From an uncultured Clostridia bacterium (lineage in GTDB: Bacteria > Bacillota > Clostridia > Oscillospirales > Acutalibacteraceae): a stretch of DNA of 42,093 bases. Below the pieces are notes generated by a model. The model made no database searches. It was not told the origin of the DNA and saw only the letters and a program-made list of their open reading frames with translations. This document shows positions 1 through 42,093 of this stretch, piece by piece (within the stretch, counting starts at the first letter, position 1; every line of letters begins with the position of its first letter). A program made the translations under genes and the position numbers. The stretch lies in the NCBI GenBank assembly GCA_947652665.1, contig CANTDZ010000011.1:1-42093 (forward strand), read 5' to 3'.

Positions 1-32
1 CCCTATACCCGGCAACGGAAAGGGGGATTTTG

Positions 33-143
33 ATGGATCTAGCGGTTAATTTTATAATTTCTGTCGCTGCAAGTGTAATAGCCAATTACATAAGCAAGCT
101 CCTAGACAGAAAACCGAAGGCTAAAAAGCCTAAAGGGAAGTAA
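33..143 (+). CDS. small single-helix membrane peptide, putative type I toxin (copy A)
   Basis: A 36-residue ORF with ATG start, preceded by AAAGGGGG about 6 nt upstream. The peptide has a short N-terminus, one hydrophobic helix containing SVAASVIANYISKLLD, and a strongly basic lysine-rich tail. It is clearly related to the two peptides at 22971-23060 and 23299-23379, which share the core S-V-x-A-x-x-x-x-x-Y-x-x-K-x-L-D. It converges on an antisense RNA (about 223 to 148, minus strand) across a shared bidirectional terminator. That is the layout of par/Fst-type type I toxin-antitoxin loci. The basic tail is longer than in the other copies. Its own promoter would lie at or beyond the left edge of the window. 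Toxicity is inferred; the coding call rests on the ribosome site, family similarity and conserved architecture. Confidence 0.75.
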   Translation: MDLAVNFIISVAASVIANYISKLLDRKPKAKKPKGK

Positions 144-147
144 GCAA

Positions 148-223
148 AATGAAACCCCGGAGAGTCGCACCTCTCCGGGGTTTCGCTTTAAGGATTTGTG
201 GATTTAGCGGTCCTTTTTATCCT
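148..223 (-). ncRNA. putative antitoxin RNA for toxin A
   Basis: Predicted RNA of about 76 nt from the promoter at 230-258 to the terminator at 152-183. On the plus strand, 192-211 (GGATTTGTGGATTTAGCGGT) is a near copy of 25-46, which covers the toxin ribosome site, ATG and first four codons; there is one substitution and a short difference at the ATG. Because it is transcribed from the minus strand, this RNA can pair with the toxin mRNA's translation start. An AAGGA/TCCTT stem places the pairing sequence in a loop, as in the other copies. Confidence 0.72.
152..183. terminator. bidirectional intrinsic terminator shared by toxin A and its antisense RNA
   Basis: A perfect 13-bp stem (AAACCCCGGAGAG with CTCTCCGGGGTTT) closes a 6-nt loop, with T-rich flanks on both strands. 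The same stem core (AAACCCCGGAGG) ends the cassettes at 22916-22945 and 23238-23267. It is also the only terminator visible downstream of the flavodiiron gene at 267-2057. Confidence 0.85.
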
Positions 224-229
224 GTCAAA

Positions 230-258
230 AGTATAGCACAGACCAATGCAAATTGCAA
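230..258 (-). promoter_or_regulatory. sigma-A promoter of antitoxin RNA A
   Basis: Minus-strand TTGCAA (253-258), 17-nt spacer, TATACT (230-235) with a TGC extension directly before the -10. The -35 hexamer and spacing are the same as in the antitoxin promoters at 22838, 23160 and 23480. Confidence 0.75.
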
Positions 259-266
259 GCCCTACT

Positions 267-2057
267 TTACCCAATAGGCTCGAAATCCGCCACGCCGTGC
301 TTGCACAAGGGGCATACGAAATCATCGGGCAGCTCGTCACCCTCATACACGTATCCGCATACCTTGCACACCCAGCCTTTTTTGCCTTCCAGCTGGGGCT
401 GGGGCTTCACATTGTTCTGATAGTAGGTGTAGGTCATGGTCTCGCTGCTGTTGATGACCCGGGCCTCGGTAACGCTGCAGATGAACATCCCGTGGGTGTC
501 CAAATCTACATACTGCTCTACCTTCAAGGACATAAACGAGTTGATGAACCGGGACAGGAACACCAGCCCGTTATCGGAACGCAGGACCGTCTCGCCCGCA
601 AACTTGTCGGCGGTGCGGCCGCTCTGGAAGCCGAAGTTCTCGAACACGGAGAAGGGGGCGTCCTGGGCGAGGCAGTTGATGTTCATCTTGCCGGTCTGCT
701 GGATGACGTGGTGGGAGTAGTTGTCCTTGTTGATGGTCACCGCGATGCGGTTGGGGGTGTTGGTGACCTGGGTCACGGTGTTGACGATGAGGCCGTTATC
801 CTTCTTGCCGTCGTTGCTGGTGACCACATACAAGCCGTAGCCGATGTTGAACAGGGCAGTCATATCGTGCTTGTCGGCGGTCTCGTCGCGCTGGGCCAGG
901 TAATCCTGGCAGAGCTCGCTGGCCAGGGCCTCCAGCTTCTCGCCGCTCTCGGCGCTGAGGGCGGAACGGATGGTGACGGTGGGTTCGGCGATAGTCAGCT
1001 TCTTGGAGTTTGCGAACATACCCTTCATGACCTTTGCCGCCATGGGGGCCCAGGTGCCGTTCTCGATGAAGGCCACGGTGCGGTTCTGGAAATTGCGCTC
1101 GGTCAGGTGATGGATGAATGTGCGCATGAAGGGGAAGATCTCCGCGTTATAGGTGGTGGTGGCCAGCACCAGCTTGTTGTAGCGGAACGCGTCCTCTACC
1201 GCCTCGGCCAGGTCGCAGCGGGCCAGGTCGAAAACGGAGACCTTGGGGCAGCCCTTCTGGCGCAGCTTTTCGGCAAACTGCTCCACTGCCTTGCGGGTGT
1301 TGCCGTACACGGAGGTGTAAGCGATGACGATGCCCTCGCTCTCGGGCGTGTAGGAAGACCACAGGTCATACAGGTGCAGGTAATGGCCCAGGTTTTCCTT
1401 AAGCACCGGGCCGTGCAGGGGGCAGATCACCTGGATGTCCAGGCCGGCGGCCTTTTTCAGCAGGGCCTGCACCTGGGCGCCGTATTTGCCCACGATACCG
1501 ATGAAGTAGCGGCGGGCCTCGCAGTCCCACTCTTCCTCCACGTCCAGGGCCCCGAACTTGCCGAAGCCGTCGGCGGAGAAGAGCACCTTATCCGTGCTGT
1601 CGTAGGTCACCAGGACTTCCGGCCAGTGCACCATGGGGGCCGCCACAAAGGTAAAGGTGTGCCTGCCCGTGGTAAGGGTGTCGCCCTCGGCCACTACCTG
1701 CTGGCGGTCGGCGAAGTCGGTGCCGAAGAACTGGTTCATCATGGCAAAGGCTTTCTGGCTTGAGACGATGGTCGTGTCCTTATACATCTGCATAAAGCTG
1801 TGGATGCTGGCCGAGTGGTCAGGCTCCATGTGCTGCACGACCAGGTAGTCGGGGGCGCGGTCGCCCAGGGTGTTCTGGAGGTTGTCCAGCCACTGGTGGG
1901 TGAAGCGGGCGTCCACGGTGTCGAATACCACGGTCTTCTCGTCCATGACTACATAGGAATTGTAAGCCATGCCGTTGGGGACCACATACTGGCCTTCAAA
2001 GAGGTCTACCTGATGGTCGTTTACGCCAACGTATCGGATGTCTTTTGTGATTTCCAT
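267..2057 (-). CDS. flavodiiron protein fused to flavin-reductase-like domain and rubredoxin
   Basis: 596 residues. Order: metallo-beta-lactamase-like diiron domain (about 1-245, with HMEPDH at 76-81 and further His/Asp ligands in VHWPEV, ADGFGKFG and CPLHGP); flavodoxin domain (about 247-390, FMN loop in YTSVYGNTRKA); flavin-reductase-like FMN-binding domain (about 400-540); C-terminal rubredoxin (CKVCGY ... CPLCKHG). Proteins of this family reduce O2 to water or NO to N2O in the cytoplasm of anaerobes. The two extra domains suggest that it carries much of its own electron-transfer chain from NAD(P)H or a flavin donor. The ATG has AAAGGAGC upstream and a promoter at 2092-2119. No terminator lies between its stop codon and antitoxin RNA A, so the mRNA probably runs through that RNA. 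O2 versus NO preference cannot be read from sequence. Confidence 0.93.
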   Translation of the reverse strand: MEITKDIRYVGVNDHQVDLFEGQYVVPNGMAYNSYVVMDEKTVVFDTVDARFTHQWLDNLQNTLGDRAPDYLVVQHMEPDHSASIHSFMQMYKDTTIVSSQKAFAMMNQFFGTDFADRQQVVAEGDTLTTGRHTFTFVAAPMVHWPEVLVTYDSTDKVLFSADGFGKFGALDVEEEWDCEARRYFIGIVGKYGAQVQALLKKAAGLDIQVICPLHGPVLKENLGHYLHLYDLWSSYTPESEGIVIAYTSVYGNTRKAVEQFAEKLRQKGCPKVSVFDLARCDLAEAVEDAFRYNKLVLATTTYNAEIFPFMRTFIHHLTERNFQNRTVAFIENGTWAPMAAKVMKGMFANSKKLTIAEPTVTIRSALSAESGEKLEALASELCQDYLAQRDETADKHDMTALFNIGYGLYVVTSNDGKKDNGLIVNTVTQVTNTPNRIAVTINKDNYSHHVIQQTGKMNINCLAQDAPFSVFENFGFQSGRTADKFAGETVLRSDNGLVFLSRFINSFMSLKVEQYVDLDTHGMFICSVTEARVINSSETMTYTYYQNNVKPQPQLEGKKGWVCKVCGYVYEGDELPDDFVCPLCKHGVADFEPIG

Positions 2058-2091
2058 TTGTACGCTCCTTTGGATTTATTTCGCTAGTTGT

Positions 2092-2119
2092 AGTATAGCA
2101 CAAAATGCCCCCGTTGCAA
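2092..2119 (-). promoter_or_regulatory. promoter of the flavodiiron gene
   Basis: Minus-strand TTGCAA (2114-2119), 16-nt spacer, TATACT (2092-2097) with TGTGC before the -10. It lies about 35 nt upstream of the ATG and is back to back with the MFS promoter. Confidence 0.7.
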
Positions 2120-2156
2120 AGGGGATAAATTATTTTGAAAAAATGTGGGGAAGCTC

Positions 2157-2185
2157 TTGACATTCCCGCCAAAATGGGCTCTAAT
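2157..2185 (+). promoter_or_regulatory. promoter of the MFS operon
   Basis: TTGACA (2157-2162), 17-nt spacer, TCTAAT (2180-2185). The predicted transcript starts near 2192, just before the AGGAGAGG ribosome site, and reads MFS, HAD and the TIM-barrel gene. Confidence 0.75.
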
Positions 2186-2220
2186 TAGGGGTAAGATTTC
2201 ATGGAATGAGGAGAGGTATT

Positions 2221-3381
2221 GTGAGAAAGGTTAAGGGCCGTTATTTCTGCTATGTGCTGACGTTCTTTTTCTATTTTATGGCCATGTCGCTGTTTGGGTC
2301 GGTGCTGTCGGTGTACCTGACGGGCATCGGGAAAAGCGCGTCGGAAATGTCGTTCATTATCTCGGCGTCGGGGCTGTTTTCCTTTGCCATGGTCCCGGCG
2401 GTGGGCTACTTAAACGATTTGACCCGCCGCCCCAAGCTCATCAGCGGAATGCTTCTGCTAGGGGTAGGGGTGCTGGGGCTGGTGTTCGCCGTGTGCCGCA
2501 GCACCTGGGCGCTGTTCCTTTTGGACGGCCTTATCATGTCCTTTATCAACTCCCTGATGCCCATCACCGAGCGCATGGCCGGGCAGAGCAAATACCGCTA
2601 CGGCTCCCTGCGGGTGTGGGGGACGCTGGGGTACGCCGTCGGGGCCCAGTGCGCCGGGGTGGCCGTGGAGTTCTTCCCGCCCATGGTGCTGTTTGCGGCC
2701 ATGTTTATTTCCTGCGCGCTGACCATCGTGGGATTTTTGGGCACCGAGGAAAAAGGCGAAGACGAGCCCGCCGAAAAGCCGGGAAAGAAAAAGCTGCCCC
2801 TTTCGTCGCTGGTGCAGAACAAGCAGTTTTTATTATACGTGTTCGTGGCGTTCCTGTTTGCGGGGTGCTCCGGGGTTAACATGAACCTGGCCCCTGTACT
2901 GCTGGGGAGCCTGGGCGTGGCCACGGGCATGGTGGGCACGGTGCTGTTTTTCAGCACGCTCATCGAAATCCCCCTGATCCTGTTTTCCAACAAGTATATG
3001 GATAAATTCTCCGGCAAGGCGCTGATGCTGACCAGCTTTGCGGTCATTACCGTGCAGTTTGTGTTCTACGGCTTCGCCCGGTCGGCGGTGGTCGTGGTGG
3101 CCGTAATGGTGCTCCTGAAGGCCGTAGCCTCCACCCTTTTCCAGATGATCACCCTGAAAATGGTGCGCAACCTCCTGTCCCCGGCCCTGACGACCACGGG
3201 GCTTTCGGTGATAAATTCCCTGAACAGCGTGTCCATTATCCTGCTGCAGAACGCCGGGGGATTCGTCACCGACCGCTGGAATATACAGGTTTTGTACCTG
3301 TGCCTGGCCGTCCTGACCGCTGTCGGGATGCTGCTGGCGCTGCGGCTGCCAGCTTGCAAGGAGGAGAAGGTGTTCTCTTAA
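2221..3381 (+). CDS. major facilitator superfamily transporter
   Basis: About 386 residues with some twelve hydrophobic segments and the cytoplasmic loop after TM2 (YLNDLTRRPK) typical of MFS carriers. A charged central loop (about residues 180-200, rich in K and E) separates the two six-helix halves. GTG at 2221 is chosen because AGGAGAGG (2209-2216) sits just upstream; the earlier in-frame ATG at 2206 would overlap that site. It is first gene of a three-gene operon with a HAD phosphatase and a TIM-barrel protein. No substrate can be assigned; the closest general class is the nucleoside- or sugar-type MFS_1 group. Confidence 0.88.
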   Translation: MRKVKGRYFCYVLTFFFYFMAMSLFGSVLSVYLTGIGKSASEMSFIISASGLFSFAMVPAVGYLNDLTRRPKLISGMLLLGVGVLGLVFAVCRSTWALFLLDGLIMSFINSLMPITERMAGQSKYRYGSLRVWGTLGYAVGAQCAGVAVEFFPPMVLFAAMFISCALTIVGFLGTEEKGEDEPAEKPGKKKLPLSSLVQNKQFLLYVFVAFLFAGCSGVNMNLAPVLLGSLGVATGMVGTVLFFSTLIEIPLILFSNKYMDKFSGKALMLTSFAVITVQFVFYGFARSAVVVVAVMVLLKAVASTLFQMITLKMVRNLLSPALTTTGLSVINSLNSVSIILLQNAGGFVTDRWNIQVLYLCLAVLTAVGMLLALRLPACKEEKVFS

Positions 3382-3409
3382 AATCCAAACAGAGAAGGAG
3401 AGATTTTCT

Positions 3410-4111
3410 ATGTACCGCTGTGCCCTTTTTGACATCGACAACACATTGCTGCTAAAAAAGCCAACCATCGCGGAAAAGGTCTTCGAGCTTGCCGTGCAGC
3501 AAAAGCCCCATCTGCAAATGGATGACGTGGAAAAAGCCTATGCCGCCAGCGAACTTTGGCAGGGGAAACAGATTCAAAAGGAAAATGAGACGGGCGTCCG
3601 CATGGACGATGAGGAATACCTCCAAAATGTTGCCGCCGTATACAGCCGCTCCCTGGAGCTGGACGGGGAAACCTGTGCAAAGCTCTCCAGCCTGTTCGGG
3701 CAGGATTATAAAAAAGAGTACCAGCTTATGCCCGGCACCCGCGAGCTTTTGCCCCTGCTGAAGGGGAAAGGGGTAAAGCTGGGCATTGTAAGTAACAACC
3801 ACAGCGGTGTGCGCCAAGTGCTGGCGGATATGGGCATCGCGGATTTTTTCGAGTGTATCGTAATCTCGGAAGAAGTCGGCCTCTACAAGCCCGACCCGCA
3901 GATCCTGCAGCTGGCCTGCGAAAAGCTGGGCGTCCCCTGCGCGGGGAGCGTCTATGTAGGCGACCACCCCTTTGACGTGCTGTGCGCCCACTCCGCCGGG
4001 ATGGAGGCCGTTTGGCTGCCGGCAAACCGTTTCATGGAAATCCCGGACTTTATCAGCGCGCCCGAATATACGATTTCTTCCCTTGCAGAAGCAGAAAAAA
4101 TATTATTATAA
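3410..4111 (+). CDS. HAD-superfamily hydrolase (subfamily IA, phosphatase-like)
   Basis: 233 residues. Motif I is FDIDNTLL near the N-terminus with both catalytic aspartates. An alpha-helical cap follows, then motif II (IVSNNHSG), the motif III lysine region (SEEVGLYKPDP) and motif IV (VGDHPFDVLCA). This is the pattern of small-molecule phosphatases such as phosphoglycolate phosphatase and YjjG-type nucleotidases. The cytoplasmic enzyme probably dephosphorylates a small metabolite. It starts 28 nt after the MFS stop behind AAGGAGAG and is followed 19 nt later by the TIM-barrel gene, so the three are likely co-transcribed. The substrate is not predictable. Confidence 0.9.
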   Translation: MYRCALFDIDNTLLLKKPTIAEKVFELAVQQKPHLQMDDVEKAYAASELWQGKQIQKENETGVRMDDEEYLQNVAAVYSRSLELDGETCAKLSSLFGQDYKKEYQLMPGTRELLPLLKGKGVKLGIVSNNHSGVRQVLADMGIADFFECIVISEEVGLYKPDPQILQLACEKLGVPCAGSVYVGDHPFDVLCAHSAGMEAVWLPANRFMEIPDFISAPEYTISSLAEAEKILL

Positions 4112-4130
4112 GTTGAAAGGAGCTAACCCC

Positions 4131-4982
4131 ATGGAAAAACAATTCCCCCGCACCCAAGTAGAAAACATATCCCTTTCCCGTATGCTCATCGGCACCAACT
4201 GGCTGCTGGGCTGGAGCCACACCAGCGTGTCGGCCGACGAGATGATCAAGCGCCGCTACGACAGCGCCCAGGCCTTCAAGCCCGTGCTGGAGGCTTACCT
4301 GCGCCACGGCGTGGACAGCATCATGGCGCCCTTCGGGCTGTCGCCGGAGCTGACCCGGGCCGTCAAGGAAACCGAGCAGCATATGGGACAGGAGATCATC
4401 ATGATCGACACCCCCCACCTGAACGTTTCGGACTCCAAGGAGGCCCGCCAGGAGGCCCAGCGCATGGTGAAGGAATCGGCCCAACGGGGCGCGAAGCTGT
4501 GCCTCATCCACCATTCTAAGGCCGAATCCCTGGTGAACAAGGACCTGGGCCAGATCGTCCGCCTGGACGACTACACCAAAATGATCCGCGACGCCGGCAT
4601 GGTGCCCGGCCTTTCAGCCCATATGCCCGAGCTCATCGTCTACTCCGACAAAAACGGCTACGACGTCCAGACCTACATCCAAATCTTCAACTGCATGGGC
4701 TTTTTGATGCAGGTGGAGATCGAGACCGTGGCCTCCATCATCCACAACGCCAAAAAGCCCGTCATGACCATCAAGTCCATGGCCGCCGGACGCTGCACGC
4801 CCTACGTGGGCCTGACCTTCTCCTGGAACGCCATCCGCGAAAAGGATATGGTAACGGTCGGCGCGTTCTCCGCCCAGGAGGCCGAGGAGGACATCGAAAT
4901 CTCCCTGGCCGCCCTGGAGCACCGCTTCCCGGACATGGAAAAGCGCTCAAGCCCGGTGCAGAACCAGGCGGCGTTCGGATAA
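4131..4982 (+). CDS. conserved TIM-barrel-like protein of unknown function
   Basis: 283 residues, no signal peptide or membrane segment. Alternating strand/helix pattern with an N-terminal LSRMLIGTNWLLG, a central LCLIHHSKAES and a C-terminal MTIKSMAAGRCTP segment, resembling aldolase/aldo-keto-type (beta-alpha)8 barrels. No specific family could be named. The ATG at 4131 is preferred over longer in-frame starts because AAAGGAG lies 8-14 nt upstream and the upstream extension would overlap the HAD gene. Third gene of the MFS operon, so it may act on the same metabolite as the transporter and phosphatase. Conserved His and Lys residues make an enzyme likely, but that is inference. Confidence 0.8.
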   Translation: MEKQFPRTQVENISLSRMLIGTNWLLGWSHTSVSADEMIKRRYDSAQAFKPVLEAYLRHGVDSIMAPFGLSPELTRAVKETEQHMGQEIIMIDTPHLNVSDSKEARQEAQRMVKESAQRGAKLCLIHHSKAESLVNKDLGQIVRLDDYTKMIRDAGMVPGLSAHMPELIVYSDKNGYDVQTYIQIFNCMGFLMQVEIETVASIIHNAKKPVMTIKSMAAGRCTPYVGLTFSWNAIREKDMVTVGAFSAQEAEEDIEISLAALEHRFPDMEKRSSPVQNQAAFG

Positions 4983-4992
4983 CCCAAAACAA

Positions 4993-5022
4993 AAATGCCT
5001 GCCACTCACGGCAGGCATTTTT
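4993..5022. terminator. bidirectional terminator between convergent genes
   Basis: Perfect 11-bp stem AAATGCCTGCC / GGCAGGCATTT with a 6-nt loop and A/T tracts on both sides. It ends the MFS operon on the plus strand and the lipid kinase operon on the minus strand. Confidence 0.9.
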
Positions 5023-5026
5023 CATT

Positions 5027-5911
5027 TTACCAGTAAAGCTCCAGGCCGCTTTGCACGATCTCGATCTCCACCTTTTCGCCCCCAGCATAATACTCGCCGT
5101 CCAGCGACCAGGGCATGGGCTCCTTGCAGGTGAACACCGCGCCCTTAGTGTGCACAAAGGTGATAAGCTCCTCGTCCGCCTTGCCGCTCATGAGCGCCAG
5201 CAGGATGCGGTTGAGCTCGTGGAGGCTCTTGGGCTTCTTTACCAGGCTCAGCTCGAACAGGCCGTCGCAGGGGTCCACCTTCTCCGGGTCTAATTTAATC
5301 ACGCCCCCCAGCGAGGTGGAGTTGCTCAGCCCGCCATACAGGTATTCGCCCTCATACACGCCGCCCTCCGCGGTCTCCACCCGGGCCTCGTAGGACTGCA
5401 GGGTGGGCAGCTCCTTTATGCCCTCTATCACATACGCCAAATGCCCCAGCGAATTTTTCAGGCTCTGGGTCGTGTTATAAGACGACTGCGTAAACGCCCC
5501 GAAGGACGCTACATAAATAAAGCTGCGCCCGTTCAGCCGCCCCAGGTCTATCCCCCTGGGCGCCCCCATGGCGATAAAGGAGGCCGCCTTCACCGGCTCC
5601 TTGGGCAGGCCCAGGAAGCTGGCAAAATCGTTGGTGGTGCCCGCCGGTATATACCCCAACGGCCGCAGGCACCCCTCTTTTTGCAGCAGGTCTACCGTGT
5701 CGCTCAGCGTGCCGTCGCCCCCGCAGACCACAAGCCGGTCCGGGGACTTCCCCGCCGCGTCGCGCACGGCCTGCTCCCCCTGCTCCTTGGACTCCGTCTC
5801 GACGACCTCCACCTGGCCGCCTCCCGCAGCGAACACTTCCCGTATCTTTTCCACTTCCCGCAGGATGCCCTGCTTCCCTGCGTTGGCATTCACCAATACG
5901 ATCGTTTTCAT
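5027..5911 (-). CDS. diacylglycerol/lipid kinase family protein (YegS/DagK type)
   Basis: 294 residues. N-terminal nucleotide-binding signature VNANAGK, the kinase loop VVCGGDGTLSD, and IPAGTTNDFA, which matches the GTxND motif of the YegS/BmrU/DgkB family. The C-terminal half is the usual beta-rich lipid-binding domain ending in the SLDGEY motif. It transfers phosphate from ATP to a lipid such as diacylglycerol at the inner face of the membrane. The ATG follows GGAGG by 8 nt, 17 nt after the ABC exporter stop, so it is probably the last gene of that operon. The exact lipid is unknown. Confidence 0.9.
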   Translation of the reverse strand: MKTIVLVNANAGKQGILREVEKIREVFAAGGGQVEVVETESKEQGEQAVRDAAGKSPDRLVVCGGDGTLSDTVDLLQKEGCLRPLGYIPAGTTNDFASFLGLPKEPVKAASFIAMGAPRGIDLGRLNGRSFIYVASFGAFTQSSYNTTQSLKNSLGHLAYVIEGIKELPTLQSYEARVETAEGGVYEGEYLYGGLSNSTSLGGVIKLDPEKVDPCDGLFELSLVKKPKSLHELNRILLALMSGKADEELITFVHTKGAVFTCKEPMPWSLDGEYYAGGEKVEIEIVQSGLELYW

Positions 5912-5928
5912 AAATTGCCTCCTTCCAT

Positions 5929-7791
5929 TCAGGACGCCTCGGCCCCTTCGAACTGGCTCCTATAAAGCTGCGCGTAGAACCCGTCCTGCTCCATCAATTC
6001 CGCATGGGTGCCCTGCTCTACAATGTCGCCGTCCTTCATGCACAAAATCAGGTCGGCATTGCGGATGGTGGACAGCCGGTGTGCAATGATAAAGCTGGTG
6101 CGGCCCTCCATTAAATTGTCCATGGCCCGCTGGAGAAGCACCTCCGTGCGGGTGTCTACCGAGCTGGTGGCTTCGTCCAAAATCATGACCTTCGGGTCGG
6201 CCAAAATGGCCCGGGCAATGGTGAGAAGCTGCTTCTGCCCCTGGGACACGTTGGAGCCGTCCTCCGAGAGCACCATGTTATAGCCGCCCGGCAGCGTATG
6301 GATGAAGTGGTCGGCCTGGGCCGCCTTGGCTGCCGCTATGACCTCCTCGTCCGTGGCATCCAGCCGCCCGTACCGTATATTCTCCAGGATGCTGGCGTTA
6401 TACAGCCAGGCGTCCTGCAGCACCATGCCGAACTCCGTGCGCAGATCCTCCCGGCCGAAATCCGTAACCGGGTGGCCGTCCAGGGTGATCTCCCCGCCGT
6501 CCACGTCGTGGAAGCGCATCAGGAGCTTTACCATGGTGGTCTTCCCCGCGCCTGTGGGGCCTACGATGGCCACCTTCTGCCCCGCCTGTACCTGGGCCGA
6601 GAAATCCTTAATGACCGGCTCCTCCGGCCCATTGTAGCCAAAGCGCACATGGTGAAAGCCGATAGCCCCTTGTATGTCCTCGTTGGCCATAAGAGCCTTG
6701 GGCTCGCCGTCCTCTTCCTCCTGGCCGCCCAGGAACTCAAAGATGCGCTCGGCGGCGGCTACGGTCATTTGCAGCTGATTGGAAATATTGGCCAGCTGCA
6801 TCACCGGCTGGGTAAAGCTGCGCACATACTGAATGAACGCCTGTATGCCGCCGATGGTCATGGTGCCTCCCGCTGCCATAGCCGCGCCCACAATGCACAC
6901 CGCCACATAGCCCAGATTGCCCACAAAGCCCATCACCGGCTGCATGAGTCCGGAAAGGAAGTTGGCCTTCCACCCAGCCTCAAAGAGCTTCTGATTTTCC
7001 GCGTCAAAATCGGCGGTGGCCTGCTGTTCGCGGCCAAAGGCCTTTACCACCAGATGTCCGCCGTACATTTCCTCCACCTGGCCGTTGACCCGGCCCAGGT
7101 ACTCCTGCTGGCCCCGGAAGTGCCGCTGGGAAATCTGCACGATGCCCAGCACGAACCCAAAGGACACCGGCAGCACGCACAGCGCCACCAGGGTCAGCTG
7201 CCAGCTTATGGTGAGCATCAGTGCCAGCACGCCCACCATGGTGCAGAAGGACGTGATGATCTGCGTAATGCTTTGGGACAGCGTGCCCGACAGGGTATCC
7301 ACGTCGTTTGTCATGCGGGAGAGCACGTCGCCGTGGGTGGTCTTGTGGAAATAGGACAGGGGCAGGCGGTTGATTTTAGCGGTCACCGCGCCGCGCAGGT
7401 TAAAGGCCACCTTGGTGGACACCCCCGCCATGATATGTCCCTGCAAATAGGAGAACCCGGCGCTTACCAGGTACAAGCCGCCCAGAGCCAGCAGAACCTT
7501 TCCAATATATCCAAAGTCGATGCCTTCCCCGGCGCCCGTCACCGCGCGCATAAGCCCCGAGGCCAGCTCGTCGGTGGCCAGAGCCAGCACCTTGGGCCCA
7601 GCGATGGTGAACACGGTTGACGCCGCTGCAAAGAGCATCACCAGCACAATCTGCCAGCGGAAGGGCTTCAGGTACCGCAAAAGCTCGCCGCCGCTGCGCT
7701 TGAAATCCTTGGCTTTTTCCCCAGCGCCCATGGGTCCCCGGCCGTGAGGGCCATGGGGGCGGCGGGGGGCCGCTGTCTGCTTTTCGCTCAT
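5929..7791 (-). CDS. ABC exporter half-transporter, catalytic partner of pair 1
   Basis: 620 residues: a Gly/Pro/His-rich cytoplasmic N-terminus (about 1-25), six-helix type-1 exporter membrane domain, and a C-terminal nucleotide-binding domain. Walker A is GPTGAGKTT, Walker B is VMILDEATSSVD with the catalytic glutamate, and the signature is non-canonical (VSQGQ). It overlaps the stop of the 918-residue partner by 4 nt (ATGA), so the two are translationally coupled. The partner has a degenerate Walker B and a canonical signature. This complementary asymmetry is known from heterodimeric exporters such as TM287/288 and BmrCD. Export of a drug, peptide or lipid is likely; the substrate is unknown. 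Confidence 0.93.
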   Translation of the reverse strand: MSEKQTAAPRRPHGPHGRGPMGAGEKAKDFKRSGGELLRYLKPFRWQIVLVMLFAAASTVFTIAGPKVLALATDELASGLMRAVTGAGEGIDFGYIGKVLLALGGLYLVSAGFSYLQGHIMAGVSTKVAFNLRGAVTAKINRLPLSYFHKTTHGDVLSRMTNDVDTLSGTLSQSITQIITSFCTMVGVLALMLTISWQLTLVALCVLPVSFGFVLGIVQISQRHFRGQQEYLGRVNGQVEEMYGGHLVVKAFGREQQATADFDAENQKLFEAGWKANFLSGLMQPVMGFVGNLGYVAVCIVGAAMAAGGTMTIGGIQAFIQYVRSFTQPVMQLANISNQLQMTVAAAERIFEFLGGQEEEDGEPKALMANEDIQGAIGFHHVRFGYNGPEEPVIKDFSAQVQAGQKVAIVGPTGAGKTTMVKLLMRFHDVDGGEITLDGHPVTDFGREDLRTEFGMVLQDAWLYNASILENIRYGRLDATDEEVIAAAKAAQADHFIHTLPGGYNMVLSEDGSNVSQGQKQLLTIARAILADPKVMILDEATSSVDTRTEVLLQRAMDNLMEGRTSFIIAHRLSTIRNADLILCMKDGDIVEQGTHAELMEQDGFYAQLYRSQFEGAEAS

Positions 7792-10544
7792 GCCAATTCC
7801 TCCTTTTGCAGCTGGCTTTCGGCGATCTCCCGGTATTCGGGGCAGGTCGCCAGAAGCTCCTTATGGGTGCCCTTGCCCACCAGCTTCCCTTCGTCCAGCA
7901 CTAAGATCTGCTCGGCGTGCAGGATGGTGCTGACTCGCTGGGCCACGATAAGCACGGCGGCTTCCTTCGTGTAGGGGCGCAGGGCCTTGCGCAGGGCCGC
8001 TTCGGTCTTGAAGTCCAGGGCGGAAAAGCTGTCGTCAAAAATATAGATGGGGGCTTTGCGAACCAGCGCCCGGGCCATGGAAAGCCGCTGCCTCTGTCCG
8101 CCGGAGACGTTTGTGCCCCCTTGGGCCATGTAGGCGTCCAGGCCTTTTTCCAGCCCTTCGACGAAGTCCGCCGCCTGGGAAATTTCCAGGGCTTCCAAGA
8201 GGACTTCGTCCCCGGCGTCCTCACGGCCATAGTGCAGGTTGTCTTTTATAGAGCCTGTGAACAGCAGCGCCTTTTGGGGCACATAGCCGATAGCAGCGCG
8301 CAGGTCTGCCTGCTTGTAATTGCGGATGTCGTGGCCGTCCAGCGTAATCTGGCCCTGGGTGACATCGTAAAAGCGGGGGATGAGGTTGATGAGCGTGGAC
8401 TTCCCCGCGCCGGTGGCGCCGATGATGGCCGTGGTTTCCCCAGGCCGGGCCGTAAAGCTGATGTGTTCCAGGACATCGCTCTCTGCCTCGCTGTAGCGGA
8501 AGCTCACGTCTTTAAACTCAAGGACGCCCTCGACCTTCTCCGGCCACATGGCGCTGATGGGGTCTTCAATTTCCAGGGGCATATCCAGCACCTCGCCGAT
8601 GCGCACCGCCGACACGCTGGCACGGGGCAGCATCACGAACATCATGGCAATCATAAGGAAGGACGCGATAATCTGCATGGCGTACTGGATGAAGGCCATC
8701 ATGTCGCCGATCTGCAGAGTGGACTCGGCGATAGCGTGGCCGCCTACCCACATGATCATCAGGGTGCTCAGGTTCATCACCAGCATCATGGCCGGCATCA
8801 TCCCCGCCATGACCCGCTGCACGAAGCGGTTGGTGCGGGTGAATTCCCGGTTGGCTTCGCGGAAGCGTTCCTCCTCGAATTTCTGGTTGCCGAAAGCCCT
8901 TACGACCATCATGCCGGAAAGGTGCTCGCGGCTGATGCGGTTGAGCTTATCCATCATGCTTTGCAGGGCCTTGAACTTGGGCAGGGCCAGCGCCAGCGCA
9001 ATGGCTACCAGTCCCAGCATCACCAGGACGGCCACAGCCACCAGCCAGCTCATGGAGACGCTCTTTTCCACCGCCAGGACGATGCCGCCAATGCCCATAA
9101 TGGGCGCGTAGCACACCAGGCGCAGGCCCATGGTGATGAGCATCTGTACCTGCTGCACATCGTTGGTGGTGCGGGTGATCAGCGATGCCGTGGAGATTTT
9201 GTCCAGCTCCGGGCCGCCCAGGCGCATGACTTTCGCGAACAGGTCGTGCCGCAGCCGCTTGGCCACGGATGCCGCAATGCGGGAGGAGAACAATCCCACC
9301 AGCACCGCCGCCACAGCCCCCAGCAGCGCCACGCCCAGCATCTCTAAGCCTTTCTGCCAGATGTAGGCCGACTGGATGGGCGCGGTGTCTACGCCCAGTT
9401 CGGTGTAGAAAAGCTGTTTCAGGCTTACGCCTACCTGGCTGGCCATGCCCTCCGCGCTTTCGGCGGCGGTGGAGATGGCGTGCTCCAGGCTGGACTGGGG
9501 AACAAAGCTTAGCAGCGGCAGCAGCTGGTACAGGCGCTCGGCCGACATATTGCCCAGGCCCCCCGCCTCGGTAAGGCTGAAGCTGCTGCCGGACAGGTCC
9601 TCCTCGCTGTCGGCGTCCGGTTCTTCGCCTTCGAAATATTCCGGCTTCTTTTCGGGAATCATAGGGCTGTCATCGATGTGGGGCTCGATGCCGCTTTCGT
9701 CCCCTTCATAGCCCTCTGCCGTGGAGCCGAAGCCCCCAAAGCTTTCGTCCATTTGGGGCTCGGCGGGTTCGGGGATGGCTACAGCGGCCATCATGCCCAG
9801 TTCCGGCTCTATCAGGTGCAGGTCGGATGTGCTGGAAACGGCCGGGGGCGGGTCATAGGGGACCATGTTGCCGTCGCTGGAAATGTAGTAATTGCCGCCG
9901 CCATTTTGCTCTAAATACGACTGTAGGTTGGAATCGCTGGCCTGCCCCACAATTTCCCCCGCCGAACCGCCCTGGATGCCGGGCACCACGGTGTCCGGGT
10001 CGAAGATGGGGAAGTCAAAAATGTTGGGGATGTTCCGGGGGGCCGAGGGGGTCCCGTTCCCCTGGGAGCCGGAGGGCGCGCCCCCCGCCGCTTTCTGGGC
10101 CAGCTCAACCAGCTCGCCGGACGCGGAAGCTTCCTGCATATAGAGCAGGAAACCATAGGACGCCTTGGCGTAGGCCTGGTCGAGGAGAAGGCGCGTTTCC
10201 TCCTCCAAGCCCTCCCGCAGGACGCACACGGCCTCCCTGCGGGCCAGCGGGTAATCTTTCGAGATGCGCTGAGCTTCGCTGCTTTCCGGCTCTATGGTAT
10301 AGTAGTTCCCCGTAAGCAGCGCTTTTTCCTCGTCGCCGCAAAAATACAGCAGGAGCGTCTGGGCCTTCTGGCTCATGGCCTCGGGGGCGGCGGCCTCCAG
10401 GCCCCCCTGCTGGATGCCGGTGTTCACCAGGTCGCTCATGAGGTTTGGCAGGCTCAATTCGCTCAGGGCCTGCCCGAACAAAAGCAGGATGCATAGGAGC
10501 ACCAGCGCCCAAAAGGGTTTCAAATATCGTGCGGTCAGCTTCAA
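7788..10544 (-). CDS. ABC exporter half-transporter with a very large extracellular insertion, pair 1
   Basis: 918 residues, against about 580-600 for a plain half exporter. TM1 (about 10-30) ends at the segment NLMSDLVNTGIQQGG. Then come some 350 residues before TM2 at about 398. The inserted part is first helical and charged, then a long low-complexity stretch rich in Gly, Pro, Ser, Asp and Glu (about 150-330). The remaining five helices and nucleotide-binding domain are normal: Walker A GATGAGKST, signature VSGGQRQR, Walker B YIFDDSFSALD with Asp in place of the catalytic Glu. TTG is the start, with AAAAGGGGG about 7 nt upstream. A smaller insertion at this place occurs in many Firmicutes homologues; the acidic low-complexity part is what makes this one long. 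The loop should face outside the cell. Confidence 0.9.
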   Translation of the reverse strand: MKLTARYLKPFWALVLLCILLLFGQALSELSLPNLMSDLVNTGIQQGGLEAAAPEAMSQKAQTLLLYFCGDEEKALLTGNYYTIEPESSEAQRISKDYPLARREAVCVLREGLEEETRLLLDQAYAKASYGFLLYMQEASASGELVELAQKAAGGAPSGSQGNGTPSAPRNIPNIFDFPIFDPDTVVPGIQGGSAGEIVGQASDSNLQSYLEQNGGGNYYISSDGNMVPYDPPPAVSSTSDLHLIEPELGMMAAVAIPEPAEPQMDESFGGFGSTAEGYEGDESGIEPHIDDSPMIPEKKPEYFEGEEPDADSEEDLSGSSFSLTEAGGLGNMSAERLYQLLPLLSFVPQSSLEHAISTAAESAEGMASQVGVSLKQLFYTELGVDTAPIQSAYIWQKGLEMLGVALLGAVAAVLVGLFSSRIAASVAKRLRHDLFAKVMRLGGPELDKISTASLITRTTNDVQQVQMLITMGLRLVCYAPIMGIGGIVLAVEKSVSMSWLVAVAVLVMLGLVAIALALALPKFKALQSMMDKLNRISREHLSGMMVVRAFGNQKFEEERFREANREFTRTNRFVQRVMAGMMPAMMLVMNLSTLMIMWVGGHAIAESTLQIGDMMAFIQYAMQIIASFLMIAMMFVMLPRASVSAVRIGEVLDMPLEIEDPISAMWPEKVEGVLEFKDVSFRYSEAESDVLEHISFTARPGETTAIIGATGAGKSTLINLIPRFYDVTQGQITLDGHDIRNYKQADLRAAIGYVPQKALLFTGSIKDNLHYGREDAGDEVLLEALEISQAADFVEGLEKGLDAYMAQGGTNVSGGQRQRLSMARALVRKAPIYIFDDSFSALDFKTEAALRKALRPYTKEAAVLIVAQRVSTILHAEQILVLDEGKLVGKGTHKELLATCPEYREIAESQLQKEELA

Positions 10545-10587
10545 GATGCTGCCCCCTTTTCTCGTTTTTCACATTTGTAATTGGATG

Positions 10588-10617
10588 ATTATAGCACGGC
10601 CGTCCTTTCAGCGTCAA
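10588..10617 (-). promoter_or_regulatory. promoter of ABC exporter pair 1
   Basis: Minus-strand TTGACG (10612-10617), 18-nt spacer, consensus TATAAT (10588-10593) with TGC before the -10. It lies about 44 nt upstream of the TTG start and probably reads both ABC genes and the lipid kinase. Confidence 0.78.
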
Positions 10618-10656
10618 GGCGGGGCGGCAAATGTTTAAGAAGCTTTAACACTCTAT

Positions 10657-11073
10657 TCACAAGCCCAACTCCTGCACATGCTGCCACAGGGGGCCGGTGA
10701 TCCACGGGTAGGTGGTGTTTTCCGGCAGGGCGTCAAACAGGCGGGTCTCGGCCATTTCGCTTTCGGGCAGGGGGCCCAGTTCGGTTATGTCTGCCAGATA
10801 GATGGCCCCGTTGGCGCCCGGGTCCTGCTCATCGTGTGCGGCCCAGTAGCCGCACACGGGCTGTATGGTGAACTCTTTCGCGCCGGACTCCTCCCAAAGC
10901 TCCCGCCGGGCGGCCTGCTCGATGGTCTCGCCGGGCTCTACGTGGCCGCCCTGGGTTTCCCAGGTGGAGCGGTCTTTGTGGCGGCTTAGGAGCAGTTTGC
11001 CTTGATAGCGCGAAAAGATCACCACATATTTATAGTCGTCCGTTTTATCCATGTCAAAAATTTTGCACTGCAT
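10657..11073 (-). CDS. Nudix hydrolase
   Basis: 138 residues with a complete Nudix box: GGHVEPGETIEQAARREL followed by WEESGA, fitting G-x5-E-x7-R-E-U-x-E-E-x-G-U. These enzymes split nucleoside diphosphates linked to another group, using Mg2+ held by the Glu residues. The context SRHKDRSTWETQGG resembles the nucleotide-cleaning Nudix proteins. A longer in-frame start would run deep into proC. The ATG at 11073 is chosen because it lies 4 nt after the proC stop, with AAAGGGATG upstream. Co-transcribed with proC. The substrate is not assignable. Confidence 0.9.
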   Translation of the reverse strand: MQCKIFDMDKTDDYKYVVIFSRYQGKLLLSRHKDRSTWETQGGHVEPGETIEQAARRELWEESGAKEFTIQPVCGYWAAHDEQDPGANGAIYLADITELGPLPESEMAETRLFDALPENTTYPWITGPLWQHVQELGL

Positions 11074-11077
11074 AGGC

Positions 11078-11872
11078 TCACATCCCTTTCGATTTTTTCC
11101 CGCACACCCGCATGGCCTCCTGCAGGCTGGCGCGGAAGCCTGTCTTTTCCAGTATTTGCACGGCTTCAATGGTGGTGCCGGCTGGCGAACACACCATGTC
11201 TTTCAGCTGCGCCGGATGCAGGCCGGTCTCCAGCACCATCTTGGCGCTGCCCAAAACCGCCTGGGCCGCAAAAGTGATGGCCTGGGCGCGGGGCATCCCC
11301 TGGGAGACGGCGGCGTCGGCCATGGCTTCGATCATCACGAACACATAAGCAGGCGAGCTGCCGCTGACGGACACTACCGCGTCCATTAAGTGCTCCGGGA
11401 CGGGCTCGGCTCTGCCGAAGCTTTTTAAGAGCTCCAGGGCCAGCTCCTTCTGCTCCTGGGGGACGTTTTCGCCAAAGCACACGGCCGTGATGCCCTCCCC
11501 GACCATGGCAGGCGTATTGGGCATCGTCCGCACCAGGCGTACCGGCTTGCCAAAGCGCTCGGCGAGCCAGCTTAGGGTTTTGCCGGGCGCGATGGAAAGA
11601 ATCAGCTGTTCCTCCCGGCACACGCCTTTGATTTCGTTTATGACCGCTTCATATACCTGCGGCTTTACGGCCAACAATAATACGTCCGCCCAGGCACAGA
11701 CTTCCCGGGCGTCGGGGAGTGCCTGCACGCCGAAATCCTTCACAAAGCCCTCTGCCGCTTGGGGCAGGACATCCGTTACCCGTACGTCCTGGGGGGCGCA
11801 GGCGGATTTTTTCAGCACGCCGGATAAAATCGCCCGTGCCATGTTGCCGCATCCTATGATCCCAAATTTCAT
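11078..11872 (-). CDS. proC: pyrroline-5-carboxylate reductase
   Basis: 264 residues. N-terminal Rossmann motif GIIGCGNMARAI, the segment LLLAVKPQ, the substrate-side motif RTMPNTPAMVGEG, and the C-terminal proC signature SGSSPAYVF ... SPAGTTIEAV. It reduces 1-pyrroline-5-carboxylate to proline with NAD(P)H, the last step of proline synthesis, in the cytoplasm. Length is typical. ATG with AAAGGATGG upstream and a strong promoter at 11905-11933. The other proline genes are not nearby. Confidence 0.96.
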   Translation of the reverse strand: MKFGIIGCGNMARAILSGVLKKSACAPQDVRVTDVLPQAAEGFVKDFGVQALPDAREVCAWADVLLLAVKPQVYEAVINEIKGVCREEQLILSIAPGKTLSWLAERFGKPVRLVRTMPNTPAMVGEGITAVCFGENVPQEQKELALELLKSFGRAEPVPEHLMDAVVSVSGSSPAYVFVMIEAMADAAVSQGMPRAQAITFAAQAVLGSAKMVLETGLHPAQLKDMVCSPAGTTIEAVQILEKTGFRASLQEAMRVCGKKSKGM

Positions 11873-11904
11873 ATCGTTTGCCCATCCTTTCTTTTTCTTA
11901 ATAA

Positions 11905-11933
11905 ATTATAGCGGGATGGCCGCAGACAGTCAA
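11905..11933 (-). promoter_or_regulatory. promoter of proC-nudix
   Basis: Minus-strand TTGACT (11928-11933), 17-nt spacer, TATAAT (11905-11910). Leader of about 25-30 nt to the proC ATG. Confidence 0.8.
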
Positions 11934-11992
11934 GGCGCATATTTTCCCCCTGCCATGAAAAACTAACAGAAAACGCAAAGGAGCTGACCAAT

Positions 11993-12211
11993 ATGCCGCG
12001 CAAAAAGAAAATCGACTACCATGAGCATGACCCGCTGCCCGAGGGCAAGTTCCCGAACATCTCCAACGTCGCCTCGGCCAACGAGTGCACGGGCCTCATG
12101 TACAAGACCCCCACCGACCGCCAGGAGCTGGGCTCTTACCGGGAGCTTTACAGCATGGAAATCCCCCAGGACCCCTCTACCGAACATCCCCAGCGCTCCA
12201 CCCGTACCTGA
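11993..12211 (+). CDS. small conserved hypothetical protein
   Basis: 72 residues, soluble, charged. Basic start (MPRKKK), central KFPNISNVASANECTGLM, and a polar, proline-containing tail. The ATG has a very good site, AAAGGAGCTG, 8 nt upstream, and a GC-rich terminator follows at once, which supports a real one-gene unit. The internal NISNVAS-x-x-ECTGL segment looks like a conserved short motif of Clostridia, but no function is known to me. No promoter could be fixed in the 100 nt upstream. Confidence 0.72.
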   Translation: MPRKKKIDYHEHDPLPEGKFPNISNVASANECTGLMYKTPTDRQELGSYRELYSMEIPQDPSTEHPQRSTRT

Positions 12212-12215
12212 CCCC

Positions 12216-12245
12216 CAGGGCCCGCCTCCTTTTGGCCGGGCCCTG
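12216..12245 (+). terminator. GC-rich intrinsic terminator
   Basis: Perfect 9-bp stem CAGGGCCCG / CGGGCCCTG directly after the 72-residue gene. The U-tract (CTCTATT) is weak. Confidence 0.6.
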
Positions 12246-12288
12246 CTCTATTCCGGGAGCACGTTGGGCACGCGATGGCTCACGTAAG

Positions 12289-12365
12289 CGCGTGAAATCT
12301 TCACGCGGCGAAAATCCCCGCCACCGTCCCCCGCGTCTCGGGTGCAGCGTCACGCTGCATTGTTT
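12289..12365. repeat. two short perfect hairpins in the intergenic region
   Basis: CGCGTGAA / TTCACGCG with a 3-nt loop (12289-12307), and TGCAGCGT / ACGCTGCA around a single base (12343-12359) followed by TTGTTT. The second could act as a weak terminator. The whole 12246-12420 stretch contains no ORF I can support and may hold a small RNA. Confidence 0.4.
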
Positions 12366-12430
12366 ACAGTGTGTTCAACAACTTTGGGCGGGAATGAGTT
12401 AAAATAAAGACACGCAAGGGGGTGTTGAGC

Positions 12431-13339
12431 GTGTTTGGGTATGTGCGCCCCAATAAATCGGAGCTGCTGGTGAAGGAATACGAGCAGTATAAGGCTGTGT
12501 ACTGCCAGCTGTGCCGGGTGCTGGGGCGGGACTATGGGTGGATTGCCCGGTTCTTCCTCAGCTATGACTGCACGTTCTATGCCCTGCTGGCTTTGGCGGT
12601 TACGGGGGAGAAGGTCGCCCTCTGCCGGGAGCGCTGTGCCTGCAACCCGCTGAAGCGCTGCCGGTACTTGGAGGGCGAAGGCGAGGCCTATGACAAGGCG
12701 GCGGCGCTCACCGTGCTGCTGACGTACCATAAAATCGAGGACGACATCGCCGATGACGGGTTCCTTAAAACCTTGGGCAAGCGCCTTCTGCGCCCCTACG
12801 CCCGGCGGAAAGCCAAATGGGCCCGGGTGCGCTACCCTTACCTGGCCAAATGCGCCGAGACCGCCATGGCCGCCCAGCGGGCCGCCGAGGAAGAAGGTGC
12901 CGGCATCGACCCCTGTGCGGAGCCTACGGCCCAGCTTTTGGCGGATGTCTTCGAGGACATTGCCGGGGAAAACAAGAAGCAGGCTGCGCCCCTTCGGCAG
13001 TTTGGGTATTTTTTGGGGCGGTGGATTTACATGATGGACGCCGCCGACGACCTGATGGACGACCTGAAAAGTGGGGCCTTCAACCCCTTCATCAACCGGC
13101 TGGATTTGTGGGGCAAGGTGCAGCTCTCCGACGATGAGCGCAAGCGCGCCGACGAGTTCTGCAACGCGGCCCTGAACCGCTCAGCGGCCCGGATGGCTCT
13201 GCCGCTGAACCTGCTGGAGATGGAAAACTTCGGGCCTATTATCGAAAACGTCGTATATAAAGGCCTGCCGGAGCTGCAGCGGGAGATTTTGTTCCTGCAT
13301 ATTAAGGAAAAGCCCCGGCGGGAATTAAAGGATTTGTAA
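12431..13339 (+). CDS. DUF5685 family protein
   Basis: 302 residues from GTG at 12431, which gives the family-typical start MFGYVRPNKSEL with AAGGGGG 8 nt upstream; earlier in-frame GTG/TTG codons overlap that ribosome site. Features: YCQLCRVLGRDYG near residue 25, a cysteine cluster (CRERCACNPLKRCRYL, about 75-90), and a helical C-terminal part with DAADDLMDDL. The Cys pattern suggests a metal site. It is followed by a DnaJ-TPR protein and a membrane protein, an arrangement I associate with Oscillospiraceae-type genomes. The molecular role is unknown; the neighbours suggest protein handling or assembly at the membrane. Confidence 0.85.
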   Translation: MFGYVRPNKSELLVKEYEQYKAVYCQLCRVLGRDYGWIARFFLSYDCTFYALLALAVTGEKVALCRERCACNPLKRCRYLEGEGEAYDKAAALTVLLTYHKIEDDIADDGFLKTLGKRLLRPYARRKAKWARVRYPYLAKCAETAMAAQRAAEEEGAGIDPCAEPTAQLLADVFEDIAGENKKQAAPLRQFGYFLGRWIYMMDAADDLMDDLKSGAFNPFINRLDLWGKVQLSDDERKRADEFCNAALNRSAARMALPLNLLEMENFGPIIENVVYKGLPELQREILFLHIKEKPRRELKDL

Positions 13340-13397
13340 GCTTTTGGGTTTATACTCAACATAAAATAATAAGGGATACACGGAAAAGGAGAACAGC

Positions 13398-14021
13398 ATG
13401 ACAGACCCGTATAAGGCGCTGGGGATTACACCCTCGGCCACCGATGAGGAAGTAAAAGAAGCCTACCGCAATCTGGCCAAAAAGTACCACCCCGACCAGT
13501 ACGCCGACAGCCCCTTAAAGGAACTGGCCGACGAAAAAATGAAGGAAATCAACGAGGCCTACGATACCATCACCGCCCAGCGCAAGGCTGGAAGCGGCCG
13601 GGGGTATAACGCGGGCTACTCGGGCTACAACAACGTGGGCGGCCGGGGGCCGTCCGCTTTCCAGGACGTGCGCAATCTCATCATGGCCGGGCGCATTGCC
13701 GACGCCGAGCAGCTCTTAAACGGCGTCCCCCCCGAACGCCGCAGCGCCGAATGGTACTTCCTCAAGGGCTCCGTGCTCTACCGCCGGGGCTGGCTGGAGG
13801 AGGCCAAGGACCATTTCTCTCGTGCCTGCCAGATGGACCCCGGCAACGGCGAATACAGCGCTGCCCTGAACCAGGCCATGAACCAGGGCTCTGGGATGTA
13901 CGGGGGCTACAGCCCCAATATGGCGTCCAATAGCTGCAATTCCTGCGATTTGTGCTCCTCCCTCATCTGCGCCGACTGCTGCTGCGAATGCATGGGCGGC
14001 GACTTGATCCCCTGCTGTTAA
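13398..14021 (+). CDS. J-domain protein with TPR region and Cys-rich C-terminus
   Basis: 207 residues. J-domain at 1-65 with the HPD tripeptide in KKYHPDQYA, so it can stimulate an Hsp70 (DnaK). A short Gly/Tyr linker (about 68-85) follows, then two TPR-like helix pairs (about 90-160; WYFLKGSVLYRRGWLEEAKDHF). The last 30 residues carry ten cysteines in CNSCDLC, CADCCCEC and the terminal CC, which could bind metal or be lipid-modified. ATG with AAAGGAG upstream, 58 nt after the DUF5685 gene. It lacks the Gly/Phe and zinc-finger regions of true DnaJ, so it is a specialised co-chaperone. Confidence 0.9.
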   Translation: MTDPYKALGITPSATDEEVKEAYRNLAKKYHPDQYADSPLKELADEKMKEINEAYDTITAQRKAGSGRGYNAGYSGYNNVGGRGPSAFQDVRNLIMAGRIADAEQLLNGVPPERRSAEWYFLKGSVLYRRGWLEEAKDHFSRACQMDPGNGEYSAALNQAMNQGSGMYGGYSPNMASNSCNSCDLCSSLICADCCCECMGGDLIPCC

Positions 14022-14033
14022 GAAGGCGGTACT

Positions 14034-14573
14034 ATGAAACAATCGGTAAAGATCGCGGTCAGCGGCGCGGTGGCGGCGTTGGGCGTGGTGCTCATGCTCT
14101 TCCAGGGCCTTGTCCCGATAGCGAGCATCGCCCTGCCTGCGGTGGCCGGATGCCTGCTCATCCCTGTGGTAGCCATAGCCGGGGTGCCCTGGGCCTTCGG
14201 ATGCTATGGGGCCACGGCGGTGCTGGTACTGCTGCTGGCTCCCGACCGGGAAGCCGCGCTTATTTATGCGCTGTTCTTTGGGTATTACCCGGCCCTGTAT
14301 GCGGTGCTGGGGCGCATACAAAAGAAGCCCCTGCGGGTTTTTGTGAAGCTCGTTATTTTTAACTGCGCCGCTGTGGCCGAAACCCTCCTGGCGTTCTACC
14401 TGACCGGAATCCCCCTGGAGACCATCTCCTTCCTGGGCGATTTCACCGTCCCTGTCCTCCTGCTTTTGGCGAACATCGTTTTCCTCGTCTACGATTTCGC
14501 CCTGGACGGCCTCATCGCCACTTATTTTAAGCGGTTGCATCCCAAACTCTCTAAAATTTTACAAGGCAAATAA
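14034..14573 (+). CDS. small polytopic membrane protein of the DnaJ-TPR cluster
   Basis: 179 residues with five or six hydrophobic helices and short loops. A basic loop (GRIQKKPLRVFVK) lies near the middle and a basic C-terminus (KRLHPKLSKILQGK) ends the protein, which places these inside the cell. Size and layout resemble ECF-type substrate-binding subunits, but no signature is visible. It starts 12 nt after the J-domain gene with GAAGGCGG upstream and is closed by a strong terminator. It is likely a partner of the two preceding proteins; function unknown. Confidence 0.82.
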   Translation: MKQSVKIAVSGAVAALGVVLMLFQGLVPIASIALPAVAGCLLIPVVAIAGVPWAFGCYGATAVLVLLLAPDREAALIYALFFGYYPALYAVLGRIQKKPLRVFVKLVIFNCAAVAETLLAFYLTGIPLETISFLGDFTVPVLLLLANIVFLVYDFALDGLIATYFKRLHPKLSKILQGK

Positions 14574-14574
14574 A

Positions 14575-14612
14575 AAACGCAGGTGCTGAAAAAGCACTTG
14601 CGTTTCTTTTTT
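14575..14612. terminator. bidirectional terminator
   Basis: 13-bp stem AAACGCAGGTGCT / AGCACTTGCGTTT (one G-T pair) with a GAAAA loop and a following CTTTTTT. It separates the convergent membrane-protein and acetyltransferase genes. Confidence 0.9.
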
Positions 14613-15090
14613 ATGGTGTGTAGCGCATGAGCCAGCAGTCGCGGTATTCCCCTTCATGCAGCTCACTTTGGGGCATGAGCTCCACTTTCTGGAACCCGCA
14701 GGCCTCATAACAGCGGATGGCCCGTTCGTTATCCGTGTGGGGGTCTACGTAGACAGCCTGGGCGTTTTCGTTTTTCACAAGGTAGTCGAGAATCTGCCCA
14801 ATAAACGTCCGTCCGATGTGCTTGCCCCAGCAGTCCGGTTCGCCGATGAACTGATCCATAGCAAACCCGTCCTTAAAGGGGTAGACCTGCACATACCCCA
14901 CCGGCCTGCCCTCATACAAGATGGCGCACCGGGATACCTCGTCCTCCCCGTAAAAATGCTCCTGTACCATCTCCGGGGTGAAGGGCCGGTCGCGGCCCTC
15001 GTACCATTCCAGCACGGTGGGGTCGGTGAGCCACTTCAGCAGGTACGGCGCGTCCTCCGGCGCCAGAAGCCGCAAGCTTACGTCCCCCAT
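14611..15090 (-). CDS. GNAT-family N-acetyltransferase
   Basis: 159 residues from ATG at 15090, which directly follows the TGA of the upstream SDR gene, with GGAGG 8 nt before it; a longer in-frame start lies inside the SDR gene. Segments: LRLLAPEDAPYLLKWL at the N-terminus, PVGYVQVYP (beta-4/5), a DCWGKHIGRTFI acetyl-CoA loop in place of a classical Q/RxxGxG/A, and NERAIRCYEACGF at the C-terminus. This pattern resembles the AAC(6')-type aminoglycoside acetyltransferases and RimJ-like enzymes. A resistance role is possible but not shown. Translationally coupled to the SDR gene. Confidence 0.88.
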   Translation of the reverse strand: MGDVSLRLLAPEDAPYLLKWLTDPTVLEWYEGRDRPFTPEMVQEHFYGEDEVSRCAILYEGRPVGYVQVYPFKDGFAMDQFIGEPDCWGKHIGRTFIGQILDYLVKNENAQAVYVDPHTDNERAIRCYEACGFQKVELMPQSELHEGEYRDCWLMRYTP

Positions 15091-15091
15091 C

Positions 15092-15853
15092 TCAAACCTC
15101 CGTAAATTCCATAATGAACCCATGAGGCAAGACCTTGGCCACCAGCCGGAAAAGCTTGTACCAGATGCCCTTGGTGTACACCATTTTTCCGCGCTTGGCC
15201 GCCTTTAAGGAGCCTGCCGCCACGTCCTTTGGCGACACCCGGGGCAGGCTGTCGATCAGCCGGGACTTGCCCTCAGGGACGTTTGCCACGTGCCAGAAGT
15301 CGGTGTCCATAGGGCCGGGGCACACGGCGGTGACCTTGATGCCCCGGGGCCGCAGCTCGTCGTGAAGGGCCTTGGAAAGCGCCAGCACATAGGCCTTCGT
15401 GGCGCTGTAAACGGACATCCTCGGCGTGGGCGCAAAGGCCGCAATGGAGGCAACATTCAGCACCAGGCTGTCGTCCAGCATATAGGGCAGGCATAGGCGG
15501 GTCAGGGCGGTGAGGCCCTTGCAGTTCAGGTCTACCATGCCGGTCTGGTCGGCGCGGACGGAGGAGAAGAAGTCGGTGCACTTGCCAAACCCGGCGTTGT
15601 TCACCAGCACCTTGATCTCCGGGTTGTTCTCCTTCAAAAGCTGCTCCATCACTTCGATGCTTTCGTCTTTGGAAAGGTCCAGGGAAATGGTCGCAATAGT
15701 CTTATCCGAGTGCTCCTCCGCAACCTTGAAAAGGGCTTCCTTATTGCGGGCAATGAGCCAGAACGCGTCTACGCTGGGGTATTGCTCGATAATGGCGTTG
15801 ATGTATTCCTTGCCCAGCCCGGAGGATGCGCCGGTGATGAGAGCTGTTACCAT
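15092..15853 (-). CDS. short-chain dehydrogenase/reductase
   Basis: 253 residues. Cofactor motif TGASSGLGKEY at the N-terminus, NNAGFG, the catalytic Ser in NVASIAA, and YSATKAYVLALSKAL with the Tyr-x3-Lys pair. The C-terminal tail is basic and hydrophobic (about 225-250), as in membrane-associated SDRs. An NAD(P)-dependent oxidation or reduction of an unknown substrate. ATG with AAAGGACGG upstream and its own promoter at 15899-15927. Confidence 0.92.
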   Translation of the reverse strand: MVTALITGASSGLGKEYINAIIEQYPSVDAFWLIARNKEALFKVAEEHSDKTIATISLDLSKDESIEVMEQLLKENNPEIKVLVNNAGFGKCTDFFSSVRADQTGMVDLNCKGLTALTRLCLPYMLDDSLVLNVASIAAFAPTPRMSVYSATKAYVLALSKALHDELRPRGIKVTAVCPGPMDTDFWHVANVPEGKSRLIDSLPRVSPKDVAAGSLKAAKRGKMVYTKGIWYKLFRLVAKVLPHGFIMEFTEV

Positions 15854-15898
15854 AATGTTGAAAGCCGTCCTTTCCTTTGATCTTTCCTTCTACCCTAA

Positions 15899-15927
15899 AT
15901 TTTACCCCTTTTAGGCCCCGCTGTCAA
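15899..15927 (-). promoter_or_regulatory. promoter of the SDR-GNAT pair
   Basis: Minus-strand TTGACA (15922-15927), 17-nt spacer, TAAAAT (15899-15904). The -35 box overlaps the stop codon of the upstream gene. Confidence 0.7.
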
Positions 15928-16802
15928 ATGTTTTTGCTGGCCTCATCGGCTAAAAAGCGGCCGGTCTTGTAAAGAAGCCGGAGGGCCTCCGGCACCAGGG
16001 GCAGGGGGAACTTTTCCATAAAGTGGTCGGCTTCCAGGGTGAAGTCGCCCTCATAGCCGATTTCCCGCAGAGCCGTCACCAGGGCCGAGAAGTCGATCTT
16101 CATGGCAAAGGGGATGGTGTGGGAATCCTCCCTGAAATCGTTGTCGTGCACGTGCAGAGCCTGCAGGCGCCGGGGCCCCATGGTCCGCACGAACCCGCCC
16201 AAGTCCTCGTCGGTCAGGGCTGTGTGGCCCACGTCCAGGCAGCCGACTACCCAGGGGCTGCCAACTTCGTCGATGTAGTCACAGAATTCCTGGGGGCGGG
16301 AGCAAGTGCTGTCGATAATGCGGTCGACCACGGGGTTGTGCTGCCACATATTTTCGCAGGCTACCTTAATGCCGAACTTCTCACAATAAGGCACCAGCCG
16401 CTTGTAAAATTCGATGTTCATTTCTTTTAGCTCCGCCGCGTGGGTCAAGTAGGGCAGGTGGTGCTTGGGGTGCACGACGATAATCTTCGCCCCCAAAATG
16501 GACGCCGCCTCCATAGACTGCACGATGGCCTGGAACCGCCGCTCGTCGTCGGCCTCGTCGCCGGTGCTGGAGGCAAAGGGGGCATGGGCCTGGTTGCAGG
16601 GGATTTCCGCCTCATCGGCTACGGCCCGGAGGGATTTCGCGTAGTCCCGGAAATCGGGCTTATTCATGGCATACTCGGGGTTGTCGAACATGGGGAAAAA
16701 GCTGAAGTCGTAGGCGTCAAAGCCGGCTTTTGCCAGCATTCGGATGGCTTCGGCGTCGCCGTAAACACGGGCGAGGAAATCGGTCTGGGTGGACAGGGTC
16801 AT
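15924..16802 (-). CDS. sugar phosphate isomerase/epimerase family TIM-barrel protein
   Basis: 292 residues. Xylose-isomerase-like barrel (AP endonuclease family 2 fold). Motifs: AGFDAYDFSFF, the metal-site segment VVHPKHHLPY, VACENMW, CLDVGHTAL, LHVHDNDF, and FTLEADHF near the C-terminus; the His, Glu and Asp residues would hold a divalent metal. ATG at 16802 follows AAAAGGAAG and lies 16 nt after the recX stop; longer in-frame starts overlap recX. It probably belongs to the recA-recX transcript, which is functionally odd. The substrate is unknown. Confidence 0.88.
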   Translation of the reverse strand: MTLSTQTDFLARVYGDAEAIRMLAKAGFDAYDFSFFPMFDNPEYAMNKPDFRDYAKSLRAVADEAEIPCNQAHAPFASSTGDEADDERRFQAIVQSMEAASILGAKIIVVHPKHHLPYLTHAAELKEMNIEFYKRLVPYCEKFGIKVACENMWQHNPVVDRIIDSTCSRPQEFCDYIDEVGSPWVVGCLDVGHTALTDEDLGGFVRTMGPRRLQALHVHDNDFREDSHTIPFAMKIDFSALVTALREIGYEGDFTLEADHFMEKFPLPLVPEALRLLYKTGRFLADEASKNI

Positions 16803-16818
16803 GTGAATCGCTTCCTTT

Positions 16819-17439
16819 TTAATCATAGTCATATTCGTCCGCCTCCATGGCCCGGCGTATGTCCGAATAGGAATAGCCCAGGCGCTGGAGGGCGGCAAAG
16901 GCCCGGCGGCGGTCTTTTTCATCGTCGGCCCAGCCGGGGTACTTCTTTTGCAGCAGGGCGCGCATATTCTCCAGGGTGGCGTCTTCGTCCTGGTATTCGG
17001 CCAGCAGCTCGTCAATGAGCTCTGGCGCGATGCCTTTTATTTTCAGCTCCTGCTTGACGCGCATGGGGCCATAGCGCTTGCGGGTGAAGAGCTCCCGGGC
17101 ATAGCGCCGGGCATAGTCCTCGTCGTTCAGGAGCCCCAGCTCCTCCATGCGGTCGGCAGCAGCCTGGGCGGCTTCGCGGCTGGCGGCGGTGCGGGCGATC
17201 TTCTCCGTCAGCTCCTTCTTCGAGTGGCTCCTGTGCTCCAGCAGGTACAGGGCTTTTTCCTTGGCCCGGTGGGCGTCCGATGCCTGGAGGAGCTCATGGA
17301 GTTCCTCGTCATCCAGTTCGTCCCCTGGCCGCAGGCCGGAGCGCAGAAACGTCTCCGTGTCGATCTTCACGGCTGGTTCGCCGTCAATGTACAGCTGGGT
17401 CAGATGCCTGCGGCGGGGTTCTGCGGCGGTAAGCTCCAT
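16819..17439 (-). CDS. recX: regulatory protein RecX
   Basis: 206 residues with the tandem three-helix repeats of RecX: ALYLLEHRSHSKKELTEKI (about 63-82), then LLNDEDYARRYARELF, RVKQELKIKGI and RRRAFAALQRLGYSYSDI. RecX binds RecA filaments and modulates recombination and strand exchange. Its ATG shares one base with the recA TGA, so the two are translationally coupled. Length fits Firmicutes RecX. Confidence 0.93.
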   Translation of the reverse strand: MELTAAEPRRRHLTQLYIDGEPAVKIDTETFLRSGLRPGDELDDEELHELLQASDAHRAKEKALYLLEHRSHSKKELTEKIARTAASREAAQAAADRMEELGLLNDEDYARRYARELFTRKRYGPMRVKQELKIKGIAPELIDELLAEYQDEDATLENMRALLQKKYPGWADDEKDRRRAFAALQRLGYSYSDIRRAMEADEYDYD

Positions 17440-18623
17440 CAGTCATCCACCGTTATGTCGATATCGGGCTTCTTAGGCGTGCTCTTTTTCGGGGCCGGGG
17501 CTTCGCCCAAGGTAGTCTGGGCCGGGGCGGGAGCCGCTTCCGGAACCTCCACGGGCTTGACGCCCCCCTTGGCCGGGACGTTGTCGTAAAGCTTGTTCAC
17601 GTTTTCCCGCACCTTCGCCTCGATCTCCCCGGCAATGTCCGGGTGGGACGCCAAAAAGTCCTTGGACTTGTCCCGGCCCTGCCCAATGCGCTCGCCATTA
17701 TAGGAGAACCACGCGCCGCTCTTCTGCACGATCTCCAGTTGCACCGCAATATCCAGCAGTTCGCCGGTACGGGAAATGCCCGTGCCGTACATCACGTCGA
17801 ACTCAGCGGTACGGAAGGGCGGGGCGATCTTGTTCTTCACGACCTTCGCCTTCGTCCGGGAGCCGATCATATCCGTGCCGTTCTTAATGACCTCGCCCTT
17901 GCGGACCTCGATGCGCACGGACGCGTAGAATTTCAACGCCCGGCCGCCCGGGGTGACCTCGGGGTTGCCATAAATGACGCCCACCTTTTCGCGCAGCTGG
18001 TTGATGAAGATGGCCACGCAGTTGGACTTGGAAATGGCACCGGCCAGCTTGCGCAGGGCCTGGCTCATCAAACGGGCCTGCAGGCCCACGTGGGTGTCGC
18101 CCATGTCGCCTTCGATTTCCGCACGGGGCACCAGCGCCGCTACGGAGTCCACGACAATCACGTCAATGGCGTTGGAACGTACCAGGGCCTCGGTGATCTC
18201 CAGGGCCTGCTCGCCCGTGTCTGGCTGGGACACCAGAAGGCTCTCGGTGTCCACGCCCAAATGCCCGGCGTAGACCGGGTCCAGGGCGTGCTCCACGTCG
18301 ATGAAGGCCGCGTTGCCGCCCATCTTCTGGCCCTCGGCGATGCAGTGCAGGGCCAGGGTGGTCTTGCCGGAGGATTCCGGCCCGTACATCTCGATGATGC
18401 GTCCCCGGGGCAAGCCCCCGATGCCCAGCGCCAAATCCAAGGACAGCGACCCCGTGGGGATGGCTTCCACATTCAGCTCGCTGTCCTGCCCCAGCCGCAT
18501 GACCGCGCCCTCGCCAAACTGCTTCTTGATCTGCGCCAGCGCTGTCTCCAGGGCTTTGGCCTTCTCCTCGGGCTTCACGTCCCCGGCGCGGGTACTTACC
18601 GGGGCCTGCTTCTTCTCTGCCAT
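17439..18623 (-). CDS. recA: recombinase RecA
   Basis: 394 residues. Walker [10 protein letters not shown], Walker [11 protein letters not shown], the L1/L2 DNA-binding region from [14 protein letters not shown] to [16 protein letters not shown], and [13 protein letters not shown]. It forms filaments on single-stranded DNA, promotes strand exchange and triggers LexA self-cleavage. An extended tail rich in Pro, Ala, Lys and Asp follows the core. ATG 18623 is preferred to the GTG nine bases upstream because GGAGGAG lies 8 nt before the ATG but too close to the GTG. Followed by recX. Confidence 0.97.
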
Positions 18624-18656
18624 GTCAAACACTCCTCCGTGTCATTTTCTCCCCTG

Positions 18657-18685
18657 ATTATACTCCTTTTTGCCATTAAAAGCAA
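18657..18685 (-). promoter_or_regulatory. recA promoter
   Basis: Minus-strand TTGCTT (18680-18685), 17-nt spacer, TATAAT (18657-18662), about 34 nt upstream of the recA ATG. Confidence 0.75.
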
Positions 18686-18704
18686 TCACTTTCCGCAATT
18701 TTTT

Positions 18705-18718
18705 CGAACAAATTTTCT
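18705..18718. promoter_or_regulatory. possible degenerate LexA (SOS) box upstream of recA
   Basis: CGAACAAATTTTCT matches the Firmicutes consensus CGAACATATGTTCG at 11 of 14 positions. The left half-site is perfect; the right half-site lacks the leading G. It lies about 20 bp upstream of the -35 box. Weak by sequence alone. Confidence 0.35.
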
Positions 18719-20240
18719 AAACCAATCCATCCTCCGTCAGCTCCAGAACCTTCGTGCACACCTCGTCCATATACTTCCGGTCGTGGGACACGCTGAGGAT
18801 GGCGCCGGGGAAATCCTTCAGCAGCCCCCGGATCACCGGCCCAGAGAGAGGGCTGAAATTGCGGGTGGGCTCGTCGAGCACCAGGACGTTGGCGCCGTCC
18901 AGTATCATCTTCGCAAAAAACAGCTTCGCCCTCTGCCCGCCGGACAGCTCGCTCACCGGGTGCTCAAACTCCTCTGGCGTGTACTTCATGCTGCCCAAAT
19001 ACGTCTTGATTTTTGTCCACTCGTCCTTCTGGCCGGTCTTGGCCAAAAACTCCACGGGGGTCTTCCCCGCATCCAGCAATTCCTCATAATCCTGGGGCAT
19101 ATAGGCCGCCTTTATATCCTTCCTGGCCAAAAGCTCTTCCGCAATTTTCCGCAGGAGGGTGGTCTTTCCCGCGCCGTTTCTGCCTATGATGCAGATGTGC
19201 TCCGGCCCCCGCACGTTCAGTTTAATGTCCCGGGCCAGAACCCGGCCGTCCACGGTGAGCTCCGGCAGGGAGAAGTCCAGGACGGTCTTGCCCCAGGGCA
19301 GCTCTATGTTATCCCCGAACCCCGCCAAAATGGCTTCTTCGGTGTCGGGCAGCTCCGTCCGGGCTTCGTGCTCCCGCTCGTAGCGGTGCTCCAGGGACTT
19401 GACAGCTTTCATCTTCTTTTTCAGCAGCCGCCCTCCGTGGGGGTCCTGACGGGAAATAGCGTTTTGCTGGTGCTCCACTTTCTGGTAAAGCTGGCGGAAG
19501 CGTTCCTGCTGCTTGCGTTCCTCCTGGCGCTCTTTTTTGGCGATCTGCTCCTGCTTCTGGAAATTGTGCAGGCGCTCACTTACATACTGGGCATAGCCCA
19601 TCCGCGCTACCGTGTGCCGGGGGAGCGTTTTGCGCCGGAGCTGCTCCATATGCAGGACAGCGTTGGCAGTGGCCTCCAGCAGGGCCTCGTCGTGGGAGAT
19701 GTATAGCACGGGCTCCCGGCACTGCTGTATAAAATCTTCCAGCCAGCGCAGGGTGGCGATGTCCAGGTCGTTGGAAGGCTCATCCAGCAGGTAGGCATCG
19801 GGGCGCTCCAGGGCTAAAAGGGCCATGCGCAGCTTGACCTTCTCCCCGCCGGACAGCTTCCCCATGAGCTGGTCGCTGTAAAAGGCCTCGGGCGGGATGC
19901 CCAGCTGGGCGCCCAGGGCCGCCAGCTCCTTGGGGCTGGACTGGAGGAACGCGTCGCTTTCGGCGCATTTCTCGTAGACGGTCTTGCCCTTGTCTTCCGC
20001 CGGCAGCTCTTGGCTCAGGTAGCCAAAAACCATGCCGTCTTTTTGAATTTGGCCGTCCCATTGGGCGTAGGGTTCTGTCAGGCTCTCGTCGTAGAGGAGC
20101 TTGAGAAGGGTCGACTTGCCGTTGCCCTCCTCGCCGATGACGGCCATCTTATCCCCCGGGTTCAGGGCAAAGGTGAGCCCCTCCACCAGGGTGCGTAAAT
20201 CTTTTTTCATGGTAATCTGTAGGTTGCGGACTTGCAGCAT
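18717..20240 (-). CDS. ABC-F ATPase (ribosome-associated, possible antibiotic-resistance type)
   Basis: 507 residues with two ATPase domains and no membrane segments. Domain 1: Walker A GEEGNGKST, signature LSGGEKVKL, Walker B YLLDEPSNDLD. Domain 2: Walker A GRNGAGKTT, signature LSGGQRAKL, Walker B VLVLDEPTRNFSPLS, where NFSPLS replaces the usual NHLD. A long, charged, KKER/QEER-rich linker (about 240-330) joins them; in this family it reaches into the ribosome. ATG 20240 is preceded by AAAGGAGG; the longer open frame runs through a terminator hairpin and is not coding. Such proteins act on translating ribosomes, several giving drug resistance. The leader with an attenuator supports drug- or translation-responsive control. 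Confidence 0.9.
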   Translation of the reverse strand: MLQVRNLQITMKKDLRTLVEGLTFALNPGDKMAVIGEEGNGKSTLLKLLYDESLTEPYAQWDGQIQKDGMVFGYLSQELPAEDKGKTVYEKCAESDAFLQSSPKELAALGAQLGIPPEAFYSDQLMGKLSGGEKVKLRMALLALERPDAYLLDEPSNDLDIATLRWLEDFIQQCREPVLYISHDEALLEATANAVLHMEQLRRKTLPRHTVARMGYAQYVSERLHNFQKQEQIAKKERQEERKQQERFRQLYQKVEHQQNAISRQDPHGGRLLKKKMKAVKSLEHRYEREHEARTELPDTEEAILAGFGDNIELPWGKTVLDFSLPELTVDGRVLARDIKLNVRGPEHICIIGRNGAGKTTLLRKIAEELLARKDIKAAYMPQDYEELLDAGKTPVEFLAKTGQKDEWTKIKTYLGSMKYTPEEFEHPVSELSGGQRAKLFFAKMILDGANVLVLDEPTRNFSPLSGPVIRGLLKDFPGAILSVSHDRKYMDEVCTKVLELTEDGLV

Positions 20241-20262
20241 AAAAACCAGCCTCCTTTTGCAC

Positions 20263-20295
20263 AAAAAAGCCTGCCCCCGCGCCGCAGGGACAGGC
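20263..20295 (-). terminator. attenuator terminator in the ABC-F leader
   Basis: Within the predicted 5' leader, ending about 20 nt before the ABC-F start codon. Twelve base pairs (GCCTGTCCCTGC with GCGGGGGCAGGC, two G-U pairs), a 3-nt loop and then six T on the minus strand. A full intrinsic terminator between promoter and gene means expression depends on read-through or refolding. Confidence 0.82.
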
Positions 20296-20334
20296 AAAAC
20301 GCACGCAAAGAAGGCCCTTTCCAGAGCCGCTCCC

Positions 20335-20444
20335 TCACGGAGCAAAAAGATGCGTACAAGGCCCGGCCCGGCAACACGAACAGGCTCCGGGGAATCTTCC
20401 CCCAAGCGTCGCTTTGCCGTTTTCCATAAGCCTTATACTAACAT
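20335..20444 (-). other. candidate leader peptides in the ABC-F leader
   Basis: First after the promoter is AAAAAGGAG, then ATG-TTA-GTA-TAA (20444-20433), a three-residue ORF with an excellent ribosome site. A second ATG at 20427 opens a 30-codon frame ending at 20335, rich in Cys, Gly and Pro. Either could stall ribosomes and steer folding of the downstream terminator, as known for other ABC-F and erm leaders. No conservation data available. Confidence 0.45.
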
Positions 20445-20475
20445 CCTTTCACTCCTTTTTGCTAAAACTGCCGAT

Positions 20476-20504
20476 ATTATACTCACTGTAGAGGCTTTTG
20501 TCAA
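20476..20504 (-). promoter_or_regulatory. consensus promoter of the ABC-F leader
   Basis: Minus-strand TTGACA (20499-20504), exactly 17 nt, TATAAT (20476-20481): a perfect sigma-A promoter, about 230 nt upstream of the ABC-F start codon. Strong initiation combined with a terminator is typical of attenuation. Confidence 0.88.
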
Positions 20505-20522
20505 GAGGTTTTTTGCGTTTTT

Positions 20523-21527
20523 TTACGAGCGCCGCAGATGGAGCACGTGGCAGATGCCCGGGATGCTTTCCCCCTGCTGGGACGACGTGGGGGACATGAG
20601 CGCCCCCGTGGCACAGAACAGGATATTGCCCAGCCCCCCGGCCTCCATGCGGCTGAGGATGTGCCCGCACAGAACCGACGCCGAACAGCCGCAGCCCGAG
20701 CCTCCCGCGTGGACGTCCTGCTGGGTGCGGTCGTAGAGGAGGAGGCCGCAGTCCTGGTGGCGGGAGGTCAGGTCCAGGTTGTTCTGCTGCAGGGTCTGGT
20801 GGAGAAGGTCGGTGCCTACCTGGCCCAGGTCGCCGGTGTAGATGCAGTCGTAGTCGGAAGGGGCGGTGTGGGTGTCCTGGAGGAACTGGTAGATGCTGTC
20901 GGCCGCAGCCGGGGCCATGGCCGCGCCCATGTTGGCCGGGTCCTTTACGCCCAGGTCGACGATTTTTCCGGCCAGGCCCCGCACGATTTCCACCCTCCCG
21001 GCGCGCCCCACGATGGCGCATCCCGAAGCCGTGGCCGTCCATTGGGCTGTGGGCGTGCGCTGGGCCCCGTACTCCAGGGGGGTGCGGAACTGGCGCTCGG
21101 CGGAGCAGAAGTGCGAGCTGGTCACCGCTGCCGCCCGGTGAGCCGCGCCGGAGTCCACCAGCACCGCCGCCAGGAACAGCGTCTGCGCCATGGTGGAGCA
21201 CGCCCCGTATTGGCCTAAAAACGGGATATTATAATCCAGCAGGCCGAAGGTGGAGGAGATGCATTGGTTCAAGAGGTCGCCTGCCAGGATGAAGTCGATG
21301 TCCTTGGGCTTAAGGCCGCCCTTTGCCAGCGCGACCGATACCGCTTCCTTTTGCAGCTGGGCTTCCGCTTTTTCCCAGCTTTCCGTCTGCAGGCTCGTGT
21401 CCTGGAAGGTCTGGTCGAAGTCCGCCGAAAGGGGGCCTTCTGCCTCCTTTTTCCCTGCCACGGCCCCGTGGCTCTCGATCTTTGGCTTTGCCGTGAATTC
21501 GATGGTCTGCTTGCCTATGCGTTGCAT
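20523..21527 (-). CDS. spoVAD: stage V sporulation protein AD
   Basis: 334 residues, thiolase-like fold. Segments typical of SpoVAD: DFILAGDLLNQC, GQYGACSTMAQ, AVTSSHFCSAERQFRTPLEYG, YTGDLGQVG, and GSGCGCSASVLCGH near the end. SpoVAD belongs to the SpoVA channel that moves dipicolinic acid into the forespore and binds it during germination. ATG at 21527 starts MQRIGKQTIEF as in the family; the ribosome site (GGGGGCGAG) is modest. The usual partners spoVAC and spoVAE are not adjacent: ABC-F lies downstream and an SLH protein upstream. It supports an endospore-forming host. Confidence 0.93.
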   Translation of the reverse strand: MQRIGKQTIEFTAKPKIESHGAVAGKKEAEGPLSADFDQTFQDTSLQTESWEKAEAQLQKEAVSVALAKGGLKPKDIDFILAGDLLNQCISSTFGLLDYNIPFLGQYGACSTMAQTLFLAAVLVDSGAAHRAAAVTSSHFCSAERQFRTPLEYGAQRTPTAQWTATASGCAIVGRAGRVEIVRGLAGKIVDLGVKDPANMGAAMAPAAADSIYQFLQDTHTAPSDYDCIYTGDLGQVGTDLLHQTLQQNNLDLTSRHQDCGLLLYDRTQQDVHAGGSGCGCSASVLCGHILSRMEAGGLGNILFCATGALMSPTSSQQGESIPGICHVLHLRRS

Positions 21528-21557
21528 TTTCTCGCCCCCAAAAATTTTTTTCGGGGT

Positions 21558-21564
21558 TAGTATG
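21558..21564 (-). promoter_or_regulatory. possible forespore-type -10 element for spoVAD
   Basis: Minus-strand CATACTA fits the sigma-G -10 pattern CATNNTA and lies about 30 nt upstream of the spoVAD ATG. A matching -35 element was not found, so this is tentative. Confidence 0.3.
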
Positions 21565-21566
21565 CC

Positions 21567-21599
21567 CAAAAAAATGGCCCGGGTGTTTTCCCGAGCCAT
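21567..21599 (-). terminator. terminator after the SLH protein gene
   Basis: Minus-strand 10-bp stem ATGGCTCGGG / CCCGGGCCAT (one T-G pair), 6-nt loop, then seven T. It isolates spoVAD from the SLH gene. Confidence 0.88.
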
Positions 21600-21615
21600 C
21601 CTTTTTATGAAAATT

Positions 21616-22446
21616 TTATTTGTTGCGATAGAGGAAACTCACAATCTGGGCGCGGGTGCATTCGCCGTCCGGGTCGAAGCCGCCGCCTTCTGCGCCAACG
21701 GTGATCTCATTCTCAAGAGCCCACTGTACGGCATCGGCGTAATACTCGCCCTCGGGCACATCGGGGAAAGCAGTATTGCCTTCCGGCTCGGGGCTGCCGG
21801 CCGCGCGCCACATAAAGGTCACGGCCTGGGCGCGGGTGCACTTGCCGTCGGGATCAAAGCCGCCGCCTGCCGCGCCGGAGGTGATCTCATTTTCCACCGC
21901 CCACTTTACCGCTTCGGTGTAATATTCATCCGCAGGCACGTCACCAAAGCTGACGTCCTCCGTGGATTCGGGGCTGCTGGCCGCACGCCAGAGGAAGGTC
22001 ACGATCTGGGCGCGGGTGCAGGTAACTTCGGGGGAGAAGGTGGTGCCGTCGCCCGTACCGGCTACGATGCCCTCTTCAATGGCCCAAGCTACCGCCTCGG
22101 CATAATAGGCATCGGCGGGGACGTCCGTGAAGCTCTCGCCGGGGGTGGGGTCCGGGTCAGGGTCCGGAGTGGGAGAGGGGGAAGGGACTACGGGCGTGGG
22201 GGGATTGGGATGCTGAATCGGAGGAATTTCTTCCGGATCGTCGTCATCGCCTTCAGGGGGAGTTGGAACGGACGGATCAACCGGATCTGTCGGATCTTTC
22301 GGATCAGAATCACCAGGATTTTCTGGAGTGACTACACCACTGGGAGGCGTGCCCTCACCGCCATCTTCTTCTGCCCATGCCGTCATCGGCAGCGCCGCGA
22401 AAAGCACGCAGAACGCCAACAACAAGCATAAAACTCTTTTTTTCAT
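21616..22446 (-). CDS. secreted SLH-domain surface protein
   Basis: 276 residues. Signal peptide (MKKRVLCLLLAFCVLFAALP, cleavage after AWA at about 25), then a disordered linker of Pro, Asp, Glu and Gly (about 26-104). Three S-layer homology repeats follow, each with an F-x-D-V-P-x-x-x-Y-Y-x-x-A-V start and a C-T-R-A-Q end (about 105-276). SLH repeats bind pyruvylated cell-wall polymers, so the protein should be anchored to the wall; there is no other functional domain, so the acidic linker is the only exposed part. ATG follows AGGAGGC. A leader of some 300 nt and an overlapping antisense RNA suggest post-transcriptional control. Confidence 0.93.
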   Translation of the reverse strand: MKKRVLCLLLAFCVLFAALPMTAWAEEDGGEGTPPSGVVTPENPGDSDPKDPTDPVDPSVPTPPEGDDDDPEEIPPIQHPNPPTPVVPSPSPTPDPDPDPTPGESFTDVPADAYYAEAVAWAIEEGIVAGTGDGTTFSPEVTCTRAQIVTFLWRAASSPESTEDVSFGDVPADEYYTEAVKWAVENEITSGAAGGGFDPDGKCTRAQAVTFMWRAAGSPEPEGNTAFPDVPEGEYYADAVQWALENEITVGAEGGGFDPDGECTRAQIVSFLYRNK

Positions 22447-22755
22447 CTTGTTTGCCTCCTAAATAAAATATGTTTTTCCGTTTCCCCTTCCTTGCAGGGC
22501 GGGAGGGGAGTCCCGCCCATGGGGAAGGTTCACGGAAATATAAATACGGTGCCGAGTTGTTTCCCAGCACCGCAAGAACCATCTTAACGAACGCACAGCG
22601 GTTTACCCCTTGAATTGGACTTGCAAAACACAGAAAGAAAGGGTATAATATGGCCGTGGTGCAATTTCGATTGCTGTGCTGAGTGGGTTGGTCACTCGTA
22701 CAGGGCTGTAAGGTGCTACCAACGCCTTGCAGCCTGCCGCAATTTATATTTCCTT
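22447..22755 (-). other. long structured 5' leader of the SLH gene
   Basis: No ORF is supported here. Between the predicted start near 22754 and the SLH ATG lie several hairpins, including CGGTGC / GCACCG (22547-22572) and GGCGGGA / TCCCGCC (22498-22517, inside a larger TTCCCC / GGGGAA stem). No known riboswitch was recognised. Confidence 0.5.
22621..22649 (+). promoter_or_regulatory. promoter of the candidate antisense RNA
   Basis: TTGCAA (22621-22626), 17-nt spacer, TATAAT (22644-22649). Same hexamers and spacing as the antitoxin promoters downstream. Confidence 0.78.
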
Positions 22756-22819
22756 TCTTTATTATAGAACATCTTACCAAAAAATGCAAGATGAAATGTC
22801 CCGGGGCAGGGACTTTTTT
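22656..22819 (+). ncRNA. candidate structured RNA antisense to the SLH leader
   Basis: Predicted RNA of about 164 nt from the promoter at 22621-22649 to a short GTCCC/GGGAC hairpin with TTTTTT (22798-22819). Three successive hairpins: GCAAT-TTCG-ATTGC (22661-22674), GAGTG/CACTC with loop GGTTGGT (22681-22697), and GGCTGTAAGG / CCTTGCAGCC (22704-22734). The last two loops contain GTTGGT and ACCAAC, which can form a 6-bp loop-loop contact. The first 100 nt are complementary to the 5' end of the SLH transcript. It matches no RNA family I recognise; 6S RNA was considered and does not fit. Confidence 0.5.
22761..22789 (-). promoter_or_regulatory. promoter of the SLH gene
   Basis: Minus-strand TTGCAT (22784-22789), 17-nt spacer, TATAAT (22761-22766). 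Transcription from here overlaps the plus-strand RNA for about 100 nt. Confidence 0.7.
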
Positions 22820-22837
22820 CGTTTTTGTGGGAAGGGG

Positions 22838-22866
22838 TTGCAAATTTTGGCGCGGGGGAGTATAAT
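22838..22866 (+). promoter_or_regulatory. promoter of antitoxin RNA 1
   Basis: TTGCAA (22838-22843), 17-nt spacer, TATAAT (22861-22866). Confidence 0.82.
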
Positions 22867-22872
22867 AAAAAT

Positions 22873-22948
22873 GCGAAGTTAAGTAGAGACAAAGCATTCA
22901 CCAAGTCTCGAAAAGAAACCCCGGAGGGGGCAACCTCCGGGGTTTTTC
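22873..22948 (+). ncRNA. putative antitoxin RNA 1
   Basis: About 76 nt. CGAAGTTAAGTA (22874-22885) is identical to 23036-23047 inside the toxin gene (codons 5-9 region). ACAAAGCATTCACC (22889-22902) matches 23057-23070, which spans the toxin start codon and ribosome site, with two differences. Both lie on the plus strand while the toxin mRNA is minus, so they are antisense to it. A GAGAC/GTCTC stem (22886-22890 and 22905-22909) presents the start-pairing stretch in its loop. It ends at the shared terminator. This is the par (RNAII) logic. Confidence 0.8.
22916..22945. terminator. bidirectional terminator of cassette 1
   Basis: 12-bp stem AAACCCCGGAGG / CCTCCGGGGTTT with a 6-nt loop. TTTTT follows on plus, TTTCTTTT on minus. 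Antitoxin and toxin transcripts both end here and so share this complementary hairpin. Confidence 0.9.
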
Positions 22949-22970
22949 GTGCCTGTGGGCTCACTGGCCC

Positions 22971-23060
22971 TTACTTTTGTCCGTCGAGCCACTTGCAAAT
23001 ATAGTAGGCAACTACACTTGCTGCAACAGACAGTACGAAGTTAAGTATCATCTCTGACAA
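22971..23060 (-). CDS. small single-helix membrane peptide, putative type I toxin (copy 1)
   Basis: 29 residues from a TTG start with GGGGAGGTGG upstream. An acidic/polar N-terminus of three residues, a hydrophobic helix (about 4-22, SVAASVVAYYIC), and a short C-terminus KWLDGQK. The overall plan (short N-terminus, one helix, charged tail with K/R-x-L-D) recalls Fst (…ISRVLDEE…) and other type I toxins that insert in the membrane from inside. It is too short for most gene finders. Its start codon and ribosome site lie within the sequence repeated in antitoxin RNA 1. The promoter at 23107-23135 carries a Spo0A box. Toxic action is inferred. Confidence 0.78.
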   Translation of the reverse strand: MSEMILNFVLSVAASVVAYYICKWLDGQK

Positions 23061-23106
23061 AGCTTCCACCTCCCCTCCGTGCCTATATAGAAGGGGCAGC
23101 ATTTAT

Positions 23107-23135
23107 ACTATAGCACGGTTCGACAAAAACCGCAA
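23107..23135 (-). promoter_or_regulatory. toxin 1 promoter with embedded Spo0A box
   Basis: Minus-strand TTGCGG (23130-23135), 17-nt spacer, TATAGT (23107-23112) with TGC extension. The spacer contains TTGTCGAA (23119-23126), a perfect match to the core Spo0A box. Bound there, Spo0A or a relative would block polymerase. Confidence 0.72.
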
Positions 23136-23159
23136 GGTTAAGGAATTTTGCGCAGGGGG

Positions 23160-23188
23160 TTGCAAATTTGGGCGCGGGGGAGTATAAT
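23160..23188 (+). promoter_or_regulatory. promoter of antitoxin RNA 2
   Basis: TTGCAA (23160-23165), 17-nt spacer, TATAAT (23183-23188). Confidence 0.82.
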
Positions 23189-23194
23189 AAGAGT

Positions 23195-23271
23195 GCGAAG
23201 TTTAATAGAGACACGGATGCCATCAAGTCTCGAAAAGAAACCCCGGAGGCGGCTACCTCCGGGGTTTTTTT
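23195..23271 (+). ncRNA. putative antitoxin RNA 2
   Basis: About 77 nt, ending at a terminator with the 12-bp stem 23238-23249 / 23256-23267 and seven T. CGAAGTTTAATA (23196-23207) repeats CGAAGTCTAACA of the toxin gene (23358-23369); the two differences become G-U pairs in the RNA duplex. CACGGATGCCATC (23212-23224) repeats 23377-23390, covering the GTG start and ribosome site of toxin 2, with one gap and changes. The start-pairing part differs from antitoxin 1 exactly as toxin 2 differs from toxin 1. A GAGAC/GTCTC stem frames it. Confidence 0.8.
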
Positions 23272-23298
23272 GCTTCGGCTTACTACGCCCTTACGGAC

Positions 23299-23379
23299 TT
23301 ATCCGTCAAGCCGCTTGCAGATGTAGTAGGCTGCTATACCTGCTACGACGGACAACACGAAGTCTAACAGTTCTGTCAC
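23299..23379 (-). CDS. small single-helix membrane peptide, putative type I toxin (copy 2)
   Basis: 26 residues from GTG with GAGGAGGTGG six bases upstream. Same plan as copy 1: polar three-residue start (MTE), helix with LSVVAGIAAYYIC, then KRLDG and stop. About half of the residues match copy 1, and the match is best in the helix and K-x-L-D end, as expected for a selected peptide. The gene lies between its own promoter (23427-23455) and the terminator shared with antitoxin RNA 2. Function as a membrane toxin is inferred from size, helix and gene layout. Confidence 0.78.
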   Translation of the reverse strand: MTELLDFVLSVVAGIAAYYICKRLDG

Positions 23380-23426
23380 GGAACGCCACCTCCTCTCTGT
23401 GCCTATATGGAAGGGGCAGCATCTAT

Positions 23427-23455
23427 ACTATAACACGGTTCGACAAAAACCGCAA
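23427..23455 (-). promoter_or_regulatory. toxin 2 promoter with embedded Spo0A box
   Basis: Minus-strand TTGCGG (23450-23455), 17-nt spacer, TATAGT (23427-23432). TTGTCGAA at 23439-23446 sits at the same place in the spacer as in toxin 1. Since the units are duplicated this is not an independent occurrence. Confidence 0.72.
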
Positions 23456-23479
23456 GGTTAAGGAATTTTGCGCAGGAGG

Positions 23480-23508
23480 TTGCAAATTTGGACGCAGAAG
23501 AGTATAAT
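23480..23508 (+). promoter_or_regulatory. promoter of orphan antitoxin RNA 3
   Basis: TTGCAA (23480-23485), 17-nt spacer, TATAAT (23503-23508). Fully intact although no toxin follows. Confidence 0.82.
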
Positions 23509-23514
23509 ATACTG

Positions 23515-23590
23515 GTGAAGTTAAATAGGAACACAAGTCCCACCAAGTTCCAAAAGAAACCCCGGCGATGGCAGTCTCCGGGGTTTTTCG
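23515..23590 (+). ncRNA. orphan antitoxin RNA 3 (no adjacent toxin)
   Basis: Same layout as RNAs 1 and 2: TGAAGTTAAATA (23516-23527), ACACAAGTCCCACC (23531-23544), and a terminator with a CCCCGG/CCGGGG core (23557-23587). The framing stem is GGAAC/GTTCC instead of GAGAC/GTCTC, two compensatory pair changes. No toxin ORF lies downstream. Its pairing segments are nearest to those of toxin 1, so it may protect against toxin 1 or a related toxin elsewhere. Confidence 0.7.
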
Positions 23591-23768
23591 CATCTTTAAC
23601 CCCCTTTTGAGCCTGCACATCTAATCAAAATCCCCTGTTTTCAAGAAAATCAAGTCTTTTTCCGTCGCGATATGTCTTTTTCTGTCAAAAAATTCCCATT
23701 TTGCGCGCTTTATGAGCTATAATATCAGAAAAGCAATCGCTTTACAAACACAGAAAGGGATGGTTCAT
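23591..23768 (+). promoter_or_regulatory. upstream region of the Spo0A-like gene: direct repeats and -10 box
   Basis: GTCTTTTTCCGTC (23654-23666) and GTCTTTTTCTGTC (23674-23686) are near-identical direct repeats exactly 20 bp apart, about two helical turns. A consensus TATAAT lies at 23718-23723; its -35 is poor, which suggests activator dependence. The repeats sit about 30-65 bp upstream of the -10 and are a candidate operator. The rest of the stretch back to the end of antitoxin RNA 3 shows nothing else. Confidence 0.55.
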
Positions 23769-24230
23769 ATGGTGATTGGGAATATCCCCATGGAAGACTT
23801 CGCTTTACGCAAAAGCAGCAAAGGCTACCAGTTGTTGCGCAGGGCGGTTCAGCAGGCCGCCGACCTATATCCGGATTGGCCGCCGTTCGAGGTATTTTGC
23901 CAGAATCTCGCGGGGACGGCGGGACAGACCAGCAGCCAGGCGGTACAAAAGGCGCTGGAGCGCGTGGTAAACACGCTGTGGGAACGGCCGGACAACCGCA
24001 AGCTGGCCGAGTATTACTACGGCTACCAAATCAAAGAAAAGCCCTCGCCCAAAGATTTCATCTACACGCTGGGGGAGTACATATACAACGAACGCATGAA
24101 ATCACAGCCCGGCCCCGCGCAAAACAACATTAAAGCCGTCATGACAATCCTGCCCAATGGGGAAAAATGCCTGGCAATCCCGCTGAACGAACTGCTGGAC
24201 ACGCTGGGGGAAAGCGGGGCCGGACTATGA
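23769..24230 (+). CDS. free-standing Spo0A C-terminal (DNA-binding) domain protein
   Basis: 153 residues, no receiver domain. Residues about 14-110 follow the Spo0A effector domain: KGYQLLRRAVQQA, a helix-turn-helix with TSSQAVQKALERVVNTLW, then LAEYYYGYQIKEKPSPKDFIYTLGEYI, matching Spo0A's LFGYTVSMTKAKPTNSEFIA region. In the recognition helix the Spo0A residues S-R-V-E-R are replaced by S-Q-A-V-Q-K, so its DNA target may differ from the classical 0A box. A tail of about 45 residues is unassigned. The start is ATG 23769 because the -10 box at 23718 lies inside the longer frame. It overlaps the next gene by ATGA. Without a receiver it cannot be switched by phosphorylation in the usual way. Confidence 0.8.
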   Translation: MVIGNIPMEDFALRKSSKGYQLLRRAVQQAADLYPDWPPFEVFCQNLAGTAGQTSSQAVQKALERVVNTLWERPDNRKLAEYYYGYQIKEKPSPKDFIYTLGEYIYNERMKSQPGPAQNNIKAVMTILPNGEKCLAIPLNELLDTLGESGAGL

Positions 24231-24502
24231 CAGCACAAGAGGTTTACCAACAATACCGGAGCTGGCTCGGCGACGGGGAGGCCGTGGCGTTTTCCGATTT
24301 TCTACAGCATCCCTTTGCCAACGTGGACACTTTTGAAGACGAGCGCAGCCTTGTCAACCGGCTGTTCTACCTGGTGCCCAGCTTCCGCGGCGGTTCCTTG
24401 CGGTGCTTCGTTTTCTTCGCGGAAAACGAGTTTTATAAAGGGGCCCAGGGGGACCTGTATCTGGCAAAATCGTCCTACCATCCCGGGAAGCTGGCCGGCT
24501 GA
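24227..24502 (+). CDS. hypothetical protein coupled to the Spo0A-like gene
   Basis: 91 residues, no membrane segment, aromatic and acidic (MTAQEVYQQYRSWLGDG ... FRGGSLRCFVFF ... DLYLAKSSYHP). Its ATG overlaps the TGA of the preceding gene, so it is translationally coupled and probably made in equal amounts. No family recognised. By position it could be a partner or inhibitor of the Spo0A-like protein; that is inference only. Confidence 0.68.
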   Translation: MTAQEVYQQYRSWLGDGEAVAFSDFLQHPFANVDTFEDERSLVNRLFYLVPSFRGGSLRCFVFFAENEFYKGAQGDLYLAKSSYHPGKLAG

Positions 24503-24535
24503 CCCGGAAGTCCTTTCTGCAGGCGGCAAAGACCG

Positions 24536-24564
24536 TTGACATCTGCCCTTTCGCGTATTATAAT
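24536..24564 (+). promoter_or_regulatory. promoter of the hybrid histidine kinase
   Basis: Perfect TTGACA (24536-24541), 17-nt spacer, TATAAT (24559-24564). The predicted mRNA starts near 24571. Confidence 0.87.
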
Positions 24565-24657
24565 AAAGTTATATTAGGAATAAGGAAGGGGCTGGTTAAG
24601 ACGAATCAGGAGCGGAAAGGGAGCTTTATCCAGCGAATCCTATACCTGCTGCGCCTA

Positions 24658-26307
24658 TTGGAGGCCAAGGGCTTGGAGGTCGACCAGCTCGAAGCAGGGC
24701 AATGGCAGGACTGGCAGCTGCCGCCCCAGGGGCAGGCAGAGGTCGAGGCGGCGTGGGAAAGCATACAGTTTATGGACGAGATTCCGGGTGGCTTTTTCAT
24801 TTATTACGCCGATGGCGACGAACGCCTTATTTACGCCAACAAAGGGATGCTGCGCACCTTCGGCTGCACCACCCTGCAGGAATTCCGCCAGCTCACCGGC
24901 AACTCCTTTAAGGGCATTGTGTTTCCCGATGACCTGGAAGCTGTGGAGGATTCCATCCGCAAGCAGATCCAGTCCAACCAATACGACCTGGACTACGTGG
25001 AGTACCGCATCCGCCGCAAGGACGGCACGATCCGCTGGGTCGAAGATTACGGCCACTTCATCCACACGGAGGACGCCGGGGACATCTTCTACGTCTTTAT
25101 AGGCGACTCCACCGATGAGCGCAGCCAGGAGCAGATGCGCCAGAAGCGCGTGCTCAGCGACGCCCTGGAGAAAGCCGACCTGGCCGTCAAGGCCAAAAAT
25201 GCGTTCCTGTCGCAGATTTCCCACGAAATGCGCACCCCCCTCAATGCGATCTTCGGATTTACCACCCTGGCAAAAAACAGCCTCCGCGAACCCGATACGG
25301 TGCGGGAATACCTGGACGAGGTGGAGGTTGCCAGCCGCCAGCTGCTGAATATGATTACCCAGGCCCTGGACGTATCGAACCTGTCCAGCGCCGCCGGGTC
25401 CGACCAGGAGGAGTGCGACCTGCGCAGCATCCTCCAGGAAATACACGAGTTCCTGCTGCCCCAGGCCCAGGAGAAGGGGCTCCGGTTCTCCCTGAACTGC
25501 AAGCACATCGTCCACCGGATCGTATATACCAATCCCCAGCAGCTCAAGCAGCTGGTGCTCAACCTGGCGAACAATGCCATTACGTACACGGAATCCGGCG
25601 GCGTGACCATCGTCATGTCCGAGGAAAAGTCCCTGCCCGACAGCCACGCTGTCTACCGCCTGGAGGTGCGGGACACCGGCGTGGGCATCAGCGCGGAATT
25701 TTTGGAGAAGGCCTTCGAGCCCTTCAGCCGGGAAAAGACCTCGACCCTCAGCGGCATACGGGGCATCGGCCTGGGGCTGACCATTGCCAAAAGCATTGCC
25801 GACCTGCTGGACGCCACCATCACCGTGCAGTCCGCCGTGGGCCAGGGCAGCACTTTTACCGTGATGCTCCCCTTCCGGGTGCAGCCCCTTCCCGACGTGT
25901 CCGGCGACCCCACCGCCAAGCTTTCCCACAGCCTGCGCATCCTGCTGGCCGAAGACAACGACCTCAACCGCGAGATCGAGACCGAGCTGCTGGAGCGCAT
26001 GGGCTTCCTCATCGACCCGGTGTCCAATGGCGAGCAGGCGTGGGAGAAAGTAAAGGCCGCTTCCCCAGGCGACTACGACTTGCTGATTTTGGACCTGCAG
26101 ATGCCCGTTATGGACGGCTGGGAGGTAGCCGCCTCCATACGCAAGCTGCCCGATCCCACTATGGCGCATATTCCCATCATTGCCCTGTCGGCCAACGTGA
26201 GCATCCACGACCGCCGGCGTTCCCTGGACAGCGGCATTGACGAGCACCTTACAAAACCTATGGACTTACCCCTTTTGCTAAAGACCATCGAAAAAATGAC
26301 AACGTAA
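24658..26307 (+). CDS. soluble hybrid sensor histidine kinase (PAS-HisKA-HATPase-receiver)
   Basis: At least 549 residues, no membrane helix. PAS domain (about 35-150), HisKA with the phosphorylated His in SQISHEMRTPLNAI (His about 189), ATPase domain with NLANNAITY, DTGVGI and GIRGIGLGLTIAK, then a receiver domain (about 430-545) with LLAEDND, phospho-Asp in LILDLQMPVMDGW, and a Lys-Pro near the end. The start is unclear: TTG 24658 is the first standard in-frame codon, but coding-like sequence continues upstream to about 24592, where AAGGAAGGGG stands before a CTG. It probably senses a cytoplasmic signal and starts a phosphorelay; no output regulator or phosphotransfer gene is adjacent except the receiver-less Spo0A-like protein. 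Confidence 0.9.
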   Translation: MEAKGLEVDQLEAGQWQDWQLPPQGQAEVEAAWESIQFMDEIPGGFFIYYADGDERLIYANKGMLRTFGCTTLQEFRQLTGNSFKGIVFPDDLEAVEDSIRKQIQSNQYDLDYVEYRIRRKDGTIRWVEDYGHFIHTEDAGDIFYVFIGDSTDERSQEQMRQKRVLSDALEKADLAVKAKNAFLSQISHEMRTPLNAIFGFTTLAKNSLREPDTVREYLDEVEVASRQLLNMITQALDVSNLSSAAGSDQEECDLRSILQEIHEFLLPQAQEKGLRFSLNCKHIVHRIVYTNPQQLKQLVLNLANNAITYTESGGVTIVMSEEKSLPDSHAVYRLEVRDTGVGISAEFLEKAFEPFSREKTSTLSGIRGIGLGLTIAKSIADLLDATITVQSAVGQGSTFTVMLPFRVQPLPDVSGDPTAKLSHSLRILLAEDNDLNREIETELLERMGFLIDPVSNGEQAWEKVKAASPGDYDLLILDLQMPVMDGWEVAASIRKLPDPTMAHIPIIALSANVSIHDRRRSLDSGIDEHLTKPMDLPLLLKTIEKMTT

Positions 26308-26322
26308 AGCGTATAAATAATA

Positions 26323-26352
26323 AGAGGGCTGGTACCCGGCGTACCAGCCCTC
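26323..26352. terminator. bidirectional terminator
   Basis: Perfect 13-bp stem AGAGGGCTGGTAC / GTACCAGCCCTCT, 4-5-nt loop, between the convergent kinase and ABC exporter genes. Confidence 0.9.
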
Positions 26353-26363
26353 TTTGATGTTTG

Positions 26364-28112
26364 TCAAGCCTTTGCAAACTGGCTGTTATAAAGCTCCGCA
26401 TAGAAGCCGCCCTTTTGCAGCAGCTCCTGGTGGCTGCCCTGTTCGACGATATGGCCGTCGCGCATGACGAGGATGACGTCGGCGTCCCGGATGGTCGAAA
26501 GGCGGTGGGCCACGATAAAGCTGGTACGGCCCTGCATCATCTTCTGGAACGCCCGCTGGATGCGGGCCTCGGTGCGGGTGTCGATGGAGGAAGTGGCTTC
26601 GTCCAGGATGAGCATGGGCGGCAGGGAGAGCATCACCCGGGCGATGCACAGCAGCTGCTTCTGTCCCTGGCTCAGGTTCTCCGCGCCCTCGCCGATGAGG
26701 GTGTCGTAGCCGTCGGGCAGGCGCTTAATGAAGCTGTGGGCGTGGGCGGCCTTCGCGGCTTCTATGATCTCCTCACGGGAAGCGTCGGGCTTGCCATAGC
26801 CGATGTTCTCCGCAATGGTGCCGCGCTTGAGCCAAGTCTCCTGGAGCACCATGCCGTAGTTTTTCCGCAGGCTCCCCCGGGTGAGCTGGCGGATATCCCA
26901 GCCGTCCACGGTGATGGCGCCGCTGTCTACGTCATAAAAGCGCATCAGAAGGTTGATGATGGTGGTCTTGCCGCAGCCGGTGGGGCCTACCAGGGCCACC
27001 CTCTGGCCGGGCTTGACCTGTAAGTTGAAGCCCTCAATAAGCGGCTGGCTTTTGCGGTAGGAGAAGTCCACCTGTTCGGCGCCGACTCGGCCTTCCGCTT
27101 CGCCCAGGGTGTGGGCATCGGCGGGGTCGGGCACCTGGGGAGTCTCCTCAATGAGGGCGAAGACCCGCCCGGCACAGGCCAGGGCGTTTTGCAGCTCGGT
27201 GACCACGCCGGATATCTCGTTAAAGGGCTTCGTGTACTGGTTGGCGTAGCTTAAAAAGCAGGACAGCTGCCCCACCGTAAGCCCCCCGCCGATGACGGAC
27301 AGCGCGCCGGCCACGCCCACGCCTGTGTACACCAGGGAGTTGACAAAGCGCGTGGAGGGGTTGGTGATGGACGAGAAAAAGATCGCCCGCAGCGAACAGG
27401 CCTGCAGCCGCCCGTTGATCTCGTCGAACTTCTCCTGGGACTCCTGCTCCTGGCCGAAAGCCTGCACCACCCGCTGGCCCTCGATCATTTCCTCGATGAA
27501 GCCGGTCTGTTCGCCCCGCACCCGGGACTGCAGGTGGAACATGGCATACGTCCGCTTGGCAATGAACGCCGCCACCAGCAGCGACACCGGCGTAATGAGC
27601 ACCACCACCAGCGTAATGGCCACGTTGACGCTGAGCATGAACAGCAGCGTGCCCAAAATCGTAATGACCCCGGAGAACAGCTGCGTAAAGCCCATCAGCA
27701 GGCCGTCGGCGAACTGGTCTACGTCGGCAATCACTCGGCTGACTACCTCGCCGGTGGGGTGGGAATCCACATAAGCCAGCGGCAGGACCTGCAGCTTGCG
27801 GAAGGCCTCATTGCGGATGTCCCGCACCACCCGGTAGGTGACATGGTTGTTGCAAAGGTTCATGACCCACTGGGCCAGGGCCGAGATGCCGATTACGATA
27901 CCCGCCTGCAGGAGGAGCTGGAAAATGCCCGCAAAATCCACCTGGCCCGGCCCGATGATTAAGTCGACGGCCTTGCCGGTAAGAATGGGGATGTAGAGCG
28001 TCCCGGCCACGGTGGCCGCCGCCAGCAGGATCGACAGCCCCACAAACAGCCAATATTTTTTGATGTAGCGTAGCACCTTCTTCAGGGTGCCCTTTTGAGC
28101 TTTCTCCTTCAT
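26364..28112 (-). CDS. ABC exporter half-transporter, catalytic partner of pair 2
   Basis: 582 residues: six-helix exporter domain, then ATPase with Walker A GPTGCGKTT, signature LSQGQ (non-canonical) and Walker B MLILDEATSSID with the catalytic Glu. It overlaps the partner upstream by 4 nt (ATGA). Together they should form a heterodimer with one active ATP site. The membrane domain keeps the EEMIEGQRVVQAFGQE coupling segment. Last gene of the pcrA operon; substrate unknown. Confidence 0.93.
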   Translation of the reverse strand: MKEKAQKGTLKKVLRYIKKYWLFVGLSILLAAATVAGTLYIPILTGKAVDLIIGPGQVDFAGIFQLLLQAGIVIGISALAQWVMNLCNNHVTYRVVRDIRNEAFRKLQVLPLAYVDSHPTGEVVSRVIADVDQFADGLLMGFTQLFSGVITILGTLLFMLSVNVAITLVVVLITPVSLLVAAFIAKRTYAMFHLQSRVRGEQTGFIEEMIEGQRVVQAFGQEQESQEKFDEINGRLQACSLRAIFFSSITNPSTRFVNSLVYTGVGVAGALSVIGGGLTVGQLSCFLSYANQYTKPFNEISGVVTELQNALACAGRVFALIEETPQVPDPADAHTLGEAEGRVGAEQVDFSYRKSQPLIEGFNLQVKPGQRVALVGPTGCGKTTIINLLMRFYDVDSGAITVDGWDIRQLTRGSLRKNYGMVLQETWLKRGTIAENIGYGKPDASREEIIEAAKAAHAHSFIKRLPDGYDTLIGEGAENLSQGQKQLLCIARVMLSLPPMLILDEATSSIDTRTEARIQRAFQKMMQGRTSFIVAHRLSTIRDADVILVMRDGHIVEQGSHQELLQKGGFYAELYNSQFAKA

Positions 28113-29845
28113 GCGCCCTCGCCCCCTTTCTCCATCTGGGATTCGCAGATTTCGCGATATACGTCACAGGTTTGCAGCAGCTCGTCGTGGGTGCCGATGC
28201 CCACCGCGCAGCCGTCGTCCAGCACGAGGATTTGGTCGGCGTGGCGGATGGAGGAGGCACGCTGGGAGACGATGAAGACGGTCTGGCCATAGGGCAGGTT
28301 CTTGATGGCGCTGCGCAGGCGCGCATCTGTCGCGAAGTCCAGGGCACTGGCGCTGTCGTCCAAGATGAGCAGGCGGGGCTTGCGCGCCAAGGCCCGGGCG
28401 ATGGTCAGCCGCTGCCGCTGGCCGCCGGAGAAGTTCCGGCCCCCCTGGGCCACGGGCTCGTCCAGCTTTTGGGGCTTCTGCTCCACGAAGTCTTTGGCCT
28501 GGGCCGTCTCCAGGGCCTGCCAGAGTTCTTCGTCGGTAGCGCTGCCGCCGCCCCACTGGAGGTTTTCCCGGATGGTGCCCGTGAACAGCTGCGCGCGCTG
28601 GGGCACCACGCCGATCTCCTCCCGCAAGGCTTCCAAGGGCCAGTCACCGGCCGGGGTGCCGCCTAAGAGCACCTGGCCCCCCGTGCAGTCGTAAAAGCGG
28701 GGGATAAGGTTTACCAGGCTCGACTTGCCCGAGCCCGTGCCCCCGATGATGCCGATGGTCTGCCCCGGCGCCGCCGAAAAGCTGATGTGCGACAGGGACT
28801 CCGCCCCGGCACCCGGATAGGCCAGGCTCACGTCCCGGAACTCTACCGAGAGGCCCTGCCCTTCCGGCTTCGGCGCGGACGCTCCGGGCTTTTCCTGCAG
28901 GGCCGGCTCGATGTCCATCACGTCGGCCACGCGGTTGGCGCAGGCCAGGGCTTTGGTGATGTTGATGATGAGGTTCGCAAGCTTTACCAGCTCCACTAAA
29001 ATCTGCCCCATGTAGTTGAGCAGCGCCACCACCTGCCCCTGGGTGATGGCCCCTTCTTCCACCCGCAGGCCCCCGGCCCATACCAGCACCAGGGTCGCCA
29101 GGTTGATGAGGATGTACGTCACCGGGTTCATCAGCCCCGAGACCCGGCCTACAAACACCTGCAGATGGGTCAGGGCGTTGTTCTCCTGCTCGAAGGCCTG
29201 CACCTCCGTCCCCTCGCGGCCAAAGGCCCGGACCACCCGCACGCCCGTCAGGTTTTCCCGGGCCTTGCCCAGCACCCGGTCAAGGCCGGACTGCACCTGC
29301 TTGTAGCGGGGCATGGTCCAGAGCATCACCCCAAAGACCACCACCGCCAAAAGCGGGATGGCCACCGCAAAAATCAGCGCCGCTTTCCAGTCGATGGTAA
29401 AGGCCATGACCATGGCCCCGAACACCACAAACGGCGAGCGCAGCAAAAGCCGCAGGGTCAGGTTCATGCCGTTTTGCACTTGGTTGATGTCGCTGGTCAT
29501 GCGGGTGATGAGCGTGGGCGCGCCTTCCTTGTCCAGCTCCGCAAAGCCCAGCCGCTGGATGCGCCCGAACAGCGCGCTTCGCACCTTGGCCGCAAAGCCC
29601 ACCGACGCTTTCGCCGCAAAATACTGGGCCGTGATGGAGCACACCAGCCCCACCACTCCCAGGGCCACCAGCACCAGGCACATCTGCACGATGTACCCCT
29701 GGTCGCGGTTTTTGATGCCCGTGTCGATGACCGCCGCCATGACCAGCGGCACCAGCAGCTCGAAGGTCGCCTCCAAGAGCTTGAACAGCGGGCCTAAGAC
29801 ACATTCCTTTTTGTATTGTGTCAGGTATTTCAATAACCTTTTCAC
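28109..29845 (-). CDS. ABC exporter half-transporter, degenerate partner of pair 2
   Basis: 578 residues, standard half-exporter length. Walker A GGTGSGKSS, canonical-type signature FSGGQRQR, and Walker B LLILDDSASALD with Asp where the catalytic Glu should be. The lost Glu here pairs with the altered signature of the partner, so the ATP site they form is expected to be non-hydrolysing. GTG start with GGGGAG upstream, 14 nt after the nitrilase-like gene. Confidence 0.93.
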   Translation of the reverse strand: MKRLLKYLTQYKKECVLGPLFKLLEATFELLVPLVMAAVIDTGIKNRDQGYIVQMCLVLVALGVVGLVCSITAQYFAAKASVGFAAKVRSALFGRIQRLGFAELDKEGAPTLITRMTSDINQVQNGMNLTLRLLLRSPFVVFGAMVMAFTIDWKAALIFAVAIPLLAVVVFGVMLWTMPRYKQVQSGLDRVLGKARENLTGVRVVRAFGREGTEVQAFEQENNALTHLQVFVGRVSGLMNPVTYILINLATLVLVWAGGLRVEEGAITQGQVVALLNYMGQILVELVKLANLIINITKALACANRVADVMDIEPALQEKPGASAPKPEGQGLSVEFRDVSLAYPGAGAESLSHISFSAAPGQTIGIIGGTGSGKSSLVNLIPRFYDCTGGQVLLGGTPAGDWPLEALREEIGVVPQRAQLFTGTIRENLQWGGGSATDEELWQALETAQAKDFVEQKPQKLDEPVAQGGRNFSGGQRQRLTIARALARKPRLLILDDSASALDFATDARLRSAIKNLPYGQTVFIVSQRASSIRHADQILVLDDGCAVGIGTHDELLQTCDVYREICESQMEKGGEGA

Positions 29846-29859
29846 GTAGATTTCTCCCC

Positions 29860-30564
29860 TTATTGTTCTTCTTTAGCCAGCGCCCCAAAGAGCGCAGGCA
29901 TCCGGTCGTCAAAATAACCCAGGGGGCGTTTGTCTCCCTCTGTCAAATCAATCTCCACCGCAAAGCCCCCATACCCGCCGCAGGCCGCCAGCAGTTCCTC
30001 CCCGGCGCTGTTGAACGCAAACGCCAAAGGCAGCTCCCCGCAAAAGTGGCAGCACCCGGCTATGGGCAGTTCGTTTTCAATAGCCCGGGCACGAGCCAGC
30101 GCGCGCCACTGGTTGTACTGCTGTCGGTGGTACATCCCGGTGCCGACGGGGTTCACGATCAGCACGGGGCCCTCCAGGGCCATAATGCGGCAGACCTCCG
30201 GGAAATGGATTTCATAGCAGATGGGCACGGCGACCTTCCCCAGCCGCGTATCCACACAGCGGATTTTATCGCCGGGGCGCTTGCCCCTTTCCTTCTCGCT
30301 GGCGTGCAAAACGCACTTGGTGTACCCGTCCGTTACCCGGCCGCTTTCTATCACCAGAACCTTTTCCTCGTCCCCGTCCCTATATCCCGTTAAGATGGTG
30401 CCCTCCTGCTTCTCCGAAAGCCCCAGGGCCATCGCCTTGTCTTCTTCGGAGCGCAGGAAGCCTTCCGGGAAGATATAGAGGTCGGCTGGGCCCTCCTGCA
30501 AAAGGCGCGGCATTTCTTCCTTTGCCGCCAGGCGCTTGGGCACAAACAGCTTTATCCGTGCCAT
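29860..30564 (-). CDS. carbon-nitrogen hydrolase (nitrilase superfamily)
   Basis: 234 residues. Catalytic triad segments: Glu in YIFPEGFL, Lys in DGYTKCVLH, Cys in VPICYEIHFPE. A Cys hydrolase acting on an amide or nitrile, such as omega-amidase or carbamoylputrescine-type substrates. ATG at 30564 has AAAGGATAAGGTGG upstream and lies 7 nt after the pcrA stop; the longer frame overlaps pcrA and is rejected. Somewhat shorter than the usual 260-300 residues. In an operon between a helicase and ABC genes; no functional link is evident. Confidence 0.88.
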   Translation of the reverse strand: MARIKLFVPKRLAAKEEMPRLLQEGPADLYIFPEGFLRSEEDKAMALGLSEKQEGTILTGYRDGDEEKVLVIESGRVTDGYTKCVLHASEKERGKRPGDKIRCVDTRLGKVAVPICYEIHFPEVCRIMALEGPVLIVNPVGTGMYHRQQYNQWRALARARAIENELPIAGCCHFCGELPLAFAFNSAGEELLAACGGYGGFAVEIDLTEGDKRPLGYFDDRMPALFGALAKEEQ

Positions 30565-30571
30565 ATCCACC

Positions 30572-32944
30572 TTATCCTTTCTGAAGCCTTGCAAAATTCG
30601 CAAACAGCTTCTTCGTCCCCACCTTGTCAAAGGCGATTTCCAACAGCGTGTCATTGGCCATGGGCGTGGCTGATAAGACCATGCCGGTGCCGAAGGTCTT
30701 GTGGGTGACCGTGTCCCCGGGCTTGTAGGTGCCGGGAGCAGCAGGGGCGGTGCGGGGCTTATACTGGGGCATGGATGGCTTTTTAGGGCCGCCGCCCAGG
30801 GTAGGCAGATTGGGCTCTTTGGGCCGGGGCTGGATGAAAGTACGGGAGCGGGAAAACTCGATGAGCTCCTCGGGAATCTCCCCGGCAAAGCGCGACAGGC
30901 GGTTGCGGTTGGTAGAGCCGAACAGCATACGGGATTCGGCGTGGTACAGGGCCAGCTCCTCTTTGGCGCGGGTGATGGCTACGTAGGCCAAGCGGCGCTC
31001 CTCCTCCACCTGGGTGGGGTCATACAGCACGGCATTGCCGGGGAAGATGCCCTCCTCCATGCCCGGCAGGAACACCACGGGGAACTCCAGACCCTTGGCC
31101 GAGTGGATGGTCATCAGCACGACGCTGTCGTTTGCCTCGTCGTAATTGTCGATATCGGTAAACAGCGCCACCTCTTCCAAAAACCCGGAGAGGGACGCTT
31201 CCTCGCCGTTTTCCTCCTCATAGCGCTGCAGCATGGAGGAAAGCTCCTGGACGTTTTCCCACCGGCCCTCGGCCTTATCGGGGTCATCGGCCTTGAGGAA
31301 TTCCTGGTAGCCGATGGCCTCCACCAGCTCCCCATAGAGCTCGCTGGGGGCCAGGCTCTCCTCGTTCTTCTCCATAAAGCCGTCCATAAGCTTCGTAAAC
31401 TCCGCCAGGCGGCCCACTGCGGCCCGGGAGATGGCGGGGTACTCGTCGGCGTGGCACAGAACCTGGTAGAGGCTTTCGCCCAGCTGCCGGCCAATCTGCG
31501 ACGCGGTGTCCACGGTCTTGTCGCCGATGCCGCGCTTGGGCGTGTTCACAATGCGCTGGAGGCGGATCTCGTCGTCGGGGTTATTGATGACGCTGAGGTA
31601 GGCGATCATGTCCCGCACCTCCTTGCGGTCAAAGAACCGGTGCCCGCCAATAATGCGGTGGGGGATGGCCTGCTTGGCAAACATCCTCTCAAAGGCCAGG
31701 GACTGGGAATTCATGCGGTACAAAACGGCGTAGTCCGAAAATTTGCGCCCCTTGGCCACGCCCTCTAAAATGGCAGTGGCAATGCGGTCGGCCTCGTCCT
31801 GCTCGTTCTCGGCGGTGTGCAGGCGAAGCTTCTCGCCCTCCCCGGCGGCGGTCCAGAGGGTCTTGCCTTTGCGCTCGGTGTTGTTCTCTATGACGGCGTT
31901 GGCGGCATCCAGTATGTTCTGGGTCGAGCGGTAATTCTGCTCCAGCCGCACGGCCTTAGCCCCGGGGTTGTCCTGCTCGAAATTCAGGATGTTCTCGATG
32001 GTGGCCCCCCGGAACTTGTAGATGCTCTGGTCGTCGTCGCCCACCACGCAGAGGTTCCGGTGCTTTCCGGCCAGCAGGTTTACAAATTTATATTGTGCAT
32101 GGTTCGTATCCTGATATTCGTCCACCATGATATACTGGAAGCGGTCCTGGTAATACTCCAGCACGTCGGGGGCCTTCTCGAACAGCCGCACGGCGTTGAC
32201 CAGCAGGTCGTCGAAGTCCATAGCGTCGGCGTCCTCCAGGCGGCGCTGGTAGAGGAGGTAGGCACGGGCTACCTGCTTGAGGCGGTAGTCCTTTTCGTTC
32301 ATATCCTCGTACTCCCGGGGCGAAATGAGCTGCTCCTTTGCCCGGGAAATTTCCGCCAACACGGCCTTGTGGGAAAGCGCCCGTTCCGAGATGTCCAGCT
32401 GGCGCAGGACGTCCTTCATCAGGCGGCGGCTGTCGTCGGTGTCGTAGATGGTGAAGTGGGGCGTAAAGCCCAAGCGGTCGCCGTCCCGGCGGAGCATACG
32501 GGCGCAGCTGGCGTGGAACGTGGATGCCCAGATATCATTGCCCGGCTCGCCCAGCATGGCGCACAGGCGCTCCTTGAGCTCCCCGGCGGCCTTATTGGTA
32601 AAGGTGATGGCCATAATGCGCCAGGGCCGGCACGCCGAAACGGAAAGGCGTCCCCGGACCCCATCGTCCAAAGGGCCGCCCTGCAGGTAGCTTTCACAGG
32701 CTTTTAGGTCCTCGTCCGAGAGTTCCGGCTGTATAAAGGTGCTGGTGTACGCCGTCCCGTAGCGGATGAGGCTGGCAATGCGGTTGACCAGCACGGTGGT
32801 CTTGCCGCTGCCGGCCCCGGCCAATACCAGCAGGGGGCCCTGGGAGGTGAACACGGCTTCCTGCTGGCGGGCGTTCATGCGGGAGAAATCTTTTTCCATC
32901 ACCTTGCGGCGCAGGGCGAGGATGTCTTCTTTATTTGCTTGCAT
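30572..32944 (-). CDS. pcrA: ATP-dependent DNA helicase PcrA/UvrD family
   Basis: 790 residues, superfamily 1A. N-terminal Q-motif MNARQQEAVF, Walker A AGAGSGKTT, motif Ia ITFTNKAAGEL, motif II (Walker B) VDEYQDTN, motif III GDDDQSIYKFRGA, motif IV LEQNYRST, motif V MTIHSAKGLEF and motif VI YVAITRAKEEL. It unwinds DNA 3' to 5' in repair and rolling-circle replication. The C-terminal part has a Pro/Lys-rich linker and a Tudor-like end (PGDTVTHKTFGTG) that in PcrA binds RNA polymerase. First gene of the operon with the nitrilase and ABC pair 2. Confidence 0.94.
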   Translation of the reverse strand: MQANKEDILALRRKVMEKDFSRMNARQQEAVFTSQGPLLVLAGAGSGKTTVLVNRIASLIRYGTAYTSTFIQPELSDEDLKACESYLQGGPLDDGVRGRLSVSACRPWRIMAITFTNKAAGELKERLCAMLGEPGNDIWASTFHASCARMLRRDGDRLGFTPHFTIYDTDDSRRLMKDVLRQLDISERALSHKAVLAEISRAKEQLISPREYEDMNEKDYRLKQVARAYLLYQRRLEDADAMDFDDLLVNAVRLFEKAPDVLEYYQDRFQYIMVDEYQDTNHAQYKFVNLLAGKHRNLCVVGDDDQSIYKFRGATIENILNFEQDNPGAKAVRLEQNYRSTQNILDAANAVIENNTERKGKTLWTAAGEGEKLRLHTAENEQDEADRIATAILEGVAKGRKFSDYAVLYRMNSQSLAFERMFAKQAIPHRIIGGHRFFDRKEVRDMIAYLSVINNPDDEIRLQRIVNTPKRGIGDKTVDTASQIGRQLGESLYQVLCHADEYPAISRAAVGRLAEFTKLMDGFMEKNEESLAPSELYGELVEAIGYQEFLKADDPDKAEGRWENVQELSSMLQRYEEENGEEASLSGFLEEVALFTDIDNYDEANDSVVLMTIHSAKGLEFPVVFLPGMEEGIFPGNAVLYDPTQVEEERRLAYVAITRAKEELALYHAESRMLFGSTNRNRLSRFAGEIPEELIEFSRSRTFIQPRPKEPNLPTLGGGPKKPSMPQYKPRTAPAAPGTYKPGDTVTHKTFGTGMVLSATPMANDTLLEIAFDKVGTKKLFANFARLQKG

Positions 32945-32980
32945 AATATTCGAATGCCTTCCTTTTTTTAATCTTCCTCT

Positions 32981-33009
32981 ATTTTACATGATTGTGCCGG
33001 GCAAGGCAA
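32981..33009 (-). promoter_or_regulatory. promoter of the pcrA operon
   Basis: Minus-strand TTGCCT (33004-33009), 17-nt spacer, TAAAAT (32981-32986). Divergent from the DUF1836 promoter. Confidence 0.6.
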
Positions 33010-33027
33010 TCGAACACAAAAGAAAAT

Positions 33028-33056
33028 TTGAAAAATCCGGCCGCTTCCGCTATAAT
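33028..33056 (+). promoter_or_regulatory. promoter of the DUF1836 gene
   Basis: TTGAAA (33028-33033), 17-nt spacer, TATAAT (33051-33056), about 24 nt before the ribosome site end. Confidence 0.8.
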
Positions 33057-33086
33057 AGGAGCAGACAAACAGAAAGGACGTTTCCG

Positions 33087-33623
33087 ATGGACGACGCTTT
33101 GAAAAATACCGCCCAATGGGCCCACCACGCCTCCGAGCTCCCCCTGCCCCAGTGGGACAGCTTCCCCAACATCCCCCTTTACATGGACCAGGTGGTGCTC
33201 TACCTCAGCGACCAGCTCCAGGCCTTCCAGCGGGAGGGGGGACAGCCGCTGCTGACCAGCTCCATGGTCAATAACTATGTGAAAAACGGGGCCATCCCCC
33301 GGCCGGAAAAAAAGAAATACGACCGTCGCCATTTAGGAGAGCTGGCCGCTTTATGTATGCTCAAGCAGGTGCTGTCGCTGCAGGACATCGCCACGCTGTT
33401 TTCCGGCGAAACGGAGGCACAGGAGCTCTATGGGCTTTTCTGTGAAGTCCACCGTGCCGCCATGGAGGAAGTGTGCGCCGAACTGGACAAAAGCCTGCAG
33501 AAAGCAGCCGCCGACCCCCGCCAGGAAGCCCTCCGCCTGGCTGCTGAAGCCAATGCCAAACGCGCCGCCGCCGAGCACATCCTGGTAGAGCTGGCCAAAA
33601 AAGCGGCAGACAGCAAAGAATAA
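33087..33623 (+). CDS. DUF1836 family protein (MerR-like winged helix)
   Basis: 178 residues. The core (about 25-125) is DUF1836-like: FPNIPLYMDQVVLYL, the segment LLTSSMVNNYVKNGAIPRPEKKKYDRRHL resembling a MerR-type DNA-binding wing, then LAALCMLKQVLSLQDIATL. The C-terminal 45 residues are an Ala/Glu/Lys-rich helix, probably a coiled coil for dimerisation. Likely a small DNA-binding regulator. ATG 33087 has AGAAAGGACG upstream and sits just after the promoter; the longer frame starts before it. Monocistronic with a strong terminator. Confidence 0.85.
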   Translation: MDDALKNTAQWAHHASELPLPQWDSFPNIPLYMDQVVLYLSDQLQAFQREGGQPLLTSSMVNNYVKNGAIPRPEKKKYDRRHLGELAALCMLKQVLSLQDIATLFSGETEAQELYGLFCEVHRAAMEEVCAELDKSLQKAAADPRQEALRLAAEANAKRAAAEHILVELAKKAADSKE

Positions 33624-33660
33624 AGAAGGAAGGCCGCGGGGATTGGCGGCCTTCCTTCTT
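33623..33660. terminator. bidirectional terminator overlapping the DUF1836 stop codon
   Basis: 15-bp stem AAGAAGGAAGGCCGC / GCGGCCTTCCTTCTT with an 8-nt loop between convergent DUF1836 and holB. Confidence 0.88.
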
Positions 33661-33674
33661 GCATTTTGACTGGT

Positions 33675-34661
33675 TCACGAGCGGCCGATGGCCCCCCGCA
33701 GCGCTGCACAGAACTGCGTGATGAGCAGGCTGGTGTTGGCGTTGCGCTCTAAATCCTGCCGGGCCTTTTCGGCCAGGCCGGGCAGCTGCACCAGCTGCTT
33801 GATGGGCAGGTCGGCTAGGCGGTCGGCCGCTTCCGGGGAGCCGCCCAGGAGCGTCTTGCCGCCGCTGCGGAGCACGACGGCATCCCGGAAAAGGAGCTCC
33901 AGCCGGGCGAGGGTTTGGCGGCACAGGGCCCGGTCCTTTAAGAGGGGGGCCGTAGCCGCCAAAAGCCCGTGAGCCCCTCGGGCCGGCAGGGCCTTGGCAA
34001 TGGACACGGCGGCTTCCATGGCTTCTTTGGCGGTGCCGCTGCCCAGCTCTTCCTGCATCCGGCCCAGGTTGCCCCCGCAGAGCGCCGCCAGCTTCTGGGC
34101 CTCGCTGGGCTTCACGTCCGCGTGGGACTGGAGCCACTGGGCCGCTTCCTCCTCCGGGGGAGGCATCAGCTGGAAGGCCTGGGCGCGGGAGCGGATGGTG
34201 GACAGCAGCGCCTGGGCCGACCGGCAGACCATCAGGAACACCGCGCCCTCGGGCGGCTCCTCAATGAGCTTGAGGAGCTTGTTCTGGGAGGCCTCGGAGG
34301 TGCGGTCGCCAAAGACCAGGATGTAGACGCTGTAGTCGGCCTCGTCGGGCATACGCTGGGCGTCCGATGCCATTTCCTGTATCTGCTCCACGGAGATGTT
34401 GCCGCCGTCGCCCTTGCCTTCTATCCGGCGTATGTCCGGGTGGGACCCCGCCAGCGCCCGCCGGCACGCAGGGCACTCCCCGCAGGGGGCGCGGTCCTTT
34501 TCACGGCACACCAAAGCCCGGGCAATGTGCCCCGCCAGCGTGCGGCGGCCCGTACCCGGTTCCCCTTGGAGCAGGATGGCATGAGGAAAACGCCCGGAGG
34601 AAAAGGCGTCGGAGAGGGCGCTCTTTACCCCGGGGTTCCCTAAAAAGTCGGAAAAATCCAC
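33675..34661 (-). CDS. holB: DNA polymerase III subunit delta prime
   Basis: 328 residues, AAA+ clamp-loader subunit. Order: GNPGVKSALSDAF, P-loop GEPGTGRRTLAGH, four-cysteine zinc module (CREKDRAPCGECPAC), KLLKLIEEPPEGAVF, and the SRC-like STIRSRAQAF. The P-loop has Arg instead of the usual Lys, fitting a delta-prime that does not hydrolyse ATP. GTG start, 6 nt after darA. The darA-holB neighbourhood is conserved in Firmicutes (yaaQ-yaaR-holB in Bacillus); yaaR and tmk are absent here. Confidence 0.92.
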   Translation of the reverse strand: MDFSDFLGNPGVKSALSDAFSSGRFPHAILLQGEPGTGRRTLAGHIARALVCREKDRAPCGECPACRRALAGSHPDIRRIEGKGDGGNISVEQIQEMASDAQRMPDEADYSVYILVFGDRTSEASQNKLLKLIEEPPEGAVFLMVCRSAQALLSTIRSRAQAFQLMPPPEEEAAQWLQSHADVKPSEAQKLAALCGGNLGRMQEELGSGTAKEAMEAAVSIAKALPARGAHGLLAATAPLLKDRALCRQTLARLELLFRDAVVLRSGGKTLLGGSPEAADRLADLPIKQLVQLPGLAEKARQDLERNANTSLLITQFCAALRGAIGRS

Positions 34662-34667
34662 GGACGG

Positions 34668-34991
34668 TTATACCTTTTCGAAGCGGTCCACGTTCAGGAC
34701 GAAGATGGTGGAGCCGCCCACGGTCACTTCCACGGGGAAGGACGAGTACATCCCCACCTCCATGGTAGAGGTGCTGGGGACGATCTGGGTGCGGCGGGAG
34801 CTGTACTTGGAGATGATGCCGATGACGTCGTCCACCTTCTCATCTTCCACGCCGGAGATGAAGGTGGTGTTGCCGGCCATCAAAAAGCCGCCGGTGGTGG
34901 CCAGCTTGGTGACGGAATAGCCTCCCCGGGTGAGGGCGGAGGACACGGCGCCGCTGTCGTCGTTACTTACGATGGCTAAAATTAATTTCAT
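34668..34991 (-). CDS. darA: cyclic-di-AMP receptor (PII-like, DarA/PstA)
   Basis: 107 residues, typical length. Begins MKLILAIVSNDDSGAVSSAL with the PII-like beta-alpha-beta fold, then LATTGGFLMAGNTTFISGVE, with the T-G-G and N-T-T residues that contact c-di-AMP. A trimer that reads the cell's c-di-AMP level. Upstream of holB, as in other Firmicutes. The ribosome site is weak (GAAAGAG) and the promoter element is at 35089. Confidence 0.95.
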   Translation of the reverse strand: MKLILAIVSNDDSGAVSSALTRGGYSVTKLATTGGFLMAGNTTFISGVEDEKVDDVIGIISKYSSRRTQIVPSTSTMEVGMYSSFPVEVTVGGSTIFVLNVDRFEKV

Positions 34992-35088
34992 AAAAGATCA
35001 ACTCTTTCCCGGCCGGGAGCGGTTGCCCAGCCTGCTTTTATTTTTATCTGCAAGCATTATGGCGCGTGCAGGAATATTATGTGAATCT

Positions 35089-35094
35089 ATTATA
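35089..35094 (-). promoter_or_regulatory. extended -10 element for darA-holB
   Basis: Minus-strand ATGCTATAAT: consensus -10 with the TGn extension, which can work without a good -35 (here TGGCTT at 17 nt). Confidence 0.65.
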
Positions 35095-35145
35095 GCATAG
35101 TACCGGGAAAAAAGCCAGAGGAATTTGACATTTTGTACAGTTTAT

Positions 35146-36417
35146 CTATTTTAGATTGTCCAGGGCTTTGGGCGCGGCTATAAACAGCGCCAGCACGTTC
35201 GGAATGGCCATGAGGCCGTTGAAGGCGTCGCCCAGCTGGAAGACCAGCTCCAGGGGCAGCAGGCACCCCAAAACAGCCGCTCCGGCCGACGCGAGGGCAA
35301 AGGGCGTCCGCCCCCGGCCCTTTGTCAGGTAGAAAAGCCCGCTGCGCCCATAACAGCACCAGGCCACCGCCGTTGCCAAGGCAAACAGCACCGTGCATAG
35401 CGACACCGCCCACCGTCCCCAGGAGCCCATGGCCTGCTCGTAGGGGTAGAAGGTCATCTGCGTGCCCGTAAGCCCCGGCGCCGGGCAGCACAGGATGCAC
35501 AGCCCTGTCACCGTGCACATGACTAGGGTGTCCAGGAAAACCTGGAAAATCCCCATGTAGCCCAGCTCTATGGGACTGCGGCCTTCCACCTCCTCATAGG
35601 CAAAGGCCGAGCTGCCCAGCCCCGCTTCGTTGGTGAACACCCCCCGGGAGACGCCCGTCCGCATGGCCAGGAGCATCCCCGCCGTGCCCCCGGCCCCGGC
35701 CCGCAGGGAAAACGCGCCCTCCCAGATGGAACCGAACGCCTGGGGCAGGTTCGCCCGGAAGACCCACAGCACTACCAGCGACGCCCCCATGAACAGCAGG
35801 GTCATGGCCGGCACCAGCTTCTCCGTGATCTTCACCGCGAACCCTAGGCCGCCCCGGGCCACAAAAAAGAGCATCGCTCCCGCCAGCGCCCCCACGGCCC
35901 AGACAGGCGCGCCCAGTTCCTGACAGGCGGTGCTGAAAGCGTGCATCTGCACCATATTGCCCATGCCCAGCGAGGACAGACAGCACCCTGCCGCGTACAC
36001 CAGCGCCAGCTTGCCGCCGAACCGCCCTGCCTTCTCGATATAGCGCAGCGCTCCCGTGCCCCGGCCCCCGGATGTTTTGTAACGGGCGCAAAGGTAGTTC
36101 TCCATAAACACCGTCATCATGCCCAGGATGGACGACGCCCACATCCAGAAAAGTGCGCCGGGACCGCCTACGGCTATAGCGGCGGCTACGCCTACAATGT
36201 TGCCTGTGCCGATGGAACCCGCCAGCGCCGCCGTCAGCGCCTGGAACTGACTGACCCCCGAGCCCTTGCGCTCCCGGGAACCCAGGGCCGATTGCAGCCA
36301 GCAGAAGGTCTTGCGGACTTGGAAGAAGCAGGTCTCATACGAAAAGTAAAATCCGGCGGAAAGGATCAGGGCCAGCGTAGGCCAGCCCCACAGCAGATCG
36401 CGCAGTGCCTGTGCCAT
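35146..36417 (-). CDS. sodium:alanine/glycine symporter (AGCS family)
   Basis: 423 residues, about ten membrane helices. Family signature ALTAALAGSIGTGNIVGVA near residue 65, then GGPGALFWMW, MENYLCARY and the FTNEAGLGSSAFA segment. It takes up alanine or glycine with Na+. ATG 36417 lies 2 nt after the stop of the polysaccharide deacetylase, with GGGGGC upstream; the longer frame overlaps that gene. Slightly shorter than the usual 450-490 residues, with a short C-terminal tail. Confidence 0.92.
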   Translation of the reverse strand: MAQALRDLLWGWPTLALILSAGFYFSYETCFFQVRKTFCWLQSALGSRERKGSGVSQFQALTAALAGSIGTGNIVGVAAAIAVGGPGALFWMWASSILGMMTVFMENYLCARYKTSGGRGTGALRYIEKAGRFGGKLALVYAAGCCLSSLGMGNMVQMHAFSTACQELGAPVWAVGALAGAMLFFVARGGLGFAVKITEKLVPAMTLLFMGASLVVLWVFRANLPQAFGSIWEGAFSLRAGAGGTAGMLLAMRTGVSRGVFTNEAGLGSSAFAYEEVEGRSPIELGYMGIFQVFLDTLVMCTVTGLCILCCPAPGLTGTQMTFYPYEQAMGSWGRWAVSLCTVLFALATAVAWCCYGRSGLFYLTKGRGRTPFALASAGAAVLGCLLPLELVFQLGDAFNGLMAIPNVLALFIAAPKALDNLK

Positions 36418-36419
36418 AC

Positions 36420-37292
36420 TTATGCCCCCAGCTTCATTTTCTTCTCGAAGAATTCCTGGGAGCTTATCCCCGACTTCCGCAAAAACCGCCCCAGGCCGCA
36501 GAGGGACTCCGGGTCGCGGGTGACCCGGCACACCTTCTCCTCGCAAGACAGCGTGCACGGGAAGCCTAACCCTTTCACCAGCTCCGGTGTAGCCTTGCTG
36601 AACGCCCCGAAGGGGTACACAAACGCCGTGGGGCGCGCGCCCACCTTATCGGCTATGGCGTCCTGGGCTTTTTGTAGGTCGCTGGTCAGCAGCTGTTTAT
36701 ATTGGGCGTCCGATTCGCTGGCGAGCTTCTTCACGCCCAAGCGGCCCCCGTCGCTTTGATGCAGGTCGTAGCTGTGGTTCTGCACCTCCACCAGGCCGGA
36801 ATCCGCCATCTCCTTAAGCTGGGCCCAGGTGCAGTGGGAGTAGTAGGCGTTCTCATCCGGCGTATCGGTGTACAGGTCGGTGTACTTGCCGATGGGCGAG
36901 ATCACAAACTTGCTCTGGTACTTTTGCGCCAGCGGGTACGCATACAAATAATTATTATAGTAGCCGTCGTCAAAGGTCAGCAGTACCGGCTTTTCCGGCA
37001 GGGGCTTCCCCTGGGTGTAGGCGATCAGGTCTTCCACCAGGATGGTCGTATAGCCGTGGCCGCGCAGGTATTGCAGGTCGCTCTCAAACTCGTCGGGCGA
37101 GATGACGTACTGCCCGTGGCGCGCCTCGTCCTTTAAGACGGCATGGTACATCACCACGGGGATGTCGGCCCCGTCTGCCGTGGCGGCGGCTGTGATCAGG
37201 GCCCCGGCGCCCAGTATGACGCATAGGGCCGCCAGGCCTACTATCTTTAGGTTGATCTTTACCAGGGCAAAGAGCCCTCTTTGCTTTCTCAT
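36420..37292 (-). CDS. membrane-anchored polysaccharide deacetylase
   Basis: 290 residues. N-terminal signal/anchor helix (about 12-35), then a NodB-type domain: VVMYHAVL, metal-binding LTFDDGYYNN, VEVQNHSYDLH with the second His pair, and FVYPFGAFS. It removes acetyl groups from a cell-wall polymer or a similar glycan outside the cell. ATG 37292 (MRKQRG) is preferred to 37316 because the earlier start lies in a terminator hairpin. The only ribosome-like site, GGGGTGGG, is part of that stem. Confidence 0.9.
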   Translation of the reverse strand: MRKQRGLFALVKINLKIVGLAALCVILGAGALITAAATADGADIPVVMYHAVLKDEARHGQYVISPDEFESDLQYLRGHGYTTILVEDLIAYTQGKPLPEKPVLLTFDDGYYNNYLYAYPLAQKYQSKFVISPIGKYTDLYTDTPDENAYYSHCTWAQLKEMADSGLVEVQNHSYDLHQSDGGRLGVKKLASESDAQYKQLLTSDLQKAQDAIADKVGARPTAFVYPFGAFSKATPELVKGLGFPCTLSCEEKVCRVTRDPESLCGLGRFLRKSGISSQEFFEKKMKLGA

Positions 37293-37299
37293 AAAAATA

Positions 37300-37332
37300 C
37301 CCACCCCCACTACCATGTATAGTGGGGGCGGG
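37300..37332. terminator. bidirectional terminator overlapping the deacetylase ribosome site
   Basis: 12 of 13 pairs: CCCACCCCCACTA / TAGTGGGGGCGGG with a 7-nt loop; T-rich on both sides (TTTCTTTT on plus, TATTTTT on minus). The minus-strand 3' arm contains the G-rich ribosome site of the deacetylase, and its T-tract runs into that gene's ATG. Confidence 0.82.
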
Positions 37333-37343
37333 TTTCTTTTATG

Positions 37344-38003
37344 TCATTTCACGATTTGGTAGATGGTGATGGTATGCAGTACGCTCCCCGCCAGCACAAA
37401 CAGGTGGAACACCGAATGCATATAGGGAATCTTCTTCCCCAGCCCATAGAGCACCGCGCCCAGGGTGTAGCACAACCCCCCGGACAGCAGGCACCAGAAG
37501 CCCACGGCCGACACGTTCTGGGTGAACGTCTTCATGGCGAACACCACTACCCAGCCCATGGCCAGATAGCAGGCCATAGAGACGGCTTTAAACCTCTCCA
37601 CGCTGACCGCGTTTAAGACGATGCCCAGCGCCGCCGCAGCCCACACCACGCCGAACATCGTCCAGCCCTGCACGCCGCCCAGGCTCAGGAGCGTAATGGG
37701 CGTGTACGTCCCGGCGATGAGCAGGAAGATGGTGCAGTGGTCCAGGGAGCGGAACACCACCTTGGCCCGGTTGACCCCCAGCGCGTGGTACAGCGTGGAG
37801 ACCGTGTACAGCAGCACCATTGTCGAGCCGTATATAGAAACGCAGCTGACGGTAAGCGGCGTTTTTCGGCAAACGGCCAGCAGCAGAACAAGCCCTGCCA
37901 CAGCCAGCATCGCGGACACTCCGTGGGATACCGACGAAAAAATCTCTTCCCCCAACGTATACCGGGGCAGTCCCAGCCTCCGGCGTTTCTCAATCTGTTC
38001 CAT
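37344..38003 (-). CDS. hemolysin III family (PAQR-like) membrane protein
   Basis: 219 residues, seven membrane helices. Conserved histidines: EEIFSSVSHGVSAM, STLYHALG, and MHSVFHLFVLAGSVLH; these are the zinc-site residues of the HlyIII/PAQR family. Often annotated as hemolysin III, but more likely a membrane lipid hydrolase or a fluidity regulator. ATG 38003 follows AAAGGGTGTG; the longer frame adds nine residues with no ribosome site. Confidence 0.92.
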   Translation of the reverse strand: MEQIEKRRRLGLPRYTLGEEIFSSVSHGVSAMLAVAGLVLLLAVCRKTPLTVSCVSIYGSTMVLLYTVSTLYHALGVNRAKVVFRSLDHCTIFLLIAGTYTPITLLSLGGVQGWTMFGVVWAAAALGIVLNAVSVERFKAVSMACYLAMGWVVVFAMKTFTQNVSAVGFWCLLSGGLCYTLGAVLYGLGKKIPYMHSVFHLFVLAGSVLHTITIYQIVK

Positions 38004-38057
38004 ATTACACACCCTTTCGAATCTTGTCATCTGGTTTTATAAACTAGATATGCTTAT

Positions 38058-38086
38058 AGTATACTCCTTACCATCTCAAATTTCAA
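38058..38086 (-). promoter_or_regulatory. promoter of the HlyIII gene
   Basis: Minus-strand TTGAAA (38081-38086), 17-nt spacer, TATACT (38058-38063). Confidence 0.75.
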
Positions 38087-38136
38087 CCCCCTTTTGGACC
38101 TGATTTGTGAATTTTCTAAAAATCTTTTTTCCTCGG

Positions 38137-38165
38137 TTGACATTTCCTGCAACCCGTGCTACTAT
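38137..38165 (+). promoter_or_regulatory. promoter of ABC exporter pair 3
   Basis: TTGACA (38137-38142), 17-nt spacer, TACTAT (38160-38165) with TGC extension. About 140 nt upstream of the first ABC start codon. Confidence 0.77.
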
Positions 38166-38215
38166 TTTGTATACCGTCATTTCTGCCCGCTGTCTGCTGT
38201 ACGTTGCACAGAACC

Positions 38216-38288
38216 GCGCTGGCATAGCCAAACCTGCATCCGCCCCGCCGTGTCAAGGGGCGAGCATTGGCTTTGCCGCGCTTTTTTT
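38216..38288 (+). terminator. attenuator terminator in the leader of ABC pair 3
   Basis: Long stem: 38216-38231 pairs with 38267-38281 (15 pairs, one T-T mismatch and one bulge), followed by seven T at 38282-38288. The loop holds a second hairpin CGCCCC / GGGGCG (38241-38262). It ends 17 nt before the ABC ATG, so most transcripts would stop unless the stem is opened. The remaining leader (38172-38215) has no supported ORF. The intergenic region 38087-38136 shows nothing else. Confidence 0.8.
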
Positions 38289-38305
38289 ATGAGAGGTACA
38301 AATTT

Positions 38306-40129
38306 ATGAAAAAGGTAAAAAACAAAAACCAACCGCCTAAATCCACCATCCTGCGGTTTTTCCCCTACACCAAGGGGTTCCGGGCGCAGTTCGTGCTGGC
38401 CATGCTCATGGTGATCCTCTCCGTGGTGGCCAACTACATGACCCCCCAGGTCATCCGCGTCACGGTGGATTCCGTTATCAACGACAACCCCTTCAGCCTG
38501 CCGGGCTTCCTGTCCGGTTGGATTGAATCCCTGGGGGGAGAGGAGGGCCTGCGGGAGCTTCTGCGGGGGAGCATCGCCCTTTGCGCGGCGGTGTCCCTGG
38601 GGTTTGCGGCCATTGCCGCCCTGACCACTTACTCCTCCCGCATGAACCTGGCCCGGGCCTGCGAGGGCACCGTGGCCCGCATCCGCGACACGCTCTTTGA
38701 CCACATCCAGCGCCTGCCCTACGCCTGGCACAATTCCCACCAGACCGGCGACATCATCCAGCGCTGTACCCAGGACGTGGACCTGATCCGCAACTTTGTC
38801 AGCGACCAGCTCATGGAATGCATCCGCATTGTCCTGCTGATTGTGGTTTCCCTGGCGCTCATGTTCGCCATGAATGTCCAGCTGTCTTTAATCGTCACGG
38901 CGTTTATCCCGGTAGTGTTCGTGACCTCCTTTATATTCTTCGGCATTGTGGGCAAAAAATTCCAAAAGGCCGACGAAACCGAGGGCCAGCTCACCGCTTT
39001 AGTCCAGGAGAACCTCACCGGCGTGCGCGTGGTGCGCGCCTTTGGCCGCGAGCGCTTTGAAATCGACCGCTTTAACGCAAAAAACGAAGAATTCACCAAT
39101 ATGTGGGTGCGCCTGGGCAAGGTCATGGGCCTGAACTGGGGCCTGGGCGATTTCTTCGCGGGCTTTCAGGTATGCGTGATTATTGTGGCCGGGGCTTTCT
39201 TTGTGGAACGCGGCCAGCTGACCGCCGGGGAGTTCCTGGCCTTCACCGCTTACAATTCCATGCTGGTGTGGCCTGTGCGCAACCTGGGCCGCCTTTTGAG
39301 CGAGCTGAGCAAGACCTCCATCAGCGCCACTCGCATCTTTGACATCCTGGACGCCAAAGAAGAAGAAAACTGCCCCGCCCCCCAGGCTCCGGACTTGAAC
39401 GGCGACATCGTCTTCGACCACGTGAGCTTTGGCTATACCGGCAGCACCGGCGTCCTGCAGGACGTGAGCTTTTCCATCAAGGCTGGGTCGACCTTCGGCA
39501 TTTTGGGCGCTACGGGCAGCGGCAAGTCCACGCTGATGTATTTGTTGGACCGCCTCTACGAGTTGCCCGAGGGCCAGGGCTCCATCACCATCGGCGGGGT
39601 GGACATCCGGCAGATGGACATCCACCACCTGCGCAAAAATATCGGCATCGTTTTACAGGAACCCTTCCTGTTTTCCAAGACCTTCCGGGAGAGCATTGCA
39701 GACGGCGCGGCCCGGGAAGACCTGGAGACGGTGCGGCACTTTGCCCGGCTGGCGGTCATTGACGACGCCATTGAGAACTTCGCCCAGGGCTACGAGACGC
39801 CTATCGGCGAGCGCGGCGTGACCATTTCCGGCGGCCAGAAGCAGCGGGTGGCCATCGCCCGTATGCTCATGCAGGACACCGCCATCAAGATTTTTGACGA
39901 TTCCCTTTCGGCTGTGGACATGGAGACGGACGCCAAAATCCGCCAGTCCATTAAGGAGAATGTGCACGGCACGACCATCCTGATTGCCCACCGCATTACC
40001 ACGCTCATGAACGCCGACCAAATCCTGGTCCTGGACCGGGGCCGGGTGGCACAGATGGGCACTCATCAGGAGCTTTCCCAGCAGGAGGGCATTTATAAGC
40101 GCATTTTCGATATGCAGAAAGCGACATAA
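38306..40129 (+). CDS. ABC exporter half-transporter, degenerate partner of pair 3
   Basis: 607 residues. Basic N-terminus (MKKVKNKNQ), six-helix exporter domain with a larger first outer loop, then ATPase with Walker A GATGSGKST, signature ISGGQKQR, and Walker B IKIFDDSLSAVD with Asp instead of the catalytic Glu. ATG 38306 has GAGAGG upstream and lies just after the attenuator. Forms the degenerate half of a heterodimer with the next gene, 13 nt downstream. Confidence 0.93.
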   Translation: MKKVKNKNQPPKSTILRFFPYTKGFRAQFVLAMLMVILSVVANYMTPQVIRVTVDSVINDNPFSLPGFLSGWIESLGGEEGLRELLRGSIALCAAVSLGFAAIAALTTYSSRMNLARACEGTVARIRDTLFDHIQRLPYAWHNSHQTGDIIQRCTQDVDLIRNFVSDQLMECIRIVLLIVVSLALMFAMNVQLSLIVTAFIPVVFVTSFIFFGIVGKKFQKADETEGQLTALVQENLTGVRVVRAFGRERFEIDRFNAKNEEFTNMWVRLGKVMGLNWGLGDFFAGFQVCVIIVAGAFFVERGQLTAGEFLAFTAYNSMLVWPVRNLGRLLSELSKTSISATRIFDILDAKEEENCPAPQAPDLNGDIVFDHVSFGYTGSTGVLQDVSFSIKAGSTFGILGATGSGKSTLMYLLDRLYELPEGQGSITIGGVDIRQMDIHHLRKNIGIVLQEPFLFSKTFRESIADGAAREDLETVRHFARLAVIDDAIENFAQGYETPIGERGVTISGGQKQRVAIARMLMQDTAIKIFDDSLSAVDMETDAKIRQSIKENVHGTTILIAHRITTLMNADQILVLDRGRVAQMGTHQELSQQEGIYKRIFDMQKAT

Positions 40130-40142
40130 AAAGGAGAACCAT

Positions 40143-41972
40143 ATGGAAAACAAGAACATAGAAAAGAAGGGCCGCTTTGCGTCTATGAAGACCTGGGCCA
40201 AGCTGCTGCCCTTTTTACGGCCTTACCGGCGGCTGATGGTCATTATTATTGTGACCATGCTGGTCAACGCGGCGGTGGATATCTGTTACCCGCTGCTGTC
40301 CGGCTATGCGGTGGATAAGTTCGTCAGCCCCCGCAGTACCGAGGGCATCACGGGGTTTGCCATTGGCTATATGCTCATCGTGCTGCTGCAAATGACGTGC
40401 ACCATCGTCTTTGCCCGGTCGGCGCTGAAGGTGGAAATGTACCTGGGCCGCGACCTGAAAAAGACCCTGTTCACCCATTTGCAGACGCTGAGCTTTTCCT
40501 ACTACAACACCACCCCCGTGGGCGTTATCCTCTCCCGGGTCATGAGCGACACCAACCGCATCGGCGGCGTGTTCGCTTGGAGCCTGGTGGATATTTTCTG
40601 GAGCCTCGCTTACGTCATTGGGTGCATGGGCGTGATGCTCTTCATCAACTGGCGGCTGGCGCTGCTGATTATCGTGGTGGTGCCGGCCATTGCCCTGGCC
40701 ACCCTCTACTTCCAAAAGCGCATTTTGAACCTGAACCGGCAGGTGCGCAAGATCAACGCCGAGATCACCCGCCACTACAACGAGGGCATCTCCGGCGCGA
40801 AGACCTCCAAGACCCTGGTCATTGAGGACAAGAACACTGCCGCTTTCGAAGAGGTCACCAGCCGCATGAAGCACACCACCATCCACGCGGTCATGCTCAA
40901 CGCGGTGTACGTGCCCATCATCGGCTTTTTGACGGCGCTGGCTGTGGCCTTTGTCATTACCGGTGGCGGCAACATGGTGCTGTGGGGCAGCATCGGCATT
41001 GGCGAGCTGACCGTCTTTATGAACTTCGCCCTGGTTATCGCCGACCCCGTGCAGACCCTGGCCCGCACTATCTCCAATTTCATTGCCACCCAGGCCAACA
41101 TCGAGCGCGTCTCGGCCCTGCTGGAGCTGCAGCCCCAGATTACCGACACGCCGGAGATTGTAGAAAAATACGGCACCTCCTTCGACCCCAAGCGGGAAAA
41201 CTGGGAGGAGCTGAAAGGCCACATTACCTTTGACGACATCACCTTCCGCTACCCCGACGGCACCGAGAATGTCCTGGAGCACTTCACCCTGGACGTCCCG
41301 GCTGGCACGACGGTGGCCATTGTCGGCGAGACGGGCGCGGGCAAGTCCACGCTGGTGAACCTGGCCTGCCGTTTCTTTGAACCCACGGAGGGCCGCATCC
41401 TCATTGACGGCCGCGACTACCGGGAACGCAGTATGCTGTGGCTGCACAGCAGCATTGGCTACGTGTTGCAGACGCCCCACCTGTTTTCCGGTTCGGTAAA
41501 GGAAAACATCCGCTATGGCCGCTTGGATGCCACCGACGAGGAGATCGTCGCCGCGGCCAAGCTGGTAAACGCCCACGACTTCATCACCCGCATGGAGCAC
41601 GGCTACGACAGCGACGTAGGCGAAGGCGGCGGCCAGCTCTCCACTGGGGAAAAGCAGCTGGTGTCCTTTGCCCGGGCCGTCCTGGCCGACCCCCGCATTT
41701 TCGTCCTGGACGAGGCTACGGCTTCCATCGACACCAAGACCGAGGCCCTCATCCAGGAAGCCATTTCGACTATGCTCACGGGCCGCACCTCCTTCCTGAT
41801 TGCGCACCGATTGTCCACCATCCGCAAGGCTGATTTGATTTTGGTGGTGCGCGGCGGCAAAATCATCGAGCAGGGTACCCACGGAGAGCTTATGGCTCTG
41901 GGAGGCTACTACGCCGACCTGTACAACAAGCAATTCGAGACGGAGACCGCCGAAAGCGTTTTCAGCGCGTAA
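40143..41972 (+). CDS. ABC exporter half-transporter, catalytic partner of pair 3
   Basis: 609 residues. Six-helix domain and ATPase with Walker A GETGAGKST, altered signature LSTGEKQ, and Walker B IFVLDEATASID with the catalytic Glu. AAAAAGGAG stands before the ATG. With the preceding gene it forms a heterodimeric exporter like TM287/288. Such pairs often export drugs, and the attenuator upstream would fit drug-responsive control. Confidence 0.93.
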   Translation: MENKNIEKKGRFASMKTWAKLLPFLRPYRRLMVIIIVTMLVNAAVDICYPLLSGYAVDKFVSPRSTEGITGFAIGYMLIVLLQMTCTIVFARSALKVEMYLGRDLKKTLFTHLQTLSFSYYNTTPVGVILSRVMSDTNRIGGVFAWSLVDIFWSLAYVIGCMGVMLFINWRLALLIIVVVPAIALATLYFQKRILNLNRQVRKINAEITRHYNEGISGAKTSKTLVIEDKNTAAFEEVTSRMKHTTIHAVMLNAVYVPIIGFLTALAVAFVITGGGNMVLWGSIGIGELTVFMNFALVIADPVQTLARTISNFIATQANIERVSALLELQPQITDTPEIVEKYGTSFDPKRENWEELKGHITFDDITFRYPDGTENVLEHFTLDVPAGTTVAIVGETGAGKSTLVNLACRFFEPTEGRILIDGRDYRERSMLWLHSSIGYVLQTPHLFSGSVKENIRYGRLDATDEEIVAAAKLVNAHDFITRMEHGYDSDVGEGGGQLSTGEKQLVSFARAVLADPRIFVLDEATASIDTKTEALIQEAISTMLTGRTSFLIAHRLSTIRKADLILVVRGGKIIEQGTHGELMALGGYYADLYNKQFETETAESVFSA

Positions 41973-41987
41973 AGCCGGATGAAATAG

Positions 41988-42030
41988 GAAAACCCTTAGA
42001 AGTTTGTACGCTTCCGAGGGTTTTCTTTTT
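41988..42030 (+). terminator. terminator of ABC pair 3
   Basis: 9-bp stem GAAAACCCT / AGGGTTTTC, with a smaller GAAG/CTTC pairing in the loop, then TTTTT. The last 60 bases of the window hold no visible feature. Confidence 0.85.
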
Positions 42031-42093
42031 ATTGTATTTCCCGCCATTCTTTTCGATGGCCTTACGCTATAGCCGCAATTTCCAAAATCTTTC

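What the first reader, a model, noticed from the sequence alone, without database searches (positions are those of the whole stretch)
22838..23590. Tandem par-like toxin-antitoxin array with unusual 26-29-residue membrane peptides
Seen: each complete unit has a sigma-A promoter and short RNA on plus, a bidirectional terminator, and on minus a promoter, AGG-rich ribosome site and a one-helix peptide with the pattern S-V-x-A ... Y-Y-I-C-K-x-L-D-G. The units repeat every 320 bp. Known: the enterococcal par locus (Fst/RNAII) uses convergent RNAs and a shared terminator, but its peptide is different. Inference: a type I toxin-antitoxin family of Clostridia that ordinary gene callers would miss because the ORFs are under 31 codons and start with TTG or GTG.
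Basis: partly seen in the sequence, partly recalled or inferred. Interest (0 to 1): 0.93.

Follow-up and report, generated by a model that had tools for sequence, protein, structure and literature searches.

The report
Tandem membrane-toxin genes with matching antisense RNAs
A Clostridia genome carries back-to-back copies of a tiny gene pair, a predicted membrane toxin and the antisense RNA that should silence it, in which each RNA is matched to the start of its own toxin gene; the type of system is known, and the copy-by-copy matching is what stands out.

Summary
Two complete 320-bp units and a third without a peptide lie at 22838-23590. Each complete unit has convergent promoters, one bidirectional terminator and a 26- or 29-residue one-helix peptide on the minus strand. 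A related unit sits at window 33-258, another on contig C138. Relatives are common in Clostridia and occur on phages and plasmids, Lactobacillales plasmids included. The 5' part of the antitoxin RNA is complementary to the start of its own toxin gene in 121 of 128 loci, against 59 of 512 mismatched pairs. In 7 tandem arrays, 15 of 15 toxins pair best with their own antitoxin. In one array all 15 differences between two copies, over 238 nt, fall at the toxin start, its match in the antitoxin, and the terminator loop. This is par-type type I toxin-antitoxin control. The peptides miss the curated Fst and C. difficile toxin cut-offs. Rfam SpF66, named after one of a tandem pair of pneumococcal par loci with Northern data, matches toxin mRNAs of relatives, so the kind is known. 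Toxicity and transcription in this organism are inferred. Verdict: a real par-like family, best called a new variant of a known kind.

The parts
22838..22866 (+). Promoter of antitoxin RNA 1, TTGCAA-17-TATAAT
   Evidence: read; in the family 124 of 128 loci have such a promoter scoring >=9 against 30% of shuffles
22870..22950 (+). Antitoxin RNA 1 (about 80 nt; ends inferred). Its address 22872-22885 is complementary to toxin 1 codons 5-9
   Evidence: duplex -42.1 kcal/mol, 0 of 300 shuffles as good
22916..22945 (.). Bidirectional terminator of unit 1
22971..23060 (-). Toxin 1 ORF, 29 aa, TTG start, one predicted membrane helix
   Evidence: KD19 maximum 2.0; E 8.5e-20 (the sequence is itself in that profile)
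23107..23135 (-). Toxin 1 promoter TTGCGG-17-TATAGT; the leader includes a stretch that can pair with the Shine-Dalgarno sequence
   Evidence: read; leader fold; family test
23160..23188 (+). Promoter of antitoxin RNA 2
   Evidence: read
23191..23272 (+). Antitoxin RNA 2 (ends inferred). Address 23192-23208 complementary to toxin 2 codons 4-9
   Evidence: duplex -42.8 kcal/mol, 0 of 300 shuffles as good
23238..23267 (.). Bidirectional terminator of unit 2 (loop differs from unit 1, stem the same)
23299..23379 (-). Toxin 2 ORF, 26 aa, GTG start
   Evidence: E 1.7e-15 (also in that profile)
23427..23455 (-). Toxin 2 promoter TTGCGG-17-TATAGT
   Evidence: read
23480..23508 (+). Promoter of RNA 3
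   Evidence: read
23511..23592 (+). Orphan antitoxin-like RNA 3 (ends inferred), no toxin found beside it; keeps a 5' hairpin whose stem differs from RNA 1 and 2 by two compensatory pair changes (read by eye from the folds)
23557..23586 (.). Terminator of unit 3
33..143 (+). Further toxin ORF of the family, 36 aa with lysine-rich tail; unit cut by the contig end
151..184 (.). Bidirectional terminator of the unit at 33
   Evidence: read
182..258 (-). Antitoxin RNA 5' part and promoter (TTGCAA-17-TATACT, 258-230) of the unit at 33
   Evidence: read; duplex -31.0 kcal/mol, 0 of 300 shuffles

Best explanation
A tandem array of par-like type I toxin-antitoxin modules. In each unit a leader-bearing mRNA encodes a short one-helix membrane peptide that is expected to harm the cell when over-made. 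A convergent RNA of about 80 nt shares the terminator. The terminator loops of the two RNAs are complementary by construction and probably make first contact. The 5' part of the small RNA then pairs with the start-codon region and the first codons and blocks translation. The variable N-terminal codons thus double as an RNA address, so paralogous units in one genome need not silence each other. Shown by sequence: anatomy, complementarity, its position, its specificity and its upkeep through matched change. Inferred: transcription in this organism, toxicity, the order of contacts, and a role in maintaining DNA (plasmid, phage or chromosomal segment).
For: 135 of 139 loci have a strong hairpin behind the stop codon. 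Ungapped direct repeat between toxin start and antitoxin 5' part: 117 of 128 loci at <=5 of 100 shuffles; in the 99 loci at <=1 of 100 it lies within the first 53 of 130 nt beyond the hairpin. With symmetric scoring, 121 of 128 cognate against 59 of 512 non-cognate pairs reach score 10; transitions that keep a G-U pair 303 against 186 that break pairing, p=1.4e-7, and 133 against 117 in non-cognate pairs. Double-centred duplex energy -7.15 against 0.06; best of 10,000 random matchings -1.47. In 7 of the 9 array loci, the 7 tested, 15 of 15 toxins pair best with their own antitoxin, mean -36.2 against -19.8. In L134 all 15 differences between two units over 238 nt fall in the toxin start (6), the terminator loop (4) and the antitoxin match (5). 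Shine-Dalgarno pairing with the leader exceeds shuffled leaders in 104 of 126. A bona fide Fst locus shows the same repeat at the same place. RF02442 (SpF66) matches toxin mRNAs of relatives; the pneumococcal locus of that name is one of two tandem Fst-like par loci with RNA-seq and Northern data (PMC9812572, PMC12323649, passages).
Against: No toxicity, transcription or pairing data exist for this organism. The peptides miss the curated Fst cut-off and a profile score of Fst is no better than shuffles. 7 of 128 loci lack the repeat at score 10. Of 16 plasmid and phage loci, 11 show the repeat at 8 or fewer of 200 shuffles, L184 and L195 only weakly, and L183, L190 and L191 not at all by the script; by eye L183 and L191 do have it behind a nearer hairpin that the script passed over, L190 does not. 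By raw duplex energy the cognate is ranked first in only 6 of 128 rows and 14 of 128 columns, because Shine-Dalgarno sequence and base composition are shared; after correcting for row and column means it is first in 21 rows. In the window genome some mismatched pairs also beat most shuffles: RNA 3 with the C138 toxin (0 of 300), RNA 2 with the toxin at 33 (3 of 300) and with toxin 1 (4 of 300).
Confidence: 0.86

Rival explanations
1. The peptides are divergent members of the Fst toxin family itself, so nothing but an unannotated known family is present.
For: Same RNA architecture and same repeat position as a genuine Fst locus; gapless hhalign of Fst against the family, probability 77%; RF02442 SpF66, named after a pneumococcal locus read as Fst-like, matches relatives (L187 65.1 and L192 49 bits, gathering 42). 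Fst-like sequences are reported in C. bolteae and C. asparagiforme (PMC6563280, passage) and Fst is said to occur in commensal Clostridia (PMC7472228, passage).
Against: NF033608 is matched at E<=1 by 5 of 38 members, best 0.017, in a model whose cut-off is 26 bits; a search with NF033608 finds nothing in the own genome or in 60 others of the phylum at E<=0.01, though its control rings in Lactococcus lactis; profile score of Fst equalled by 354 of 2000 shuffles.
Confidence: 0.4
2. The peptides belong to the C. difficile type I toxin family (NF047374) and work by its overlapping antisense RNAs.
For: NF047374 matched by 25 of 38 members at E<=1, best 1.2e-4; a phage phiCD27 member (82.2 bits to NF047374) is equalled by 1 of 2000 plain and 0 of 2000 pattern-keeping shuffles against the family profile. 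Two copies in this genome have lysine-rich tails.
Against: Toxin 1 scores 16.9 bits against a 60-bit cut-off. No significant start-region repeat in 8 of 9 C. difficile-type loci tested; the ninth, L209, looks like a tandem toxin fragment because its downstream stretch matches every other toxin as well. The summed score of 7 of these loci was reached by 2 of 500 Markov shuffles, with L209 the main contributor. Array peptides lack the long lysine-rich tail.
Confidence: 0.15
3. Not a toxin: a small-RNA-regulated signalling or antimicrobial membrane peptide with the same RNA control.
For: Toxicity is untested; holin-like and bacteriocin-like profiles give weak matches.
Against: RNA silencing by an address, residence on small plasmids and phages, and resemblance to tested toxin families point to addiction; export or processing genes were not searched for.
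Confidence: 0.08
4. Chance or assembly artefact: a GC-rich tandem repeat with accidental short ORFs.
For: 213-contig assembly; the array's ORFs are under 31 codons.
Confidence: 0.01

Closest known systems
Streptococcus pneumoniae tandem par loci srf-27/spd_sr109 (F66, srn502; by name and length Rfam RF02442 SpF66) and srf-28/spd_sr111 (F67, srn503)
   Same: Two Fst-like par loci in tandem, each a toxin mRNA and an antisense antitoxin RNA, seen by RNA-seq and Northern (PMC9812572, passages; names matched through PMC12323649 and PMC3395615, passages). RF02442 matches toxin mRNAs of relatives of this family, mostly over its full length.
   Different: Window unit 1 scores only 19.7 bits against a gathering score of 42. 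I did not see the pneumococcal peptide sequences. The passages read do not speak of copy-specific addresses.
par locus of plasmid pAD1 (Fst / RNA I / RNA II), NF033608
   Same: Convergent promoters, shared bidirectional terminator, direct repeats that pair at the toxin start, sequestered Shine-Dalgarno (PMC7472228, passages); the same repeat position was found here in an Fst locus.
   Different: Peptide sequence not significantly similar; conserved core SVxASVVAYYICKWLD in place of the PxxxG helix of pAD1; very short charged tail in the array.
C. difficile type I toxins with RCd antitoxins (NF047374)
   Same: Weak but repeated sequence similarity of the N-terminal helix; convergent antisense RNA; mostly cognate-only silencing reported (PMC7699646, PMC6563280, passages).
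   Different: Characterised ones are longer (50-53 aa for three, others 34-47; PMC6563280, passages) with lysine-rich tails; no significant start-region repeat in 8 of 9 loci tested.
E. coli ldr/rdl long direct repeats (recalled; named in PMC7472228)
   Same: Tandem repeats each carrying a small membrane toxin and an antisense RNA (recalled).
   Different: Regulated more like hok/sok (PMC7472228, passage); 3 of 38 members match the Ldr profile at E<=1, best 0.025.

Membership tests
par-type (RNA I / RNA II) control | Convergent promoters | tested here: met
   Antitoxin promoter score >=9 in 124 of 128, shuffles 30%; toxin promoter 111 of 128, shuffles 35%
par-type (RNA I / RNA II) control | Shared bidirectional intrinsic terminator | tested here: met
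   135 of 139 loci with hairpin score >=20; units of the window
par-type (RNA I / RNA II) control | Direct repeats giving a second region of pairing at the toxin translation start | tested here: met
   positive control Fst locus L200
par-type (RNA I / RNA II) control | Shine-Dalgarno sequestered by the leader of the toxin mRNA | tested here: met
   Exceeds shuffled leaders in 104 of 126 loci, mean pairing 0.73 against 0.60: a modest excess
par-type (RNA I / RNA II) control | RNA-RNA inhibition and differential stability in the cell | not testable with these tools
   Needs RNA experiments
Fst toxin family NF033608 | Curated model score >=26 bits | tested here: not met
   Window peptides no match at E<=10; 5 of 38 members at E<=1, best 0.017; control Fst 34.7 bits
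Fst toxin family NF033608 | P/D/S/TxxxG motif in the helix and Trp before a charged C-terminus (PMC7472228, passage) | tested here: inconclusive
   Unit 2 SVVAG but Arg in place of Trp; unit 1 SVAAS with Trp; tails are short
C. difficile type I toxin NF047374 | Curated model score >=60 bits | tested here: not met
   16.9 bits for toxin 1; 25 of 38 members at E<=1, best 1.2e-4; control 82.2 bits
C. difficile type I toxin NF047374 | Lysine-rich C-terminus | tested here: not met
   Absent in toxins 1 and 2; present in the copies at 33 and on C138
Rfam RF02442 SpF66 | Gathering score 42 bits | tested here: not met
   Window 19.7 bits, E 0.037, full length. Relatives: 8 of 9 family loci at E<=1, two of them over the score (L187 65.1, L192 49.0), and 9 of 20 at E<=0.1, none over it, one by the terminator only
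Type I toxin-antitoxin system | Toxic peptide neutralised by the RNA | not testable with these tools
   Needs induction experiment

The most novel reading that the evidence does not exclude
An address-coded superfamily of par modules in which the first codons of the toxin are a hypervariable RNA barcode. After tandem duplication, three sites (toxin start, antitoxin 5' part, terminator loop) change together until the copies no longer protect against each other, so that loss of any one unit is punished. Orphan antitoxin RNAs at array ends, as in this window, could protect against addiction by incoming modules.
Probability: 0.4. Interest if true: 0.7.

Novelty: new variant of a known kind. Interest (0 to 1): 0.52.

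Why it matters
Hundreds of loci in Clostridia genomes, and others on phages and small plasmids, appear to carry an addiction module that the annotations seen do not name. Its RNA specificity can be read from sequence, which makes the evolution of orthogonal toxin-antitoxin pairs directly testable. It also suggests that Rfam SpF66, filed as a small RNA, is at least in part a toxin mRNA, and links the pneumococcal and clostridial systems.

Tried and rejected
Rfam at gathering threshold gave nothing in the window. Pfam, NCBIfam and PHROGs gave weak or unnamed matches; phrog_738 (unknown function) matches 32 of 38 members at E<=1, best 2.3e-6. A PDB profile search gave only an unrelated transporter at E 2.8; whether an Fst chain is in that set was not checked. 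Raw all-against-all duplex energies were a poor specificity measure and were replaced by double-centred energies, repeat scores and array matrices. NF047374 was found in 0 of 118 class genomes, but its control rang nowhere, so this says nothing about absence; NF033608 was found in 0 of 61 phylum genomes with the control ringing in one. The orphan RNA 3 has no other match in the genome with up to 3 mismatches in 23 nt; its pairing with the C138 toxin (-32.4 kcal/mol, 0 of 300 shuffles) is one of 16 non-cognate tests and is left open. A hint of start-codon repeats in C. difficile loci did not hold for single loci other than L209, and true pairs were no better than mismatched ones. The C. difficile-type loci were found by tblastn; only the phiCD27 one was scanned against NF047374. 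Literature: searches; 'YYICKWLD' and 'ICKWLD' found no paper. Weaver 2009 and Fozo 2010 (a wrong number, the right one) are not held, so I cannot say that the family is absent from print. Structure prediction was not run: a single helix would decide little.

Rows dropped: the 38 peptides of A2 were chosen by hand from the hits; near-duplicates, non-homologues and most hits without a usual start codon were left out. The first M was assumed, also in L034, L035 and L043, which show no usual start. One search kept 143 distinct ORFs that fit a motif and hydrophobicity filter in 181 loci (L011 and others with odd motifs are lost; one, L168 plus strand, is spurious); 139 had flanks; 135 passed the hairpin score; 128 remained after removing toxin starts at least 85% alike. 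One search used 7 of the 9 array loci (L065, widely spaced, and L159, weak, left out). One search used 7 of the 9 C. difficile-type loci.
Full report
What is there. The stretch 22838-23590 holds a tandem array with a 320-322 bp period. Read along the plus strand each unit has a strong promoter (TTGCAA-17-TATAAT), a short RNA and a hairpin with an A-tract before and a T-tract after it. On the minus strand, running into the same hairpin, are a promoter (TTGCGG-17-TATAGT), a purine-rich ribosome site and a peptide of 29 aa (unit 1, TTG start) or 26 aa (unit 2, GTG start). The third unit keeps promoter, RNA and terminator but no peptide of the family was found beside it. The same contig carries a related unit at 33-258 on the other strand, cut by the contig end, and the genome another on contig C138.

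A family. A profile of the four peptides finds matches in 12 of 29 genomes of the genus at E<=0.1. A 38-peptide profile finds 6 of 200 genomes sampled from the family at 1e-3 and 24 of 393 from the class at 1e-4; the own genome is counted in each. The 80 titles are mostly Lachnospiraceae, Oscillospiraceae and unclassified Clostridia, but include Selenomonas, Anaerovibrio, Sharpea, Erysipelotrichaceae and one Spirochaetia bin. In plasmids, 271 records match at E<=10, 201 of them Enterococcus, those listed having weak E-values. Of 16 plasmid and phage loci fetched (L183-L198), all have the core ICKWLD or a near variant; 11 show the start-region repeat at 8 or fewer of 200 shuffles, L184 and L195 weakly, and L183, L190 and L191 not by the script. 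By eye L183 and L191 have it behind a nearer hairpin; L190 does not. Among these loci are small Clostridia plasmids of Waltera, Mediterraneibacter and Mogibacterium and an inovirus. None of the modules is named as a toxin in the feature tables seen (those of the plasmids are incomplete).

Coding. Across 128 loci the core codons keep the residue while the third base varies, for instance Ile at -3 (entropy 0.27, 0 and 1.64 bits for the three positions) and Leu at +1 (1.07, 0, 1.77), counted from the conserved Trp. Codons -22 to -17, next to the start, have amino-acid entropies of 2.2 to 3.5 bits, against 0.12 to 0.48 at -16, -13, -10 and -4 to +2.

RNA anatomy. 135 of 139 loci have a strong hairpin behind the stop codon. 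Of the 128 kept, 124 have an antitoxin promoter scoring 9 or more (30% of shuffles), whose -10 box lies a median 42.5 nt from the hairpin. The 5' part of the antitoxin is complementary to the toxin start: the best ungapped direct repeat averages 15.2 against 9.2 in shuffles, 117 of 128 loci at 5 or fewer of 100 shuffles. In the 99 loci at 1 or 0 of 100 it lies within 53 nt of the hairpin out of 130 searched, and mostly over codons 1 to 9 of the toxin, most often codons 4 to 8. With a symmetric score 121 of 128 true pairs and 59 of 512 mismatched pairs reach 10. Differences that keep a G-U pair outnumber those that break pairing 303 to 186 (p=1.4e-7), against 133 to 117 in mismatched pairs. The leader pairs with the Shine-Dalgarno sequence more than shuffled leaders in 104 of 126 loci.

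Specificity. In the window genome the four cognate duplexes have -42.1, -42.8, -31.0 and -39.5 kcal/mol, each beyond 300 shuffles. The 16 non-cognate ones have -12.5 to -29.6, with one exception, the orphan RNA 3 with the C138 toxin at -32.4 (0 of 300 shuffles); two others, RNA 2 with the toxin at 33 and with toxin 1, are reached by only 3 and 4 of 300, so insulation is strong but not complete by this measure. In 7 tandem arrays, the window included, 15 of 15 toxins pair best with their own antitoxin, mean -36.2 against -19.8. In L134, from the toxin -10 box to the end of the antitoxin address, the two units differ at 15 of 238 positions: 6 at the toxin start, 4 in the terminator loop and 5 in the antitoxin match, none elsewhere. 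The window units likewise keep the terminator stem and change the loop. Tandem copies on the same strand also occur in L025, L061 (three), L028, L130, L146, and more widely spaced or weakly in L065 and L159.

Mechanism. The best explanation is par-type control, described for pAD1 as contact at the terminator loops followed by pairing at direct repeats that covers the initiation region (PMC7472228, passages). Shown here: the anatomy, the complementarity and its specificity. Inferred: transcription in this host, toxicity, contact order and biological role. Location on small plasmids and phages fits addiction. In the window no phage or plasmid gene was recognised by eye among the larger ORFs (no family search was made of them), so the chromosomal array may be a relic or a stabiliser.

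Membership. The peptides fail the curated models for Fst (26 bits) and for C. difficile type I toxins (60 bits), while genuine members used as controls pass at 34.7 and 82.2 bits. In a profile test Fst is no better than shuffles (354 of 2000 as good) and the C. difficile toxin is better (1 of 2000 plain, 0 of 2000 pattern-keeping). A genuine Fst locus has the start repeat at the same place. 8 of 9 C. difficile-type loci lack a significant one, against 112 of 125 family loci that have one in the same test; the ninth looks like a toxin fragment. So the toxin is nearer in sequence to C. difficile toxins and the RNA control is that of par. The bridge to known experiments is Rfam RF02442 (SpF66): it matches 8 of 9 family loci at E<=1, two Lactobacillales plasmid loci above its threshold, and 9 of 20 at E<=0.1, none above threshold and one by the terminator only. 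By name and length SpF66 is the pneumococcal F66 RNA, 239 nt, Northern-detected (PMC3395615, passage), later read as the toxin mRNA of one of two tandem Fst-like par loci (PMC9812572, PMC6212727, PMC12323649, passages). I did not see the pneumococcal peptide sequences.

Verdict. What I did not find in print, in the searches named in Tried and rejected and with two key papers not held, are the size and spread of the family and the evidence that duplicated units acquire separate RNA addresses. Since tandem par loci are known, I rate it a new variant of a known kind.

Noticed in passing
window 22600-22790: A structured RNA candidate between two inward-facing promoters: plus-strand fold z -4.1, minus strand z -1.45; copies on G000:C55, G007 (two) and G026, that is in 3 of 29 genus genomes. 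Consensus of the five copies, taken on the minus strand, has 30 pairs, 6 with a compensatory change and 5 broken or gapped in one copy. No Rfam match at gathering threshold.
   Followed up: partly
window 23511-23592: Orphan antitoxin-like RNA that pairs better than 300 shuffles with the toxin on contig C138; possible cross-protection, one of 16 non-cognate tests.
   Followed up: partly
L061 1049-2430: A three-unit array in another genus lies just downstream of two tRNA genes, compatible with an integrated element.
   Followed up: no
L187, L192, L028, L188 and others: Rfam RF02442 (SpF66), filed as a small RNA, matches toxin mRNAs of this family, mostly over its whole length.
   Followed up: partly
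L191 and L200 (NZ_CP082232.1): One E. faecalis plasmid carries both a genuine Fst locus (51271-51354) and a module of this family (77907-77990); the two kinds can live together.
   Followed up: no
L209 about 120 nt after the toxin stop: A second, toxin-like segment follows a C. difficile-type toxin gene on plasmid pCd5_2.
   Followed up: partly
L198 (PQ006100.1): A filamentous phage (inovirus) from Peromyscus faeces carries a module of this family; its end overlaps a gene on the other strand annotated as DNA-binding protein.
   Followed up: partly
L183 1300-1640: Streptococcus satellite phage Javan542 carries a related 37-aa peptide next to its integrase; by eye the stretch behind its terminator repeats the toxin start, though the script picked another hairpin.
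   Followed up: partly
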